From: Bacteroidales bacterium
GTDB taxonomy: Bacteria; Bacteroidota; Bacteroidia; Bacteroidales; UBA3663
Assembly: GCA_017561935.1 (NCBI GenBank)
Contig: JAFZBE010000065.1
Span: 1 to 64,000 of the forward strand
Reading direction: 5' to 3'
DNA length: 64,000 bases
In this document: positions 1 to 64,000 of the stretch, in pieces
How the letters are laid out: each line of letters opens with the position of its first letter
How positions within the stretch are numbered: the stretch's first letter is position 1
Notes under the pieces: generated by a model
Database searches by the model: none
What the model was told of the DNA's origin: nothing
What the model saw: only the letters and a program-made list of their open reading frames with translations
Translations under genes and position numbers: made by a program

Positions 1-1497
1 GGCATATTGCTCCACGCTGCCTTTTACCCGACCCCAGTTGAGCGTACCGCCGTTCCACGCCACACTATAATATAGTGTCTGGTAGTCGGCACCATTGTAA
101 TATCCCCAATAATCCACGTTCTTGGAATTCTTCACGGGGAAGTTGCCCGTGTTATATCCGAACTGGTACTGGTTCGTGGTCGAATCCGCCTCCGTGACCC
201 TGTCCAGCTTCAGCCTCTTGTACAGGAAGGCGGAATCTCCTGTCACGCTGCCATTGAAATAGCTGTAGGTCATCATGAACTTCCTGCAGGTGTTGCCGAA
301 GGCATCGCGTATCTCTAACGAGTCCAGCCTCTGTGATGGATTTGTACCCGCAGGCAATGACATCAGGTAATTGTATCGGTTGGCGGTCACATCCTCACGC
401 TCCGAGGTCCAGAACTTGATGCTTCCATTGCCCCAGGTGATCTTCTTCAACCGCCAGGTTTCAACCGCACTTCTGCTCAGGAAATACAGCGGGTTGTTGA
501 CATAGCCATTGTTGTAATAGCGGGACTGGCAGCTCTCATACATGGGAGAGATGTAATACTCGCGCTCGTATTCGAAGTTGACGACATGGCCTGTCGGCGA
601 CTCGATCTGAGACAAGAACCATGACGAGGTGTATTCGGAGTAGGTCGTTATACCGGGAAGGTCGCCGGGCTGCTGGGAGGACGAAAATATGCTTGTTTCC
701 CTCGGTGCCGCGGACAGGCTTTTGGTGTACTCCTTTTTGTCGAACCAATATTTCGTGCCGTCCTTCGCAATCAGTACAAATATATAGCCTGTATTGTCCG
801 GGACGATTTGCAGCTTCCATCCCGACTCCTTGTCGGTAAACTGGGCTCCAGTCCCCGGGTATTTGTCGATGATGAACTTGCTGCTTCCACCCCAGAATGA
901 GAAATAGAATATGTCCGGCTCGGGGTCTTGCTTCAGATAGACGCTATGGTCATAGCTAGGTGGTGGCGAAGTGAAATAGCTCGAAGGCAGAGCGTTCGCT
1001 TCGCTTGGTATGGTATCCGACTTATAGTAACCCTTCTCGACATGCCCGTTGGAAATATACTCGCAGAAATCGTCTGTACATCTCACGGTCCTCGAAATGC
1101 ACGCATTCAGGCTCAGGTTCCAGCCCAGCCCTACCCAGGATGCCTCTTGTGAAGGCTGGCATCCCGTCGATCCATAGCTGAGCGACACGGGTAGCTCGAT
1201 GTCGTAGGCCTTCACCGTGCATAGCGGCACATCGATGCCCGCAGTACCGGAGAAATACGACACGGGGCGATCAACATACGAGGTTATCGACCCGACCGTA
1301 GGGGATTGGGGCATGATCTTCGTCTCATCAACCAGTGTATTAATTTCAGTGATAGTCCTTGACGGAATATAAGACGAATCTGATTGAAGACTGTCGGGAA
1401 GATTATGCAATTTTTTTTCAGTATCTGACACCTGCGCACTGGTATATCCAAACGTGAAGGCCAACAGGATAACGACATATAAATCTCTCTTTGTCAT
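1..1497 (-). CDS. RHS-like cell-surface protein, N-terminal part (cut by window edge)
   Basis: An open frame runs from ATG at 1497 to the left edge without a stop, giving 499 residues of a larger protein. Residues 1-21 are a signal peptide (hydrophobic VVILLAFTF, then SAQ). Residues 60-140 carry the pattern typical of Bacteroidetes RHS/YD-repeat proteins: a PQSP.VGSI start, FSGTAGIDVPL, ELPVSLSYGSTG and SWVGLGWNLSLNACISR. The rest continues as the beta-rich shell (YFSFWGGSSKFI, KDGTKYWFDKKE, ITWGNGSIKFW). Such proteins form a beta cocoon around a variable C-terminal domain, often a toxin or adhesin; that end lies outside the window, so its activity cannot be judged. A good promoter lies at 1686-1720, with a 54-codon ORF between it and this gene. 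Confidence 0.85.
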   Translation of the reverse strand, partial: MTKRDLYVVILLAFTFGYTSAQVSDTEKKLHNLPDSLQSDSSYIPSRTITEINTLVDETKIMPQSPTVGSITSYVDRPVSYFSGTAGIDVPLCTVKAYDIELPVSLSYGSTGCQPSQEASWVGLGWNLSLNACISRTVRCTDDFCEYISNGHVEKGYYKSDTIPSEANALPSSYFTSPPPSYDHSVYLKQDPEPDIFYFSFWGGSSKFIIDKYPGTGAQFTDKESGWKLQIVPDNTGYIFVLIAKDGTKYWFDKKEYTKSLSAAPRETSIFSSSQQPGDLPGITTYSEYTSSWFLSQIESPTGHVVNFEYEREYYISPMYESCQSRYYNNGYVNNPLYFLSRSAVETWRLKKITWGNGSIKFWTSEREDVTANRYNYLMSLPAGTNPSQRLDSLEIRDAFGNTCRKFMMTYSYFNGSVTGDSAFLYKRLKLDRVTEADSTTNQYQFGYNTGNFPVKNSKNVDYWGYYNGADYQTLYYSVAWNGGTLNWGRVKGSVEQYA

Positions 1498-1509
1498 AAC
1501 AATAATTTT

Positions 1510-1674
1510 TTAGTACTGGAAGCGTTGGATGTTCACTACGGTCACGTACGAGAGAAGGCCCTGATGATCATGAAAGAATAGTATATCCACAGCTTCGCTA
1601 AGCCATGTCACATAGGGATGGCCTGCTTTGACAAATGATGTTGTCTTAGGGTTCTCTTGTGTAGTATTGACCAT
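1510..1674 (-). CDS. Possible small protein (54 aa) upstream of the RHS-like gene
   Basis: This ORF has an ATG about 11 nt after the -7 box of a strong Bacteroidetes promoter and stops 12 nt before the RHS-like gene. The peptide starts MVNTTQENPKTTSF and ends VVNIQRFQY, with a moderately hydrophobic second half (VDILFF, LLSYVTVV). I do not recognise a family. It may be a translated leader, a small partner of the RHS-like protein, or chance. The very short 5' leader would make it nearly leaderless. The alternative is that the region is a 175-nt untranslated leader. Confidence 0.35.
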   Translation of the reverse strand: MVNTTQENPKTTSFVKAGHPYVTWLSEAVDILFFHDHQGLLSYVTVVNIQRFQY

Positions 1675-1685
1675 TATTATCGATG

Positions 1686-1720
1686 CAAATATAAATCTTT
1701 TTTTGTTTCGACAATCAAAA
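1686..1720 (-). promoter_or_regulatory. Bacteroidetes promoter for the RHS-like gene
   Basis: On the minus strand a TTTTG box (1716-1720) precedes TATATTTG (1686-1693) by 22 nt, close to the TTTG-N19-21-TAnnTTTG consensus of the Bacteroidetes primary sigma factor. Confidence 0.7.
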
Positions 1721-1821
1721 CTGACTGCTTTTTTTCGCTTTTTCTCTTCTTGGCATTAGAAATTGACTTGTGAAATCGATTATTCAAGGAAAGATACATC
1801 TGAAGTTGTCATCTTCCAATG

Positions 1822-1873
1822 AATAAATACGGGCGTGCCAAGCGAAAGATCTTGACACGCCCGTGCGTTTATT
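1822..1873 (-). terminator. Terminator of groES-groEL
   Basis: A long hairpin has CGGGCGTG-C-CAAG pairing with CTTG-A-CACGCCCG around a short loop, flanked by AATAAA/TTTATT. It lies about 45 bp after the groEL stop and reads out into a U-rich stretch on the minus strand. Confidence 0.85.
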
Positions 1874-1914
1874 ATTTCACTCCCTATCGGGGAGTATGTG
1901 GGAAAGCCTGCGGA

Positions 1915-3555
<1,641 letters not shown>

Positions 3556-3568
3556 TTAATCGTGTTGT

Positions 3569-3841
3569 TTATGCGAGGATAGCTACGATGTCGGACTGAC
3601 GCATGATGAGGTACTTGACACCTTCGAACTCAAGTTCCTGACCGGCATATTTGCCGTAGAGGACCTGATCGCCTACCTTGACGACCATCTCTTCGTCCTT
3701 GGTGCCTTTGCCACAAGCGATAACTTCGCCCTTCAAGGGTTTCTCTTTAGCGGTGTCGGGGATAATGATACCACCGATTGTCTTCTCTTCTGCAGGTGCG
3801 GGTTTGATCAACACGCGGTCTGCCAATGGTTGAATCTTCAT
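3569..3841 (-). CDS. groES: Co-chaperonin GroES (10 kDa)
   Basis: GroES is the heptameric lid of the GroEL chamber. The 90 residues start [19 protein letters not shown], contain the mobile loop ([16 protein letters not shown]), [11 protein letters not shown], and end in [11 protein letters not shown], all standard. It is the first gene of groES-groEL. About 85 nt upstream of the start lies an excellent sigma-54-type promoter (3926-3941); no convincing Bacteroidetes TAnnTTTG box and no CIRCE element was seen. Confidence 0.99.
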
Positions 3842-3925
3842 AATTTTAATGTTTAAATTTTATTTGTAGTTATATTGAGATTTCAACAGAGGTCGATACA
3901 ATTTTCATTTCGACACTCCACTATT

Positions 3926-3941
3926 TGCAAACTTCGTGCCA
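3926..3941 (-). promoter_or_regulatory. Sigma-54 (RpoN)-type promoter upstream of groES
   Basis: On the minus strand the sequence TGGCACGAAGTTTGCA matches the sigma-54 consensus TGGCAC-N5-TTGC(A/T), with exactly 10 nt between the invariant GG and GC. A start about 12 nt downstream (near 3916) would give a leader of about 75 nt before groES. The match is seen in the sequence; use by RpoN is inferred. Confidence 0.65.
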
Positions 3942-3981
3942 AAATGGTCGAAGAAGGTAATTATGACATTTTGTCCAACAA

Positions 3982-4014
3982 AAAAGCCGAGGGGACAACA
4001 ATTCCCTCGGCTTT
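3982..4014 (-). terminator. Terminator behind the GH53 gene
   Basis: A perfect stem AAAGCCGAGGG/CCCTCGGCTTT with a short loop lies about 27 bp beyond the stop of the galactanase. On the minus strand it is followed by U residues (TTTTTG). Confidence 0.85.
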
Positions 4015-4040
4015 GGATTTCCAGTAAATACTATAGCTCA

Positions 4041-5324
4041 TTATTTCAACAGAATCTTTCGACCATCGACAATATATATGCCAGACGGCAAGTTCCTGAA
4101 ATCCTTTTCCATTGCTTTTCCATGGAGGTTATAGATGGGCCACGAGGATTCCTCTTCGGATGAAACGATGCTGATGGCGGCATCGCCACTGCGCAGTTTC
4201 TGTAGTTCGTAGAGGGCACTGAGCGCCTTGTGGTTGTTGTCGTTCCAAAGGCCGCGATTGAGCCAGCTGTCGATGACGATGGTGTTGGCGTTCCATGATG
4301 GTCCACCGTTGCCGTTCTCCTCGGGGAACCACCAGAAGAGGCCGTTTGCATTGTCGTGCTTGAGAAGTTCGGCTACGAGATCCTGGGTGAATGCGCATTG
4401 TCCGTCTTCGGTGGCAGGCCACGTGGATTGGAAATTGTACTTTGTATCGTTGGGATAATACTGATAGAAATAGGCGGTCTCGACAATCTGTACGGGCTTG
4501 TCGGGAAGTTTGCTCTGGAGCGAAGTGAGCGTGGCACCGAGTTTGGCAAGGCTGTTGTGCCAGAAGGGATAGTAGCTGAGGCCGATAATGTCGTAGTCAA
4601 CGTCGCTGATGTAGTTGTAGTAGTTGGTCGTCTGTGAGCTGTTCTCAGTGCGTTCGGTGTGGATGATGATCTTGCAGTCGGGGCACACTTCACGCACGGC
4701 TTTCGACCCGCTGTTCAGCAGTTGGCTGAGGCGTGCCCAACCTGCACTGTTGCTGCTCTTGCTTTGCGAGGGATAAACCTTGTCGCTGTTGTTGCGCCAC
4801 AACATACCGTAGCTGATTTCGTTGCCCACTTGCACGAAGTCTGGCTCGGCACCGTATGCCTTGAGTTCGGTGAGACAGTTCTTGGTAAACGTATAGACTG
4901 AATCGGCCAGCACGTCGTTGCTGGTGTTCCCCTTCCAGCGTGCGGGGATATCCTGGTAGGAGGGATCGGCCCAACAGTCGGAGTAATGGAAATCGACCAT
5001 CAGCTTCATACCGGCATCTTTCACACGCTTGCCCAATTTCTTGACGTAGGCCAGATCCTGTACAACACCCGACTTGCCGTTGCCGCGCTCCTTGGGATCG
5101 ACAAAGAGACGCACACGGATGGCGTTCCATCCGCACGACTCATGGACGTAGGTGATGACATCGCTGATCGTCTTGCCGTCTTGGTCGTAATAGGGTGTAT
5201 TGAATTCTTCGTAGCTTGGAAGCAGAGAGATGTCGCCACCCACAAAGTGCTCGGTGGTTTCGGCTCTGGCGATGGTGAGTGACATCGTGCAGAGGGCTAA
5301 TGTAAGTAAAGAGGCCTTCTTCAT
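4041..5324 (-). CDS. GH53 endo-beta-1,4-galactanase, exported, with T9SS-like tail
   Basis: It cleaves beta-1,4-galactan side chains of pectin (RG-I). The 427-residue protein has a signal peptide (MKKASLLTLALCTMSLTIARA), the GH53 opening GGDISLLPSYEE, NAIRVRLFVDP, and MVDFHYSDCWADP. The acid/base region is VQVGNEISYGMLW and the likely nucleophile lies in QIVETAY. The last ~45 residues (SWPIYNLHGKAM...LPSGIYIVDGRKILLK) look like a type IX secretion sorting domain, so the enzyme is probably on the cell surface. It diverges from a PL1 pectate lyase, and both have Bacteroidetes promoters in the 156-bp gap. Family assignment is firm; T9SS export is inferred. Confidence 0.93.
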   Translation of the reverse strand: MKKASLLTLALCTMSLTIARAETTEHFVGGDISLLPSYEEFNTPYYDQDGKTISDVITYVHESCGWNAIRVRLFVDPKERGNGKSGVVQDLAYVKKLGKRVKDAGMKLMVDFHYSDCWADPSYQDIPARWKGNTSNDVLADSVYTFTKNCLTELKAYGAEPDFVQVGNEISYGMLWRNNSDKVYPSQSKSSNSAGWARLSQLLNSGSKAVREVCPDCKIIIHTERTENSSQTTNYYNYISDVDYDIIGLSYYPFWHNSLAKLGATLTSLQSKLPDKPVQIVETAYFYQYYPNDTKYNFQSTWPATEDGQCAFTQDLVAELLKHDNANGLFWWFPEENGNGGPSWNANTIVIDSWLNRGLWNDNNHKALSALYELQKLRSGDAAISIVSSEEESSWPIYNLHGKAMEKDFRNLPSGIYIVDGRKILLK

Positions 5325-5348
5325 ATTATTTTATATGTTTTACGGTGG

Positions 5349-5384
5349 CAAATTTAATGAATTTCACGATTGGATGGACAAAAA
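5349..5384 (-). promoter_or_regulatory. Promoter of the GH53 gene
   Basis: TTTTTG (5379-5384) and TAAATTTG (5349-5356) on the minus strand, 22 nt apart; about 25 nt upstream of the start codon. Confidence 0.65.
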
Positions 5385-5415
5385 TAGCATGATTTTGAGA
5401 ATTATCGCCTCAAAA

Positions 5416-5447
5416 TTTGGACAAATCATCGGGAATTGCTATATTTG
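5416..5447 (+). promoter_or_regulatory. Promoter of the PL1 pectate lyase gene
   Basis: TTTG (5416-5419), 20 nt, then TATATTTG (5440-5447) is an exact match to the Bacteroidetes consensus, 33 nt before the start codon. Confidence 0.8.
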
Positions 5448-5480
5448 CAGCAAGTTTAACACACATAGCATCATTGATTT

Positions 5481-7193
5481 ATGAATAAACAGAATGTATT
5501 ATTAACCTTAGGTCTGGCATTCGTTGCCACCTCACTTTTTGCACAGTATCCGACCATCCCCGACAGCGTCAAGGCTCGCGGAATGGCCGAGGAGATCATG
5601 TGGGCCAAGATGGATAACGCCGCTTGGCAGAAAGCCGTGCCCATAGTGATGGATCAGATGCTCAATGGTAAACCGTTTGTGCCGTGGGCCAATCAGCCGT
5701 CGGATTTGCGACAAGCTACAATACCTGCATTTCCTGGTGCAGAGGGCGGCGGCATGTATAGTTTTGGTGGGCGCGGCGGCAAGATCCTGGTGGTCACAAG
5801 CCTTGCCGATGAAGGACCTGGCACGCTGCGAGAAGCGTGCGAGGCGGGAGGCGCTCGCATCATCGTGTTCAACGTGGCGGGTGAGATCCATCTAAACCGT
5901 CCGATTCACCTTAGGGCTCCCTACGTCACCATTGCAGGACAGACCGCTCCTGGCCAGGGTGTGGTGGTGACAGGTCAGACTCTCGAGGTCGATACGCACG
6001 ATGTCATCATCCGCTATATGCGTTTCCGACGCGGAGCAATGGATGTGGCCCACCGAGATGATGCTTGTGGCGGCAATGGCATCGGCAACATCATTTATGA
6101 CCATTGTTCTGCATCGTGGGGATTGGATGAGGTGATGTCGATGTATCGTCACGTCTATGCGCGTAGGGTCAATGGATATGGCGAGAAGCTGGCCTGTTGT
6201 AACATCACCATTCAGGACTGCATCTTCGGCGAGGGCCTGGATCTCTACAATCATGGCTTTGGGGCTTCGATAGGAGGTTATAACTCGCTCTTTGCGCGTA
6301 ACCTTTTTGCCAACAACATCTCGCGTAATCCCTCGATAGCAATGGATGGCGACTTCAACTTTGTCAACAATGTCCTTTACAACTGGTGGAACCGTTCGGT
6401 TGATGGTGGCGACCACAATTCCTTCATCAATATCATCAACAATTACTACAAGCCAGGTCTGATAACGGGTTTCGATGCAAACCAGCTGGTGGATAACTAT
6501 CTGCGGAACTACAAGAAGAATGTCAAGAAGTTCGGGTTCGGCAACTCGGAAAAGGCAGCCGCCAACAAGGGCGCCACGAAGGCACCGGAAATCTGCTATC
6601 GTATCCTGAAACCCGAGCATGGCAGGGGAGAGGCTCATGCTAATGATTGGGGCAAGGCATACGTTGATGGAAACATTGTGGAAGGTTTCCCGACCATATC
6701 GGCCGATAACTGGGCAGGAGGCGTGCAGCCTGCCGGCCTTGGCGACGCATTGAGGATTCGTGAGGCCCTGAAGGTGGATACTCCCTTCGAATACAATGCA
6801 CCGCAGCGTATCATGAGCGCAGAAGAGAGCTACGAATATGTATTGAATAATGTGGGAGCGACCAAGCCTTGCCGTGATGCCGTTGATGAACGCATCGTTC
6901 AGAGTGTTCGTACAGGTTCGGCGACGTTTGTTCCCGAAGCCGAGGAGTTCAGTTCGCCCTATAGTCACCGACGACTGCCTGCCGACAGTTACAAGCTGGG
7001 CATTATCACCAACCCGCAGCAGGTGGGCGGTCTTCCAGCCTATTTGGGTGAACCTCGTCTGGACACCGATGGTGACGGCATCCCCGATGAATGGGAAAAA
7101 GCTAATGGACTGAATCCGAACGATGCCAAAGATGCACTTCAGATACGGGAGGATGGATATATGGTGATTGAATGGTATATCAATAGTTTGTAA
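5481..7193 (+). CDS. Pectate lyase, PL1-like, exported
   Basis: It eliminatively cleaves polygalacturonate. The 570-residue protein has a signal peptide ending SLFAQ. The beta-helix starts at AFPGAEGGGMYSFGGRGG (about residue 80) and holds the typical GTLREACEAGGARIIVFNVAG, ITIAGQTAPGQG-like and VIIRYMRFRRG segments. A Ca-binding/catalytic stretch (HRDDACGG, IIYDHCSASWGLDE) follows. The C-terminus has a calcium-binding DTDGDGIPDEWEKANGLNP motif, as in many Bacteroidetes PL1 enzymes. It probably works with the divergent galactanase on pectin. It converges with tatC, 15 bp apart. Confidence 0.93.
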   Translation: MNKQNVLLTLGLAFVATSLFAQYPTIPDSVKARGMAEEIMWAKMDNAAWQKAVPIVMDQMLNGKPFVPWANQPSDLRQATIPAFPGAEGGGMYSFGGRGGKILVVTSLADEGPGTLREACEAGGARIIVFNVAGEIHLNRPIHLRAPYVTIAGQTAPGQGVVVTGQTLEVDTHDVIIRYMRFRRGAMDVAHRDDACGGNGIGNIIYDHCSASWGLDEVMSMYRHVYARRVNGYGEKLACCNITIQDCIFGEGLDLYNHGFGASIGGYNSLFARNLFANNISRNPSIAMDGDFNFVNNVLYNWWNRSVDGGDHNSFINIINNYYKPGLITGFDANQLVDNYLRNYKKNVKKFGFGNSEKAAANKGATKAPEICYRILKPEHGRGEAHANDWGKAYVDGNIVEGFPTISADNWAGGVQPAGLGDALRIREALKVDTPFEYNAPQRIMSAEESYEYVLNNVGATKPCRDAVDERIVQSVRTGSATFVPEAEEFSSPYSHRRLPADSYKLGIITNPQQVGGLPAYLGEPRLDTDGDGIPDEWEKANGLNPNDAKDALQIREDGYMVIEWYINSL

Positions 7194-7208
7194 AGTCCCT
7201 TAATCTCC

Positions 7209-8009
7209 CTAATACCTCTTCACTATAAAGATACACAGCTCATAGAGCAGATACAGCGGCAACGTCACAAGCAGGAGTGTGAACACATCGGGCGGAGTGA
7301 TGATTGCCGCTGCTATCATGATGAGCACCAGGGCATGCCGACGGTATTTCCGCATGAAGTCTGCTTTCAGCAATCCCAACTTCGCCAAGAGCCAGCAGAC
7401 AACGGGCAGCTGACACACAAGGCCCATGGTGAAAGTAAGGCCAGTGAAGGTGGAGATGTAACTGTCGAGAGAAATGAAATTGCGTACGGTCTCGTCCACC
7501 TGATAAGTGCCCAAGAAGCGGAAAGAGATGGGGGCGAGGATGAAGTAGGTCATCAATACGCCAATGACGAACTGCACATAACAGCAAACCCCGACTGTGA
7601 GAGAATATTTGCGCTCGTTGGAATAGAGGGCGGGTGTGATGAATCGGAAAATCTCGAAAAGAATATAAGGCGACGCCAACAAAGCGCCGATGCTCACCGA
7701 TGCCGTGAGGTGCATCATGAACTGTGCCGACAGTTGGGTGCTGATGAGTTCGATGGAATAGGGCGCAAAACGGAAACCCTCGCCTGAGCCGTAGAGGGAT
7801 GCAAACCAATCGCTGATCCTTTCGATGGCACGGAAGGTGATGAAATCGCTTTCCTTGGGCGCTAAGAGTAAGCAGAAGGTCTCTTCCTTGAAACAGAATA
7901 CAATGACAGAAAGGACCGCGACAACCAATGCGATACGTATCAGCATCTGTCGCAGTACCTCCAAGTGGCTGCCGAAGCTCATTGTCTCAAGTTGTTCCTT
8001 CTGTGCCAT
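7209..8009 (-). CDS. tatC: Twin-arginine translocase subunit TatC
   Basis: TatC is the membrane receptor that binds twin-arginine signal peptides and exports folded proteins. The 266-residue protein carries the N-terminal SHLEVLRQ motif (HLEELR type), six hydrophobic segments, and the C-terminal signature ITPPDVFTLLLVTLPLYLLYE. It follows yraN by 6 bp, so the two are co-transcribed, probably from the promoter at 8615-8646 that also makes the structured RNA. No tatA is seen in the window. Confidence 0.96.
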   Translation of the reverse strand: MAQKEQLETMSFGSHLEVLRQMLIRIALVVAVLSVIVFCFKEETFCLLLAPKESDFITFRAIERISDWFASLYGSGEGFRFAPYSIELISTQLSAQFMMHLTASVSIGALLASPYILFEIFRFITPALYSNERKYSLTVGVCCYVQFVIGVLMTYFILAPISFRFLGTYQVDETVRNFISLDSYISTFTGLTFTMGLVCQLPVVCWLLAKLGLLKADFMRKYRRHALVLIMIAAAIITPPDVFTLLLVTLPLYLLYELCIFIVKRY

Positions 8010-8015
8010 ATTCTT

Positions 8016-8387
8016 TTACCCCAACGGGGCATAGAACGCATCTTTTATGTAATCAATCTTTGTTTTGCCGGAACTTGGAATGACGATTGCAAAGACATCG
8101 AATCGGACGGGATAGTCGATGTTGCGTGACCGCATGTAATAATCGGCAGCACGCACACAACGCATGATCTTGCGATGGTCTATTGCTTCTTCCGGTCTTC
8201 CCCAAGTGCCCGACGAGCGTGTCTTGACCTCCACAAAGACCATCTCATTGCTTGCAGGATCGAAAGCGATGATGTCCATCTCGTAGGCATGGTCTTTCCA
8301 CCTTGTCTCGAGTATCTGCATGCCTTCCTGGCACAGACGTTCGGAGGCAAGTTCCTCGCCTGCTTGCCCGAGTTGGTATGATGTCAT
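8016..8387 (-). CDS. YraN family protein (UPF0102, endonuclease-like fold)
   Basis: This small conserved protein has a restriction-endonuclease-like fold and unclear role, perhaps in DNA processing. The 123 residues begin with GQAGEELASERL and contain the nuclease-like core EMDIIAFD...MVFVEVKTRSSGTWG (D...EVK), then HRKIMRCVRAADYY. Its ATG lies only ~14 nt after the U-run that ends the structured RNA. There is no space for its own promoter, so it is presumably read by run-through from the RNA promoter or uses one inside that element. Confidence 0.92.
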   Translation of the reverse strand: MTSYQLGQAGEELASERLCQEGMQILETRWKDHAYEMDIIAFDPASNEMVFVEVKTRSSGTWGRPEEAIDHRKIMRCVRAADYYMRSRNIDYPVRFDVFAIVIPSSGKTKIDYIKDAFYAPLG

Positions 8388-8404
8388 GATAATGGGGAAT
8401 AAAT

Positions 8405-8609
8405 AAAAAAAGGAAACCGGCTCTCTGGACGTGATGAAACTCCAGTATATAGGTTTTGGGCTGCGGTCCGCCTCCGTAATCTTTCGAATTCCCGCCGGTG
8501 GTACCAGTGTTCGTGGCGTCGTCAGGGTCGATAGCGCGCCTTCAGCATACGCTTCACCCGGTTCTTGTAATTAATCGATGAGTTTCCCGCTCTACATATC
8601 CGGTTTCCC
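8405..8609 (-). ncRNA. Structured ~205-nt RNA, 6S-like rod or attenuator leader of yraN-tatC
   Basis: A consensus promoter (8615-8646) would start transcription near 8609. The RNA can fold as one nested rod. GGAAACCGG at the 5' end (8600-8608) pairs with CCGGTTTCC (8412-8420) right before a U-run (8401-8411). GAAACTC (8580-8586) pairs with GAGTTTC (8436-8442). GGGT..GCG (about 8550-8560) pairs with CGC-AGCCC (8458-8465). An apical GGCGCG/CGACGCC hairpin closes it. No ORF is credible. Length, rod shape and internal bulges resemble 6S RNA, but I cannot match a family by sequence. An SRP RNA, tmRNA or RNase P core is absent. Because yraN starts ~14 nt beyond the U-run, it could instead be a regulatory leader. 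Confidence 0.65.
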
Positions 8610-8614
8610 TGCTG

Positions 8615-8646
8615 CAAAGATAACAAGTTTTTTCCATTTTTCCAAA
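8615..8646 (-). promoter_or_regulatory. Promoter of the structured RNA (and probably yraN-tatC)
   Basis: TTTG (8643-8646), exactly 20 nt, then TATCTTTG (8615-8622) on the minus strand: a full consensus match. Confidence 0.8.
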
Positions 8647-8718
8647 TTTTTTGAGAACTTTTTTTGGTAAATGGTCAAATAACCCCATTTTTCAGCGAAG
8701 AAATGCTATCTCAAACCG

Positions 8719-9137
8719 AAATGGAACGTCTGCGGACGCTGATGCTCCATCTCGTTCGTAGATAGAACATCTACGGACGTTGATGCTCCAACTTCGTTCG
8801 GAAATGGAACGTCCACGGACGTTGACGCTCTAACTTCGTTTGGAAATGGAACGTCCACGGACGCAGACGCTCCAACTTCGTTTGGAAATGGAACGTCCAC
8901 GGACGCAGACGCTCCAACTTCGTTCGAAAATGGAACGTCCACGGACGTTGACGCTCTAACTTCGTTTGGAAATGGAGCATCTACGGACGTTGACGCTCCA
9001 ACTTCGTTTGGAAATGGAACATCTACGGACGTTGACGCTCCAACTTCGTTTGGAAATGGAACATCTACGGACGCTGACGCTCCAACTTCGTTTGGAAATG
9101 GATCATCTACGGACGTTGGCGTTCTATTTCATTTTTT
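8719..9137. repeat. 42-bp minisatellite, about 10 copies
   Basis: Units start at 8719, 8761, 8802, 8844, 8886, 8928, 8970, 9012, 9054 and 9096; the second is 41 bp and the last is decayed. Each unit begins AAATGGAAC and, in the best copies, holds the dyad AACGTCC-AC-GGACGTT, followed by a CTCCAACTTCGTTTGG-like stretch. Because 42 is a multiple of three, several frames stay open across the array, but none has a start or context that suggests a real gene. The array overlaps the last codons of the gene at 9129. It has no spacers, so it is not CRISPR. Confidence 0.95.
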
Positions 9138-9617
9138 TGAAACAAATCGCAGGGCTTCGAAGCTTACGCCAAATCGTTTGGCTGTCCTTTGCAGACTTTT
9201 ATAGGAATCCCATCCATAACGGCTGGCTACTTCTTCAAGGCTCTTGATGCTGATCTGTTTCTTATAAGCTTTAACGAATTCCTTGTTAATCTGAAAACCT
9301 TCGGGAACTTCTTTCGACTTTTCTTTGATGTATTCCTTGGAATCTTTGTAGCTTGCGCGTTTCTCTTCCCACTTTTCCTTGGCCTGAATGACACGCCAAT
9401 GGAGGATGAAATCCTTGAGCCTTATTCCTGTCAGCATTTGCATGGCAAAAGACAGCGCACGAGGATCCACGTTGAGCAGTAGAGCAATATCCTCCGATCG
9501 GTGCGTCTTTGTCATGCGTATAGCTTCGATGACATTGTCGATGACAAGTTCTCCAGTAGGTTCCCCTTTTCTGTTATAGAGTTCCTCAAGATTCGTGAAT
9601 TGTTGAATGTTTGTCAT
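9129..9617 (-). CDS. Small protein with AraC-like helix-turn-helix halves
   Basis: The 162-residue protein has no signal peptide. Residues ~42-80 (EDIALLLNVDPRALSFAMQMLTG, KDFILHWRVIQAKEKW) resemble the first AraC-type helix-turn-helix and its linker helix. Residues ~127-158 (LEEVASRYGWDSYKSLQRTAKRFGVS) resemble the second. About 45 charged residues separate them, more than in a normal AraC domain. It may be a divergent DNA-binding regulator of the operon it ends, but this is inference. It lies 28 bp after the DUF5703 gene with no visible promoter, and its 3' end abuts the minisatellite. Confidence 0.7.
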   Translation of the reverse strand: MTNIQQFTNLEELYNRKGEPTGELVIDNVIEAIRMTKTHRSEDIALLLNVDPRALSFAMQMLTGIRLKDFILHWRVIQAKEKWEEKRASYKDSKEYIKEKSKEVPEGFQINKEFVKAYKKQISIKSLEEVASRYGWDSYKSLQRTAKRFGVSFEALRFVSKK

Positions 9618-9645
9618 AATTTTTTATAAATTATTGATTAATATA

Positions 9646-11955
9646 TTAATAATCTCTCAATCTACTTGTATCGCATTCGATGATTCGACCATCTGAAGCG
9701 TATAGTTTGAAGCGGATGTATTTGTCCTTGGGCCATGCTGGGAAGAGGATGGGTTCACCTGTCTCCGGGTCTTCCTGCAGGAGCATCTCTTCGAGGCCGA
9801 TGAGGGCCGAGCCGCCCCAATTGTGGTCGGGACTCCAATCGAAGCCGGGTCCCCAGAATGCGGGGAAACGGTAGGGGCCGTCCTTGAGTTTCTCCATGGT
9901 GAGCTGATATGCCTCGGCAGAAAGACCGAGACATGCTGCCCAGATATTGTCTTGCTTCCAGCCTTTCGATGAGCGATGGGCGAGGGCCACCGAATCGCAT
10001 TGGTAGGTGTTCAAGGCGAGGTCGTTGGCCGTGTATTCGCCGCGCTCGTCTTTCTCAAGCCCGTAGATGCGCCAGGGCCATACGGGATAGAGCTGCGGCG
10101 TTTCGACGTTGTTGATGCGCTCGTAGGCGATGGCTGGAGCGATGCACGGTTTGCCTTGCTGCATTCTTGTGGGGATGGGAGGGATGCGCGTGGCCAGTGC
10201 CTTTAGGTAGGGAAGATGAGTCGTGTCGTTCGATTGCTCCATGAAACGGATGCAGTCGTTCGTGACGCGTTGCAGGGCGGCGATGGTGCTCGATGAGTTG
10301 TAGGTCATCTTGTAGGTCTCGCATCCTGAGCCGGGATAGAGGATAAGGTGACCGTTGGAGTCCATTCCTCCGCTCCTATGTCCACGCTGACGGGCCAGGT
10401 AACGATAATGCTCGTCGAAGAATCGGAGGCAGGAGACAATCATCGGCTCATATTTCTCGATGGGGAAGGAGGCATCGTAACGCCGTGCCTCGAGTGCCAT
10501 CTCGCAGAATTCGAGGACGGTGTCCCATTCGTATTCGAGCCAGGCATTGTATTCGACGCCGGGGTCAAACCCGGCGGGACGTTTTTGCCCGTATTCGGCA
10601 GTATTGGGCAGGCCGAAGTTCTCCATCTGTTCGGTGAAGCAGGCACCTTCGTGGTTCCAATATGCACGACTGCGTATTTCGGCGTTATGCAGCAATGTGG
10701 CGTAGAAGTCGAGCTGTGTCTGCAGCAGGTCGTAGTCGCCGCTTTTCAGCATACCCCAATAGACGAGGCGCTGGTTCTGGGCGGTGAAGGTGCCTCCGCC
10801 CCATTTGCGGAAGTCGGGCGTCGGGTGGAACTTTCCTGCCACGAAGTTCGCCATGCTGGTGCTATCGACTTCGAGGGGATCGAAGGCGAAGAGTCCTCCA
10901 TTGAACTTGGTGGGGTATTCGCCTCCGTAATTGCAGCCGAGCATATAGCGGAAGAGCGTCACGTTGCGCAGGGCATCAGCCAGCTGTGCATCACTACCGT
11001 CGGTCTCGAAGAGGCAGCGGTTCATGTACTGCTTCCACCATGTCTGGCTGGCCTTTCGGTCGTTCTTCAGATTGACGGCGCGTTGTGTTGCTGCTGTCGT
11101 TTGTCTCCAGTCGTCGAGCGACGACTGCTGCGTGCAGAGGGTGATCTGGAAATGATGGTGTCGGGCCATGCCCTTGGCCGAACGGTAGTCCCATTGGTGA
11201 AATGCTCTGCCGTATTGGTCGTGAAGAGCTGTTGAGTTTGCGGGTTGGTGGGCTGTTGAGTTCAATGTGCCGCCAGTCAATATTCCTCCGAAGATGCGGT
11301 CGCAAAGGGGATTGTAGAGGCTGTCCTTCCATGCGCCGAGCTGTTGGTCGTGCACAGTGTATTCGAACACGGTTGTGCCACGGTTCTGGTGGAAGAAGGT
11401 GAGCTGCGAAGATGCAGCTTCGATGCTGTCGCGACGCGTAAAGATACGTTTGGGGTCAGCTTGCTTGGGGGCGAGCCATTTCCAGCTGGATTGTTGTCCC
11501 TCGGCCTGCGAGAACGCTTCGTCGTGGGTGCGCCAGCTCTGATAGCTCAGGATGGGGAGCATCTTCTGCTTAGCATCCACTTCGACATGCACGACGGGTT
11601 TGAATACATCGCACCAGAGGGTGACCGTCACATCGCCTTGCGAGATTGTCATGGCTCCCGTTTCGAGATGCAGCGTTTGTGTGAAATCATCTGCGTTCCA
11701 GTCGGGGAAGACATCCAAAGCAAAGCGCCCTAACTTCAGCATCGTGTTGTTCTCGTCGAAAGTGCCGGATTGGGAAAGGTAGAAACGGATGGTTCCCTCG
11801 GCATCGCACCACACGTTAAGTCCCACACCGCCACCGCCTACGGGCATCGACCCGGCCGAGTTGGTCGAGGGTGTTGTCCAAGTGTAGGTCGTTGTCCTGC
11901 CTAACGCTGTCGTGGCAAGCAGGAACATACAGAGAAATAGAGTTCTTTTTAACAT
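9646..11955 (-). CDS. DUF5703-type six-hairpin glycoside hydrolase-like protein, exported
   Basis: The 769-residue protein has a signal peptide (LFLCMFLLATTALG). The N-terminal beta-sandwich opens with TWTTPSTNSAGSMPVGGGGVGLNVW, as in DUF5703 proteins. The remainder looks like an (alpha/alpha)6 barrel related to GH95-like enzymes: LFRYMLGCNYGGEYPTKFNGG, AQNQRLVYWGMLKSGD, and near the end FPAFWGPGFDWSPDHNWGGS. Its substrate is unknown. Position in the sugar-acid operon next to a GH2 suggests that it frees a sugar or sugar acid from a plant glycan. A 12-bp direct repeat at 11226-11263 adds the loop NSTAHQPANSTA in frame. Confidence 0.8.
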   Translation of the reverse strand: MLKRTLFLCMFLLATTALGRTTTYTWTTPSTNSAGSMPVGGGGVGLNVWCDAEGTIRFYLSQSGTFDENNTMLKLGRFALDVFPDWNADDFTQTLHLETGAMTISQGDVTVTLWCDVFKPVVHVEVDAKQKMLPILSYQSWRTHDEAFSQAEGQQSSWKWLAPKQADPKRIFTRRDSIEAASSQLTFFHQNRGTTVFEYTVHDQQLGAWKDSLYNPLCDRIFGGILTGGTLNSTAHQPANSTALHDQYGRAFHQWDYRSAKGMARHHHFQITLCTQQSSLDDWRQTTAATQRAVNLKNDRKASQTWWKQYMNRCLFETDGSDAQLADALRNVTLFRYMLGCNYGGEYPTKFNGGLFAFDPLEVDSTSMANFVAGKFHPTPDFRKWGGGTFTAQNQRLVYWGMLKSGDYDLLQTQLDFYATLLHNAEIRSRAYWNHEGACFTEQMENFGLPNTAEYGQKRPAGFDPGVEYNAWLEYEWDTVLEFCEMALEARRYDASFPIEKYEPMIVSCLRFFDEHYRYLARQRGHRSGGMDSNGHLILYPGSGCETYKMTYNSSSTIAALQRVTNDCIRFMEQSNDTTHLPYLKALATRIPPIPTRMQQGKPCIAPAIAYERINNVETPQLYPVWPWRIYGLEKDERGEYTANDLALNTYQCDSVALAHRSSKGWKQDNIWAACLGLSAEAYQLTMEKLKDGPYRFPAFWGPGFDWSPDHNWGGSALIGLEEMLLQEDPETGEPILFPAWPKDKYIRFKLYASDGRIIECDTSRLRDY
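11226..11263 (-). repeat. In-frame direct repeat inside the DUF5703 gene
   Basis: GCTGTTGAGTT occurs twice, 24 bp apart, and encodes NST-A-HQPA-NST-A in a probable surface loop. It belongs with the other short tandem arrays of this window. Confidence 0.6.
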
Positions 11956-12045
11956 GAATTATCGTTAATTGCCATTAATTCTGTCATCGCGAAAGATTAC
12001 GAAAAGACAATTAATGGTTATTCATGGCAATTCGTGTTGAGGAAT
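11955..12045. repeat. AT-rich short-period repeat between the DUF5703 and GH2 genes
   Basis: GAATTATCGTTAATT, GCCATTAATT and, in the opposite sense, GACAATTAATGG and ATGGCAATTCG recur with a period of about 10-11 bp. A related array lies at 54808-54925. No promoter was seen here, so the two genes are probably co-transcribed. Confidence 0.5.
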
Positions 12046-12047
12046 AA

Positions 12048-15446
<3,399 letters not shown>

Positions 15447-16664
15447 TTAGGCGAACAGATCCTTCCATTCGTAGCTGCCTGGCTTGATGGTCAGATGCGT
15501 GGATGTGGCGTCGAGGCATTGCATCCTGACAATGCCTGGGCCGATGACATTGGTGATGTGGAAACGTGACCACGCGAGGGCCTTGATGGCAGAATGGGCA
15601 GTGGCACCGCCCTCGATGATGAGTTCGGATAGATTTGCGGATTTGGCGATGCGCTGAGTCATATCGCCCGTCACCTGGCGTAAGGCCAAGGCTCCTTCGC
15701 GCGTGCCGGATGAGGGGTAAGGCAGGGTGAGAATGAACGAGGCGGTCTTGCCTGCCACGACCTGAGTCTGCTTGAGGCGTCCCATCCATTTGTCGGCAGC
15801 ATCCTTCGGGGTGATTTTGAGCTTTGTTACATTGTCGAACACATCACGCGGCATGGGAATGTTGGCCATGTTGTGGCGGCGCACATAGGGTTGTGTGCTG
15901 AGGTCAATGCTCTGTGTGCTACCGCAGACGATAAGGGCGGTGCCTTTCTCGCTGAGACCATGAAAAGACTTGGCACGCGATGGTTTGCGCCCCAGTTCCT
16001 CAAGGAATGCGCAGAAGAGGTCGGCGGCACCCGCCAGGAGGGTGGGGATGCGATTGTTGAGCGCCATCTTCACGGTACGGTGAACATCCTGCGTATCTTC
16101 GGCATCGCAGATGCGGAGGCGGCTACCGGGCATAACATCGATAGCTGCAGCTACATTGGCAGTCGTAGCCGGAAATTCGGGGTCACGGCTGAAATCGGTC
16201 TGGTCAATCGGAACCCCATTGACGAAATACCGTCCGCCACGGATAGTGCGGCCCATGCTTGGGTTGGCTGGCATGTACATTACCTGTTCGTAACGAGACT
16301 CCTCGATGAGTGCCCGCAACTCGAGGTGAACATGTCCGCGAAGGGCAGAATCGGTCTTCTTGAAAAGGTGCAGCACATCGTCCTGTTTTGCCATCGACTG
16401 GGCACGCTTCAGTGGTGTCATGGCGGCATAACGAGCCTCAGTCAATTTGGGCAATCCCACCTTGATGGCTTGGCAAATGCGATGAGTTTCACTCACGGCC
16501 TCCTGCTCGGTCATAGATCGGGTGTCGGTAGCAATGACAATCAAGTCGCTGATAGGCAGGTCGTCAGCAACGTCGATAAGTAATGAGGTAGATAAACCGT
16601 AGGTGTGACCAATGCCTGCAATCTCAGCAGCACCTGTCAGGTCATCAGCAATTACAATTATCAT
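15447..16664 (-). CDS. Four-carbon acid sugar kinase (DUF1537), probable D-threonate kinase
   Basis: The family phosphorylates C4-OH of tetronates such as D-threonate, using ATP in the cytoplasm. The 405-residue protein starts MIIVIADDLTGAAEIAG, the family's substrate-binding motif, and has FKKTDSALRGHV and a C-terminal nucleotide-binding region (ELIIEGGATAHSAI). It lies 36 bp after a PdxA2-type gene. That pair is the known tetronate route: kinase, then oxidative decarboxylation to dihydroxyacetone phosphate. Exact stereospecificity cannot be read from sequence. Confidence 0.88.
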   Translation of the reverse strand: MIIVIADDLTGAAEIAGIGHTYGLSTSLLIDVADDLPISDLIVIATDTRSMTEQEAVSETHRICQAIKVGLPKLTEARYAAMTPLKRAQSMAKQDDVLHLFKKTDSALRGHVHLELRALIEESRYEQVMYMPANPSMGRTIRGGRYFVNGVPIDQTDFSRDPEFPATTANVAAAIDVMPGSRLRICDAEDTQDVHRTVKMALNNRIPTLLAGAADLFCAFLEELGRKPSRAKSFHGLSEKGTALIVCGSTQSIDLSTQPYVRRHNMANIPMPRDVFDNVTKLKITPKDAADKWMGRLKQTQVVAGKTASFILTLPYPSSGTREGALALRQVTGDMTQRIAKSANLSELIIEGGATAHSAIKALAWSRFHITNVIGPGIVRMQCLDATSTHLTIKPGSYEWKDLFA

Positions 16665-16700
16665 AATATTGGAAATTTGGTTTCAGTCGGACAATTCTTT

Positions 16701-17747
16701 TTATTCGGTTACGTTTTGGTGTTCCAGGCGATAGATAGCCATGCGGGTTGCGTAGTCGATGCTGCTCAGCAGGGCTTCTTCTGCAGCGATACCCTTACCA
16801 GCCACATCGAAGGCTGTGCCATGATCGACGGAAACACGGATGATAGGAAGTCCCAATGTGATGTTGACACCTTTTTGTGGCAGCATCTTGCCAGTCACGG
16901 GGTCCCAGTTGAAGCCCAAAACCTTGAGCGGGATATGTCCTTGGTCGTGATACTGTGCTACAACGCCATCGTATTTGCCGCACTTGGCCTTGGCGAAGAT
17001 GGAGTCGGGCGGGATAGGTCCTTCGACGTTGAAGCCGCGCTTATGCAGTTCCTCGACGGCAGGGATAATCTCCTGGGCTTCCTCCCAGCCGAAGAGTCCG
17101 TTCTCGGAGCAATGCGGATTGAGGCCGGCGATGCCGATGTGGGGATTCTCGATGCCGAACTGACGGCAGGCGTCGTGGATGAGCTCGGTGACTTCGATGA
17201 TGCGTGCCTTTTTGCAGAGGTCGCATGCCTTGCGGAGGGAGACATGGGTTGAGACATGGATGACGCGTAAGGGACCGTCGACTAACAACATGGCATATTT
17301 ACTGGTGCCAGTGAAGGTGGCATAGATCTCGGTGTGACCATCGTAGTTGTGACCTGCCTTGTGAAGGGCTTCCTTGTTAAGGGGTGCTGTACAAGTGCCA
17401 TCTACCTCGTTCGCCATCGCCAGGTCGATGGCTTTCTTGACATACTGGAAGGCCGCATTGCCGCACTGCACCTGCACCTTGCCCCATTCGAAGGTGTTCA
17501 GGTCGATGAGGGCGAGGTCATAGACATCGACAACGCCTGGGATGAACCGAGCTTCATTCACTTCGTGGATGGCGTTGACCTTCATTTCGAGACTCAGCAG
17601 GTCGATGGCCATCTGCATGATGCTCGCATCGCCCACGATGAGGGGACGGCAGGTCTGGTAGATGTCGTGGTGTGACAAGGATCGTGCGCAGATCTCGGGT
17701 CCGATGCCTGCGGGGTCACCCATGGTGATGGCTAATATCGGTTTCAT
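16701..17747 (-). CDS. PdxA2-type 4-phospho-D-threonate 3-dehydrogenase
   Basis: This NAD-dependent enzyme oxidises 4-phosphotetronate at C3; decarboxylation gives dihydroxyacetone phosphate and CO2. The 348 residues include the PdxA opening AITMGDPAGIGPEI. Metal ligands are His in YDGHTEIY, YHDQGHIPLK and DHGTAFDVAG. Vitamin B6 synthesis (PdxA proper) is less likely, because the gene is followed by the DUF1537 kinase and preceded by an alcohol dehydrogenase, symporter and aldolase. I infer PdxA2 from context rather than from a diagnostic residue. Confidence 0.85.
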   Translation of the reverse strand: MKPILAITMGDPAGIGPEICARSLSHHDIYQTCRPLIVGDASIMQMAIDLLSLEMKVNAIHEVNEARFIPGVVDVYDLALIDLNTFEWGKVQVQCGNAAFQYVKKAIDLAMANEVDGTCTAPLNKEALHKAGHNYDGHTEIYATFTGTSKYAMLLVDGPLRVIHVSTHVSLRKACDLCKKARIIEVTELIHDACRQFGIENPHIGIAGLNPHCSENGLFGWEEAQEIIPAVEELHKRGFNVEGPIPPDSIFAKAKCGKYDGVVAQYHDQGHIPLKVLGFNWDPVTGKMLPQKGVNITLGLPIIRVSVDHGTAFDVAGKGIAAEEALLSSIDYATRMAIYRLEHQNVTE

Positions 17748-17756
17748 ATCGGGTGT

Positions 17757-17804
17757 TTTTCTCTCTAGATTTTCTAGATATTCTAGAGCCTCTAGATATT
17801 CTAT
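17757..17804. repeat. TCTAGA-rich short tandem array
   Basis: Five imperfect TCTAGA/TTCTAGAT units with about 9-10 bp period fill the gap between the PdxA2-type and alcohol dehydrogenase genes. No promoter is visible. Confidence 0.7.
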
Positions 17805-18950
17805 TTAAAATAGTGAGTTATAGATGTCGGCTGCATCCTGAAGGGACACCGGGCGCGGGTTGTTACGGAGCAGGCGTTGCTGCTTCATGGCAGCTTCGGC
17901 CATCTCGGGAACGGCACTCTGCGGGATGCCAATCTCGGCGAGGGTTTGCGGGATTCCGCAGTCGCGCGAGAGCTGTGCGACATATTCTACACCGCGCATA
18001 GCCGTCTCTTCGTCGGAGAGTCCAGGTTCGCAACCCAGGGCGAGGGCCACCTCGGCGTACTTCTGGAGGTTGGCTTGCATGTTGAACTTCATCACCGTGG
18101 GAAGGAGCACGGCATTGGAGAGACCGTGGCTCTTGTGGAACATTCCTCCCACAGGATAGGCGAGGGCATGCACGGCAGCTGTGTTGACGGGACCGAGTCC
18201 GAGACCCCCGTACATTGAACCCAGGAGCATAGCTTCGCGCGCCTCGATGTCGTGACCGTCGGTGACGGCACGCTTCAGGTGACGCGAAATGAGCTGTATG
18301 CCGTAGTGGGCATACATATCGACGGAAGGATGAGCATATTTGTTGGTATAAACTTCGATGCAATGTGTCAGGGCATCCATACCCGTGGCTGCTGTGACAC
18401 GTGCCGGCATGCTGATGGTCAGGGCGGGGTCGAGGTAAGCAACATCAGCCAACAGGTGGTCGGAGATGATGCCCTTCTTGCCATTGTCGCTCTCGTCGAG
18501 CAGGATGGCATTGGGCGACACCTCGCTGCCTGTGCCGGCTGTGGTGGGTGCGCAGGCGAACCATACGCCACGGTGTTTTACGAACCCGATGCCGAAACAC
18601 TCCTCGATGGTCTGTTCGGAGTGGAGGAACGTGGCCACAAGTTTGGCGACATCCATCACCGAACCACCACCAACCCCAAATACCGATTCAGCTTCGAAGT
18701 CCTGCGCTTCGGCAAGGATACGCTTGAAGTCGGCTACTGTGGGTTCGCGCAGGATTTGGGTCTCGACAAGCACCTTGACACCATTGGCGTTGAGCCGTTC
18801 AATGATTGGTTGCAACATGGGCACGATGGGGTCAGCTGTAAGGAGCAAGAGATGGTTGAGTCCCATCTTGATATAGTCGTCGCAGAAGTGGTCCATGCAG
18901 CCTGTGCCGAACTCGATGCGCTTGGGTTGTTTTAGGATTATGGGTTCCAT
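17805..18950 (-). CDS. Iron-containing alcohol dehydrogenase (group III)
   Basis: An NAD(P)-dependent aldehyde reductase/alcohol dehydrogenase of 381 residues. Family marks are VFGVGGGSVMDVAK (nucleotide binding), APTTAGTGSEVSPNA, and the metal ligands in GMDALTHCIE and HALAYPVGGMFHKSHG. Relatives include lactaldehyde, propanediol and glycolaldehyde enzymes. In this operon I infer reduction of the aldehyde freed by the aldolase, for example D-threuronate to D-threonate, before phosphorylation. The substrate is not visible in the sequence. Confidence 0.88.
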   Translation of the reverse strand: MEPIILKQPKRIEFGTGCMDHFCDDYIKMGLNHLLLLTADPIVPMLQPIIERLNANGVKVLVETQILREPTVADFKRILAEAQDFEAESVFGVGGGSVMDVAKLVATFLHSEQTIEECFGIGFVKHRGVWFACAPTTAGTGSEVSPNAILLDESDNGKKGIISDHLLADVAYLDPALTISMPARVTAATGMDALTHCIEVYTNKYAHPSVDMYAHYGIQLISRHLKRAVTDGHDIEAREAMLLGSMYGGLGLGPVNTAAVHALAYPVGGMFHKSHGLSNAVLLPTVMKFNMQANLQKYAEVALALGCEPGLSDEETAMRGVEYVAQLSRDCGIPQTLAEIGIPQSAVPEMAEAAMKQQRLLRNNPRPVSLQDAADIYNSLF

Positions 18951-18966
18951 TAAAAGGGGGTATGAA

Positions 18967-19060
18967 AGGTTATGGAGGGTTAAGAGGGGTTAAGAAGGGT
19001 TAAGAGGGGTTAAGAGGGGTTAAGAGGGGTTAAGAAGGGTTAAGAAGGGTTAAGAAGGGT
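18967..19060. repeat. 10-bp tandem array TAAGA(A/G)GGGT
   Basis: About nine head-to-tail copies of TAAGAGGGGT or TAAGAAGGGT lie between the alcohol dehydrogenase and symporter genes. The array runs into the symporter gene: its last codons (SNPS) and stop lie in a repeat unit. The same unit flanks the other end of that gene (20641-20719). Confidence 0.9.
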
Positions 19061-20633
19061 TTGACTTTCGTTCTTTAATGAAGCCGTAGATGGTGAGGCT
19101 GTCGTTGGCTTTGTCGCTCGGGAAGAGGAATGAAGCCAGATAACCCACCACAAGGACGATGAGGTGGCTATAGACACCCAGCATGTATTTCGAGTGGGTG
19201 AAGTTCCATGTGCCCAAGTCTATCAATGCAGACTTAGAACCATCGGGCATCTTCATGGGCGATGTCAGGGTAGCATAGGCAGTGAAGAGGATGCAGGCGA
19301 TGAGACCCACATAGAGACCTTTCTTGTTCGCACGCCTGCTGAATAGACCCAGTAGGAAAATACCTACAATGCCCGCCGAGAAAATGGCGTAGAACGCGAA
19401 GATTGTCTCGAGCACCGAGCCACCGTGGGTTTGTATGTAAGCAATGGCAATGGCGATCACTCCAAGACTGGCGATGACCACTGCCCAGCGGCCTGCGTTG
19501 AGTTTCTGTCGGTCGGTCATGCTGGGATGCAGTTTTACGATGTAGTCTTGTACGGCGATGGCAGAGATGCAGTTGAGGTCGGAGTCAAGCGACGAAATGG
19601 CTGCTGCTGCAATGGCTGCAATGATGAGTCCGCGTATGCCGAGGGGCAGTTGTGTCGAGATGAAGTGGGGGAATACAGCATCCGCTTTCAGCAGTTGGGA
19701 ACCTGTTTCGGGGTCGATGACAGCGGGATCGGGCGACAACTGGTAATATGCCCAGAGCAACGAACCCACAAGCATAAACATGGTCCAGACGGGCACGGAG
19801 AGAGACACTCCAATGAATGCTGCCTTCTTGGCCTCGTGGTCGTTCTTGGCGGTCAGGTAACGTTGAACGATGGTTTGGTCGGTACCGTACTTCTGAAGAG
19901 CATAGAAGATGCCATTGAACACCATCACCCAGAATGTTGTTTCGACAAAATTCCATTCATAGGGTCCCACGTCAATCTTGCCGGCATCCCACGCTGTGCC
20001 TACAATTTCGCTCGGGCCGTAGGGCGTGCCGACACCGAAGAGAAGGAAAGTGATGCAAAGCAGACCACCGCCAATAAGCAGGAACCCCTGTACCACATCC
20101 ATCCAGATGATGGCCTCCATGCCACCCAAGAGGGTTAAGATGATGATGGCCACGGCCAGGACGGCCACGATGAGGTAGATGTTGACATCCATGAAGGCTG
20201 CCAGCGCCATCGAAACGAGATAGAAAACCGAGCCCATCTTGGTGAAGTGAGTCAGCACAAAAGCGATGGAGCTATAGTAACGAGCCCCAGCACCGAAACG
20301 TCGCTCAAAGTATTCGTAGGTCGATAGTTTGATGATTGAACGGTAGAGGGGTACGATGATGCCGATAAGCGCAAGGAGGACAATGGGAACCATGAGACCC
20401 TGTACCAGCAGTACCCAGTTGCTGCTATAGGCAGCACCTGGATAAGCCAGGAAGGTGACACTTGATATCAGTGTGGCAAAGATCGAGATACCTACCGCCC
20501 AAGCAGGAACGCGTCCGCTACCTTTGAAGTAGGTCGAACTATCCTTCTGCCTATGGGCGAAGTAGAAGCCCATGACAATGGCAAGGAGGATACTTGCAAT
20601 GACGATAAAGTAATCAAACCAGTGGAGTCCCAT
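19050..20633 (-). CDS. Sodium:solute symporter (SSS/SLC5 family), probable sugar-acid importer
   Basis: The 527-residue inner-membrane protein has about 13 hydrophobic segments. It carries the SSS opening WFDYFIVIASILLAIVMGFYFA, RVPAWAVGISIFATLISSVTFLAYPG (Na-site helix), and EYFERRFG. It lies directly after a DHDPS/NAL-family aldolase gene, an arrangement also used for sialic acid uptake and cleavage. I therefore infer import of a 2-keto-3-deoxy (ulosonic) acid or another sugar acid. Both ends of the gene abut TAAGAAGGGT arrays, one of which provides the stop codon. Confidence 0.9.
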   Translation of the reverse strand: MGLHWFDYFIVIASILLAIVMGFYFAHRQKDSSTYFKGSGRVPAWAVGISIFATLISSVTFLAYPGAAYSSNWVLLVQGLMVPIVLLALIGIIVPLYRSIIKLSTYEYFERRFGAGARYYSSIAFVLTHFTKMGSVFYLVSMALAAFMDVNIYLIVAVLAVAIIILTLLGGMEAIIWMDVVQGFLLIGGGLLCITFLLFGVGTPYGPSEIVGTAWDAGKIDVGPYEWNFVETTFWVMVFNGIFYALQKYGTDQTIVQRYLTAKNDHEAKKAAFIGVSLSVPVWTMFMLVGSLLWAYYQLSPDPAVIDPETGSQLLKADAVFPHFISTQLPLGIRGLIIAAIAAAAISSLDSDLNCISAIAVQDYIVKLHPSMTDRQKLNAGRWAVVIASLGVIAIAIAYIQTHGGSVLETIFAFYAIFSAGIVGIFLLGLFSRRANKKGLYVGLIACILFTAYATLTSPMKMPDGSKSALIDLGTWNFTHSKYMLGVYSHLIVLVVGYLASFLFPSDKANDSLTIYGFIKERKSNPS

Positions 20634-20640
20634 TTAGTAA

Positions 20641-20719
20641 GATGGTTAAGAAGGGTTCTGAGGGGTTAAGAAGGGTTCTGAGGGGTTAAGAAGGGTTCTG
20701 AGGGGTTAAGAAGGGTTGC
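20641..20719. repeat. 20-bp tandem array (TAAGAAGGGT-TCTGAGGGGT)
   Basis: About 3.5 copies of a 20-bp unit made of two related 10-mers lie upstream of the symporter gene, between it and the aldolase gene. Confidence 0.9.
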
Positions 20720-20767
20720 TTTCGTAGGTATGCGAGCGATGCTTGGAGTTTAAGGTTCAAAGGGCTC

Positions 20768-21670
20768 TTAATAATGTACCACGCTACGCGCCTTGAGGGC
20801 AATGTCCTTCTCTTCATCTTCACTCAGTCGGGTCAGTGGCGGGAACACGTCGGGAGTGCAAAGTCCATCGGTCTGCATCATCACCTTGAGGGCAGTGAGC
20901 GATTGGCCCAAGGTGCGTCCGGCCTGATAGATTTTCGCTATATCGTTGGTGCTAACCTGTAGTTGCTGTGCTGTTCCTAGATCGCCTGAGATAGCCGACT
21001 CATAGAGCTTTCGGAACATACCTGGAGTGAAATTGCCAGTGGAAGGTACAATGCCATCTCCGCCCAAAGAGAGGGAATAGAACGATTGTGCGGCCCAACC
21101 GCAGAAATAACTGAAATCCTCGCGATGCTGGGCGAATTCGATACATAGCTGCATGCGTTCAAGGTCGCGCTCCGAGTCTTTCAGTCCTACGATGTTGGGA
21201 TGTTCGGCAAGACGTTTGATAACATCCACCGGGATACTCATGTGGGTGGTGGCGAAGATGTTGTAGAGCATCACGGGCACCTTCGAATAGTCGGCTAATT
21301 GGCGATAGTAGGCTTCCATTTGCCCGGGAGTCAGAGCATAATAGGTGGGAAGCGTTGCTACGATGACATCTGCACCGAGAGCAGTGAATGCATCCACTTG
21401 GGCGTGCTGTTCGGCGATGCAATTGCCTGTTAGTCCGGCATAGACCGTCACTTGTCCCGATGCTGCCTTGACAGCCGTCTCGACCAGCAGTCGCGCGTCG
21501 GCCTGGCTCACCGAATTACCTTCACCGGTGGTGCCCATCAACAAAGGGCTGACATTGTTCTTGACGAAGCTGTCGATGATGCGCTCGACAGCTGAGGTGT
21601 CAAGTTTGCCATCGGAGGTTACGGGGGTGACCATAGGGACAACCACGCCACAGTATTTCTTTGTACTCAT
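20768..21670 (-). CDS. DHDPS/N-acetylneuraminate lyase family aldolase
   Basis: A class I (Schiff-base) pyruvate-dependent aldolase of 300 residues. It has the family opening GVVVPMVTPVTSDGKLD, the pyruvate-binding GTTGEGNSVS, the catalytic Tyr in LPTYYALTP, and the Schiff-base Lys in IVGLKDSERDLER. Family members cleave or form 2-keto-3-deoxy acids. As first gene of an operon with a symporter, alcohol dehydrogenase, tetronate kinase and PdxA2, it probably cleaves a ulosonic acid to pyruvate plus an aldehyde, rather than making lysine precursors. The operon promoter is at 21798-21829, with a leader of about 120 nt. Confidence 0.87.
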   Translation of the reverse strand: MSTKKYCGVVVPMVTPVTSDGKLDTSAVERIIDSFVKNNVSPLLMGTTGEGNSVSQADARLLVETAVKAASGQVTVYAGLTGNCIAEQHAQVDAFTALGADVIVATLPTYYALTPGQMEAYYRQLADYSKVPVMLYNIFATTHMSIPVDVIKRLAEHPNIVGLKDSERDLERMQLCIEFAQHREDFSYFCGWAAQSFYSLSLGGDGIVPSTGNFTPGMFRKLYESAISGDLGTAQQLQVSTNDIAKIYQAGRTLGQSLTALKVMMQTDGLCTPDVFPPLTRLSEDEEKDIALKARSVVHY

Positions 21671-21742
21671 TCTTTTTTTTTCTTATAGATTATACAAATG
21701 TCAATTGTGGATTGAGAATCATGAATTGCAATATCTGAAACC

Positions 21743-21774
21743 TTGAGTCAACAATTTTTGGCAACTTGACTCAA
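21743..21774 (-). promoter_or_regulatory. Paired TTGA(G/C)TCAA dyads in the operon leader
   Basis: TTGAGTCAACAA (from 21743) and TTGACTCAACAA (from 21766) are 23 bp apart, about two helix turns. The 9-mers are reverse complements as well as direct repeats apart from the centre base, so they could be two operator half-sites or form an RNA hairpin about 20-45 nt after the likely start. Confidence 0.5.
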
Positions 21775-21797
21775 CAAATTCGGAGCATTTTGCGGGG

Positions 21798-21829
21798 CAA
21801 AGATATAGTTTTTATCTGAAAATACCAAA
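21798..21829 (-). promoter_or_regulatory. Promoter of the sugar-acid operon
   Basis: On the minus strand TTTG (21826-21829), exactly 20 nt, then TATCTTTG (21798-21805). It is the only good promoter found for the eight minus-strand genes down to 9129. Confidence 0.8.
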
Positions 21830-21865
21830 TTTTTATGCATTTTTTTCATAAAAAAATTTTTTCGC

Positions 21866-21873
21866 TATATTTG
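21866..21873 (+). promoter_or_regulatory. -7 box next to the patatin start codon
   Basis: TATATTTG ends 4 nt before the ATG at 21878, so the transcript would begin at or next to the start codon. The -33 region is only T-rich. Confidence 0.55.
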
Positions 21874-21877
21874 CGGT

Positions 21878-22744
21878 ATGAAAGATACACATAAAAACGG
21901 ACTTGTGCTCGAAGGAGGAGGCTTGCGTGGCATGTTCACCTGTGGTGTGCTTGATGTCATGATGGACAATAGCATCACTTTTGATGGTGCTATCGGGGTG
22001 TCGGCAGGTGCAGCATTTGGTGTCAATATCAAATCGGGTCAGCGGGGACGAGCCATCCGCTACAACTTGCAGATGGCGGGCGATAAGCGCTATATGAGTC
22101 TGCGCTCTTTGATCTTTACAGGTAATTTGTTCAATGCTGAGTTCTGTTATCATACTGTGCCTTGTGAGATAGACATCTTCGATAAGGAGGCCTTCGCTCG
22201 CAACCCGATGGAATTCATCGCTGTTTGCACCGATGTGCAGACTGGAGAGCCTGTCTATCACGTCATGGATCATATCGATTATGATGAGCTGGAATGGATA
22301 CGCGCCTCTGCTTCCCTTCCCCTTGTGGCACAACCGGTGCACGTTGGCGGCTATGTACTACTTGATGGAGGACTGGCCGATTCCATCCCTCTTAAGTTCA
22401 TGCAGGACCATGGTTATGAGCGCAACATCACGGTGTTGACGCAACCCTTGGGCTATCGAAAGACATTGTCGAAGCATTTGGGCCTGATGAGGTTCGTCAC
22501 CCGCAAGTATCCTAAAGTATATGAATGTCTGCGTCAACGTCCAGATATGTACAATGGACAACTCGACTATGTGATGAATGAAGCAGCACAGGGCAGGACG
22601 TTAATCATTGCTCCACCCGAGAAACTCGATGTGGGGCGCGTGGAGATGAAGCGGGAGAAGCTACAGAAAGTGTATGATGAAGGACGACGCGTCTGCGAGG
22701 CGATGTTGCCGGAGATAAGAGAGTTTTTGGGGGTTAATGGTTAA
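21878..22744 (+). CDS. Patatin-like phospholipase (YjjU type)
   Basis: A serine lipid acyl hydrolase of 288 residues, without signal peptide. It shows the oxyanion loop GLVLEGGGLRGMF, the nucleophile elbow GVSAGAAFG (Ser about residue 43) and the catalytic Asp in LLDGGLADSIP. The start is fixed, since the oxyanion loop begins at residue 8 and no earlier start fits. The promoter -7 box lies 4 nt upstream, suggesting a leaderless mRNA. The last codons (GVNG) and the stop lie in a GGTTAATGGTTAA repeat. It is divergent from the sugar-acid operon and probably unrelated to it. Confidence 0.92.
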   Translation: MKDTHKNGLVLEGGGLRGMFTCGVLDVMMDNSITFDGAIGVSAGAAFGVNIKSGQRGRAIRYNLQMAGDKRYMSLRSLIFTGNLFNAEFCYHTVPCEIDIFDKEAFARNPMEFIAVCTDVQTGEPVYHVMDHIDYDELEWIRASASLPLVAQPVHVGGYVLLDGGLADSIPLKFMQDHGYERNITVLTQPLGYRKTLSKHLGLMRFVTRKYPKVYECLRQRPDMYNGQLDYVMNEAAQGRTLIIAPPEKLDVGRVEMKREKLQKVYDEGRRVCEAMLPEIREFLGVNG

Positions 22745-22780
22745 TGGTTAAAGGTTAAAGGTTAATGGTTATGGGTTAAT
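22733..22780. repeat. GGTTAATGGTTAA-type tandem array
   Basis: Six or so imperfect GGTTAA(T/A)G units with a 7-8 bp period lie between the convergent patatin and DUF4421 genes and supply the patatin stop codon. Confidence 0.8.
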
Positions 22781-23793
22781 TAAAATCTTACACCGTAGTA
22801 GATGCGCCCTTTCCAGTAAGTGTTTTGAATGGAGAATTCGTCGCTGTTTCCGACACGGTATGTTTGCAGGACTCCCATGAGGCCGATGTAATAGTGTCCG
22901 CGTGAGTAGATGGCACCTACGCGGCTCAGGAAATAGAGCTGTGCATTCTGGATGGGAAGGCGATTACTGATAGTTTCTCTAGTAGTGGGATCTTTTTCAA
23001 CCCGCAGGGTGTAGTTCTTCCAAATCATGAATGTGGGCTGCGCAGAGAAATGCAGGAGCCAGTGGTGTCGGGTTACGTAGTTGTAGGCATAACCTCCTCC
23101 TATTGCCGCATGTCTCATGGTGATGCTCGGGTCATCGGGCATGTTGTATTTTGTTTCACTGATTTTGCCGGAGAGCAGTCCATTGTATAGCGTCGCGGCT
23201 GCTATCACGCTACCTGCCGAACGCTTTTGGATCATCGTATTGTTGAAGGCAGCAGGATAGGAGAATTTGCGACCGTTGAAGACGTAGTAGGCGTTGACCG
23301 ACACGCCATAGAGTCGTGTGCTCTCAATCTTGGCCCTTGAAGGTACTTGTCCGATTTTGATGTCGGTGTTGAAGTCACTGATATTGGTAAAGGTCACATC
23401 GGCACCCCACCAGTTATTGTAGAAGTTAATATTATATTCCTGATCAGATGTTTTGTGAAAAAGGCGACGTGGGGCAAACGAGATGGTGAGACCGATACCT
23501 TTGTAGGAAGCCGATATGCCGATTGTAGAACGCAGGGTGGAGTTCATCTTGATGGTCATCATCTCGTTGTCCTCCATCATGTTGTGTATGTTGAGGTTGC
23601 TGCCGAAACCATCGTAACGAACCTTAGTAATCCAATTCTGGCGAGGAAGTCTTACGAAGGCAGTGTCGGTATTTATCTTCGTTTGACGTACGGTGAGCAG
23701 ACTGTCCAGACGATGCCAAAACTGTGCCTCTGCTGGGGCAGGGTCACAACATATCGTCATGAGAATGAGGAGAAATTTCCCTAGTCCTTTCAT
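22780..23793 (-). CDS. DUF4421 family outer-membrane-type protein
   Basis: The 337-residue protein has a signal peptide (LLILMTICCDPAPAEA) and many alternating aromatic beta-strands, ending GRIYYGVRF with a terminal Phe as in outer-membrane barrels. The segment RLPRQNWITKVRYDGFGSNLNI followed by SIGISASYKGIG-like strands is typical of the Bacteroidetes DUF4421 family. Function is unknown. It has its own transcription direction; no clear promoter was found. Confidence 0.85.
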   Translation of the reverse strand: MKGLGKFLLILMTICCDPAPAEAQFWHRLDSLLTVRQTKINTDTAFVRLPRQNWITKVRYDGFGSNLNIHNMMEDNEMMTIKMNSTLRSTIGISASYKGIGLTISFAPRRLFHKTSDQEYNINFYNNWWGADVTFTNISDFNTDIKIGQVPSRAKIESTRLYGVSVNAYYVFNGRKFSYPAAFNNTMIQKRSAGSVIAAATLYNGLLSGKISETKYNMPDDPSITMRHAAIGGGYAYNYVTRHHWLLHFSAQPTFMIWKNYTLRVEKDPTTRETISNRLPIQNAQLYFLSRVGAIYSRGHYYIGLMGVLQTYRVGNSDEFSIQNTYWKGRIYYGVRF

Positions 23794-23836
23794 CGTTGTC
23801 TTTGTTCAGTCGTTGTCTTGATAGGAGGGGCTTAGC

Positions 23837-24478
23837 CTAGTTCAGCAGTTCACACACCTTTTCGTAATCGATTCCTGTGAAGTCATTGATGACGTGGTGA
23901 CTCAGCTGAGCTACCACATCTGGGTCGTTTGTGGTGGTAAGCCCAATGGTGTATATGCTCGAAGCCATGCCAGCTTGAAGGCCGTTGATGGCATCTTCGA
24001 AGACCACGCATTCGCTGATGTCGAGGTCGAAGACCTTGGCCCCCAGCAGGTAGCAGTCGGGAGCAGGCTTGGAGGCTGAGAAGTCCTCGCTGGTCAAGAT
24101 GCGGTCGAAGAGGTCGTTGAAGTATGGCCTCTGGGCAGCCACGGCCTTCATCTTCTGCTGGTTCGAACTGGTGATGACGGCACACTTCACGCCATGCCGA
24201 CGGCAGTCCATGATGAACTCCTCGGCACCGGGCACCCAGTCGTAGTGCATCTGCATCTCCCACAGGTTCAATCCTTCGGTGATTATGGCTTGTACTTCAG
24301 AGTCGGGAAAGTAGGTGTCGAAAATCTGCATCAGGGTCATTCCCTTTATCTTGTACTCCAGCCGGTCGATATCGGGACGGAACCTGCGACACGTCTTGCC
24401 CCAGAAGACGGAGTATTGCCCTTCGGTGTCGAAGAGTGTGCCATCGAGGTCGAAAAGTGCTGCCTTGAATGTCTTCAT
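23837..24478 (-). CDS. HAD-superfamily sugar phosphatase or phosphoglucomutase-like protein
   Basis: A cytoplasmic phosphotransferase of 213 residues. It shows HAD motif I FDLDGTLFDTEG (nucleophile DxD), a helical cap, motif II VITSSNQQK, motif III Lys near ASKPAPDCYL, and motif IV VVFEDAINGLQAG. The cap type and order match beta-phosphoglucomutase/YcjU-like enzymes, but with this length a simple sugar-phosphate phosphatase is equally likely. TACCTTTG (24505-24512) is a plausible -7 box. Confidence 0.9.
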   Translation of the reverse strand: MKTFKAALFDLDGTLFDTEGQYSVFWGKTCRRFRPDIDRLEYKIKGMTLMQIFDTYFPDSEVQAIITEGLNLWEMQMHYDWVPGAEEFIMDCRRHGVKCAVITSSNQQKMKAVAAQRPYFNDLFDRILTSEDFSASKPAPDCYLLGAKVFDLDISECVVFEDAINGLQAGMASSIYTIGLTTTNDPDVVAQLSHHVINDFTGIDYEKVCELLN

Positions 24479-24504
24479 CAGAAAAATAGTTTGTTTTGAG
24501 GGTG

Positions 24505-24512
24505 CAAAGGTA
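24505..24512 (-). promoter_or_regulatory. -7 box of the HAD gene
   Basis: TACCTTTG on the minus strand, 26 nt before the start; no TTTG at the ideal -33 distance. Confidence 0.5.
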
Positions 24513-24553
24513 CGAAATATAATGGCAAAATGGTTGGATAGAGCGCAATTATT

Positions 24554-24589
24554 GAAAAAAACGTGCCAATCTTAATCGATTTGGCACGC
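24554..24589 (-). terminator. Terminator behind the ECF sigma / membrane protein pair
   Basis: CGTGCCAA (24562-24569) pairs with TTGGCACG (24581-24588), followed on the minus strand by a run of seven T. Confidence 0.9.
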
Positions 24590-24611
24590 TTTATCAACTC
24601 GGGCGGTCAGT

Positions 24612-25196
24612 TCACTCCGTTTTCATCACATCCTCAATCTGGTCGATGATCTCCTGGTACTGGCGCTGAGTCTTATAGTAGATCATCATGCCGCAGACGA
24701 AGCCGATGGCACCACCGAAGCCACCTCCTAGCAACAACGGCATCATGTCGTCGGGACCGTTGACACGATATACCTCATAGACGAACCAGGCAAGCCAGAG
24801 CAGCACAGCGGGGATGCCGAAGAGGAGCCATTGTGTGTCGAATTTCTTGGCACGAGCCACATCCTTCCTGGCTTCGAGCAGATTGTTGCCCATCAGGCTG
24901 GCGCTGTTCAGATTCCGGTTGTTCCAGATTTGGGCTCCCGCACAAATCAGCATAAAGATGCTGGTGCCGATCCAGAAAGCCATCGAGAATCCCACCAGCT
25001 TATAGAAAACCCAATAGCTGTAGGGTACCATCAAGATGGCAATCGCAGTAAGGATATAGTTGCGGCGATTGATGCTCCTCATCTTCTTGCGCATCGATTG
25101 GCGGATAAGCTTGTCGTTCACTATTTCTTGTTCTTCCAGTTTCTTTTTGAGGATGTTCATCTGCTGACGCATCTCGTTCAATTCAAATTCGCTCAT
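24612..25196 (-). CDS. Membrane protein paired with the ECF sigma factor
   Basis: The start is placed at 25196 (MSEFELNEMRQQMN); a longer frame would run through the sigma gene. The 194 residues begin with a ~40-residue coiled coil (RQQMNILKKKLEEQEIVNDK). Four hydrophobic segments follow (about 58-75, 80-97, 130-148 and 158-178), then a charged C-terminal helix. I recognise no enzyme domain. It starts 13 bp after the sigma gene, so it may be its membrane anti-sigma or the sensor/target of the regulon; this is inferred from position. Confidence 0.8.
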   Translation of the reverse strand: MSEFELNEMRQQMNILKKKLEEQEIVNDKLIRQSMRKKMRSINRRNYILTAIAILMVPYSYWVFYKLVGFSMAFWIGTSIFMLICAGAQIWNNRNLNSASLMGNNLLEARKDVARAKKFDTQWLLFGIPAVLLWLAWFVYEVYRVNGPDDMMPLLLGGGFGGAIGFVCGMMIYYKTQRQYQEIIDQIEDVMKTE

Positions 25197-25209
25197 AATG
25201 GGTGTAGTT

Positions 25210-25689
25210 TTAATTGTTTGACATTTGCTTAAGTTGTTCTTTGATTCTGTACAGTCGGACGCTGACATTCTTGGCTGAGATACCGACAATCTGCGCAATC
25301 TCCTCGTAGCTGAGGTCTTCGAGCCAGAGAAGTACGATGGCGCGGTCGAAGGGCTTAAGCAGGGAGATGCGCTTGTGGAGCATATCCACCTGCTGGGTGT
25401 CTTCGTCCATGTCCTCAAACAGGTCGATGTCCATGGTTAGACGGACGGTCTCATTGCGTCGTTTCTTCCTGTCAATCGAGATGCAGGTGTTGAGGGCGAC
25501 GCGATAGATCCACGTCTTGATGTCGCTGCGATGTTCGAAGCCTTCGAATCCGTTCCAAAGGTTCACGAGCACCTCCTGAAATAGGTCGTCAACTTCGTCG
25601 GCATCCTGTGAGAACATGTAGCACACAGTATAGATCGTACTCTTGTGCTTGGCTACGGCTTGCGTAAATGCGGTTTCTAATGTTGTCAT
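25210..25689 (-). CDS. ECF-type RNA polymerase sigma factor
   Basis: A sigma-70 family extracytoplasmic-function factor of 160 residues from the preferred start MTTLETAFTQ. A longer start at 25719 (MGENKFYR) is possible. Region 2 is seen in DEVDDLFQEVLVNLWNG and DIKTWIYRVALNTCISI. Region 4 lies in LWLEDLSYEEIAQIVGISAKNVSVRLYRIKEQL. Upstream on the minus strand GTAGTTTTTCG is followed by GCGTC, a form that could be an autoregulated ECF promoter. It is co-transcribed with the membrane protein that follows. Confidence 0.93.
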   Translation of the reverse strand: MTTLETAFTQAVAKHKSTIYTVCYMFSQDADEVDDLFQEVLVNLWNGFEGFEHRSDIKTWIYRVALNTCISIDRKKRRNETVRLTMDIDLFEDMDEDTQQVDMLHKRISLLKPFDRAIVLLWLEDLSYEEIAQIVGISAKNVSVRLYRIKEQLKQMSNN

Positions 25690-25795
25690 TGTCGTTCTGT
25701 AGAATTTATTTTCACCCATTAGACGCAATGTTTGTCGAAAAACTACACGGGAATCAGATTTTTTTCATTTTTTTTATTTTTTTCTTCGGAGAGGC

Positions 25796-26797
25796 TCATT
25801 TCAACAATTGTTTTTCCCTCCATGCACGTGAACGCACCGCGAAATTACGCTCGAGGCATTCTTTGTAAAGCCAGGGTTCGCAGCCGTGTATGTCGCCCAC
25901 GTTGATGAAGTCCTTGTAGGGGCGGTATTCCGTGCCTGGGTAACCTTCGACCACGAGGACGTGGTATTGTGACGATAGTGTCACTGTGATGGAGTCGTGG
26001 AGTAGGGCCGGAGTGTCGTCGGTGCGCCAGTTGACGGGATTGATTCCGAAACAGGTGGCTGCGATGACAGGTTTCACATACTTCACGTCCTTTACTGTGT
26101 TGTAGCAGATGGTCACACCCGTGTCGGCCTCACCTTTAGCGGGACGGATGTGGTGGCACGATAAGGTGTCGTCGGGGGTGACCTTGTATCCCAGGACATA
26201 GGCTGCTGCGAGTTGTGCATAGGTCTCGTCGTCGATGTGTTTCAGCAGTTCCACTACGGCCAGACCGCCCTGGCTGAATCCCACAAGGATGAGCGGACGG
26301 CTTTTGTCCCTATGCTGCTCGAAGAGGTCGAAGGCCTCGCAAACGTCGTGCATAGCCAGGCGTGTACGTCGAGTGATGGTATCCTCGTTCAATGTAACGA
26401 AACCGTCGATGGTCGAGTGACGATAGAAGGGTGCAAAGAAGCGGTTGCCACGCGACATGTAGTCGGCCACTCCTCCGATCTCGGTGGTCATGTGTTTTCG
26501 GTGCTTCGGGTTCCACACATCGGCATAATGGCTGATGCGTCCGTCGTCGGTCTTCCAGTCCTTTTCCCATGTCGATACGATATAGAACACATCGGCGCCC
26601 GTCCCATCGGGATCACCATCGGCAGTAAACCACATCAGCGAGTCGGTGTAATCGGGAGCCTGTGGGATGATTTCGGTTTCGGCCACGATGGGGCTTGTCG
26701 TGATCGGATGACGATGGCTCCGGCACGAAGTGAATGCAGCGGCAGCGTACAGTGTCACAATGGCAGTCGTTTTCCAAAGCTTTGTCTGTTTCATCAT
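25796..26797 (-). CDS. DUF3089 alpha/beta-hydrolase lipoprotein
   Basis: The 333-residue protein has a signal peptide with a possible lipobox ending at Cys (AFTSC). It carries an alpha/beta-hydrolase core: ADVFYIVSTWEKDW, a nucleophile elbow LILVGFSQGGLA (Ser about residue 172), and a C-terminal GDIHGCEPW that supplies the likely catalytic His. This matches DUF3089, a lipase/esterase-like family common in Bacteroidetes. The substrate is unknown. No clear promoter was found in the AT-rich upstream region. Confidence 0.85.
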   Translation of the reverse strand: MMKQTKLWKTTAIVTLYAAAAFTSCRSHRHPITTSPIVAETEIIPQAPDYTDSLMWFTADGDPDGTGADVFYIVSTWEKDWKTDDGRISHYADVWNPKHRKHMTTEIGGVADYMSRGNRFFAPFYRHSTIDGFVTLNEDTITRRTRLAMHDVCEAFDLFEQHRDKSRPLILVGFSQGGLAVVELLKHIDDETYAQLAAAYVLGYKVTPDDTLSCHHIRPAKGEADTGVTICYNTVKDVKYVKPVIAATCFGINPVNWRTDDTPALLHDSITVTLSSQYHVLVVEGYPGTEYRPYKDFINVGDIHGCEPWLYKECLERNFAVRSRAWREKQLLK

Positions 26798-26917
26798 ATT
26801 CCTATTATTTAAATACCATTATTCTGAAATACAATTTGTATATAGTTCGCTTCTATAAAACAACAAATACTTTCATTGATATTTAGGTTTGATCAAATTT
26901 GGACGAGCTTTATTTTA

Positions 26918-26997
26918 TGCACGAAGTGCAATTTTATGTCGCCATTGAGGCGACAATTTTCCGGATTGTGAGACGGGCTATTGAAGCCCACGTCTCA
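26918..26997. repeat. Array of three perfect hairpins
   Basis: Three dyads follow each other: TGCAC-GAA-GTGCA (26918-26930), TGTCGCC-ATTGA-GGCGACA (26937-26955) and TGAGACG-GGCT-ATTGA-AGCC-CA-CGTCTCA (26969-26997). The second and third share the loop ATTGA, and the first two are each followed by AATTTT. They lie in the 395-bp gap between the DUF3089 gene and the susD terminator, which otherwise holds no gene. Confidence 0.85.
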
Positions 26998-27096
26998 AAT
27001 CCATTTTCACCTCCTTTTTTCTTGTTATAACTCGTTTTTGTTTTCGACTAATCGAAATGAACGCTGCAAAGTTCGGTATAAAAAATGTAATTTGCA

Positions 27097-27139
27097 AGAA
27101 AAAAAGAAAAATAAAGGCCACATCTCCCGATGTAGCCTT
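27097..27139 (-). terminator. Terminator behind susC-susD (first locus)
   Basis: AAGGCTACATC-GGGA-GATGTGGCCTT forms a hairpin on the minus strand with one mismatch, followed by TTATTTTTCTTTTTTTC. Confidence 0.88.
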
Positions 27140-27192
27140 CATTGTGTAAGGAATAATAACTACTAATATATCAATTTACATGAGAATCGATC

Positions 27193-29334
27193 TTAGTAAC
27201 CTGGGTTCTGCCATGCCTTCTTCTCGGCATCGGAGAGGTTGGAGCCATCTTCGTTCTGGAGGGCGTCGATGAACTTCTGCGGGATAGGACGATACATGTG
27301 ACGGTCCTGAACGTTGGGAGCAGCCTCGGGATTGAAAGCTTTGGCACGCTTGACGAGCAGGCATGTGCGCGACAGTTCGTCCCAGCGGTTCCACTCGCCC
27401 AGCAATTCACGTGTGCGCTCGTTGAAGATGAAGTTCAACATGCGGTCGTAGTCGCTGCTTGCACCGATGGTGGCCAGCACAGCCTCGTCCTCGGCGGGGA
27501 GTTGTGTGTAACTCTTGATTTGAAGATCGGAAGCTGCGGTGGTCTCTTCGATACCTGTAGAAAGATAATAGGTATTGGTGTGGGTCATCGAAGCATAGTA
27601 AGCCTCGGTGTTGGAGAGTACCTTGCCCGACTTATCCTTGTTCTTCTTGACAGAAATGGCAGCAGCGGTAGAGTTGTCGTTGATGCCGCCGTCAGCCTTC
27701 AGGAAGGCCATAGAACCATCGGTGTAGTAGCCACGATTCTCGTCCTTCTTCCACTGTCCACGAGCACGGAGCACGTTGACGGTATTGATTGCCTCCTGGT
27801 ACTGACCTAGGCGAACCTGTGCCTCGGCCTTAACCAGATATGTTTCGCCCGTACGGGCCATGATAACGTCGCGATGAGCATCACCCTTCTCTCCAGTACG
27901 AGAGCCGTCGGCAGTCTTGTTGATGCCGCAGAAGACGTTCGAAGTGGCAGTGTTGCCGCTCACACCGTAGTTGAAGAGCACATACTGGCCATTCATGAAG
28001 GTGGGGAAGGCATTGGGCACCCATTTGCCGGTGCGGGGGTTGACGAAACTGTGAGCTACGCCGCCACGTCCGAATGTGCCATAAGGCTCGCCATCGAAAC
28101 GATGGTCATCCTTCTTGTTGAGGATGAAGATGATGCCTTCATCGCCCAAATCGGGCACTTGTTCGGCGGTGATTCCGTTTTCGGCAATCACGTCCTCATC
28201 CTTCTTCTGAGCGTTGTTAAGGCCATAGACGGTCTTGAAGGTCTTCCACATGCGTGCATCGTTCACGTTGTCGAATATGGAATAGGTATATTCAGTGGGA
28301 CGGCAACGTTGGAAGTCCATACCACCGATGTACTGGCCACGCTGTACCCAACCGCCTGAGAAGTTGGAGAACTGAGGATCGAAGTAGTTGTAGGTGCGGT
28401 TTCCGAAACGTCCCTGCGTGGTATTGTCTTGATTGTGCTCAGCAGCCATAAGGATTTCCGAAAGACCCTCGTTGGGGCAGTCAACACCCGTCCACTTGGC
28501 GTAAAGGTCCCAGTAGTCGGCTGCCAATGGGCAGGCAGCAATCACCTCGTCGCAAAGGGCAATCACGCGCTGCAGGTCGGCATTTTTGTCATACTTGTTT
28601 CCCCATGAAGCGCAACGCTCGGATTGACGGTAGAGCAGTGCCTTGGCGAGGAAGTGGGCAGCCGTGTAGCGTGTCCAGGTTCCGTTGCCGCGCCACTTGT
28701 TGGTTGGCAGCATATTGTATGCGTTCTCGAAATCGCTGATGATCAAATTCAGCGTCTCCTCTTCACTGGCACGCGTGTAGTTCTTCTTCACGGTACCATT
28801 GGCGGGCTCGGTCTCGAGGGTTACACCACCATATTGGCAGAACAAGCGATAGTAGTTGTATCCGCGCAGGAAATGTGCTTCGCCCAGTGCCTTGTTGCGG
28901 CTGACTTCGTCCTTCACATTGTCAGCCTTGCTGATAATCAGGTTTGCAGTAGAGATACCATAGTACATCTGGTCCCAGAGTGCCGAAACGGCAGGACAGT
29001 TCTTGTTGGCAGCGCCTAACGCCGGTGTACAGTCGAGAGGATTCAAGCGGTTATCGTAGGTGTTCCAGGGCTCTGACGTCAGGTCAGCACCGTTGGTGAA
29101 CTCGTCGCAACCGTAGAGCGTGATACCATAAGCCCACTCGTAACCGAAATGCCAGCGTATGTTGCCATAGAGTCCAGCTGCCATGGCAAGGGCTCCTTCC
29201 GATGTTTCAAGCAGTGCATCCGTGTACTTGTGACCTGCTTCTTCCTGAAGAAAATCATCGCCACAAGAGGTCGTTCCCAGAAGGGTGAGCATCGATAGTG
29301 CACCGCAAACTATTTTGCTATAAATAGATTTCAT
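27193..29334 (-). CDS. susD: SusD-like glycan-binding surface lipoprotein (RG-I locus)
   Basis: It binds oligosaccharides at the cell surface and caps the SusC porin. The start is set at 29334 (MKSIYSKIVCGALS), since it gives a proper lipoprotein signal with GTTSCGDDFLQ; an upstream in-frame ATG adds ten residues. The 713 residues show the SusD/RagB pattern: FLRGYNYYRLFCQYGGV, RTGETYLVKAEAQVRLGQ, VNVLRARGQW, IFNERTRELLGEWNRWDEL. It starts 33 bp after susC. Nearby PL11 and GH28 genes suggest rhamnogalacturonan-I oligosaccharides as ligand. Confidence 0.96.
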   Translation of the reverse strand: MKSIYSKIVCGALSMLTLLGTTSCGDDFLQEEAGHKYTDALLETSEGALAMAAGLYGNIRWHFGYEWAYGITLYGCDEFTNGADLTSEPWNTYDNRLNPLDCTPALGAANKNCPAVSALWDQMYYGISTANLIISKADNVKDEVSRNKALGEAHFLRGYNYYRLFCQYGGVTLETEPANGTVKKNYTRASEEETLNLIISDFENAYNMLPTNKWRGNGTWTRYTAAHFLAKALLYRQSERCASWGNKYDKNADLQRVIALCDEVIAACPLAADYWDLYAKWTGVDCPNEGLSEILMAAEHNQDNTTQGRFGNRTYNYFDPQFSNFSGGWVQRGQYIGGMDFQRCRPTEYTYSIFDNVNDARMWKTFKTVYGLNNAQKKDEDVIAENGITAEQVPDLGDEGIIFILNKKDDHRFDGEPYGTFGRGGVAHSFVNPRTGKWVPNAFPTFMNGQYVLFNYGVSGNTATSNVFCGINKTADGSRTGEKGDAHRDVIMARTGETYLVKAEAQVRLGQYQEAINTVNVLRARGQWKKDENRGYYTDGSMAFLKADGGINDNSTAAAISVKKNKDKSGKVLSNTEAYYASMTHTNTYYLSTGIEETTAASDLQIKSYTQLPAEDEAVLATIGASSDYDRMLNFIFNERTRELLGEWNRWDELSRTCLLVKRAKAFNPEAAPNVQDRHMYRPIPQKFIDALQNEDGSNLSDAEKKAWQNPGY

Positions 29335-29367
29335 ATTTGTTATGTCTAAATAGTTAATGCCCAAAAG

Positions 29368-32300
29368 TTAGAAATTGACCTGAAGGCCGACAGTTACACC
29401 ACGGTTGAAGTAGGTGCGGCCAGTATCGAGATCCATGAAGTCAACAGAAGAGTAGAGCATACCCAGGTTCTTGCCCTGAACATAAAGCTTCAGATTGCTG
29501 AGACCGAGTTTCTCGATGAGTTTACGGTTGAAGTTGTAAGCCAGTGAGAGGTTGCGAATCTTGACGAACGAAGCATCCTTGAATCCTAGCAGACCTGCAT
29601 AGGGGTCGCCACCTGCTTGGCTATAGACTGGCTTCTGCCAGTCGGCACCCGTGTTGTCGGGACGCCAATAACTGATTTCGCGCTGCTGGTACATGCCAAG
29701 TTGGCCTTCACCACCAGTGCTGATGGTATAGCCGAAGCGGCCTTGCAGTTCGAGGGTAAGTTCGAGACCCTTCCAACTGAAACTGTTGGACCAGCCAGCG
29801 GTCAGACGTGGATTCTTGTTGCCAATGATCACACGGTCGTCGGCATCGATCTTGTAGTCGCCGTTCTGATCGACAGGCTTTACGCTACCGGCTGTGAACT
29901 TCTGACCGTTCTCGTTGAACTTGGCCATCTCGGCGGCATCGCTCTCCTGCCAGAGACCATCAGCCTCGTAACCATAGTGTACGGCTATCGATTCGCCTAT
30001 GAACCAAGCGTTGTTGATATCGTCCTCCTTGCCATTGGCAAGTTCAACGATTTCATCCTTCTGCCATGCAAAATTCAGATTCGAATTCCATGTGAAGGTC
30101 TTTGTCAGGATGGGTATAGTATTCAAAGTAAACTCGATACCTTTATTCTTGGTCTGTCCGACATTGGTCTTCATCGACGGATAACCGGAGAGTGAAGGAA
30201 TGGTCATGTCAAGAATCAGGTCCTTCGTACGTGAAGTGTACATGTCGATGGTGCCGCCAAGGCGACCCTTGATGAAACTAAAATCAACGCCGACGTTCCA
30301 CTGAGTGGTCTTCTCCCAGCCGAGGTTCTTGTTCGGCATCTGATTGGCACCAGAAGAGTAGTATGGTTCGTTGGTGACGAGAATCTGGGTATTGCCTGTG
30401 CTGAATGGCATCCAGTAGGAACTGATGATACCGAGTGTGCCGTAAGGGCCTACAGCCGCATTACCTGTGACACCCACACCGAAGCGTACTTTCAATTGGT
30501 CAATCCAGTTGATGTCCTTCATCCAGTTTTCCTGCTCCATGCGCCAGCCAAGGGCCATCGATGGGAAGAAGTCCCATTTCTTCCCCTCTGCAAGTACGGA
30601 TGCACCATCCCAACGTGCCGATGCAGTGAGGAGGTAGCGGTCCATGAGCGAGTAGTTTACACGAGCCATGTAGGAAGACAGCTGGCTGCCGGTGAGACCA
30701 GAACTTATACCCACCTTATACTGTGTGTCAGTCACGTCAACTGCTCCCAGGTTGTTCCAAAGGAATGAGGACATCGGGATCTTCTCCTCGCTGATGCTGC
30801 TGGTCTCGGTCTGGGTCTTGGATGCGCTCTGCAACAAGGTTAAGCCAATGGTGTGCTCACCGAATGAGCGGTTGTAAAGCAGCATATTGTCGAGCGTCCA
30901 TGCCAACTGTTGGCCATCGCTGCGGCTGACGGTGTTGTTGCCACCTGCGCGGCTGATTGAACTGCTGTCGAGGAAGTTGCCATTGCGATAATAGCGGAAT
31001 TCAGGACCGAACTGGGTCTTCCACATCAGGCCTTTCAGAGGCTCGAGGATCTTGCCAAGGTCAATTTGCGCATAGAAACTTCCCAGCAGACGGTAGTTCT
31101 TGCGTTCGTCTTTCGACTTAGTCCATTCGTCAATGATGGAATAGGTATTGGTAGTGGAGCCACCGGGCTGGGTGATGATGTCACCATTCTCGTCGTATGG
31201 TAGAGTATAGCGCAGAATAGCCTTGGCTGCACCATAAAGATCGGTGGGACCGGAACTGGTACCGTAAGCTTTCGAATAGCCGTACTGCTGGGTGCCGAAA
31301 GAGGCATTGAACGAACCTCCAGCCTTGAACCACTCGGTGCCTTGAACATCAACGGAAGCCGAGAAGTTGTAGCGCTCGAAAGTCTGGCCCTTCTGGGTGC
31401 CATCGTTGCGTAGATAACCGAAAGAAACGAAACCTGCAATGTTCTTGGTGCCACCGCGAGCACTGATGGTGTGCTCTTGGGTGAGACCTGTTTGAGTTAC
31501 CAGATCTGTCCAATCTGTATCAGTCACCTTCGATCCGTCCCATGAACCGCCTGCCCATCCCTTCATTACATTGGCCAGGGCAACGTCGTCGCCGTTGAAG
31601 AAGTTCTTGTCCTGCTCTTGATTGGGTTGATCACCAGGGGTATATTTGTCGGGTGCCGAGTTATAATAAGCCCAACGGCGCCAGGTGATATAGTCGCTTG
31701 CGCTCATGGCAGGACTCTTGTCAACAATTTTCTCGAAGGTGAGCGATCCGTTGTAACTCAGTTGCATCTTGCCTTCCTGACCACGCTTCGTGGTTACGAG
31801 CACAACGCCGTTTGCGCCACGGCTACCATAGATGGCCGTAGAAGAAGCATCCTTCAAGATGTCAATCGATTCGATGTCACGTGGGTTGAGGCTCTCGATG
31901 CCACCCGACTGGAGGGGTACACCATCCACTACGTAAAGAGGACCTTGACCTGCGGAGATGGAACGAGTACCACGAATAAGGATGCTGCCTACAGTACCAG
32001 GGCGCTCGCTGGTGGTGATGTCCACACCGGCTGCCTTGCCCTGCAAAGCCTCAAAGGCATTGCTTACGGGCTTCGCGTTCATTTCTTTTTCGCCTACGCG
32101 GGTGAGCGCACCTGTCACGTCTGTTTTGCGCTGTACGCCGTAACCTACAACGACCACTTCGTCGATGAGCTGCTTGTCTTCTTCGAGTGTCACGTTGAGC
32201 GAATTCCTGCCATCGAGGGCAAGATTCTGCGTGCGATAGCCCACGTACGAGATAACGAGGGTGGCATTCTTAGCCACACTTGGAATAGTGAAATTGCCGT

Positions 32301-32505
32301 CAAGGTCGGTCACCGTACCCGTCGTGGTGCCTTTTACTACGACACTGGCACCGATGATGGGTTCGCCCGTTGCGTCAACAACCGTACCCGTTACCTTCCC
32401 CTGTGCCATGACGGCTGTCGGAAGGACTGCGATCATGACAAGGCAGAGAAGACGCGCCCACAATGAGCCGACGCGCTTCGTGAAGTTGTTTGCATGTTCT
32501 TTCAT
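29368..32505 (-). CDS. susC: SusC-like TonB-dependent outer-membrane transporter (RG-I locus)
   Basis: It imports oligosaccharides with energy from TonB. The 1045 residues start with a signal peptide ending PTAVMAQ. A carboxypeptidase-like domain follows (GKVTGTVVDATGEPIIGASV, GYRTQNLAL), then the TonB-box region DEVVVVGYG. The plug shows LQGKAAGVDI, SILIRGTRS and YVVDGVPL, with SIDILKDASSTAIYGSRGANGVVLVTTKRG. The barrel ends GVTVGLQVNF. It is divergent from the PL11-HTCS-GH28 operon and followed by its susD. Confidence 0.97.
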   Translation of the reverse strand: MKEHANNFTKRVGSLWARLLCLVMIAVLPTAVMAQGKVTGTVVDATGEPIIGASVVVKGTTTGTVTDLDGNFTIPSVAKNATLVISYVGYRTQNLALDGRNSLNVTLEEDKQLIDEVVVVGYGVQRKTDVTGALTRVGEKEMNAKPVSNAFEALQGKAAGVDITTSERPGTVGSILIRGTRSISAGQGPLYVVDGVPLQSGGIESLNPRDIESIDILKDASSTAIYGSRGANGVVLVTTKRGQEGKMQLSYNGSLTFEKIVDKSPAMSASDYITWRRWAYYNSAPDKYTPGDQPNQEQDKNFFNGDDVALANVMKGWAGGSWDGSKVTDTDWTDLVTQTGLTQEHTISARGGTKNIAGFVSFGYLRNDGTQKGQTFERYNFSASVDVQGTEWFKAGGSFNASFGTQQYGYSKAYGTSSGPTDLYGAAKAILRYTLPYDENGDIITQPGGSTTNTYSIIDEWTKSKDERKNYRLLGSFYAQIDLGKILEPLKGLMWKTQFGPEFRYYRNGNFLDSSSISRAGGNNTVSRSDGQQLAWTLDNMLLYNRSFGEHTIGLTLLQSASKTQTETSSISEEKIPMSSFLWNNLGAVDVTDTQYKVGISSGLTGSQLSSYMARVNYSLMDRYLLTASARWDGASVLAEGKKWDFFPSMALGWRMEQENWMKDINWIDQLKVRFGVGVTGNAAVGPYGTLGIISSYWMPFSTGNTQILVTNEPYYSSGANQMPNKNLGWEKTTQWNVGVDFSFIKGRLGGTIDMYTSRTKDLILDMTIPSLSGYPSMKTNVGQTKNKGIEFTLNTIPILTKTFTWNSNLNFAWQKDEIVELANGKEDDINNAWFIGESIAVHYGYEADGLWQESDAAEMAKFNENGQKFTAGSVKPVDQNGDYKIDADDRVIIGNKNPRLTAGWSNSFSWKGLELTLELQGRFGYTISTGGEGQLGMYQQREISYWRPDNTGADWQKPVYSQAGGDPYAGLLGFKDASFVKIRNLSLAYNFNRKLIEKLGLSNLKLYVQGKNLGMLYSSVDFMDLDTGRTYFNRGVTVGLQVNF

Positions 32506-32555
32506 TTGAAATAAGTTTGGATGTGAATGTATTGTAATTTTGTGTTTTTATGGCG

Positions 32556-32563
32556 CAAAGATA
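32556..32563 (-). promoter_or_regulatory. -7 box of susC (RG-I locus)
   Basis: TATCTTTG on the minus strand, about 50 nt before susC. The -33 region does not match TTTG, as expected of a promoter that depends on an activator such as the adjacent HTCS. Confidence 0.6.
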
Positions 32564-32648
32564 GCGCGTTTTCGCCAACTGCTACCGACAGAAATTCGTC
32601 TTTTTTGGTACATTTTTTCATCGGAGTCCAAAAAACGCCTTTCAAGAC

Positions 32649-32680
32649 TTGCATACATTAAATATATTATATAGATTTGC
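32649..32680 (+). promoter_or_regulatory. Promoter of the PL11-HTCS-GH28 operon
   Basis: CTTG (32649-32652), 20 nt, then TAGATTTG (32673-32680). The leader to the start at 32756 is about 70 nt and AT-rich. Confidence 0.65.
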
Positions 32681-32755
32681 AGTGGAAATAATTGTCAAAT
32701 GGCAATCGCCGATTGTTAGTTGATTTTTATTAATTGTTAATTGTTTTTTGTTTTG

Positions 32756-34696
32756 ATGTGTAAGAAACTATTCCTGGAAACACTGCTTTGTGGGGCAATG
32801 ACACTGATGGCTCAGCCTCGCTATGATATGGCTGGCCTTTGTCGTGAGACGCTCGACCGTGGCGTAGTAGCTTTACGCCAAGAACAACAAGTGGTAATCA
32901 GTTGGCGCACGCTCACATCCGATGCCGTGGGTGAACCCTTCGACGTGTATCGTAACGGTACGAAACTCAATGCCGTGCCTCTGACGGCGGGCGGCACGTT
33001 CTTTGTCGATCAGCAACCTATTGCCGGCGATGTGACTTACGAGGTGAAGGGAGGAGGCAAGAGTGGTTCTTTTTTTCTTCGCTCTGATGCCCCCGTGGGT
33101 TATCTGCCTATTCATTTGCAGCGTCCCCCCGAGGGGCAGACTCCCGACGGCCGCACCTATACCTATTCAGCCAACGATGCTTCGGTGGGTGATGTCGATG
33201 GCGACGGACAGTACGAAATCTTCCTCAAATGGGATCCCTCTAATGCGCACGACAACGCGCACGACGGCTATACGGGTCCGACGCTCTTCGACTGCTATCG
33301 CCTCGACGGTACATTGCTTTGGCGCATCGATATGGGCATCAACATACGAAGCGGTGCCCATTACGTGCCTTTTATCGTCTATGACCTTGATGGAGATGGA
33401 TGCGCCGAGATGATGGTCAAGACATCCGATGGCACTGTCGATGGTCTCGGTAAAGTGATTGGTGATCCGAAGGCCGACTATCGGCATCGTGGCCCAGAAG
33501 GAGACAATGCTACGCAGCCCTTGCCGCAGCGCGAATGGGGCCGTTACAACCGTGAGGGCCGTCCCATGACGGGACGCATCCTCACTGGTGCCGAATACAT
33601 CACCGTGTTCAACGGTCTGACGGGTGCTGCCATGAACACCAAACCCTACATCCCCGAGCGTGGGAACCTTGAGGATTGGGGCGACAATTATGCTAACCGC
33701 AGTGATCGTATGCTTGCTGCCGTAGGCTATCTCGACGGACATAAGGCCAGTGCCATCTTCTGCCGTGGTTATTATACACGAACCGTCCTTACAGCTTGGG
33801 ACTGGGATGGCAAGGAACTCAAGAATCGTTGGACTTTCGATACCAACAATCCAGAGTGGAGCGAATATGCCGGACAAGGTAACCACAACCTGCGTGTCGC
33901 CGATGTGGATGGCGATGGTTGCGATGAGATTACCTACGGCGCGATGGCAGTCGATCATGACGGGCGTGGCCTTTACAACACGGGTATGGGGCATGGCGAT
34001 GCCCTTCATCTCATGGTCTTCGACCCAACGACCACTGAACTCTTCGTTTGGGACTGTCATGAGAACAAGCGCGATGGTAGCGAACTGCGCAATGCTCGCA
34101 CGGGTGAGGTAATTTTCCAGATTCCATCGACGAGCGATGTGGGACGTTGTATGGCTGCCGACATTGATCCCACCAATCCGGGTGTCGAAATGTGGAGCAG
34201 TGACAGCCATGGCATTCGCAACATCAAGGGTGAAGCCATCACTGCAGCTCTAGATCCCGAAGACCCCCAGCATCAGCAGCATTTGAGGATGGGAGGCCGT
34301 CGTCTTTCTGTTAACTTCGGCATTTGGTGGGACGGTGATCTGCTACGCGAGCTGCTCGACCGCGAAACTGTTACCAAATACGATTGGGAACAGCGTACCA
34401 TTTTGGACCTTACGCATTTCGAAGGCATCAAGTTCAACAACGGCACGAAATCCAATCCCTGTCTTGCTGCCGACATCCTCGGCGACTGGCGCGAAGAGGT
34501 CATCGCCCGAACCCCCGATAGTGACGAGCTGCGCATCTATGTCTCTCCACATCCCACTGTACATCGCATTAACTGCCTGATGGAGGATATCCCTTATCGC
34601 CTCTCGACTGCTGCGCAGAACGTGGGTTACAACCAACCCTCCGAGCCTGGTTTCTACCTCGGGCCTGACCCGACAGTCAATCCATTCTTGAAATGA
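32756..34696 (+). CDS. PL11 rhamnogalacturonan lyase, exported
   Basis: It cleaves the rhamnose-galacturonate backbone of RG-I by beta-elimination. The ATG at 32756 (MCKKLFLETLLCGAMTLMAQ) gives a clean signal peptide; a TTG five codons earlier is not needed. The 646 residues have a small N-terminal beta domain (RNGTKLN) and an eight-bladed propeller with repeated calcium sites (GDVDGDGQYE, YDLDGDGCAE, ADVDGDGCDEIT), as in YesW/YesX. The stop overlaps the HTCS start by ATGA, so the regulator and lyase are translationally coupled. Confidence 0.95.
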   Translation: MCKKLFLETLLCGAMTLMAQPRYDMAGLCRETLDRGVVALRQEQQVVISWRTLTSDAVGEPFDVYRNGTKLNAVPLTAGGTFFVDQQPIAGDVTYEVKGGGKSGSFFLRSDAPVGYLPIHLQRPPEGQTPDGRTYTYSANDASVGDVDGDGQYEIFLKWDPSNAHDNAHDGYTGPTLFDCYRLDGTLLWRIDMGINIRSGAHYVPFIVYDLDGDGCAEMMVKTSDGTVDGLGKVIGDPKADYRHRGPEGDNATQPLPQREWGRYNREGRPMTGRILTGAEYITVFNGLTGAAMNTKPYIPERGNLEDWGDNYANRSDRMLAAVGYLDGHKASAIFCRGYYTRTVLTAWDWDGKELKNRWTFDTNNPEWSEYAGQGNHNLRVADVDGDGCDEITYGAMAVDHDGRGLYNTGMGHGDALHLMVFDPTTTELFVWDCHENKRDGSELRNARTGEVIFQIPSTSDVGRCMAADIDPTNPGVEMWSSDSHGIRNIKGEAITAALDPEDPQHQQHLRMGGRRLSVNFGIWWDGDLLRELLDRETVTKYDWEQRTILDLTHFEGIKFNNGTKSNPCLAADILGDWREEVIARTPDSDELRIYVSPHPTVHRINCLMEDIPYRLSTAAQNVGYNQPSEPGFYLGPDPTVNPFLK

Positions 34697-37600
34697 TTCA
34701 TAAGTTAGCATCCCTCTTGATGACCAGCCTTCTGGTGGTCGGCACGGCGTGGCCTAAGAGCTACACTGCCAGCCGACATGTCAGTATGGCTGATGGCCTG
34801 GCCAACGACGGTGTGCTTGAGATGACCATCGACGGCATGGGTTACGTTTGGGTGGCCACCGAGGCAGGTGTAAGTCGGATTGCCGGAGGCATGAGCACAA
34901 GTCTGCGATGGCCCGATGGTTCAGGTTTTATTGGGCAACGCGTCGCTGCACTCTATTGGCACAATCCCACGGGGCAGATGCTGATAGGTACGGGGACAAT
35001 ATTATTGCTCTACCATCCATCATCGGGAGAGATGAACATTCTCGATACGAGTGATGGCTTGCTGTCATCGGGCATCGAGGACATTGCCCGCGCTTCGGAC
35101 GATGAAGTGTGGCTGGTATATGGACATGGCGAAGTTCAGCGCATGAACGTCAGCCGACGAAGTGTGATGACACTCTCTTTGGACCAACCCCTTCAAAACC
35201 GTTGTTTGCTCGACGATGGACGGGGCCGTATTTATATAGGACATAGCCAGCATGGTATGAGTGTGGTGAGCCTGACAGGTGGTGCCACATGGCATTTCGA
35301 AAAGAAGGCGGGAGATGGGGAGAAAGGGCTACCTGGCAACAATGTTCGCTGTATTTACCAGGATGACAGACAACGAGTGTGGGTGGGCTGTGATGGTGGA
35401 CTGGCGCTTTTCAATCCCACTGCGGGAACTTTCACTCGTGTGGCGCTCGATGCCGACGGTTACGACGACAACGTCTATGACATTGTACAGATGCGTGACG
35501 GCACCTTGTGGGTAGCTACCGACATGGGAGGTATCAAAGTGGTCAATCCCGACACCTACGTGGCCTATAGTGCTTTGCCAATAGAAGATTCTGACGATGG
35601 CATACGTGTAAAAGTATCATCGCTCAACACACGTAGCCTCGTACAAGACGAATATGGAAACATCTGGGTGGGCAATCACAGTACGGGTGTCGATTTCATT
35701 AGTGCCGAACGTTCGCAGTTCGACCTGCTCGACTACCTCGACCATGAACGGCTACCTCGACCTGTCTATGCCATGACTCCAGATACGAGCCGTGGCTTCT
35801 GGATGGCCAGTGACGACGAGCTGGTCCTTTGGTTCGACGGAAAGGTTCAGGGTTGCTGGTCAGGTCAGAATCAGATGCGTCGTCGCCATTCGTTGCCGCG
35901 TTGCATGATGACCGATAGCACGGGACGTGTGTGGATGGGTATCGACGACGAGGGTGTAATGTGTTTCAGCCGCGCTACAGGACGTTTTGAGCGTGTCGCC
36001 ATAGAACCCGAGTGGGCCGATGTTCATTCGTTTTACGAAGATTCGCAACATCGCATTTGGATTGGTGGTGAGTTTGGGGTATATCTTTATCAGCAGGGAA
36101 TCGTTCTGCCCTGCCCGACCATCACTCGTGCGTTGAATGCTCCCGTCACTGGCTTTCTGCCTATCGATCAACGTCGATTGCTGCTCACCACTTTGGGTGA
36201 CGGAGCTTACATCTTTGATGAGGATAGCGACACTTGCCTTCCTTTGTGCAAAGACCGGGGATTGATGCCTTCGAAAATCAACCAGGTCATCCGCGACCTT
36301 GACGGGCAGACTGTGTGGCTGGCCACCGACGAAGGACTGACTTGTATCACCGAAATTACATCGACGGTCGGCATCACAACCTACGGCCGCCAGCAAGGTT
36401 TGTCGGATAGCCATGTGTTGGCGTTGCAACAGGATGCCGACGGGCGCATATGGATGAGTACCTACACTGGTATTACGTGCTTCGACAAACGAACAGGACA
36501 ATGCTACAACTATAGTCAGACGGACATTCGAGGGGTACGTGGCTTCGCGCCAGGGGCAGCACTTGCCGGCAATGACGGCATCATCTGCTTCGGCTCAGCT
36601 TCGGGAGTGTGCTGCTTCGACCCACGACGGGTGGTGGGCAGTACGCCTGTTTCGGATGTGCAGATTGTCTCTTGTGAGGCTTATCACCCCAAAGGCATGC
36701 AGACCGAGATTCTGCCATTGACACCTGACCGTAAGGGGCAGGTGCGCACCAGTTATCAACAGAACACCCTGCACCTCACCTTCACGGTGCGTAACTTCGC
36801 TCAGACCGAGCACGTGGAGTATTCCTACATGATGCGAGGCATGGATGACAAGTGGTATGACATTTCGGGCGACGATGATGTTGTATTCCGAGGCCTACGA
36901 CCAGGTCATTACGTCTTTGTCCTCCGTGCCAAACTACGCAATCAGGACTGGGATGAGGCACGTTTCACACAACTCGCTATTACCATCACTCCACCTCTTT
37001 GGCGTACATGGTGGGCATGGCTGGCCTATGCCTTGGCCCTTGTCGCATTTGCTGTCTGGATGTTGCGTTCCTATAAGCGTAGGCTCGCACTTCAGAACTC
37101 CCTTGAATTTGAGAAGCGCGAAAGTTTGCAGAAACAGGAGCTCAATGAGGAGCGTCTGCGTTTCTTCACCAACGTCACACACGAGCTGCGTACTCCTTTG
37201 ACACTTATCCTCGGACCTATCGACGACCTGATGAACGATACAAGTTTGCCACCTGCGGCACATCGTCGCGTAGCTATGCTCCAGAAGAGCGCAGGCCGTC
37301 TGCGAGACCTAATCAATGACATACTAGAGTTCCGAAAGACCGAGACACAAAATCGCCGCCTCACCGTGGCACGTGGCGACATCGGTCAGTTCGTGCGCGA
37401 AATCTGTTTGAATTACAAGGAGCTTAACCGTAACCCAAAGGTGCAGTTCTCCTATAACATCGCGTCCAATCTCCCCCGCATCTATTTCGACTCCGAGGTT
37501 ATTACCACTATCCTCAACAACCTGCTCTCAAACGCTATCAAATACACCGAGCAGGGTAGCATCACCGTTGATGTCAACACCGATGACAAAGGACAGCTCT

Positions 37601-38682
37601 ATATCGCTGTGGCTGACACGGGGCACGGAATATCACCTGATGCCCTACCTCACATCTTCAAACGCTACTATCAGGCAGAAGGTAGCCATCAGGCTTCAGG
37701 TACTGGCATCGGCCTTGCCCTTGTTCGTTCGTTGGCAGACTTGCACGAAGGTACCATCTCAGTCGAGAGTCGCGAGGGCGAGGGTAGTCGTTTCGTTTTC
37801 TCCCTCTCGATTGACAACACTTATCCTAACGCTTTACACAAGGAGGATGTTGAAGTCAAAGTTGCGGAACGAGGGAATGAGACAATGACCGACGAAGTGT
37901 CCGACGAAACCTCCGATAACCAGCAACCCACACTTCTCATTGTTGAGGATAATACAGATATACGCCAGTATATCACCGACTCATTCGGTGACGACTTCCA
38001 GATTTTTCAGGCAGAAAATGGTGAGGAAGGTGTTACATTGGCTTTGGAGCATATCCCCGATGTCATCGTCAGTGACATCATGATGCCCCATATGAATGGC
38101 ATTGAGCTCACTCGACGTCTCAAGGATGACATTCGTACCAGTCATATCCCCATTATCCTGCTCACTGCCAAGGTTACCGATGCTGACAAGGAGGAGGGCT
38201 ATGATAGTGGGGCCGATTCCTACCTCACCAAACCGTTCACAGCCAAGTTACTGGCTTCGCGCATCCAGAATCTACTCACCGCACGACGCCGATTGGCCGA
38301 ACGTTTTGCTCATGGTGATCCGCTGGCATTGCAGCCTGAGGCCCCTACCTTGAGTCGCCTCGACAGGCAGTTCTTCGAACGCCTTGATCAACTCATCGAC
38401 GACAATATCATGCAGGAAGACCTAGACATGGCTTTTATTTCCGACCGTATGGCGATGAGTCACAGCACATTCTACCGTAAAGTGAAGGCTCTCACAGGCA
38501 TGACGGCAAAAGAGTATGTGCGCAAGCGTCGCCTACGCTACTGCTACAATCTGCTGCAAAGTGGCGAATACAACGTTTCGCAAGCTGCCATGATGACAGG
38601 ATTCAACCAGATGGCGCATTTCCGCGAGACGTTCAAACGCGAGTTCGGCATCCTTCCTTCCGAGGTTATGAAGAAGAAATGA
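34693..38682 (+). CDS. Hybrid two-component system regulator (HTCS) of the RG-I locus
   Basis: A one-protein sensor kinase and transcription activator of 1329 residues. After the signal peptide comes a periplasmic two-propeller sensor (about 25-690, repeats such as GYVWVATEAGVSRI and QRVWVGCDGGLALFNP) and a Y_Y_Y domain. One membrane helix lies near 772-795. The histidine kinase has His in NVTHELRTPLTL (about 829) and ATP-site NNLLSNAIKYTEQG (about 942). The receiver has Asp in IVSDIMMPHMNG (about 1124). An AraC DNA-binding domain starts near 1236 and ends GILPSEVMKKK. All key residues are present. It is unusual in lying between two enzyme genes, overlapping each by 4 bp. It probably activates this operon and susC-susD. 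Confidence 0.97.
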   Translation: MIHKLASLLMTSLLVVGTAWPKSYTASRHVSMADGLANDGVLEMTIDGMGYVWVATEAGVSRIAGGMSTSLRWPDGSGFIGQRVAALYWHNPTGQMLIGTGTILLLYHPSSGEMNILDTSDGLLSSGIEDIARASDDEVWLVYGHGEVQRMNVSRRSVMTLSLDQPLQNRCLLDDGRGRIYIGHSQHGMSVVSLTGGATWHFEKKAGDGEKGLPGNNVRCIYQDDRQRVWVGCDGGLALFNPTAGTFTRVALDADGYDDNVYDIVQMRDGTLWVATDMGGIKVVNPDTYVAYSALPIEDSDDGIRVKVSSLNTRSLVQDEYGNIWVGNHSTGVDFISAERSQFDLLDYLDHERLPRPVYAMTPDTSRGFWMASDDELVLWFDGKVQGCWSGQNQMRRRHSLPRCMMTDSTGRVWMGIDDEGVMCFSRATGRFERVAIEPEWADVHSFYEDSQHRIWIGGEFGVYLYQQGIVLPCPTITRALNAPVTGFLPIDQRRLLLTTLGDGAYIFDEDSDTCLPLCKDRGLMPSKINQVIRDLDGQTVWLATDEGLTCITEITSTVGITTYGRQQGLSDSHVLALQQDADGRIWMSTYTGITCFDKRTGQCYNYSQTDIRGVRGFAPGAALAGNDGIICFGSASGVCCFDPRRVVGSTPVSDVQIVSCEAYHPKGMQTEILPLTPDRKGQVRTSYQQNTLHLTFTVRNFAQTEHVEYSYMMRGMDDKWYDISGDDDVVFRGLRPGHYVFVLRAKLRNQDWDEARFTQLAITITPPLWRTWWAWLAYALALVAFAVWMLRSYKRRLALQNSLEFEKRESLQKQELNEERLRFFTNVTHELRTPLTLILGPIDDLMNDTSLPPAAHRRVAMLQKSAGRLRDLINDILEFRKTETQNRRLTVARGDIGQFVREICLNYKELNRNPKVQFSYNIASNLPRIYFDSEVITTILNNLLSNAIKYTEQGSITVDVNTDDKGQLYIAVADTGHGISPDALPHIFKRYYQAEGSHQASGTGIGLALVRSLADLHEGTISVESREGEGSRFVFSLSIDNTYPNALHKEDVEVKVAERGNETMTDEVSDETSDNQQPTLLIVEDNTDIRQYITDSFGDDFQIFQAENGEEGVTLALEHIPDVIVSDIMMPHMNGIELTRRLKDDIRTSHIPIILLTAKVTDADKEEGYDSGADSYLTKPFTAKLLASRIQNLLTARRRLAERFAHGDPLALQPEAPTLSRLDRQFFERLDQLIDDNIMQEDLDMAFISDRMAMSHSTFYRKVKALTGMTAKEYVRKRRLRYCYNLLQSGEYNVSQAAMMTGFNQMAHFRETFKREFGILPSEVMKKK

Positions 38683-40157
38683 ATATGAAAAATACCCTAT
38701 TGTCGATCCTCCTGACAATAGTTGCCCTTGGCCAAAGCTTTGCCATCGACGTGCGTGACCTCGGTGCCTTTGGCGACGGGCAGCACATCGACTCACCAGC
38801 CATCAACGCAGCTATCGATAGTGCTGCTATGGGAGCAGATGGTGGACTTGTAGTACTGCCTCCAGGCATCTACCTCTGCTATTCCATCCATCTGCGTTCG
38901 GGCATCACCTTGCGGCTTGAGCAAGGAGCAGTGATCAAGGCTGCGCCTGTCTCCGACACCGAAGGCTACGATGAGGCCGAACCCAACGACTCGCACTATC
39001 AGGATTTCGGGCACAGCCATTGGCACAACTCGCTCCTATGGGGTGAGGGGTTGCACGATCTTGTGCTCGAAGGGGAGGGACTCATCGATGGTACCAATGT
39101 ATTGATGCGCGAAGAGCCACGACGCGGTTACAATGGGATGCCCCAAGCCAACAAGGCCTTGGCCTTGCGTGAGTGCCGGCACGTCACAATCCGTGGGCTC
39201 AGTTTCCTTCAATGCGGTCATTTTGCCATGTTGCTCACCGGCGTCGATGATCTTCTCGTTGAGGATGTTGTGGTCGATACCAATCGAGATGCGATTGATT
39301 TAGATTGCTGCGAACGTGTTGTGGTGCGTCGATGTCGCGTCAACTCGCTCTGCGACGATGCCATCGTTCTGAAATGCTCTTACGCCTTGGGGCATCCCAA
39401 ACCCACCGAACATGTCCTCGTCGAGGATTGCGAGGTCAGTGGCTACGATGTAGGCACTTTGCTCAATGGCACATGCACTACGCAGGTTGATAAGGCTCCC
39501 GATGGCGACGGACCTACTGGTCGTATCAAATTGGGCACCGAGTCGAATGGCGGATTCCGCCATATTTGCATTCGGCGCTGCCGCTTTATGCATTGTCGTG
39601 GCCTTGCGCTCGAAACGGTGGATGGCGCTGCGATGGAAGACATCGATGTAAGCGACCTTACGATGCACGACATCTGTAATTCTCCCATCTACATCCGTTT
39701 GGGCGATCGGATGCGAGCGCCCGAGGCTTTTCATCGCTCTTTAGTGCGGAATATTCGTCTTCGTCGCATTTCGGTCACCGATGCCGACTGTCGCTATGCT
39801 TGTCTGATTGCGGGTGTCGATGGTCAACCTGTGCGCGACGTGCTCATCGAGCATCTCAGTGTGCAGTTTCGAGGTGGGTTAATGATGGACGACTATCTGG
39901 AGCAGCGTGGCGTCAATCCTTTCTTCATCCCTTCGGCACGCAAGCCCACAGAGTTGGGTGAGGCCAACTATCCCGAACCTTCGGCCCACGGCATCCAGCC
40001 TGCCTGGGGCTTCAGCATCAGCCATGCAGAGAATATTCGTCTGCGTCACATTCGGCTCGAAACCAAATTGCCCGATGAGCGCCCTTGGATTCATCAGCAT
40101 GACGTTCGGCGAATCTCTATGAAGCATGTATGTGTAAATGATGAAAAGAAATTCTAA
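38679..40157 (+). CDS. GH28 polygalacturonase-family enzyme, exported
   Basis: It hydrolyses galacturonate linkages in pectin. The 492-residue right-handed beta-helix protein has a signal peptide ending QSFAI and the GH28 opening VRDLGAFGDGQHIDSPAINAAI with VVLPPGIYL. Catalytic motifs are DTNRDAIDLDCC (about 198-209), CDDAIVLK (about 225) and GRIKLGTESNGG (about 280). Whether it is an exo-galacturonidase or an RG-hydrolase cannot be told. It overlaps the HTCS by ATGA and is followed by a strong terminator, behind which a group IIC intron sits. Confidence 0.93.
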   Translation: MNMKNTLLSILLTIVALGQSFAIDVRDLGAFGDGQHIDSPAINAAIDSAAMGADGGLVVLPPGIYLCYSIHLRSGITLRLEQGAVIKAAPVSDTEGYDEAEPNDSHYQDFGHSHWHNSLLWGEGLHDLVLEGEGLIDGTNVLMREEPRRGYNGMPQANKALALRECRHVTIRGLSFLQCGHFAMLLTGVDDLLVEDVVVDTNRDAIDLDCCERVVVRRCRVNSLCDDAIVLKCSYALGHPKPTEHVLVEDCEVSGYDVGTLLNGTCTTQVDKAPDGDGPTGRIKLGTESNGGFRHICIRRCRFMHCRGLALETVDGAAMEDIDVSDLTMHDICNSPIYIRLGDRMRAPEAFHRSLVRNIRLRRISVTDADCRYACLIAGVDGQPVRDVLIEHLSVQFRGGLMMDDYLEQRGVNPFFIPSARKPTELGEANYPEPSAHGIQPAWGFSISHAENIRLRHIRLETKLPDERPWIHQHDVRRISMKHVCVNDEKKF

Positions 40158-40163
40158 CAACTA

Positions 40164-40200
40164 GAAAGAGTGGCATCTCAAAACGAGATGCCACTCTTTC
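40164..40200 (+). terminator. Terminator of the PL11-HTCS-GH28 operon and intron target
   Basis: A perfect 16-bp stem GAAAGAGTGGCATCTC/GAGATGCCACTCTTTC with loop AAAAC. The group IIC intron starts about 2 nt after the 3' arm, the usual target of that class. Confidence 0.93.
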
Positions 40201-40623
40201 AGTTCGCCCAGCATGGGCATATTCTAATGGGTGCAAGTCCCTAAGCCGCCCTGATAACGGGAAGGCTACAGCCAAAGACAAGGGTGTCCGTGGCGACGCG
40301 GAATCTGAAGGAAGTCGGCGGCAAACATCTGCTCTGATGAACAAGAACATGATATAAGGCCGGTGCAAGTGCGGTGAGTCTGCTGAAGAAGACAAAGCCC
40401 GATAGTTATCCGGAACTTGCAAAGGTAAATTATGCGGAGATAAGATGGAAAGAACATGTCCTTAACTGGGGAGGTCTCACGGACGGGGCAGACCGACAAG
40501 TCGGACGACACTCGGAGCCTTGGAGTAACGCTTGCCGTGAGAAGTCAGCAGAGGCCATAGTACCCGCAAAGGGGGGAAGGGCCGAACCTTATTGAAACAA
40601 GATTACCGACAAAAGATTACTCT

Positions 40624-42033
40624 ATGAAGGATAGAATGCAGAATACATCCGCGAATGCGAATGGCTTCCCGCAAAGAGACAGGACGGCATCCGAAGGGTA
40701 TGTGGGAGCGCAGACCTACATGGAGATAGTCGAAGGGGAACTTGTGGAAATGCACTTTGAGGGACAATGCCTCATGGAGCGGATAATCGACATCTCCAAC
40801 CTCAGGGCCGCCTACAAGCAAGTGGTCGGCAACAAAGGCAAGGGAGGGGTCGATGGCATGGAAGTCAAGGAACTATACACCTGGTGTCAATTCCATATCG
40901 AAGACCTGAGACAATCCCTCATGGAAGGGACGTACGTCCCCAATCCAGTAAGGCGCGTAGAAATCCCGAAGGATAAGGGCAAGAAACGTCAGCTCGGCAT
41001 CCCCACGGTCATAGACCGTATGGTGCAGCAGGCAATCAGCCAAGTCCTCTCGGGAATCTACGAGCCGAGATTCAGTCGGACGAGTTATGGCTTCCGCCCC
41101 AAGCGAGGGGCACACGATGCCCTGCGTGAAGCAAGGAAGAACGTAACCGAAGGCTACAGATATGCCGTGGGCATCGACCTGGAACGCTTCTTCGACACCG
41201 TGAATCAAAGCAAACTGATAGAGGTGCTCGGCCGTACAGTCAAGGACGGACGGGTAGTGTCGCTGATACACAAGTATCTCCGCAGTGGCGTTATGGTACA
41301 CGGAGTATTGCAGCCGACGGAGGAGGGCACACCGCAAGGTGGTCCCTTGAGTCCATTGCTCAGCAATATCATGTTGAACGAGCTTGACAAGGAACTCGAA
41401 AGGAGAGGCCTGCGCTTTGTCCGCTATGCGGATGACAGCATCATCTTCTGCAAGAGCGAACGTGCGGCCCAACGCGTCAGAAGCACCATTACGGACTTTA
41501 TCGAAAGGAGACTACATCTGAAAGTCAATCGCGAAAAGACCGAAGTGGGGAGTATCATTGGGATGAAATACCTCGGCTATTCCTTCCGCATCATGCGAGG
41601 GGAGTGCCGATTGACCGTCCATTCCAAGACATACGCGAAACTGAAGAAGAAGCTGAAGGAGGCCACCATGCGCAGCAATGGAATGGGGTATCAGATCCGC
41701 AAGGAGAAGATGCACCAGATCATACGCGGATGGATAACCTACTTTCAGCTGGCAGACATGCAGAAACGGCTGAAGGAGATTGACAAATGGCTACGCCGCC
41801 GTTATCGCATGTGCATATGGAAGGCCTGGAAGAAATGCCGCACGAGAATCAGGAACCTAATCAAGTGCGGCATAGCGGAATGGCAAGCCTATGAATGGGG
41901 AAACAGCAGCAAAGGCTATTGGAGGGTCGCGGGCAGTGGAATACTGGACCGTGCCATAGGCAAAGAGGCTCTTCAAAAGCAAGGCTGGCCATGCCTAATG
42001 GACTATCATCGTTTAATAGTCCGCGTGCAATAA
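40624..42033 (+). CDS. ltrA: Group II intron reverse transcriptase/maturase
   Basis: It reverse-transcribes the intron during retrohoming and assists splicing. The 469 residues hold RT0-7: NLRAAYKQVVGNKGKGGVDGM, RQLGIPTVIDRMVQQAI, SYGFRPKRGAHDAL, AVGIDLERFFDTVN, GTPQGGPLSPLLSNIML and FVRYADDSIIFCKS (catalytic YADD about 267). A maturase X domain follows (GWITYFQLADMQKRLKEIDKWLRRR...CIWKAWKKCRTRIRNL). There is no HNH endonuclease domain, as in class C. The start MKDRMQ is 420 bp into the intron; the first ~50 residues are weakly conserved, so a later start (for example MERIID) cannot be excluded. Confidence 0.97.
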   Translation: MKDRMQNTSANANGFPQRDRTASEGYVGAQTYMEIVEGELVEMHFEGQCLMERIIDISNLRAAYKQVVGNKGKGGVDGMEVKELYTWCQFHIEDLRQSLMEGTYVPNPVRRVEIPKDKGKKRQLGIPTVIDRMVQQAISQVLSGIYEPRFSRTSYGFRPKRGAHDALREARKNVTEGYRYAVGIDLERFFDTVNQSKLIEVLGRTVKDGRVVSLIHKYLRSGVMVHGVLQPTEEGTPQGGPLSPLLSNIMLNELDKELERRGLRFVRYADDSIIFCKSERAAQRVRSTITDFIERRLHLKVNREKTEVGSIIGMKYLGYSFRIMRGECRLTVHSKTYAKLKKKLKEATMRSNGMGYQIRKEKMHQIIRGWITYFQLADMQKRLKEIDKWLRRRYRMCIWKAWKKCRTRIRNLIKCGIAEWQAYEWGNSSKGYWRVAGSGILDRAIGKEALQKQGWPCLMDYHRLIVRVQ

Positions 42034-42039
42034 TAAGGA

Positions 42040-42071
42040 ACCGCCGTATGCCGAACGGCACGTACGGTGGT
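42040..42071 (+). other. Domain V of the group IIC intron
   Basis: ACCGCCGTA pairs with TACGGTGGT, then a 2-nt bulge (CG) on the 3' side, then TGCC-GAAC-GGCA. The CGC catalytic triad in the lower stem is the class C form. Confidence 0.95.
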
Positions 42072-42189
42072 GTGAGAGGTCGGTAAACGTGAAAGTAGGA
42101 GATAAACGCCTATGATTAGCGTTTACCTCCTACTCGATATAGGTTCGGACGCCATGGATGTCAATATTGTTACAGCAGGTTGTCAGATG

Positions 42190-44163
42190 TTAGTAAGTGA
42201 GTGAGGAAGTGCCGTCCTTTCGGAGGATTTCGAAGTTGAAGCCGGAATTGGCATTCTTCAGGACGAAGGAGAATGTGTCGCCCGGACAGAGGTTGGGGAG
42301 GTCGATGTGCCGGAGTTGATTCTCGTCGTCGAAGTAGGCGATGCGGTAGCCGCGCAAGGTGTAAGTGGGGATGTCTTTCTTCACTTGGATGGTGATTTCG
42401 GCATCGTGGTTGCTGGCATCGATATCGTAAAGATTGGCGAGGGTGCCCTTGTTTTCGGCTTGTCCGGCGGGCTTGACCTTGGTCACTTCGACAGGCGACA
42501 TGATCTGACGAAGGATGTCGAACGAAGCTTTTGGCTGGAGGTATTTGTCACAGACACCGTGCCGACGGATGCGGTCGCGTCCATAGCCCTCTTCGCCCAT
42601 CTGGGTACGATAGTCCTGTAGGCAGAAGTAGATGTAGCCGGCAACGTAGGGATGGCTGCGCCATTCGGTGGTGTGGAATATCATCTCATCGACGCGGCGT
42701 GCATCTCCTCCGGTGAAGACAGGTTCGCACAAGCCATGCTCGGTGATGACCAACGGGCGGCCGTTGAGGACTTGCTCGACCTGGTCGAAGAAACCTGCTG
42801 TCTGATCACGGTGCTTGGCGTGCCATGTGCCGATGTATTCGTTCCAGGTAGGGAGATCGAGACAGAGAGAGGGGTCATCGGCAAGTTCGCGCCACAGGTG
42901 GTTGCAGACAGCGTCGATGATACGAGTGGAGTCGAGTTTGCGAGCATGTTCAGCCATCATAAGGAGGTCCTTCTGGTTGCCGCTCACCTCGTTGCTCATG
43001 CCCCAGCCCCAGATACAGGGGTGGTTGTAGTGTGCCTCGATGAGTTCGGTGAGCTGGCGACGGGCAGTCTCCTGGAGCGAAGGGGTGAGTTTTGCATTAG
43101 GCCCCTGCCACCATGAGATTTCCTCTTGTGTCATCATGCCGAGGCTGTCCATCAGGTGCAGACGATAGTCATCCTGTGCCCAATGGAAGCGCGAGAAGGT
43201 GCAGTTGAGTTGCTTCATCATGCTGATCGACTGTGCCATGTACTCCTCCGTTTCGGCCATGCCGTAGTTGGGGTTTGAACCTGCCATGTCCTCGATACCG
43301 GGCAGGCGCACGGGTTCGCCGTTGAGCACAAAGTGGTTGCCATCGATGCCAAAGGTACGGAAGCCAAAACTTTCGCGCTTGATGTCCGAGAGTTTCTTGC
43401 CATCGTAGATGCGTGCTTCGTAAGTGTAGAGATTAGGGTCATCGAAGTGCCAGAGATTGACCTTTCCGCAATCGACCTGGCACGAGAAGATACCTTCAGC
43501 GTCGGCCATCAGGGTATGCTGTCCTTCACAAACGAGACGGCCTGTAGCGTTCTCGAAGATTCGGAGTGCTACGATGGCACGCTTGACTTTCTGCTCAAAG
43601 AGGCGAATGTCGATGCGAGCAAATGCGGTACTGTCGGCTAGGTCAATATCAGGAGTGACATGTACATAACGCAGGCTGTAGCGACCTGAGGTGTGGAGAG
43701 AGACACTGCGATAGATGCCGCCGTCGTTCGACCAGTCGAACTTGCGGCGCCAGGGCAGGTTCTCGTCGGTGTAGCTGTTGTCGCACTTTACCTCCAGCAC
43801 GTTTTCAATGTCAGGGTTGACGTAAGAGGTGATGTCCATGCTGAAAGGCGTATAGCCCGCGTTGAGGTGTTCACCGACAAGCTTGCCGTTGACATAGACG
43901 GTGGCATCGTGATAGACGCCATTGAAGTGCAGGCGCAACTGCCGACCCTTCATGTCGGAGGTGATGGGCAACGTGCGGCTATACCACGCTTCACCGGCAT
44001 AGTCTTCTAGGCCGGGCATCACGTTGTAGGTATGAGGCACGCTGATGGTCGATTTCGGGGTTTTCACGGGCACCCAGAATTCCCAGGTACCGTTCAAACT
44101 GATGGTCTGTTGCGCAAATGTCAGCGCCGGAAATAGAAACAGCAGTGATAACAGTCTTTTCAT
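42190..44163 (-). CDS. GH2 glycoside hydrolase (beta-galactosidase or beta-glucuronidase type), exported
   Basis: The 657-residue protein has a signal peptide ending LTFAQ, a jelly-roll domain (SLNGTWEFWVP, SVPHTYNVMPGLEDYAG, FNGVYHDATVYVNGKLVGEH), an Ig domain and a TIM barrel. The acid/base Glu is in GWGMSNEVSG and the nucleophile Glu in LVITEHGLCEP. The usual GVNRHE motif is replaced by GIEDMAG, so specificity may differ from galactosidase. It follows the MFS transporter gene by 48 bp, suggesting that its sugar product is imported by that transporter. It converges with the intron; no terminator was seen between them. Confidence 0.92.
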   Translation of the reverse strand: MKRLLSLLFLFPALTFAQQTISLNGTWEFWVPVKTPKSTISVPHTYNVMPGLEDYAGEAWYSRTLPITSDMKGRQLRLHFNGVYHDATVYVNGKLVGEHLNAGYTPFSMDITSYVNPDIENVLEVKCDNSYTDENLPWRRKFDWSNDGGIYRSVSLHTSGRYSLRYVHVTPDIDLADSTAFARIDIRLFEQKVKRAIVALRIFENATGRLVCEGQHTLMADAEGIFSCQVDCGKVNLWHFDDPNLYTYEARIYDGKKLSDIKRESFGFRTFGIDGNHFVLNGEPVRLPGIEDMAGSNPNYGMAETEEYMAQSISMMKQLNCTFSRFHWAQDDYRLHLMDSLGMMTQEEISWWQGPNAKLTPSLQETARRQLTELIEAHYNHPCIWGWGMSNEVSGNQKDLLMMAEHARKLDSTRIIDAVCNHLWRELADDPSLCLDLPTWNEYIGTWHAKHRDQTAGFFDQVEQVLNGRPLVITEHGLCEPVFTGGDARRVDEMIFHTTEWRSHPYVAGYIYFCLQDYRTQMGEEGYGRDRIRRHGVCDKYLQPKASFDILRQIMSPVEVTKVKPAGQAENKGTLANLYDIDASNHDAEITIQVKKDIPTYTLRGYRIAYFDDENQLRHIDLPNLCPGDTFSFVLKNANSGFNFEILRKDGTSSLTY

Positions 44164-44211
44164 AAGTGGAAGGTGTTTAGGTCAGTTGTCAAGTTTGGCA
44201 GCTAAATCGTA

Positions 44212-45546
44212 TTAGGAAGTCAGTTCCTTCTCTAGCTGTTCGAGGCTCTTGCCCTTGGTTTCGGGACAACGGCGAAGGAGGAAGATGAACGTGCAGATGC
44301 AGATGGCGGCATAGACCCAGAACGAACCGTAGGTGCCGAGTGAGGCATTCATCGGGGGGAAGAAGAAGGTGAGGGTGCAGCACCCTACCCAAAGGGCAAA
44401 CGTACAGGTCGCCATGGCGATGCCGCGCACACGATGGGGGAAGATCTCGGCGAGCAAAGTCCAGGTGACGGGGCCGAGCGTCATGGCATAGCACGAGATG
44501 GCTGCCACCACTAAGGCTACCATCAATACACCCGTCATGCCTATGAAGTAGCAGGTGCCAAGGATGGCGTAGATGATGCCGAGGCCACCAGCACCAATCA
44601 GCATCAGCGTGCGGCGTCCCCACTTCTCGATGGTGTAGAGCGCCACGAAGGTGAAGAGCACGTTGGCTATGCCGGTGATGACAATGTTGATGAACATGCC
44701 ATCGACGTTGAAGCCCGCACCCACGAAAATCTCCTGTGCGTAGTTGAAGATTACGTTCGTGCCACACCACTGCTGGAAGACAGCGATGATCAGACCCAGC
44801 AGCAGTACATTGGCATATCGTGGAGTGAAGAGCTCGGCAAGGCCAGCTTCCTTGGAGGAGGGGATTGAAAGGTTTGAGGGGTTTGAAGAGTTTGAAAGAT
44901 TTGATGGGGTTGAGCGTTGGGCCTTGAGCTGGAGATAGACGGGACTCTCGGGGATGAAGAAGCTCATGAGGAGAAATAGGGCAGCTGGTAACGTCTCGGC
45001 CCAGAACATCCAACGCCATCCCCATGCGAGGTTCCAAGCCTGGTTCACAGCGTCGGTGGTGTCGCGTGCCACCAGCATGTTGACAACTTGTGCACCGAGG
45101 ATGCCGAGCACGATGGTCATCTGGTTGAGGCTCACCATGCGGCCTCGGATGTGGGCGGGACTCACCTCAGCAATATACATCGGCGAGAGTGCCGATGCCA
45201 CGCCAATGCCTACACCGCCTATGAAACGTGCAATGTTGAACATCACAAAGCTGTCGAACCAGCCTGTGGCAAGAGCACTCACCGTGAACAGCACGGCAGC
45301 AGTGGTAAGCAATGGCTTGCGTCCATAACGGTCGGCCAACGCACCGGCCACCATAGCTCCCACGAGGCAACCTACCAAAGCAGTGGTCATGGCGACACCT
45401 TGCATAAAGGGGCTTTCGCTGATGCCAAAGAAGAGTTCATAGAATGGTTTCGCACCACCGATTACTACCCAGTCGTATCCGAAGAGCAGACCGCCCATGG
45501 CGCTGACGCTGCAGATGAAAAGAAGATAGGCTTTGGAGTTTTGCAT
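44212..45546 (-). CDS. MFS sugar:proton symporter (XylE/GalP-like)
   Basis: An inner-membrane monosaccharide importer with 12 helices. The start is set at 45546 (MQNSKAYLLFICSVSAMGG). The 444 residues show the sugar-porter marks: GGLLFGYDWVVIGGA, GALADRYGRKPLL, MYIAEVSPAHIRGRMVSLNQ, PESPVYLQLKA and, after TM10, PHRVRGIAMA. The signature PETKGKSLEQLE closes it. The central cytoplasmic loop holds an odd Ser/Asn/Pro run (PSNLSNSSNPSNLSIPSS) encoded by a short tandem repeat. It is followed by a GH2 gene; galactose, arabinose or similar are likely substrates. TATCTTTG at 45593-45600 is its probable -7 box. Confidence 0.93.
   Translation of the reverse strand: MQNSKAYLLFICSVSAMGGLLFGYDWVVIGGAKPFYELFFGISESPFMQGVAMTTALVGCLVGAMVAGALADRYGRKPLLTTAAVLFTVSALATGWFDSFVMFNIARFIGGVGIGVASALSPMYIAEVSPAHIRGRMVSLNQMTIVLGILGAQVVNMLVARDTTDAVNQAWNLAWGWRWMFWAETLPAALFLLMSFFIPESPVYLQLKAQRSTPSNLSNSSNPSNLSIPSSKEAGLAELFTPRYANVLLLGLIIAVFQQWCGTNVIFNYAQEIFVGAGFNVDGMFINIVITGIANVLFTFVALYTIEKWGRRTLMLIGAGGLGIIYAILGTCYFIGMTGVLMVALVVAAISCYAMTLGPVTWTLLAEIFPHRVRGIAMATCTFALWVGCCTLTFFFPPMNASLGTYGSFWVYAAICICTFIFLLRRCPETKGKSLEQLEKELTS
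44859..44913 (-). repeat. In-frame 9-10 bp tandem repeat inside the MFS gene
   Basis: On the coding strand units such as TCAAACCCC and TCAAATCTT recur six times and encode PSNLSNSSNPSNLS in the loop between TM6 and TM7. The same unit occurs in frame in the GH2 gene at 46168-46209. Confidence 0.8.
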
Positions 45547-45592
45547 TGTTATTAGGGAACTTATAAGAGGGCTTTTATATCTTTCCTGGGTG

Positions 45593-45600
45593 CAAAGATA
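45593..45600 (-). promoter_or_regulatory. -7 box of the MFS-GH2 operon
   Basis: TATCTTTG on the minus strand, 47 nt before the start; no good -33 TTTG. Confidence 0.55.
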
Positions 45601-45763
45601 AGTGTTTTTTTGCAATATGGATATGGAAAAGCGCTAAAAAAATGATGGATATTTCTACTTTTTGCCCATTTTGTCCAAAAAATATCCTTCAAAAGAGGAA
45701 ATATCGCTAATTTTGTACTCGAATACAAAGGGCAACAGGCCCGAAAACAAATGCACTAAAACC

Positions 45764-45856
45764 ATGAAACAATATACCTTCGTGCCTTGGCTTGTGAGCC
45801 TGCTGCAGATGATAGCAGTAGGGTTGTTCTATGGTCTCCTATATCCCTTTTCCTGA
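45764..45856 (+). CDS. Possible 30-aa hydrophobic peptide upstream of GH2
   Basis: ATG to TGA gives 30 residues: MKQYTFVPWLVSLL, then QMIAVGLFYGLLYPFS, a single membrane helix. It ends 15 nt before the original GH2 start at 45872, and both begin MKQ. It may be a real small membrane protein, a leader peptide, or the remains of a duplicated signal sequence. TAATTTTG at 45708-45715 is a possible -7 box. Confidence 0.35.
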   Translation: MKQYTFVPWLVSLLQMIAVGLFYGLLYPFS

Positions 45857-45910
45857 ATTATTTGAAATACTATGAAACAGTTTCTCATTTCGTTACTCTC
45901 CCTCTGAGTA

Positions 45911-48334
45911 ATGTCCGCCACCGCGCAGGTTGGTTTCGGCAACACTGAGCGGTTTAACCTTGACTGGCTCTTCCAATTGGGCGACGATTCCACAGCAGTC
46001 GCTCCCAGTTTCGATGACTCCAACTGGCGGCATCTCGACCTGCCCCATGACTGGTCGGTTGAAGGCCGTCTTTCGCCCACCCTCGCCAGCTGCACTGGCT
46101 ATTATCCCGGTGGCATCGCATGGTACCGAAAGCATTTCGTCCTCCCTGCCGACCACCCTGCTTTAGCAACCATTCAAATCCCTCAAACTCCTCAACCCCT
46201 TCAAACCTTTATATACTTCGAGGGCATCTACAACCGTTCCACCGTCTATCTCAACGGCCACCTGCTCGGCTATCGTCCTTCCGGCTTTGCATCGTTCCTT
46301 TACGACATGACACCCTACCTCAAGGCGGGTGATAATGTCATTGCGGTACGCGTCGATCACGGCCGTTATGCCGACTGCCGCTGGTACACCGGTTCGGGCA
46401 TTTATCGTGACGTGTGGCTCGTCAAGGCACCCAAGACGCACCTCGCACAATGGGGCACCGGATGGGTTTGCTCCAAGCTCACCGATGCTGCCGCTACTGT
46501 CGATGTCGATGTGGCTATCGACAACGTCGAGGCTGCAAGCGGTCTGAAACTGCAGGTCGAGCTGCTCGATGCCAATGGTCGTGTGGTGGCTCAGAAGAAG
46601 GTCGGTGCCAAGGCGAACAACAAGCTCAGTCTCAATGTGAGCCGTCCTCATCGCTGGGACCTCGATGATCCCTATCTCTACCAGCTTCGCACCACACTCC
46701 TCAAGGGCAAGCGCGCCATCGACGGTAACGAGATCAACGTCGGTCTGCGTTCCCTCCAGTTTGACCCGAACAAGGGCTTTGCGCTCAACGGCCGTTGGAT
46801 GAAGGTGAAGGGCGTCTGTCTGCACCACGATGCAGGTGCGCTCGGTGCTGCCGTGCCCGACGACGTGTGGCTTCGCCGCCTCGAGAACCTAAAGCAGATC
46901 GGCGTCAATGCCATCCGCTGCGCCCACAATCCCCAGGCGCCCATTCTCTATGACCTTTGTGACGAGCTGGGCCTCCTCGTGATGGACGAAGCCTCCGACG
47001 AATGGGAGTTCCCCAAGCGCAAGTGGGTCGAAGGCTGGAACGTCGGTACTCCATCCTACGATGGCACCTACGACTTCTTCGAGGAATGGATCGACCGTGA
47101 CGTGACCGACATGGTGCGTCGCGACCGCAATCATCCCAGTATCTTCCTTTGGAGCATCGGCAACGAAGTCGATTATCCCAATGACCCCTATTCGCATCCC
47201 GTCCTCGATGGCAAGAATTCGGCCATCAATCAGCCCATGTTCGGCGGCTACGACCCCTCGCGCCCCAATGCCGAGCGCATCGGCAAGATAGCCAAGCGTC
47301 TCGCAGCCTGTGTGCGCAGCGTCGATAAGAGCCGTCCCGTCACTGGCGCCCTCGCAGGTGTGGTGATGAGCAACGAGACCGAGTATCCCGAGGCTGTCGA
47401 TGTGGTGGGCTACAACTACACCGAGAACCGCTACGACGAGGACCATGCCGCCTATCCCGACCGTGTGATCTACGGTTCCGAGAACGGCACGGGCTACGGC
47501 GCCTGGAAGGCCGTGCGCGACAAGGACTTCATCTTCGGACAGTTCATCTGGACGGGCACCGACTACCTTGGCGAGTCGGGACGCTGGCCCTCACGCGGTT
47601 TGCATACTGGTCTGCTCGATTTCGGTTCGTTCCCCAAGCCGCGTGGCTGGTTCCGTGCCGCCCTCTGGTGCGACGAGCCCGTCTGCTACATCGGCACCTT
47701 CGAGAAGCGTGAGCCCCGCCACTGGGGCAACAGCGACCGACCGCCGCGCGAGTTCCTTACGCAGGATGCGCCTGACATCTGGAACTACGACGAGGGCAAG
47801 ACCATCCGCGTGTTCTGCTACACCAACTGCGCCCAGGCACGTCTGCTGCTCAATGGCAACGAGATAGGCGCAATGAAACCCTACGACGACAACGAGGGTA
47901 TCATCTTCTGGGATGTGCCCTATGCACCCGGCGAACTGCGTGCCGAGGCATGCGATGCCGACGGAAGCGTCCAGACATCCTACGTCATTCGCACCAGCGG
48001 GCGCCCCTATCAGCTACGTGCCTCCGTCGATCGTGAGGTTATCGGTGCCGACCGTCATGTGGCACACATTACCGTCGAGGTGCTCGACGAACAGGGCGTA
48101 GTGGTCAAGCTCGCCGACAACAACATCCGCTGTGAAGTCGAAGGTCCCGCCCGCTTGCTGGGCCTTGAAGGCTCCGACAACGCCGATATGGGCGACTATC
48201 GCGACAACCTCCAGCGCGTCTATATGGGTCGCCTCCTCGCCTATGTAGGCAGTGTTGGCGAGCCTGGCCGCGTCACCGTCCGCTTCTCATCACCCTTGCT
48301 CAAATCCGCTGAGGTAAGTTTTGATATTGAATGA
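45911..48334 (+). CDS. GH2 beta-galactosidase with signal peptide broken by TGA
   Basis: The 807-residue frame from ATG 45911 is a complete GH2: jelly roll (HLDLPHDWSVEGR, YFEGIYNRSTVYLNGHLLG, RWYTGSGIYRDVWL), the barrel with VCLHHDAGALG and NAIRCAHNPQAP, acid/base Glu in LWSIGNEVDYP, and nucleophile Glu in IYGSENGTGYG, then C-terminal Ig-like domains. Reading upstream in frame gives MKQFLISLLSL, a TGA (45905-45907), then VMSATAQ: a normal signal peptide split by one stop codon. Initiation at 45911 would leave the enzyme in the cytoplasm; otherwise the gene is newly inactivated or the stop is a sequencing error. A short repeat at 46168-46209 adds PQTPQPLQT in frame. Confidence 0.85.
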   Translation: MSATAQVGFGNTERFNLDWLFQLGDDSTAVAPSFDDSNWRHLDLPHDWSVEGRLSPTLASCTGYYPGGIAWYRKHFVLPADHPALATIQIPQTPQPLQTFIYFEGIYNRSTVYLNGHLLGYRPSGFASFLYDMTPYLKAGDNVIAVRVDHGRYADCRWYTGSGIYRDVWLVKAPKTHLAQWGTGWVCSKLTDAAATVDVDVAIDNVEAASGLKLQVELLDANGRVVAQKKVGAKANNKLSLNVSRPHRWDLDDPYLYQLRTTLLKGKRAIDGNEINVGLRSLQFDPNKGFALNGRWMKVKGVCLHHDAGALGAAVPDDVWLRRLENLKQIGVNAIRCAHNPQAPILYDLCDELGLLVMDEASDEWEFPKRKWVEGWNVGTPSYDGTYDFFEEWIDRDVTDMVRRDRNHPSIFLWSIGNEVDYPNDPYSHPVLDGKNSAINQPMFGGYDPSRPNAERIGKIAKRLAACVRSVDKSRPVTGALAGVVMSNETEYPEAVDVVGYNYTENRYDEDHAAYPDRVIYGSENGTGYGAWKAVRDKDFIFGQFIWTGTDYLGESGRWPSRGLHTGLLDFGSFPKPRGWFRAALWCDEPVCYIGTFEKREPRHWGNSDRPPREFLTQDAPDIWNYDEGKTIRVFCYTNCAQARLLLNGNEIGAMKPYDDNEGIIFWDVPYAPGELRAEACDADGSVQTSYVIRTSGRPYQLRASVDREVIGADRHVAHITVEVLDEQGVVVKLADNNIRCEVEGPARLLGLEGSDNADMGDYRDNLQRVYMGRLLAYVGSVGEPGRVTVRFSSPLLKSAEVSFDIE
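46168..46209 (+). repeat. In-frame short tandem repeat inside the GH2 gene
   Basis: ATTCAAATCC, CTCAAACTC, CTCAACCCC and TTCAAACC follow each other and encode IQIPQTPQPLQT between two jelly-roll strands. The unit is the same as in the MFS gene. Confidence 0.75.
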
Positions 48335-48374
48335 TATGTCCCCTAATATCCCTTATAATCCCTAATTTACAATC

Positions 48375-49703
48375 ATGTCCAAAACCTTCCATCCTCTTTT
48401 GCTACTTCTCACTTGTGCGCTCTTCGGGGGCTGCACTCGCCCCACTGACTTTGTCGTTGATCTGAGTGGCGAGTGGGAGGTGCGACTCGATAGTCCCGAG
48501 GCTGAGCCGCAGGTCATCCAGTTACCTGGTATCACCGACATGGCAGGCATTGACACGGCCGACACGCTGCAGCCTCGTCTCGAGGAGCCGCAGGGCCAGC
48601 AACGTGAGGCCTATTACACTCGTTTGTTCGAAGTGAAGAAGAAGATGGCCGACAAGCCGTTGGAACTCATCTTCGAACGCGTGCTTTGGAAGAGCACCAT
48701 CCTCATCGATGGTCAGCCCGTCGAGGCACTCGACTACACCAACGAAAGCCTCGTCACACCTCATCGCTATGCTTTACCGCGAGGACTTGCTGCAGGACAG
48801 CATATCATTCAGGTTTGTGTCGCCTCGCAGGCCCAGTGGAACGGCATCATGGGCATGATGGAGTTGCGTGCCCTGCCCGAAGTCAGCATCGATAGGATGG
48901 AGGTCTATCCCGATGCCTCGCTCAGGCATCTCGATGTGGTGCTCACTGTCACCAATCATACTTCCGAGTTTCAGAATGCCTATCTGATGCTGATCACTTC
49001 GCCCAGGGGGCAGGCTTCCGAGATGTGGCCTTCCTCCCCCGTTCAGGAGACACTTGAACCAGGCACCACCACGCTCACCATGAGTTGCAATCTCCCCGCT
49101 CGAACCCCACGTTGGTCCGAGGCACATCCCGATCTGTTATGTGTCGGGGCAAGTTTGGAGACCAAGGAAGGCATCACCGAGACGGTGGTCAATGTGGGCC
49201 TTCGCCAGATTGAAACGCGCGATGGAAAATTGTTCGTCAATGACGAACCCGTCACTCTTCGTGGCTCGCACGATCACTTCTCCTCGCACACAATCTACTC
49301 AACTACCGACAAGGCAGGTTGGACTAAGGTGTTTGAAGATGCCAAGGAACAGGGTCTCAATCATCTGAGTTTCCGTTCGTGGTGTCCACCCGATGCAGCC
49401 TTCGAGGTGGCAGACGAGATGGGCTTCTACCTCGGTGTCGAACTTCCCGTCTGGTCCACTAACACGGGCAGCGCTTCTGCGGCCTATGACTACCTGCTTC
49501 ACGAATACGAGAACATCATCCGCACCTACGGCAACCATCCGTCGTTCTGTATGCTCAGTGTGGGGGACGAGTCGCTGTACGACATCGACTTCCTCAATGC
49601 CTTCGTGGCCGACATGAAGGTGCGCGATCCGCGTCATCTCTACTCCCTCTATAATACCCGCATCGAAGTGAAGCACCAGGGCGCCACATCGATTTACGAA
49701 TAG
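48375..49703 (+). CDS. Truncated GH2-family lipoprotein
   Basis: The 442 residues have a lipoprotein signal (LLTCALFGGC), a sugar-binding jelly roll (LSGEWEVRLDSPE, LPGITDMAG, AYYTRLFEVKK), an Ig domain, and the first half of a GH2-like barrel (FVNDEPVTLRGSHDHF, LNHLSFRSWCPPDAAFEVADEMGFYL, HPSFCMLSVGDESL with a possible acid/base Glu). It then stops at IEVKHQGATSIYE, where relatives of this type continue for several hundred residues with the nucleophile half. No remainder was found in the next 240 bp in any frame. It is therefore probably a decayed or shortened gene. It lies 40 bp after the GH2 above. Confidence 0.75.
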   Translation: MSKTFHPLLLLLTCALFGGCTRPTDFVVDLSGEWEVRLDSPEAEPQVIQLPGITDMAGIDTADTLQPRLEEPQGQQREAYYTRLFEVKKKMADKPLELIFERVLWKSTILIDGQPVEALDYTNESLVTPHRYALPRGLAAGQHIIQVCVASQAQWNGIMGMMELRALPEVSIDRMEVYPDASLRHLDVVLTVTNHTSEFQNAYLMLITSPRGQASEMWPSSPVQETLEPGTTTLTMSCNLPARTPRWSEAHPDLLCVGASLETKEGITETVVNVGLRQIETRDGKLFVNDEPVTLRGSHDHFSSHTIYSTTDKAGWTKVFEDAKEQGLNHLSFRSWCPPDAAFEVADEMGFYLGVELPVWSTNTGSASAAYDYLLHEYENIIRTYGNHPSFCMLSVGDESLYDIDFLNAFVADMKVRDPRHLYSLYNTRIEVKHQGATSIYE

Positions 49704-49749
49704 CGCGTCACACAAGGAGAATAAGCCATCTTTTGGTGTAAATTGAAGA

Positions 49750-49805
49750 TTTGGTGTACAGAATCTGTATAGCCCATTTGGAGTATGCCGATTCAGTACA
49801 CCAAA
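49750..49805. other. Large inverted repeat with TTTGGTGTAC arms
   Basis: TTTGGTGTAC-A-GAATC and GATTC-A-GTACACCAAA form 16-nt arms with one A-A mismatch around a 24-nt loop. A third TTTGGTGTA lies at 49733. It could be an mRNA hairpin ending the plus-strand GH2 pair or the relic of an insertion. Confidence 0.6.
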
Positions 49806-49819
49806 ACTGTATGCTGATA

Positions 49820-49864
49820 TATAAAAAGGTGTGTCGATTATCTCTCACAGACTATCGACACACC
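49820..49864 (-). terminator. Terminator of the GH3-SusCD-CE1 operon
   Basis: GGTGTGTCGAT pairs with ATCGACACACC; on the minus strand the stem is followed by TTTTTATAT. It lies about 85 bp beyond the last GH3 gene. Confidence 0.85.
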
Positions 49865-49946
49865 TCACACACATATTTATGAATTAACTAACCTGTTGGT
49901 TTATAAACTTCCACAAATCAAATAGATTGTATAATACATAAACCTA

Positions 49947-52295
49947 TCAGTCAATGAACGGAACAGTCTTAAGTACATCGCTGACCTTACGAATCGATGC
50001 TTCGATATCGACTGTAGCATTAGCACGAATGTCGCGGCTGGATGCGCCAATCTGAAGCTTGTAGGTGCCTGGATCGACTACCCATGCGGATTGTGCTTCG
50101 TCGAACGATGCAAGGTCGTCGGCTGCAAACCGAAGCGTAACGGTCTCGGTTGCACCGGGTGCCAGCGATGAGGTCTTGGCAAATGCCTTGAGCTCCTGTG
50201 CAGGCTTGTCGAGTGTGCCGGCGGGTGCCGTGGCATATAGCTCGACAACCTCCTTGGCGCTCATGTTGCCGGTGTTCTTTACGTCAACGGTCACTACCAC
50301 ATCCCTGCCATCGCGAGCCACTTTGGCTTCACCATATTCGAAGGTGGCGTAAGAGAGACCATAGCCGAAGGGATAGCTCACCTGCAGCTTCTCCTTGTCG
50401 AACCAGCGATAGCCCACGTAGATGCCTTCGCGATAGTTGGTGTAGTCGTAGGTTTCGCGAGGATCCTGCTTCTCGGCCTCAGTGCCCATGAAGGTGCTCA
50501 GGTCGAGCTTAAACTGCTCGGCACGCGGGAAGTTCTTGCTCGATGCATGGTCGTTGAAGTTGAGCGGCCACGTCATGGTGAGTTTGCCCGAAGGACTTAC
50601 CTTGCCAGTGAGGACATCGGCCACGGAGTTGCCGCCTTCCTGTCCAGCCTGCCATGCGAGGAGCACGGCATCGGGGATGTTCTTCCAAGATGCTGTTTCA
50701 ATCACGCCACCGATGTTGAGCACGACGATGGCCTTCTTACCTGCTGCCTGGAAGGCACGCGATACGGTCTGGATGAGCTTCTGCTCTTCTTTCGAGAGGT
50801 TGAAGTTATCGACGGTGCGGTCGAGGAACTCGCCCGAGATACGTCCGAGGGTGATGATGGCCACGTCGTTGGCCTTGACGGCAGCTGCCAGCTGTGCTGC
50901 ACTCGGGATGATCTCGGCGGGGAGCGGCTGTGGCAGGAAAGCCGACAGAATATTCTTATTGGGATCGGCTGCTGCTGCAGCGGCCTTATCAGCCTCTACT
51001 TTGGCTTTGTAGTCAGCATAGAGTTTCTCGATCTTGGCATCGGTGTTGATGCCTACGTTCTTGAGGCCATCGACGAGCGATACGGTGTAGGCGCGATTGA
51101 CGTTGCCTGAGCCTGTTCCACCTGCGATGAAGTCATAGGAGGTGACGCCAAAGAGGGCGGCATTCTTGACCTTGTCGGAGAGTGGCAGTGCCTGACGACG
51201 GTTCTCGAGCAGCACCATGCCTTCGCTGGCGCTCTGACGTGTCACAGCTGCATGTGCCTCAAGGTCGGGCTTGTTGCTGTACTGATAGCCCTTGAAGCGT
51301 GGCGTGCGCACGATATATTGAAGGATACGCTTGACGTTGCGGTCGATGTCCTTCATGTCGAGCTTGCCAGCGTTGGCATCGTCGATGATCTGGTGATACT
51401 GGCTGGGACGTCCAGGCTGCAGCATGTCGTTGCCGGCATGCATCTGGGCTGCGGCATCCTTGCCACCATACCAGTCGGTCATGACCACGCCCTTGTACCC
51501 CCAGTCGCCGCGAAGGATGGTTTCAACGAGTTCTTCGCTCTCGGAGGTGTAGGTGCCGTTGATCTTGTTGTAAGAGGTCATGATAGTCCAGGGGTCGGAC
51601 TCATTGACGGTGATCTCGAAGGGCTTGAGGTAGATCTCGCGGATGGCACGTGTCGGGATGACAGCGTTGTTGCCAGTGCGGTTGGTCTCCTGGTTATTGA
51701 ATGCGAAGTGCTTCACCGATGTTCCGACGCCATTGGCCTGTACGCCACGTACGTAGGCAGCGGCGGTCTTGCCGGCTACGAGGGGATCTTCGGAGTAGTA
51801 TTCGAAGTTGCGGCCGTTGAGCGGGTTGCGATGAATGTTCTCGGCAGGAGCGAGCAGCACGTCGGCACCATATTCGAGCACCTCGTTGCCCATGGCTTTA
51901 CCTACCTCTTCGACGAGCTCCTGGTTCCAGGTGCTTGCCAATAGGGTGCCGATGGGGAAGTGGGTGCAGTAGTAGGTCTGGTCATCACCCTCACGAGTGG
52001 GGTTAATGCGGAGACCGGCAGGACCATCGGCCAGCACGGTGGCGGGAATGCCGAGCCGTGCAATGGAGTGAGTCGAGCCGGCTGCACCAGGCACCAGTTC
52101 GGCCTGAGCGCCGATAGTAGCGGAGAGGCCTTCTTCGCCCGAATCCATGCCCACACCCGTGATGAGTGCGGCCTTCTCTTCAAGCGTCATGGCTGCGACG
52201 ATCTTGTCGATGTTGTTCTCGTTCAACTTAAGTTCCTTTTTCCCGCAGCTGGCCAGCAGGAGCGTAGCGGCTGCGGCGATGATGAGTTTTTTCAT
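49947..52295 (-). CDS. GH3 beta-glucosidase/beta-xylosidase-type lipoprotein
   Basis: A retaining exo-beta-glycosidase of 782 residues. The lipobox is in LLLASCGKK. The N-terminal barrel holds LADGPAGLRINP, GTSVKHFAFNNQETNR and the nucleophile Asp in GVVMTDWYGGKD. The second domain follows (GVTSYDFIAGGTGSGNV), then a C-terminal fibronectin-III-like domain (VKNTGNMSAKEVVELYATAP). A second GH3 (61154) starts the same operon and is similar in layout. It is last in the operon, 24 bp after a CE1 gene, with a terminator behind it. Sequence alone does not fix glucosidase versus xylosidase. Confidence 0.93.
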   Translation of the reverse strand: MKKLIIAAAATLLLASCGKKELKLNENNIDKIVAAMTLEEKAALITGVGMDSGEEGLSATIGAQAELVPGAAGSTHSIARLGIPATVLADGPAGLRINPTREGDDQTYYCTHFPIGTLLASTWNQELVEEVGKAMGNEVLEYGADVLLAPAENIHRNPLNGRNFEYYSEDPLVAGKTAAAYVRGVQANGVGTSVKHFAFNNQETNRTGNNAVIPTRAIREIYLKPFEITVNESDPWTIMTSYNKINGTYTSESEELVETILRGDWGYKGVVMTDWYGGKDAAAQMHAGNDMLQPGRPSQYHQIIDDANAGKLDMKDIDRNVKRILQYIVRTPRFKGYQYSNKPDLEAHAAVTRQSASEGMVLLENRRQALPLSDKVKNAALFGVTSYDFIAGGTGSGNVNRAYTVSLVDGLKNVGINTDAKIEKLYADYKAKVEADKAAAAAADPNKNILSAFLPQPLPAEIIPSAAQLAAAVKANDVAIITLGRISGEFLDRTVDNFNLSKEEQKLIQTVSRAFQAAGKKAIVVLNIGGVIETASWKNIPDAVLLAWQAGQEGGNSVADVLTGKVSPSGKLTMTWPLNFNDHASSKNFPRAEQFKLDLSTFMGTEAEKQDPRETYDYTNYREGIYVGYRWFDKEKLQVSYPFGYGLSYATFEYGEAKVARDGRDVVVTVDVKNTGNMSAKEVVELYATAPAGTLDKPAQELKAFAKTSSLAPGATETVTLRFAADDLASFDEAQSAWVVDPGTYKLQIGASSRDIRANATVDIEASIRKVSDVLKTVPFID

Positions 52296-52319
52296 AAGTA
52301 AGGGGAGGGTAAAAGGGGC

Positions 52320-53561
52320 TTATTTGAAAATCTTTTGGGTAAATTCGATGAAGTAGGTACGCCAATTACGCCAGATGTGTCCGCCCTCGGTCTCGCGATA
52401 AACCACGGGATAACCCTTCTCGTCCATGTACTTGAGGAATCCGTCGTTGGCCTCCTTGAGGAAGTCGGTCTTGCCGATAGCCACGTAATATAGGTAGGGA
52501 CGGTTCTTTGGAGCGAAGAGGTTGGCCATCTGCTGGTCGAAGTTCGCATAGACGGGGCTTCCGCCAGGTTCATCCTTGCCACGACGACCATCGCCTGCAC
52601 TGGCACCCGAGAAGAGTCCGATGTAGCCATACTGTCCGGCATAGTACTTGGAGATATGCTCAGAGTGGAACGAGCCCATCGAGAGTCCGGCAATGGCACG
52701 ATGGCGCTTGTCGTTGATGGTGCGGAAGTTCTTCTCGACATACTTGCGAACGTCGGGGAACGACAACTCGAAGGCAGCTTCCTTCATGCCTGGTTTAACG
52801 CCACCCATCACCATTTCGGGCTGACGGAAACCTCCGGCCTGCTCGCCGGGAGCCGACGTCTCGTAGGCATTGCCATTGGTCATCACGACGATCATCGGCT
52901 CGGCTTTGCCTGAAGCAATGAGGTTGTCGAGGATCTGGGTGACGCGGCCCTGGGTGTACCATGCCTCTTCGTCACCGCCACTTCCATGAAGGAGGTAGAA
53001 GACGGGATACTTCTTGCTCGATGTCTCGTAACCAGCTGGGGTATAGACGGTGAGACGGCGCTTCATCCCGAGTGTGGGGCTGTCGTACCAGCACTTGCGT
53101 ACAGTGCCATGGGGTACGTCGTTGACCGAGAACAGATCGCCCTGGTCGCCTGGCTCGCGGGTGATGATGAAGTAGTTAGTGAGCGTCTTGACGTCGCGGT
53201 TGACATAGACGTTCTGCAGGTCGAGCTGTTTCTGTCCGTCAACGACGAAGTTGTAGCAGTAGTAGTTCGCCTCGAGTGGCTCGGGTGTGGTGTATTCCCA
53301 GACACCGTCCTTACCTTCCTTGAGGTCGGCAGGTACGCTCACCGCCCACTTGCCCTGCGGGGTATCGATGAGTTGTTCGGGCAGGAAATCGCCACTCACC
53401 TTGACGCTGACAGCCTTGGGGGCATAGAGGCGGAAGGTGACGGTGTTGTCGGGGTGAATCTCGGGCGATACAATGTTGCTGCCGCCGAAGAGAGCCTGTT
53501 GAGCGGAGGCTCCCATGGTGGTGAGGAGTATTGCCGAGAGGGTTAATAACGTTTTCTTCAT
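52320..53561 (-). CDS. CE1-type esterase with N-terminal Ig/CBM48-like domain (copy 1)
   Basis: Such enzymes cleave feruloyl or acetyl esters on plant glycans. The 413-residue protein has a signal peptide ending ASAQQ. The E-set domain (~25-135: [31 protein letters not shown]) resembles CBM48. The esterase D domain contains [30 protein letters not shown], the nucleophile Ser in IAGLSMGSFHS, Asp probably in AIGKTDF, and His in [10 protein letters not shown]. It is one of three tandem paralogues, only 6 bp after the next one. Confidence 0.9.
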   Translation of the reverse strand: MKKTLLTLSAILLTTMGASAQQALFGGSNIVSPEIHPDNTVTFRLYAPKAVSVKVSGDFLPEQLIDTPQGKWAVSVPADLKEGKDGVWEYTTPEPLEANYYCYNFVVDGQKQLDLQNVYVNRDVKTLTNYFIITREPGDQGDLFSVNDVPHGTVRKCWYDSPTLGMKRRLTVYTPAGYETSSKKYPVFYLLHGSGGDEEAWYTQGRVTQILDNLIASGKAEPMIVVMTNGNAYETSAPGEQAGGFRQPEMVMGGVKPGMKEAAFELSFPDVRKYVEKNFRTINDKRHRAIAGLSMGSFHSEHISKYYAGQYGYIGLFSGASAGDGRRGKDEPGGSPVYANFDQQMANLFAPKNRPYLYYVAIGKTDFLKEANDGFLKYMDEKGYPVVYRETEGGHIWRNWRTYFIEFTQKIFK

Positions 53562-53567
53562 ATTCTA

Positions 53568-54797
<1,230 letters not shown>

Positions 54798-54807
54798 TCA
54801 ATGTGAC

Positions 54808-54925
54808 TTTTTCTTAACGCGAATTATCATGAATTTACATGAATTATTTAACTAAAATGTGTGCAAAGATGCATACTGAAAAATTAACGTTAATTCGTGA
54901 TAATTCGAGTTCAGTTACTTATCAA
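54808..54925. repeat. AT-rich short-period repeat between CE1 copies 2 and 3
   Basis: CGAATTATCATGAATT, TACATGAATTATT, AATTAACGTTAATTCG and TGATAATTCGAG recur at 10-11 bp spacing in a gap without genes. Related words fill the gap at 11955-12045. Confidence 0.6.
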
Positions 54926-54955
54926 TTAACAATTGTCGGCTTGAACAGACCCTTA

Positions 54956-56200
<1,245 letters not shown>

Positions 56201-56246
56201 TTATATATTGACGGTTTCCGGATTAATATTATTCTGCTACGGCCGC

Positions 56247-56279
56247 AAGGGGGCCCCCGCCGAAGCGGGAGACTCCTTT
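56247..56279 (-). other. GC-rich hairpin between susD and the first esterase
   Basis: On the minus strand CCCGC-TTCG-GCGGG with an outer AAGG/CCTT pairing. There is no U-run, so it is more likely an mRNA-stabilising or processing stem than a terminator. It could keep susC-susD mRNA more abundant than that of the downstream enzymes. Confidence 0.55.
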
Positions 56280-56303
56280 AGCCGATAAGTTTTCGGGAAG
56301 GGA

Positions 56304-57923
56304 TTACTCTCCCCAACCGGGGTTCTGTTTGATGTTTTCGTTCATCTGTACCTCCTTGAACGGGATCGGGAGAAGCTCATGCTTTCCAGTCTTGTAGCCG
56401 TACTTCGAGGGGTCGTTGTTAGCCTTGGTGTCCCAGATTATGCCGTCAGGGCCTGTCGATGGGATCTTCTCGCCCTGCTTAGCGAGGATGTCTTTGGCGA
56501 TGCCCCAACGCTGGATGTCCTGGTAGCGTACACCTTCGCCGCAAAGCTCGCAGCGCTTCTCGATCTGGATGTCGGCCAATGTGCAGGAAGCGAGGTCGGG
56601 CTCGCCGGCACGACGACGTACACAGTTCAGATACTCTGTAGCCTTGGCATTGTTGGACTGAACGTAAGCCTCTGCGCCAAGCAGATAAACCTCGGCAAGA
56701 CGCATCCAACGATAATTGTTGGTGTAAGACATGGGGGCGTAGCCACCAGGGTTCTGGGTGTCGGAGCCTGAACGCCACTTCCACATGAAGAGGTCCTCAA
56801 CGCCGTAGAAGATGCCTGATATCTTGAGACCAAGCTCCTCCTCGAGCTGGGCAGAGGTCTTCAAGGTCTGGCAGAGACGCAGACCGTCCTTGCCCTCGAG
56901 TTTCACGAAGTCCTCATAAAGAGTGCTTTGCGGGTTATAGAAGCCATAGTCCTGACCCGAGTAGTAGCTGGAGAGAGTATGATCGACGTCATTACCATAG
57001 TGGAAGCCCGAGAAGTCGAAGTATTGGGCGCGCCAACGCAACATACATCCGGTGAATGCGATAATCCAGTTGCTTGGGTCATTGCACTGCTGGCTTTCGA
57101 AGATGCTCTCGCAGTTGTTCTTTGCACGGTTCTGGATGACGTTCTCGTAACGCTCGTCAGCTGGACGGCCAGGGCCGCCATAGAGTGCATAGTTTTTGTT
57201 GCTGAGCACCTGATCGAACTGAGCGCCTGCCGAAGCGGCATCGCCGTCCCACAGATAAGCCTTGCCAAGGAGAGCCTGGGCAAATGCCTTGCTTACACGC
57301 CACTGGTCGGCGTCGCCCTCGATGCTCCTCTTCTCATAGAGTTTACCGGAGCTGATGGCCTCGCTGAGGTCCTTCTGGATGAACTTGTAGATCTCGCTGC
57401 GGGGAACATTGGGCTGAGCATATTCGGAAGGAGCAAGCACGTGGTCGAAGCAGGGCACGTCGCCCCACATCGAAGCAAGCTCGAAGTAGAACAGGCCACG
57501 GAAGACCTTTGCCTCGGCACGGGCACGGTCGCCTACCGATGACTTGCCTTCGGGCACACGGTCGAGGATGATGTTGCAGCGGTTGATGCCGGTGTAGTAG
57601 CCCGAGAACCACGACAGGATAGTGCTATGATCGGCCGAGAAACGATACTCGTTGAGCTGCTCGAGGCCACCATTGTCGCCGCGCTGGCCGCCACCGCACC
57701 AGAAGTCGCCGTCGAGCACCGCCTTGTTGGTGAATGAACCAAGACCCATCGACAAAGCCTGCTGGTAGCATTCAACGACACCAGCCTCGATCTGCTCGTC
57801 GGTATCATAATAGGTCTCGTAGTTCTGTACACCATGCTGATCGATCTCAAGGTTGTCGGTGCAGGCAGTGGTGCCACCCATCACCAGACAAGCCAATAGC
57901 ATAGATTTATAATTCAGTTTCAT
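56304..57923 (-). CDS. susD: SusD-like glycan-binding surface lipoprotein (esterase locus)
   Basis: The 539-residue protein has a lipoprotein signal (LLACLVMGGTTAC), the N-terminal FRGLFYFELASMWGDVPCFDHV pattern, LAEVYLLGAEAYVQSNN with VRRRAGEPDL, and a C-terminal PIPFKEVQMNENIKQNPGW, all typical of SusD/RagB. It starts 30 bp after its susC. Its ligand is unknown; the esterases and GH3 enzymes of the operon suggest an esterified plant glycan fragment. Confidence 0.96.
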   Translation of the reverse strand: MKLNYKSMLLACLVMGGTTACTDNLEIDQHGVQNYETYYDTDEQIEAGVVECYQQALSMGLGSFTNKAVLDGDFWCGGGQRGDNGGLEQLNEYRFSADHSTILSWFSGYYTGINRCNIILDRVPEGKSSVGDRARAEAKVFRGLFYFELASMWGDVPCFDHVLAPSEYAQPNVPRSEIYKFIQKDLSEAISSGKLYEKRSIEGDADQWRVSKAFAQALLGKAYLWDGDAASAGAQFDQVLSNKNYALYGGPGRPADERYENVIQNRAKNNCESIFESQQCNDPSNWIIAFTGCMLRWRAQYFDFSGFHYGNDVDHTLSSYYSGQDYGFYNPQSTLYEDFVKLEGKDGLRLCQTLKTSAQLEEELGLKISGIFYGVEDLFMWKWRSGSDTQNPGGYAPMSYTNNYRWMRLAEVYLLGAEAYVQSNNAKATEYLNCVRRRAGEPDLASCTLADIQIEKRCELCGEGVRYQDIQRWGIAKDILAKQGEKIPSTGPDGIIWDTKANNDPSKYGYKTGKHELLPIPFKEVQMNENIKQNPGWGE

Positions 57924-57953
57924 TGTATTCTGTTTTTATATATTACTAAATTA

Positions 57954-60900
57954 TTAGAATGTAATGCTTGCGCCAAGGACAAGCTTCTTGGAGGTTGGGA
58001 ACACACCCTTGTCGAGGCCCATCGAGCTTCCAGTACCGGTGGTCTCGGGGTCGAAGCCGGGATAGCTGGTGAAGGTGAAGAAGTCTTCGAGTGAACCGTA
58101 GATACGCATGTTGCTGATGAAGGCCTTGCTGAGCCAAGCCTTTGGCAGGCTGTAGCCGAGTTGGATCTGCTTGATCTTGAAGTAAGAGCCGTCGTAAACC
58201 ATAGCGTCGGACGTCAGGTAATTGTCGTAATCAGTGGCACCGGCACGCGGCTTGGTGCCATTGCGGTTGCTCTCGGTCCAACGATTGTTGGTGAACTCGG
58301 TCAGACGGTTGGTCGGGTAGTCGGCACGGTTGATGAGGCAGTAGATGTCGTTGCCCATAGCGCCTGAACCGAACATGATGAAGTCAAAGCCCTTCCAGGA
58401 AGCATTCAGGGTGATACCGTAGTTGACGGTAGCCATGCCCTTGCCGATCTCGGTCTTGTCCTCAGGACCGATCGTGCCATCGCCGCTCACGTCGTAGAAC
58501 TCGGGGTTTCCGGTCTCGCTGTTGACACCCTTGAACTTATATCCATAGAAGTACCATGCGGGATGTCCTACCTCGAAGCGGGTCACGGAACCGCTCGTGT
58601 GGAAGGAGGCGCCATCGATACCGTCGCTGAGTGACGGGTGGATGTAGGTAACCTCGTTCTTGAGTGTCGAGAGGTTAGCGCGAACGCCCCAGTGGAAGTC
58701 CTTGCCGATCTGGTCTTGCCAGCCGAGCTCAAACTCGAAGCCTTCGTTCTTGATGTCACCAGCGTTGATGGGTGGTGCGTCGAGACCAGTGATGTAGGAA
58801 GAAGCTGCACCGGTCACGATGAGGTCCTTGGTGCTCTTGCGGTACCAGTCGAAGGTGAACGACAGACGGTTCTTTAGGAAGCGTGCGTCGAGGCCGACGT
58901 TGGTCTGCTCGGAGGTTTCCCACTTCAGCTCAGGGTTTTCAGCCGATGAAGGAGCATAGGTGTAAATATAACCGAAGTCTGCATCATTAGGATGAGAAGC
59001 ATAGGCGCCCGATGATTGAATGGTTGTAGCATACAAGTAGTTGCCGAGGGAGGCAATCGAACCATTCTGGCCCCAAGAAGCACGAACCTTCAGGAAGTCG
59101 AGCCATGCTCGGGTGCCCTCCATGAACTTCTCCTGCGAGATGGTGTAACCGAGGGATACGCCATTAAAGTAGCCCCAACGGTTGTCGATAGGCAGGATGG
59201 AGCTGTCGGCTGCGTCAGCACGGAAGTTGTACTGAACGAGGTACTTGCCCTGATAGTCGTAGGAAGCACGGCCGAAGTAAGCGAGCTTGCGGATGTAAAC
59301 GGCTTCACCGCCCGATATGCTCTTGACTGAGGATGTGGTAGCGTAAGGAATGTACCAGAAGTTGGGATCGTCCTGCAATATACCATAGTCATCATTGCTG
59401 CCGTTGGTGCCACCCGATACGGCGAAGTTGCGGTTCTCGCTGTAGGAGCTACCGACCATGAGGCCGAGGTTGTGAACCTTGTTGAAGGTCTGGTTCCAGT
59501 TGGCGAAGTTCTCCCACTGATAATATACAGTGTTGCTGTCACCAGCACTGAGGTTAACGTAGTTCTGGTTCGACTTGGGGCTACCGTAGTAATCGCGGCT
59601 TACACCGTACGACTCGCTGTTGCTCATCTGATAGCTGAGGCGAGTGGTGATGACCACGTGTGGGATGGCTGTGAAGTTGAGCAGGGTGGTGCCGTTGATG
59701 TTGAACATGCGGTTCTTGGTGAACGAAGCAGCGCGCGAGATGAGCGGGTTGCAGCCTTCGAGGGTGACGTAAGGCGAAATGCCGTAGAAGGTGTTCTCGT
59801 CAGGACCATAAAGACGTGGACCAGTGCCGGCCTGCCAAGCATCGTAAGCGCGTTTCATATCTGAGGTCATGTCGTTCACGGTGTAGTAAGGCTTGGTCAA
59901 TGGGTCGAACTGGAGAGCGGTCAAGAAGGTTGAGCCGTATTCCGAGCCTTCACCTACGGATTGGATCTTCATGTGCGAGATCTGGTTGTTGGTGTTGAGC
60001 TCGAGCCATGGTTTGATCTTCCAAGTGGCATTGATCATGCCGGTAAGACGACGGAAGGTGTCGCTGTCGCCCTTCACGGTACCGTTGTTGTTGAGGAAAG
60101 AGGTCGATAAGTAGATCGAGCCCTTGTCGGAACCTGCCGAGAAGGTGAGGTTGTGGCGCTGCATGAGGCTCTTCTCGAAGAGTTCGTCCACCCAGTTGGT
60201 GCTGGTCTTGCCGTCCCAGTACTGGTCAACGAGGCTCTGTGAGATGTAGTTACTCTCCTTCACGTAGTAGTTGATAAACTCCTGGGAATCCATCAGCTCG
60301 GGCACCTTGGCAATGCTCTGGCGGGTGATCTGCACGTCGTACTTGATCTGGCCGTTGCCCTTACCTTTCTTGGTGGTGATAAGGATCACACCGTTACCTG
60401 CCGATGCACCGTAGATGGCTGCCGAAGCGCCGTCCTTCAGTACCTCCATTGACTCGATGTCGTTGGGGTCGATGCCGCGGATGCTCTTGGCAATACGTCC
60501 GTCGATGACGTAGAGAGGATCAGACGAACCGTTGGAACCGATACCACGGATGCGGACGGTGGGCTGTCCACCAGGGCTGGAAGAACCGGAGAGCTGAACG
60601 CCTGCGGTCTTGCCCTGCAGGGCCTGGGAAGCGTCGGTGATGGTACGGGCTTCCATGTCCTCACTCTTCACCGAGCTGACGGCACCGGTGAGTGAGCTCT
60701 TCTTCTGCACGCCGTAACCGATGACAACGGTCTCTTCGAGAAGCTTGTTGTCCTCTACGAGAGTGATTTTCATGCCGGTGGCGGCTTTCACGGTCTGGGT
60801 GGTGTAACCCACGAAGCTGAACTGCAGGTTGGCACCAGCCTTCACAGCAAGGTCGAAGTTGCCGTCCAGATCGGTCACAGTACCGTTCGTGGTTCCAAGT

Positions 60901-61064
60901 TCGACGACGGCGACACCAATCATCGGTTCGCCCAACTCGTCAATTACAGTGCCACTTGCGCGGTTCTGGGCCTGTGCGAGGACAGGAAAAAGCGCGGTGA
61001 GGCAAAGCATGGTAAGGACTGTGCGCAAAGCGCGTCCTACTTTACATAGCTGAAATGTTCGCAT
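57954..61064 (-). CDS. susC: SusC-like TonB-dependent outer-membrane transporter (esterase locus)
   Basis: The 1036-residue protein has a signal peptide ending VLAQAQ and a carboxypeptidase-like domain (ASGTVIDELGEPMIGVAVVE). The TonB-box region is EETVVIGYGVQKKSSLTGAV. The plug holds LQGKTAGVQLSGSSS, VRIRGIGSNG, YVIDGRI and SMEVLKDGASAAIYGASAGNGVILITTKKG. The barrel ends KLVLGASITF. It follows the GH3 gene by 89 bp without a visible promoter and is followed by susD, so all belong to one operon. Confidence 0.97.
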   Translation of the reverse strand: MRTFQLCKVGRALRTVLTMLCLTALFPVLAQAQNRASGTVIDELGEPMIGVAVVELGTTNGTVTDLDGNFDLAVKAGANLQFSFVGYTTQTVKAATGMKITLVEDNKLLEETVVIGYGVQKKSSLTGAVSSVKSEDMEARTITDASQALQGKTAGVQLSGSSSPGGQPTVRIRGIGSNGSSDPLYVIDGRIAKSIRGIDPNDIESMEVLKDGASAAIYGASAGNGVILITTKKGKGNGQIKYDVQITRQSIAKVPELMDSQEFINYYVKESNYISQSLVDQYWDGKTSTNWVDELFEKSLMQRHNLTFSAGSDKGSIYLSTSFLNNNGTVKGDSDTFRRLTGMINATWKIKPWLELNTNNQISHMKIQSVGEGSEYGSTFLTALQFDPLTKPYYTVNDMTSDMKRAYDAWQAGTGPRLYGPDENTFYGISPYVTLEGCNPLISRAASFTKNRMFNINGTTLLNFTAIPHVVITTRLSYQMSNSESYGVSRDYYGSPKSNQNYVNLSAGDSNTVYYQWENFANWNQTFNKVHNLGLMVGSSYSENRNFAVSGGTNGSNDDYGILQDDPNFWYIPYATTSSVKSISGGEAVYIRKLAYFGRASYDYQGKYLVQYNFRADAADSSILPIDNRWGYFNGVSLGYTISQEKFMEGTRAWLDFLKVRASWGQNGSIASLGNYLYATTIQSSGAYASHPNDADFGYIYTYAPSSAENPELKWETSEQTNVGLDARFLKNRLSFTFDWYRKSTKDLIVTGAASSYITGLDAPPINAGDIKNEGFEFELGWQDQIGKDFHWGVRANLSTLKNEVTYIHPSLSDGIDGASFHTSGSVTRFEVGHPAWYFYGYKFKGVNSETGNPEFYDVSGDGTIGPEDKTEIGKGMATVNYGITLNASWKGFDFIMFGSGAMGNDIYCLINRADYPTNRLTEFTNNRWTESNRNGTKPRAGATDYDNYLTSDAMVYDGSYFKIKQIQLGYSLPKAWLSKAFISNMRIYGSLEDFFTFTSYPGFDPETTGTGSSMGLDKGVFPTSKKLVLGASITF

Positions 61065-61153
61065 GTGCTTTTAATTTTGTTAGTAAATAATGTGTAGGTA
61101 AAAAAGTTGAATATCTCTTGTTGTTTGTTTTTTTGTCAAGAGTCAGCAGCGCC

Positions 61154-63541
61154 TTACTTCTTGGCGAGCATAGGGCTGCGGGTGATCTTCTGTTTGGGAG
61201 CCATCACGTTGTGAACTTTCTCGGTGCGAGCCTTGGCTACACGCTGGATGGCTGAGGCACGAACATCAGCCGAAGAGGCGGCAGCCATGAACTGGTACTG
61301 TCCCTTGTCGAGTACCCAGGCCGAAGCCTTCTCGTCGAACGAAGCCATATCCATCGTATTCCATGTGAGTACGATCGTCTGGCTTTCGCCTGGTTTAAGG
61401 AGGCGTGTCTTGCCGAAGGCCTTGAGCTCCTTGTTGGGCTTGTCGATGCGGCCCTTGGGTGCCTTTACGTATGCCTGAACAACTTCGCGTCCTGCTACCT
61501 TGCCGGTGTTGGTGACTTTCACTTCCATCTGGCACTTGTCGCCATCGATGGCCGACGAGACGATTTCGTAGCCGAAAGTGGTGTAGGAGAGACCGAAGCC
61601 GAAGGGGAAGGAAACGGGTTTCTGGTAGGTGTCGAAGTAACGATAACCTACGTAGATGTCCTCAGCATAGATGGTGTAATCGACATCCTTCACCTCGACG
61701 GGTTCAGCCTGGCGCTGTGCACGCTCTGCAGCATCCTTGGCACTGCCACCGCTGTAAGCCCTGCGGAAGGCCGACATGTCGAATACGTAGTCGGCGGGGA
61801 AGTTCTGGTCGGCTGGAGCATCGCCAAAGGCAACCTGCCAGGTCATCGGGAGGCGACCCGAAGGATTGACCTTGCCTGTGAGCACGTCCATCACGCTGTT
61901 GCCGCATTCCTGTCCGGGCTCGAAGGCGCAAAGGATGGCATCGACCTTGCCGGCGATGGGTGCAGTCTCGATGGGTCCGCAGACGTTGAGCACGAGGATG
62001 ACAGGCTTGCCTGCCTGATGATATGCCTCGGTGACGGTGTTGATGAGATTCTTCTCGGCATCGGTGAGGAAGAAGTGCTCACGCTTGCGGTCGGCACCCT
62101 CGCCACTGGTACGGCCCAGAGTGATGATGGCAACGTCGTTCTTCTTCACGTTCTCTGCCAGTACGTCAGCTTCTGGCACCCATTCTCCGGCACGGAGTGG
62201 GGCAGTGATGCTGAAGGGTGGACGTCCGTCGGGATAGTTCTTCTTATCCTCGTCGGCGATGTGCTTCTTGTAGAATTTTGCAAGGCTCATTTCGGGCTTC
62301 ATGCCAGCCTTACGGGCAGCTTCCACAAGGCTCACGCAGTAGGGACCTACATTGGTGCCACCAAAGCCCATAGCAGCTGGAACCATGTCGTACGAAGTGC
62401 AGCCGTAGAGGGCTACGTTGCTAATGCCACTGAGAGGCAGCACGGCATTTGCTCCTCCCTTCATAGGGTCGTTCTTGAGCAGAACCATCGACTCGGCACC
62501 CAGCTGGCGTACCACCTTGGCATGGCCCTTGAGATCAGTCTCGTTGGGATATTTGTAGCCTTTGGGAGTATGGCACTTGAGCACGAACTCCAAGGTGCGA
62601 CGTACCGAAAGGTCGATCAGCTCCATGGGGAGAGTGCCGTCTTTGGCAGCGTTGAGCAATGCCTCACGTTGACGTGGCTGACCGGGCTGGAGCATATCGT
62701 TGCCTGCCTTGATGCTGGCCACGGCGTCCTTGCCTGCGTTCCAGTCGCTCATTACCAAGCCGTTCCAACCCCACTCGTCACGCAGGATGGTCTCAGTCAG
62801 CTCGCGATTCTCGCAAGTGTAGAGACCTTGTGCGCGATTATAGGAGGTCATGATGCTCCAAGGATTAGACTCCTTAACGGCAATCTCAAAATTCTTTAAA
62901 TATAGTTCGCGTATCGCGCGCTGCGAGAGGCGCGAGTCGTTGTTGTTGCGGTTGGTCTCCTGATTGTTGATGGCAAAGTGCTTCAAGCAGGTGCCTGAAC
63001 CTTGATCCTGAATGCCACGGATGAATCCTGCAGCGATCTTGCCGGCCAGTACAGGATCTTCTGAATAGTACTCGTTGTTGCGGCCGCACAGAGCTGAGCG
63101 CATTAGGTTCACGCCTGGTGCCAGCAGTACGTCCAGTCCGAAGTCGCGCACCTCGGCACCGATAACTTCGCCAAGCTGATAGGCAGCATCGATATCGAAC
63201 GAGGCGGCTACGTTGGTCTCCGAAGGCAACTCGGTGCAGATATAGGTCTGGCTGTCCCAATCACGCGTGCGAGTCATGTGCAGACGATGAGGGCCATCAG
63301 CCAAATAGGCCGATTCGATACCGAGTCGAGGGATGTCCCGGGTGCGTCCGGCAGTGCCCGGAAACTTCACTTCCTCGCCCATGGCCATGCCGCAACCGAT
63401 GAGCAGGTCAATCTTCTCTTCGGTAGTCATGGCAGAAATGACCTCCGATACGTTGTCGGCAGTCAGCTTGGGTTGTGCAGTAAGCGTAAGGGCTGAGAGG
63501 GCCATGGCGGCCAACATCTGAGTTCTTGCGATGTGTTTCAT
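61154..63541 (-). CDS. GH3 beta-glucosidase/beta-xylosidase-type enzyme, exported
   Basis: First gene of the esterase locus. The start is set at 63541 (MKHIARTQMLAAMALSALTL), which gives a clean signal peptide ending TAQ; the longer frame would begin upstream of the promoter's start site. The 795 residues show LADGPHRLHMTRT, GTCLKHFAINNQETNR, the nucleophile Asp in LVMSDWNAGKDAV, the second domain, and an FnIII-like C-terminus (VTNTGKVAGREVVQAYVKAP). An insert (GSAKDAAERAQRQAEPVEVKD) precedes the last domain. Layout matches the GH3 at 49947. Confidence 0.92.
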   Translation of the reverse strand: MKHIARTQMLAAMALSALTLTAQPKLTADNVSEVISAMTTEEKIDLLIGCGMAMGEEVKFPGTAGRTRDIPRLGIESAYLADGPHRLHMTRTRDWDSQTYICTELPSETNVAASFDIDAAYQLGEVIGAEVRDFGLDVLLAPGVNLMRSALCGRNNEYYSEDPVLAGKIAAGFIRGIQDQGSGTCLKHFAINNQETNRNNNDSRLSQRAIRELYLKNFEIAVKESNPWSIMTSYNRAQGLYTCENRELTETILRDEWGWNGLVMSDWNAGKDAVASIKAGNDMLQPGQPRQREALLNAAKDGTLPMELIDLSVRRTLEFVLKCHTPKGYKYPNETDLKGHAKVVRQLGAESMVLLKNDPMKGGANAVLPLSGISNVALYGCTSYDMVPAAMGFGGTNVGPYCVSLVEAARKAGMKPEMSLAKFYKKHIADEDKKNYPDGRPPFSITAPLRAGEWVPEADVLAENVKKNDVAIITLGRTSGEGADRKREHFFLTDAEKNLINTVTEAYHQAGKPVILVLNVCGPIETAPIAGKVDAILCAFEPGQECGNSVMDVLTGKVNPSGRLPMTWQVAFGDAPADQNFPADYVFDMSAFRRAYSGGSAKDAAERAQRQAEPVEVKDVDYTIYAEDIYVGYRYFDTYQKPVSFPFGFGLSYTTFGYEIVSSAIDGDKCQMEVKVTNTGKVAGREVVQAYVKAPKGRIDKPNKELKAFGKTRLLKPGESQTIVLTWNTMDMASFDEKASAWVLDKGQYQFMAAASSADVRASAIQRVAKARTEKVHNVMAPKQKITRSPMLAKK

Positions 63542-63589
63542 TTTTGTGTGGGTTTTAGGCTGTATTGCGCTATAAGAAATTTTGCGGTG

Positions 63590-63597
63590 CAAAGGTA
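63590..63597 (-). promoter_or_regulatory. -7 box of the GH3-SusCD-CE1 operon
   Basis: TACCTTTG on the minus strand, about 50 nt before the GH3 start; no TTTG at -33, as expected for activator-dependent transcription by the divergent HTCS. Confidence 0.6.
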
Positions 63598-63690
63598 GGG
63601 GTTTTTTATTAAAAAAAGGTTTCAGATTTGTTTGGAAATATTGTAAAATTGTTTAAATCTTTTAGATTTTGTGCAAATATCCCCCTTTTT

Positions 63691-63722
63691 TTTGGATTTT
63701 TTATTAAATTTGTCTAAATTTG
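63691..63722 (+). promoter_or_regulatory. Promoter of the second HTCS gene
   Basis: TTTG (63691-63694), exactly 20 nt, then TAAATTTG (63715-63722): a full consensus match, about 25 nt before the TTG start. Confidence 0.8.
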
Positions 63723-63747
63723 CACCCGTAACTAACCCCAATTAACC

Positions 63748-64000
63748 TTGAAACGTTTCATCCTCTCATCGCTACTTATTGTACTTCTGGCAGCTTGTCA
63801 GGAGCCGTCGGAAGAACCTGCCGTTGACAGCACGCCGAGTGTGCTGGTCGCGACCGAACTCTCGAACCAACGTGTCATGTCGATCGAACAGGACGCGCAC
63901 GGATATATATGGATTGCTACCTATCGCGGCTTAAACCGTATGGATGGCAATCAGGTGCATCAGTATTTCTGCAACGATCAGCCCGACGGTCTGCCCGACG
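63748..64000 (+). CDS. Hybrid two-component regulator, N-terminal part (cut by window edge)
   Basis: An open frame from TTG at 63748 runs off the right edge (84 codons). It begins with a lipoprotein-like signal (KRFILSSLLIVLLAAC). Then comes the first propeller repeat of an HTCS sensor: SNQRVMSIEQDAHGYIWIATYRGLNRMDG. No ATG lies near, and the signal peptide begins exactly at the TTG, so a TTG start is likely. It diverges from the GH3-SusCD-CE1 operon and is its probable regulator. Kinase and DNA-binding parts lie outside the window. Confidence 0.85.
   Translation, partial: MKRFILSSLLIVLLAACQEPSEEPAVDSTPSVLVATELSNQRVMSIEQDAHGYIWIATYRGLNRMDGNQVHQYFCNDQPDGLPD

Follow-up and report, generated by a model that had tools for sequence, protein, structure and literature searches.

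A conserved five-gene set of Bacteroidales as a candidate pathway for Dha, a pectin sugar of RG-II

What do an aldolase (ALD), a symporter (SSS), an iron-type alcohol dehydrogenase (Fe-ADH), a PdxA2-type dehydrogenase and a DUF1537 kinase (KIN) do side by side in the genome of a gut-type Bacteroidales bacterium? The five genes lie in the stretch of 64,000 nucleotides that we analyzed, called the window here. The original prediction was that they serve the breakdown of Dha, a rare acidic sugar found in RG-II, with D-threonate as an intermediate. Our results support this reading: the set co-occurs with the Dha hydrolase GH143, it adjoins GH143 and GH142 in some loci, and the stereochemistry fits. 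The reading is still a prediction, to which we would give a probability of roughly 75%.

We infer each substrate and each reaction of the route as follows. The symporter would import Dha into the cytoplasm. There, cleavage of the C3–C4 bond by the NAL-type aldolase would yield pyruvate and D-threuronate, an aldehyde that the Fe-ADH would reduce to D-threonate. The kinase would phosphorylate D-threonate to D-threonate 4-phosphate, and the PdxA2-type enzyme would oxidize and decarboxylate the latter to dihydroxyacetone phosphate and CO2. When we rechecked the stereochemistry, cleavage of Dha did yield pyruvate and D-threuronate, and reduction of D-threuronate yielded D-threonate, the substrate of DtnK and PdxA2. 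Of the eight possible C7 stereoisomers, only Dha and one other lead to D-threonate when cleaved and reduced.

The promoter and the five adjacent genes are present as originally described, with all five reading frames intact on the minus strand (Table 1). The Bacteroides-type promoter pattern TTTG-N20-TATCTTTG matches the window five times compared to 0.22 matches expected by chance. The transcription unit probably extends past KIN through the GH2, DUF5703 and 162-aa genes, to position 9129. The surroundings also proved to be pectin degrading, as had been proposed: PL11, GH28, GH53 and a PL1-like gene are found near the cassette. Genes of the type found in RG-II loci are limited in the window to the PL1-like and DUF5703 genes. 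The DUF5703 protein has a 46% relative within a GH143 locus of another genome (L140_2 of G326), and the PL1-like lyase (145 bits against structure 9buj) shares 49–56% identity with the cluster c4 genes that neighbor GH143 in L132–L134, L136, L137 and L141.

Table 1. Position of the five-gene set and neighboring features in the window
Feature	Position	Strand	Remarks
Bacteroides-type promoter TTTG-N20-TATCTTTG, upstream of aldolase	21798-21829	-	sequence match
ALD, DHDPS/NAL-type class I aldolase, predicted Dha aldolase	20768-21670	-	300 aa; PF00701, 175 bits
SSS sodium:solute symporter, predicted Dha importer	19050-20633	-	527 aa; PF00474 / TIGR00813
Fe-ADH, iron-type alcohol dehydrogenase, predicted D-threuronate reductase	17805-18950	-	381 aa; PF00465/PF25137
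PdxA2-type dehydrogenase, predicted D-threonate-4-phosphate dehydrogenase	16701-17747	-	348 aa; PF04166, 350 bits
KIN, DUF1537 four-carbon acid-sugar kinase, predicted D-threonate 4-kinase	15447-16664	-	405 aa; PF07005
GH2 enzyme	12048-15401	-	starts 45 bp beyond KIN; gene order shared by genomes of the genus
DUF5703 protein	9646-11955	-	gene order kept in genus
162-aa ORF, last gene of run	9129-9617	-	position conserved in genus
PL1-like pectate lyase	5481-7193	+	type adjoining GH143 in RG-II loci

The outcome named beforehand as speaking against the Dha route was a gene set found mainly in organisms without RG-II enzymes. We found the reverse. Within Bacteroidales the set depends on GH143, by which we mean the BT1020-like Dha hydrolase; weak relatives of roughly 40% identity, which may act on another substrate, were counted separately. 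In a sample of 393 Bacteroidales genomes GH143 is present in 20 and the kinase in 12, each of which also has GH143 (p about 5e-18; by genus 8/8, p 2e-10). All 30 cassette genomes among 150 Prevotella genomes carry GH143, compared to 45 of the 150 overall, and so do all 35 further cassette genomes. In the window's own genus, 10 genomes have both, three have neither, and two are discordant (incomplete MAGs). The window's own genome encodes a protein of full BT1020 architecture, that is GH143, on a different contig (C59 of G000). The association loosens outside Bacteroidales: full cassettes occur in G652 and G754, where no GH143 match was found at 1e-30. Furthermore, some genomes carry GH143 without the cassette; hence, Dha has fates besides this route.

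RG-II enzymes tend to travel together and therefore co-occurrence with GH143 alone cannot identify the sugar; by itself it shows a link between the set and RG-II in general, without singling out Dha. One could argue that the cassette serves a different RG-II sugar (Kdo, aceric acid or apiose), and that GH143 merely marks RG-II use. We consider this unlikely, for the following reasons. First, cleavage of Kdo would yield pyruvate and D-arabinose, which is useless to a four-carbon acid kinase, and we rejected Kdo as the substrate on this ground. A separate aldolase and symporter pair in RG-II loci (ALD2/SSS2) is better suited to Kdo. Second, neither apiose nor aceric acid is a 2-keto-3-deoxy acid. 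Third, the cassette adjoins GH142 and GH143, which reportedly (work of Ndeh from 2017) both act on side chain D. In L034 and L038 the order is GH143-GH142-(LacI-like)-ALD-SSS-FeADH-PdxA2-KIN-GH28-BT1017-type methylesterase. In two genera the cassette directly follows GH143 and GH142. GH143/GH142 also share a locus with the cassette in L039/L129; there and in L040, the cassette heads an RG-II SusCD locus. In four Prevotella genomes (G414, G417, G436 and G509) the cassette and GH143 lie within 25 kb of each other. Side chain D consists of Araf-Dha (PMC12282258). Fourth, in G609, a genome from outside Bacteroidales, the cassette sits in one sulfatase/BNR cluster with a BT_1020-like propeller, and no further RG-II enzyme was seen in that cluster.

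The aldolase of the proposed Dha route belongs to the NAL/DHDPS class I aldolases according to its family score, the GTTGE motif, the catalytic tyrosine and the Schiff-base lysine. Across 31 cassette aldolases GTTGE (46–50), Y136 and K164 are invariant and R168 is nearly so. The AF2 model (pLDDT 95) has a Neu5Ac lyase as its nearest fold (5c54, Z 40), but NAL and DHDPS enzymes fill the top of the list at Z 37–40, and this model-based ranking does not discriminate between substrates. DapA of lysine biosynthesis was rejected as the identity of the enzyme: it scores 153 bits against TIGR00674, under the cut-off of 206, and all 31 cassette aldolases have a threonine (Thr141) in place of the substrate-binding arginine that follows the YN motif in DHDPS. 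Neu5Ac lyase function was rejected as well, because the scores fall below the cut-offs (NF003164, 104 vs. 281 bits; TIGR00683, 87 vs. 382 bits). The cassette shares with Neu5Ac- and KDG-type aldolase pathways the class I fold, the catalytic motif and pyruvate as the predicted product. Unlike in those pathways, the aldolase forms a distinct subfamily with KDSERD at the Schiff-base lysine and without the DHDPS arginine, and the downstream genes handle a four-carbon acid. A scan of viral contigs found no relatives of the aldolase.

For the kinase, the structural model (pLDDT 91) confirms the DUF1537 fold (5dmh, Z 37.3, rmsd 3.1, 355 aligned); PF07005 scores 117 bits, and PF17042, at 26.5 bits, falls just short of its cut-off of 28.3. 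Phosphorylation of D-threonate is predicted from sequence: the D-threonate kinase model (NF047819, DtnK) scores 102 bits compared to 78 for the 3-oxo-tetronate kinase model, and is the best-scoring named family even though its equivalog cut-off of 450 bits is missed. The cassette PdxA is nearer to PdxA2 than to PdxA1: it scores 307 and 281 bits against the PdxA2 structures 2hi1 and 6e85, and about 170 bits against PdxA1. It passes the general pdxA model alone and fails the D-threonate-4-phosphate dehydrogenase equivalog (NF002891, 341 bits, cut-off 583). The Fe-ADH, whose nearest named groups are lactaldehyde reductase and ErcA, passes no curated cut-off, and KIN and ALD are below every curated equivalog cut-off. 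As in the D-threonate pathway of DtnK and PdxA2 (Zhang et al. 2016), a DUF1537-fold kinase adjoins a PdxA2-like dehydrogenase, without an extra dehydrogenase or isomerase; the five-gene set includes none of those that belong to the routes for L-threonate or D-erythronate. In contrast to that pathway, the cassette sequences are far under the equivalog cut-offs, and the cassette adds an aldolase, an Fe-ADH and a symporter, predicted to make D-threonate from a C7 ulosarate.

Kinase and PdxA2 by themselves suffice for D-threonate (Zhang 2016, cited in PMC10971088). The set could be a general pathway for four-carbon sugar acids such as ascorbate-derived threonate or erythronate, the aldolase and Fe-ADH acting on unrelated 2-keto-3-deoxy acids such as KDG. 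The cassettes without GH143 in G652 and G754 would agree with this. Nevertheless, we think it improbable, since the set follows GH143, which ascorbate-derived threonate would not, and since all five genes occur together in 49 of the 57 relatives with enough flank, a grouping far from chance. The Fe-ADH is missing from three of the 57 cassettes, five relatives have the aldolase without kinase and PdxA2 nearby, and the kinases of G002, G008, G011 and G012 lie outside any visible cassette. Despite gene reshuffling, aldolase, symporter and usually Fe-ADH remain with kinase and PdxA2 (gene presence in four Prevotella cassettes was checked by tblastn). Vitamin B6 salvage, in which kinase and PdxA would recycle 4-hydroxythreonine, has been described for a DUF1537 kinase of Salmonella (PMC10971088), and PdxA2 can perform the PdxA step (PMC9997740), but such a role is very improbable here and was rejected: in 12 of 13 cassette genomes another PdxA gene lies apart from the set, aldolase, symporter and Fe-ADH would have no role, and the GH143 association would be unexplained.

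In the open-access literature, to which our search was confined, we found no description of Dha catabolism or of this gene set. Apionate pathways with a four-carbon-type kinase may share the kinase family and also start from an RG-II sugar, but they are not known to include a DHDPS aldolase or a PdxA2. In several genera the cassette adjoins homologues of the Bacteroides RG-II utilization loci (BT1001–BT1032 type, with the GH142/GH143 enzyme BT1020); the published work examined on those loci covers sugar release, and we found nothing in it on how Dha is used in the cytoplasm. Tentatively, and at close to even odds, we suggest a full route, not described before, that converts Dha into pyruvate, dihydroxyacetone phosphate and CO2. 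Prevotella and its relatives would use it on chain D of RG-II, and marine relatives on acids resembling Dha in sulfated polysaccharides of algae; a sister module of aldolase and symporter, located in these RG-II loci as well, would handle Kdo.

Gut and rumen Bacteroidales eat RG-II. Although the steps that break it down to monosaccharides are well mapped, we found no account of the fate of the released Dha. A short pathway that can be tested and that leaves a signature in genomes would fill this gap. The cassette would also supply enzymes for assaying Dha, for which standards are lacking (PMC12168206). Its signature would separate strains that use Dha from strains that merely release it, a basis for cross-feeding.

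The original prediction, a route for the catabolism of Dha from RG-II, would have been refuted by a gene set found mainly in organisms without RG-II enzymes. We found the opposite: the Dha hydrolase GH143 is present in 12/12, 30/30 and 35/35 cassette genomes in three sets, the last consisting of further genomes, a few of which overlap the second. Our probe was the first of two genes upstream of the cassette at locus L034, which matches 5mqr residues 25–611 (777 bits); the second matches residues 616–1102, the GH142 half (768 bits). The structure 5mqr is BT1020, whose propeller domain is listed in Pfam under the name BT_1020.

Across 393 evenly sampled Bacteroidales, 12 genomes carry the kinase, 20 carry GH143 and 12 carry both (hypergeometric p = 5e-18, shared ancestry ignored). 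Counted by genus, the same sample gives 8/8 versus 16/206 (p = 2e-10), which also ignores shared ancestry yet is the more cautious figure. Among 150 genomes of one Prevotella genus the cassette aldolase occurs in 30, GH143 in 51 (45 once six with only about 40% identity are left out) and both in 30 (p = 1e-20, shared ancestry ignored). The window's own genus has 10 genomes with both, three with neither and two discordant; the genomes counted here are incomplete MAGs. The dependence is one-way: GH143 also occurs without the cassette (e.g., genomes G146, G178, G326 and G338), and hence Dha release does not need the cassette route.

In G122 and G221 the order is GH143, GH142, a LacI-like gene (G122), the cassette, GH28 and a BT1017-type methylesterase. 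In G078 and G020 the cassette, together with a LacI-like gene, immediately precedes SusC/SusD, PL-like and DUF3826 genes of a type that accompanies GH143 in other genomes; in G078, GH143-GH142 lies about 15 kb beyond the cassette. In Prevotella G414, G417, G436 and G509, cassette and GH143 are 17–25 kb apart on the same contig, with RG-II genes between them in G436. RG-II chain D is Ara-Dha (PMC12282258), which makes chain D enzymes of both GH142 and GH143. Their place next to the cassette favours Dha over RG-II in general.

Outside Bacteroidales the link loosens. G611 has a full cassette; its GH143 lies in an RG-II locus at another place in the genome. G609 has a full cassette whose cluster also includes a BT_1020-like propeller, amid sulfatases and BNR propellers. 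G652 and G754 have full cassettes (the symporter of G754 is not in view at the cassette), and GH143 was not found in them at 1e-30, the chief argument against a strict tie to GH143. At L159, L166 (G609:C5) and L157 (G652:C2) the cassette lies within clusters that contain sulfatases and sialidase-like BNR propellers, a context suggestive of some Dha-like substrate from outside RG-II. The literature mentions Dha for Tetraselmis algae, which makes an algal source plausible.

The window (53% GC) is part of G000:C16, from a Bacteroidales MAG of 3.34 Mb that is 77% complete. All five genes of the original prediction are present and intact on the minus strand, and the surrounding pectin-degrading region is borne out by PL11, GH28, GH53, SusCD and a hybrid two-component regulator. 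Bacteroides-type promoter sites number five in the window versus 0.22 expected by chance. The same-strand run extends past 15447: a GH2 gene comes after a 45-bp gap, one for a DUF5703 protein after 90 bp and a 162-aa gene after 28 bp, an order conserved in the same-genus genomes G006, G010 and G013. A protein with 46% identity to this DUF5703 protein is encoded in the G326 GH143 locus.

Features in the window and in other loci
Feature	Position	Strand	Remark
Bacteroides-type promoter	21798-21829		sequence match
PL1-like lyase	5481-7193	+	49-56% identity to genes adjoining GH143 in six RG-II loci
GGTTAA/GAAGGGTTAA-based short tandem repeats	18950-19061, 20644-20717, 22732-22780		in gaps between cassette genes and at end of patatin gene
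42-bp unit x9.6	8718-9118		immediately past end of cassette transcription unit
Group II intron maturase (RVT_1 + GIIM)	40624-42033		after GH28 gene, RG-I-type locus
Three adjacent paralogous esterases	52320-56194		CBM48-like N-termini; near SusCD pair and GH3s
Second, distant DUF1537 protein of same genome	L001 727-1992 (G000:C11)		directly after MFS-like transporter gene
Second aldolase + symporter pair (ALD2/SSS2)	L126 8706-11173; L128; L131; L135; L138; L164 7581-10021		RG-II loci in several

The aldolase alignment, run against about 85,000 species genomes, picked up 363 relatives, the best 80 of them mostly from Prevotella, Palleniella and Muribaculaceae. For 57 relatives the downstream sequence was 6 kb or longer. 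The full five-gene set is present in 49 of these, usually in a stretch of no more than some 6 kb; Fe-ADH alone is missing in three, and kinase/PdxA2 are not nearby in five. Distant Bacteroidales and other classes retain the set reordered as FeADH-ALD-PdxA2-KIN-SSS (L039, L040, L157–L159). Reshuffling without gene loss points to a joint function. Four same-genus genomes (L027, L030, L031, L032) have a kinase homologue (38–46% identity) outside any visible cassette, adjoined by MatE-type transporters in three.

The aldolase (PF00701; AF2 model pLDDT 95) has Neu5Ac lyase as its closest fold. Among 31 cassette aldolases the GTTGE motif, the catalytic Tyr and the Schiff-base Lys are invariant; Arg168, nearly invariant, is a candidate holder of the distal carboxylate. 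When the cassette aldolases are set against the second aldolase found in RG-II loci, a KDSER(D) motif at the Schiff-base Lys is specific to the cassette. The kinase has the DUF1537 fold (Z 37 to 5dmh), and 5/5 cassette kinases tested score higher with the model for D-threonate kinase than with that for 3-oxo-tetronate kinase, although at values far below cut-off. The cassette PdxA is closer to PdxA2 than to PdxA1, and is probably not the B6 gene because 12/13 cassette genomes have another PdxA elsewhere. For Fe-ADH the closest named groups include lactaldehyde reductase, all scoring below cut-off.

Fischer bookkeeping (Dha C4 L, C5 L, C6 R) reproduces the proposed stereochemistry: retro-aldol cleavage of Dha would give CHO-L-R-COOH, which is D-threuronate, and its reduction would give D-threonate. 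The D-threonate route reportedly yields DHAP and CO2. Only 2/8 C7 isomers lead to D-threonate, and Kdo on the same treatment leads to D-arabinose. D-threonate kinase activity of DUF1537 proteins is established (Zhang et al. 2016, cited in PMC10971088), and PdxA2 is placed in organic acid catabolism (PMC9997740).

RG-II loci of G122, G221, G294, G436 and others also contain ALD2/SSS2. ALD2 is 26–29% identical to the window aldolase and related to B. thetaiotaomicron 4xky. Since there are two ulosonic acids and two aldolase modules, ALD2/SSS2 is a candidate Kdo catabolic module. For the cassette itself, which combines known enzyme families into a route that we did not find described, Dha as the putative substrate and the predicted pathway steps are, after the genomic comparison, a well-supported prediction from sequence.
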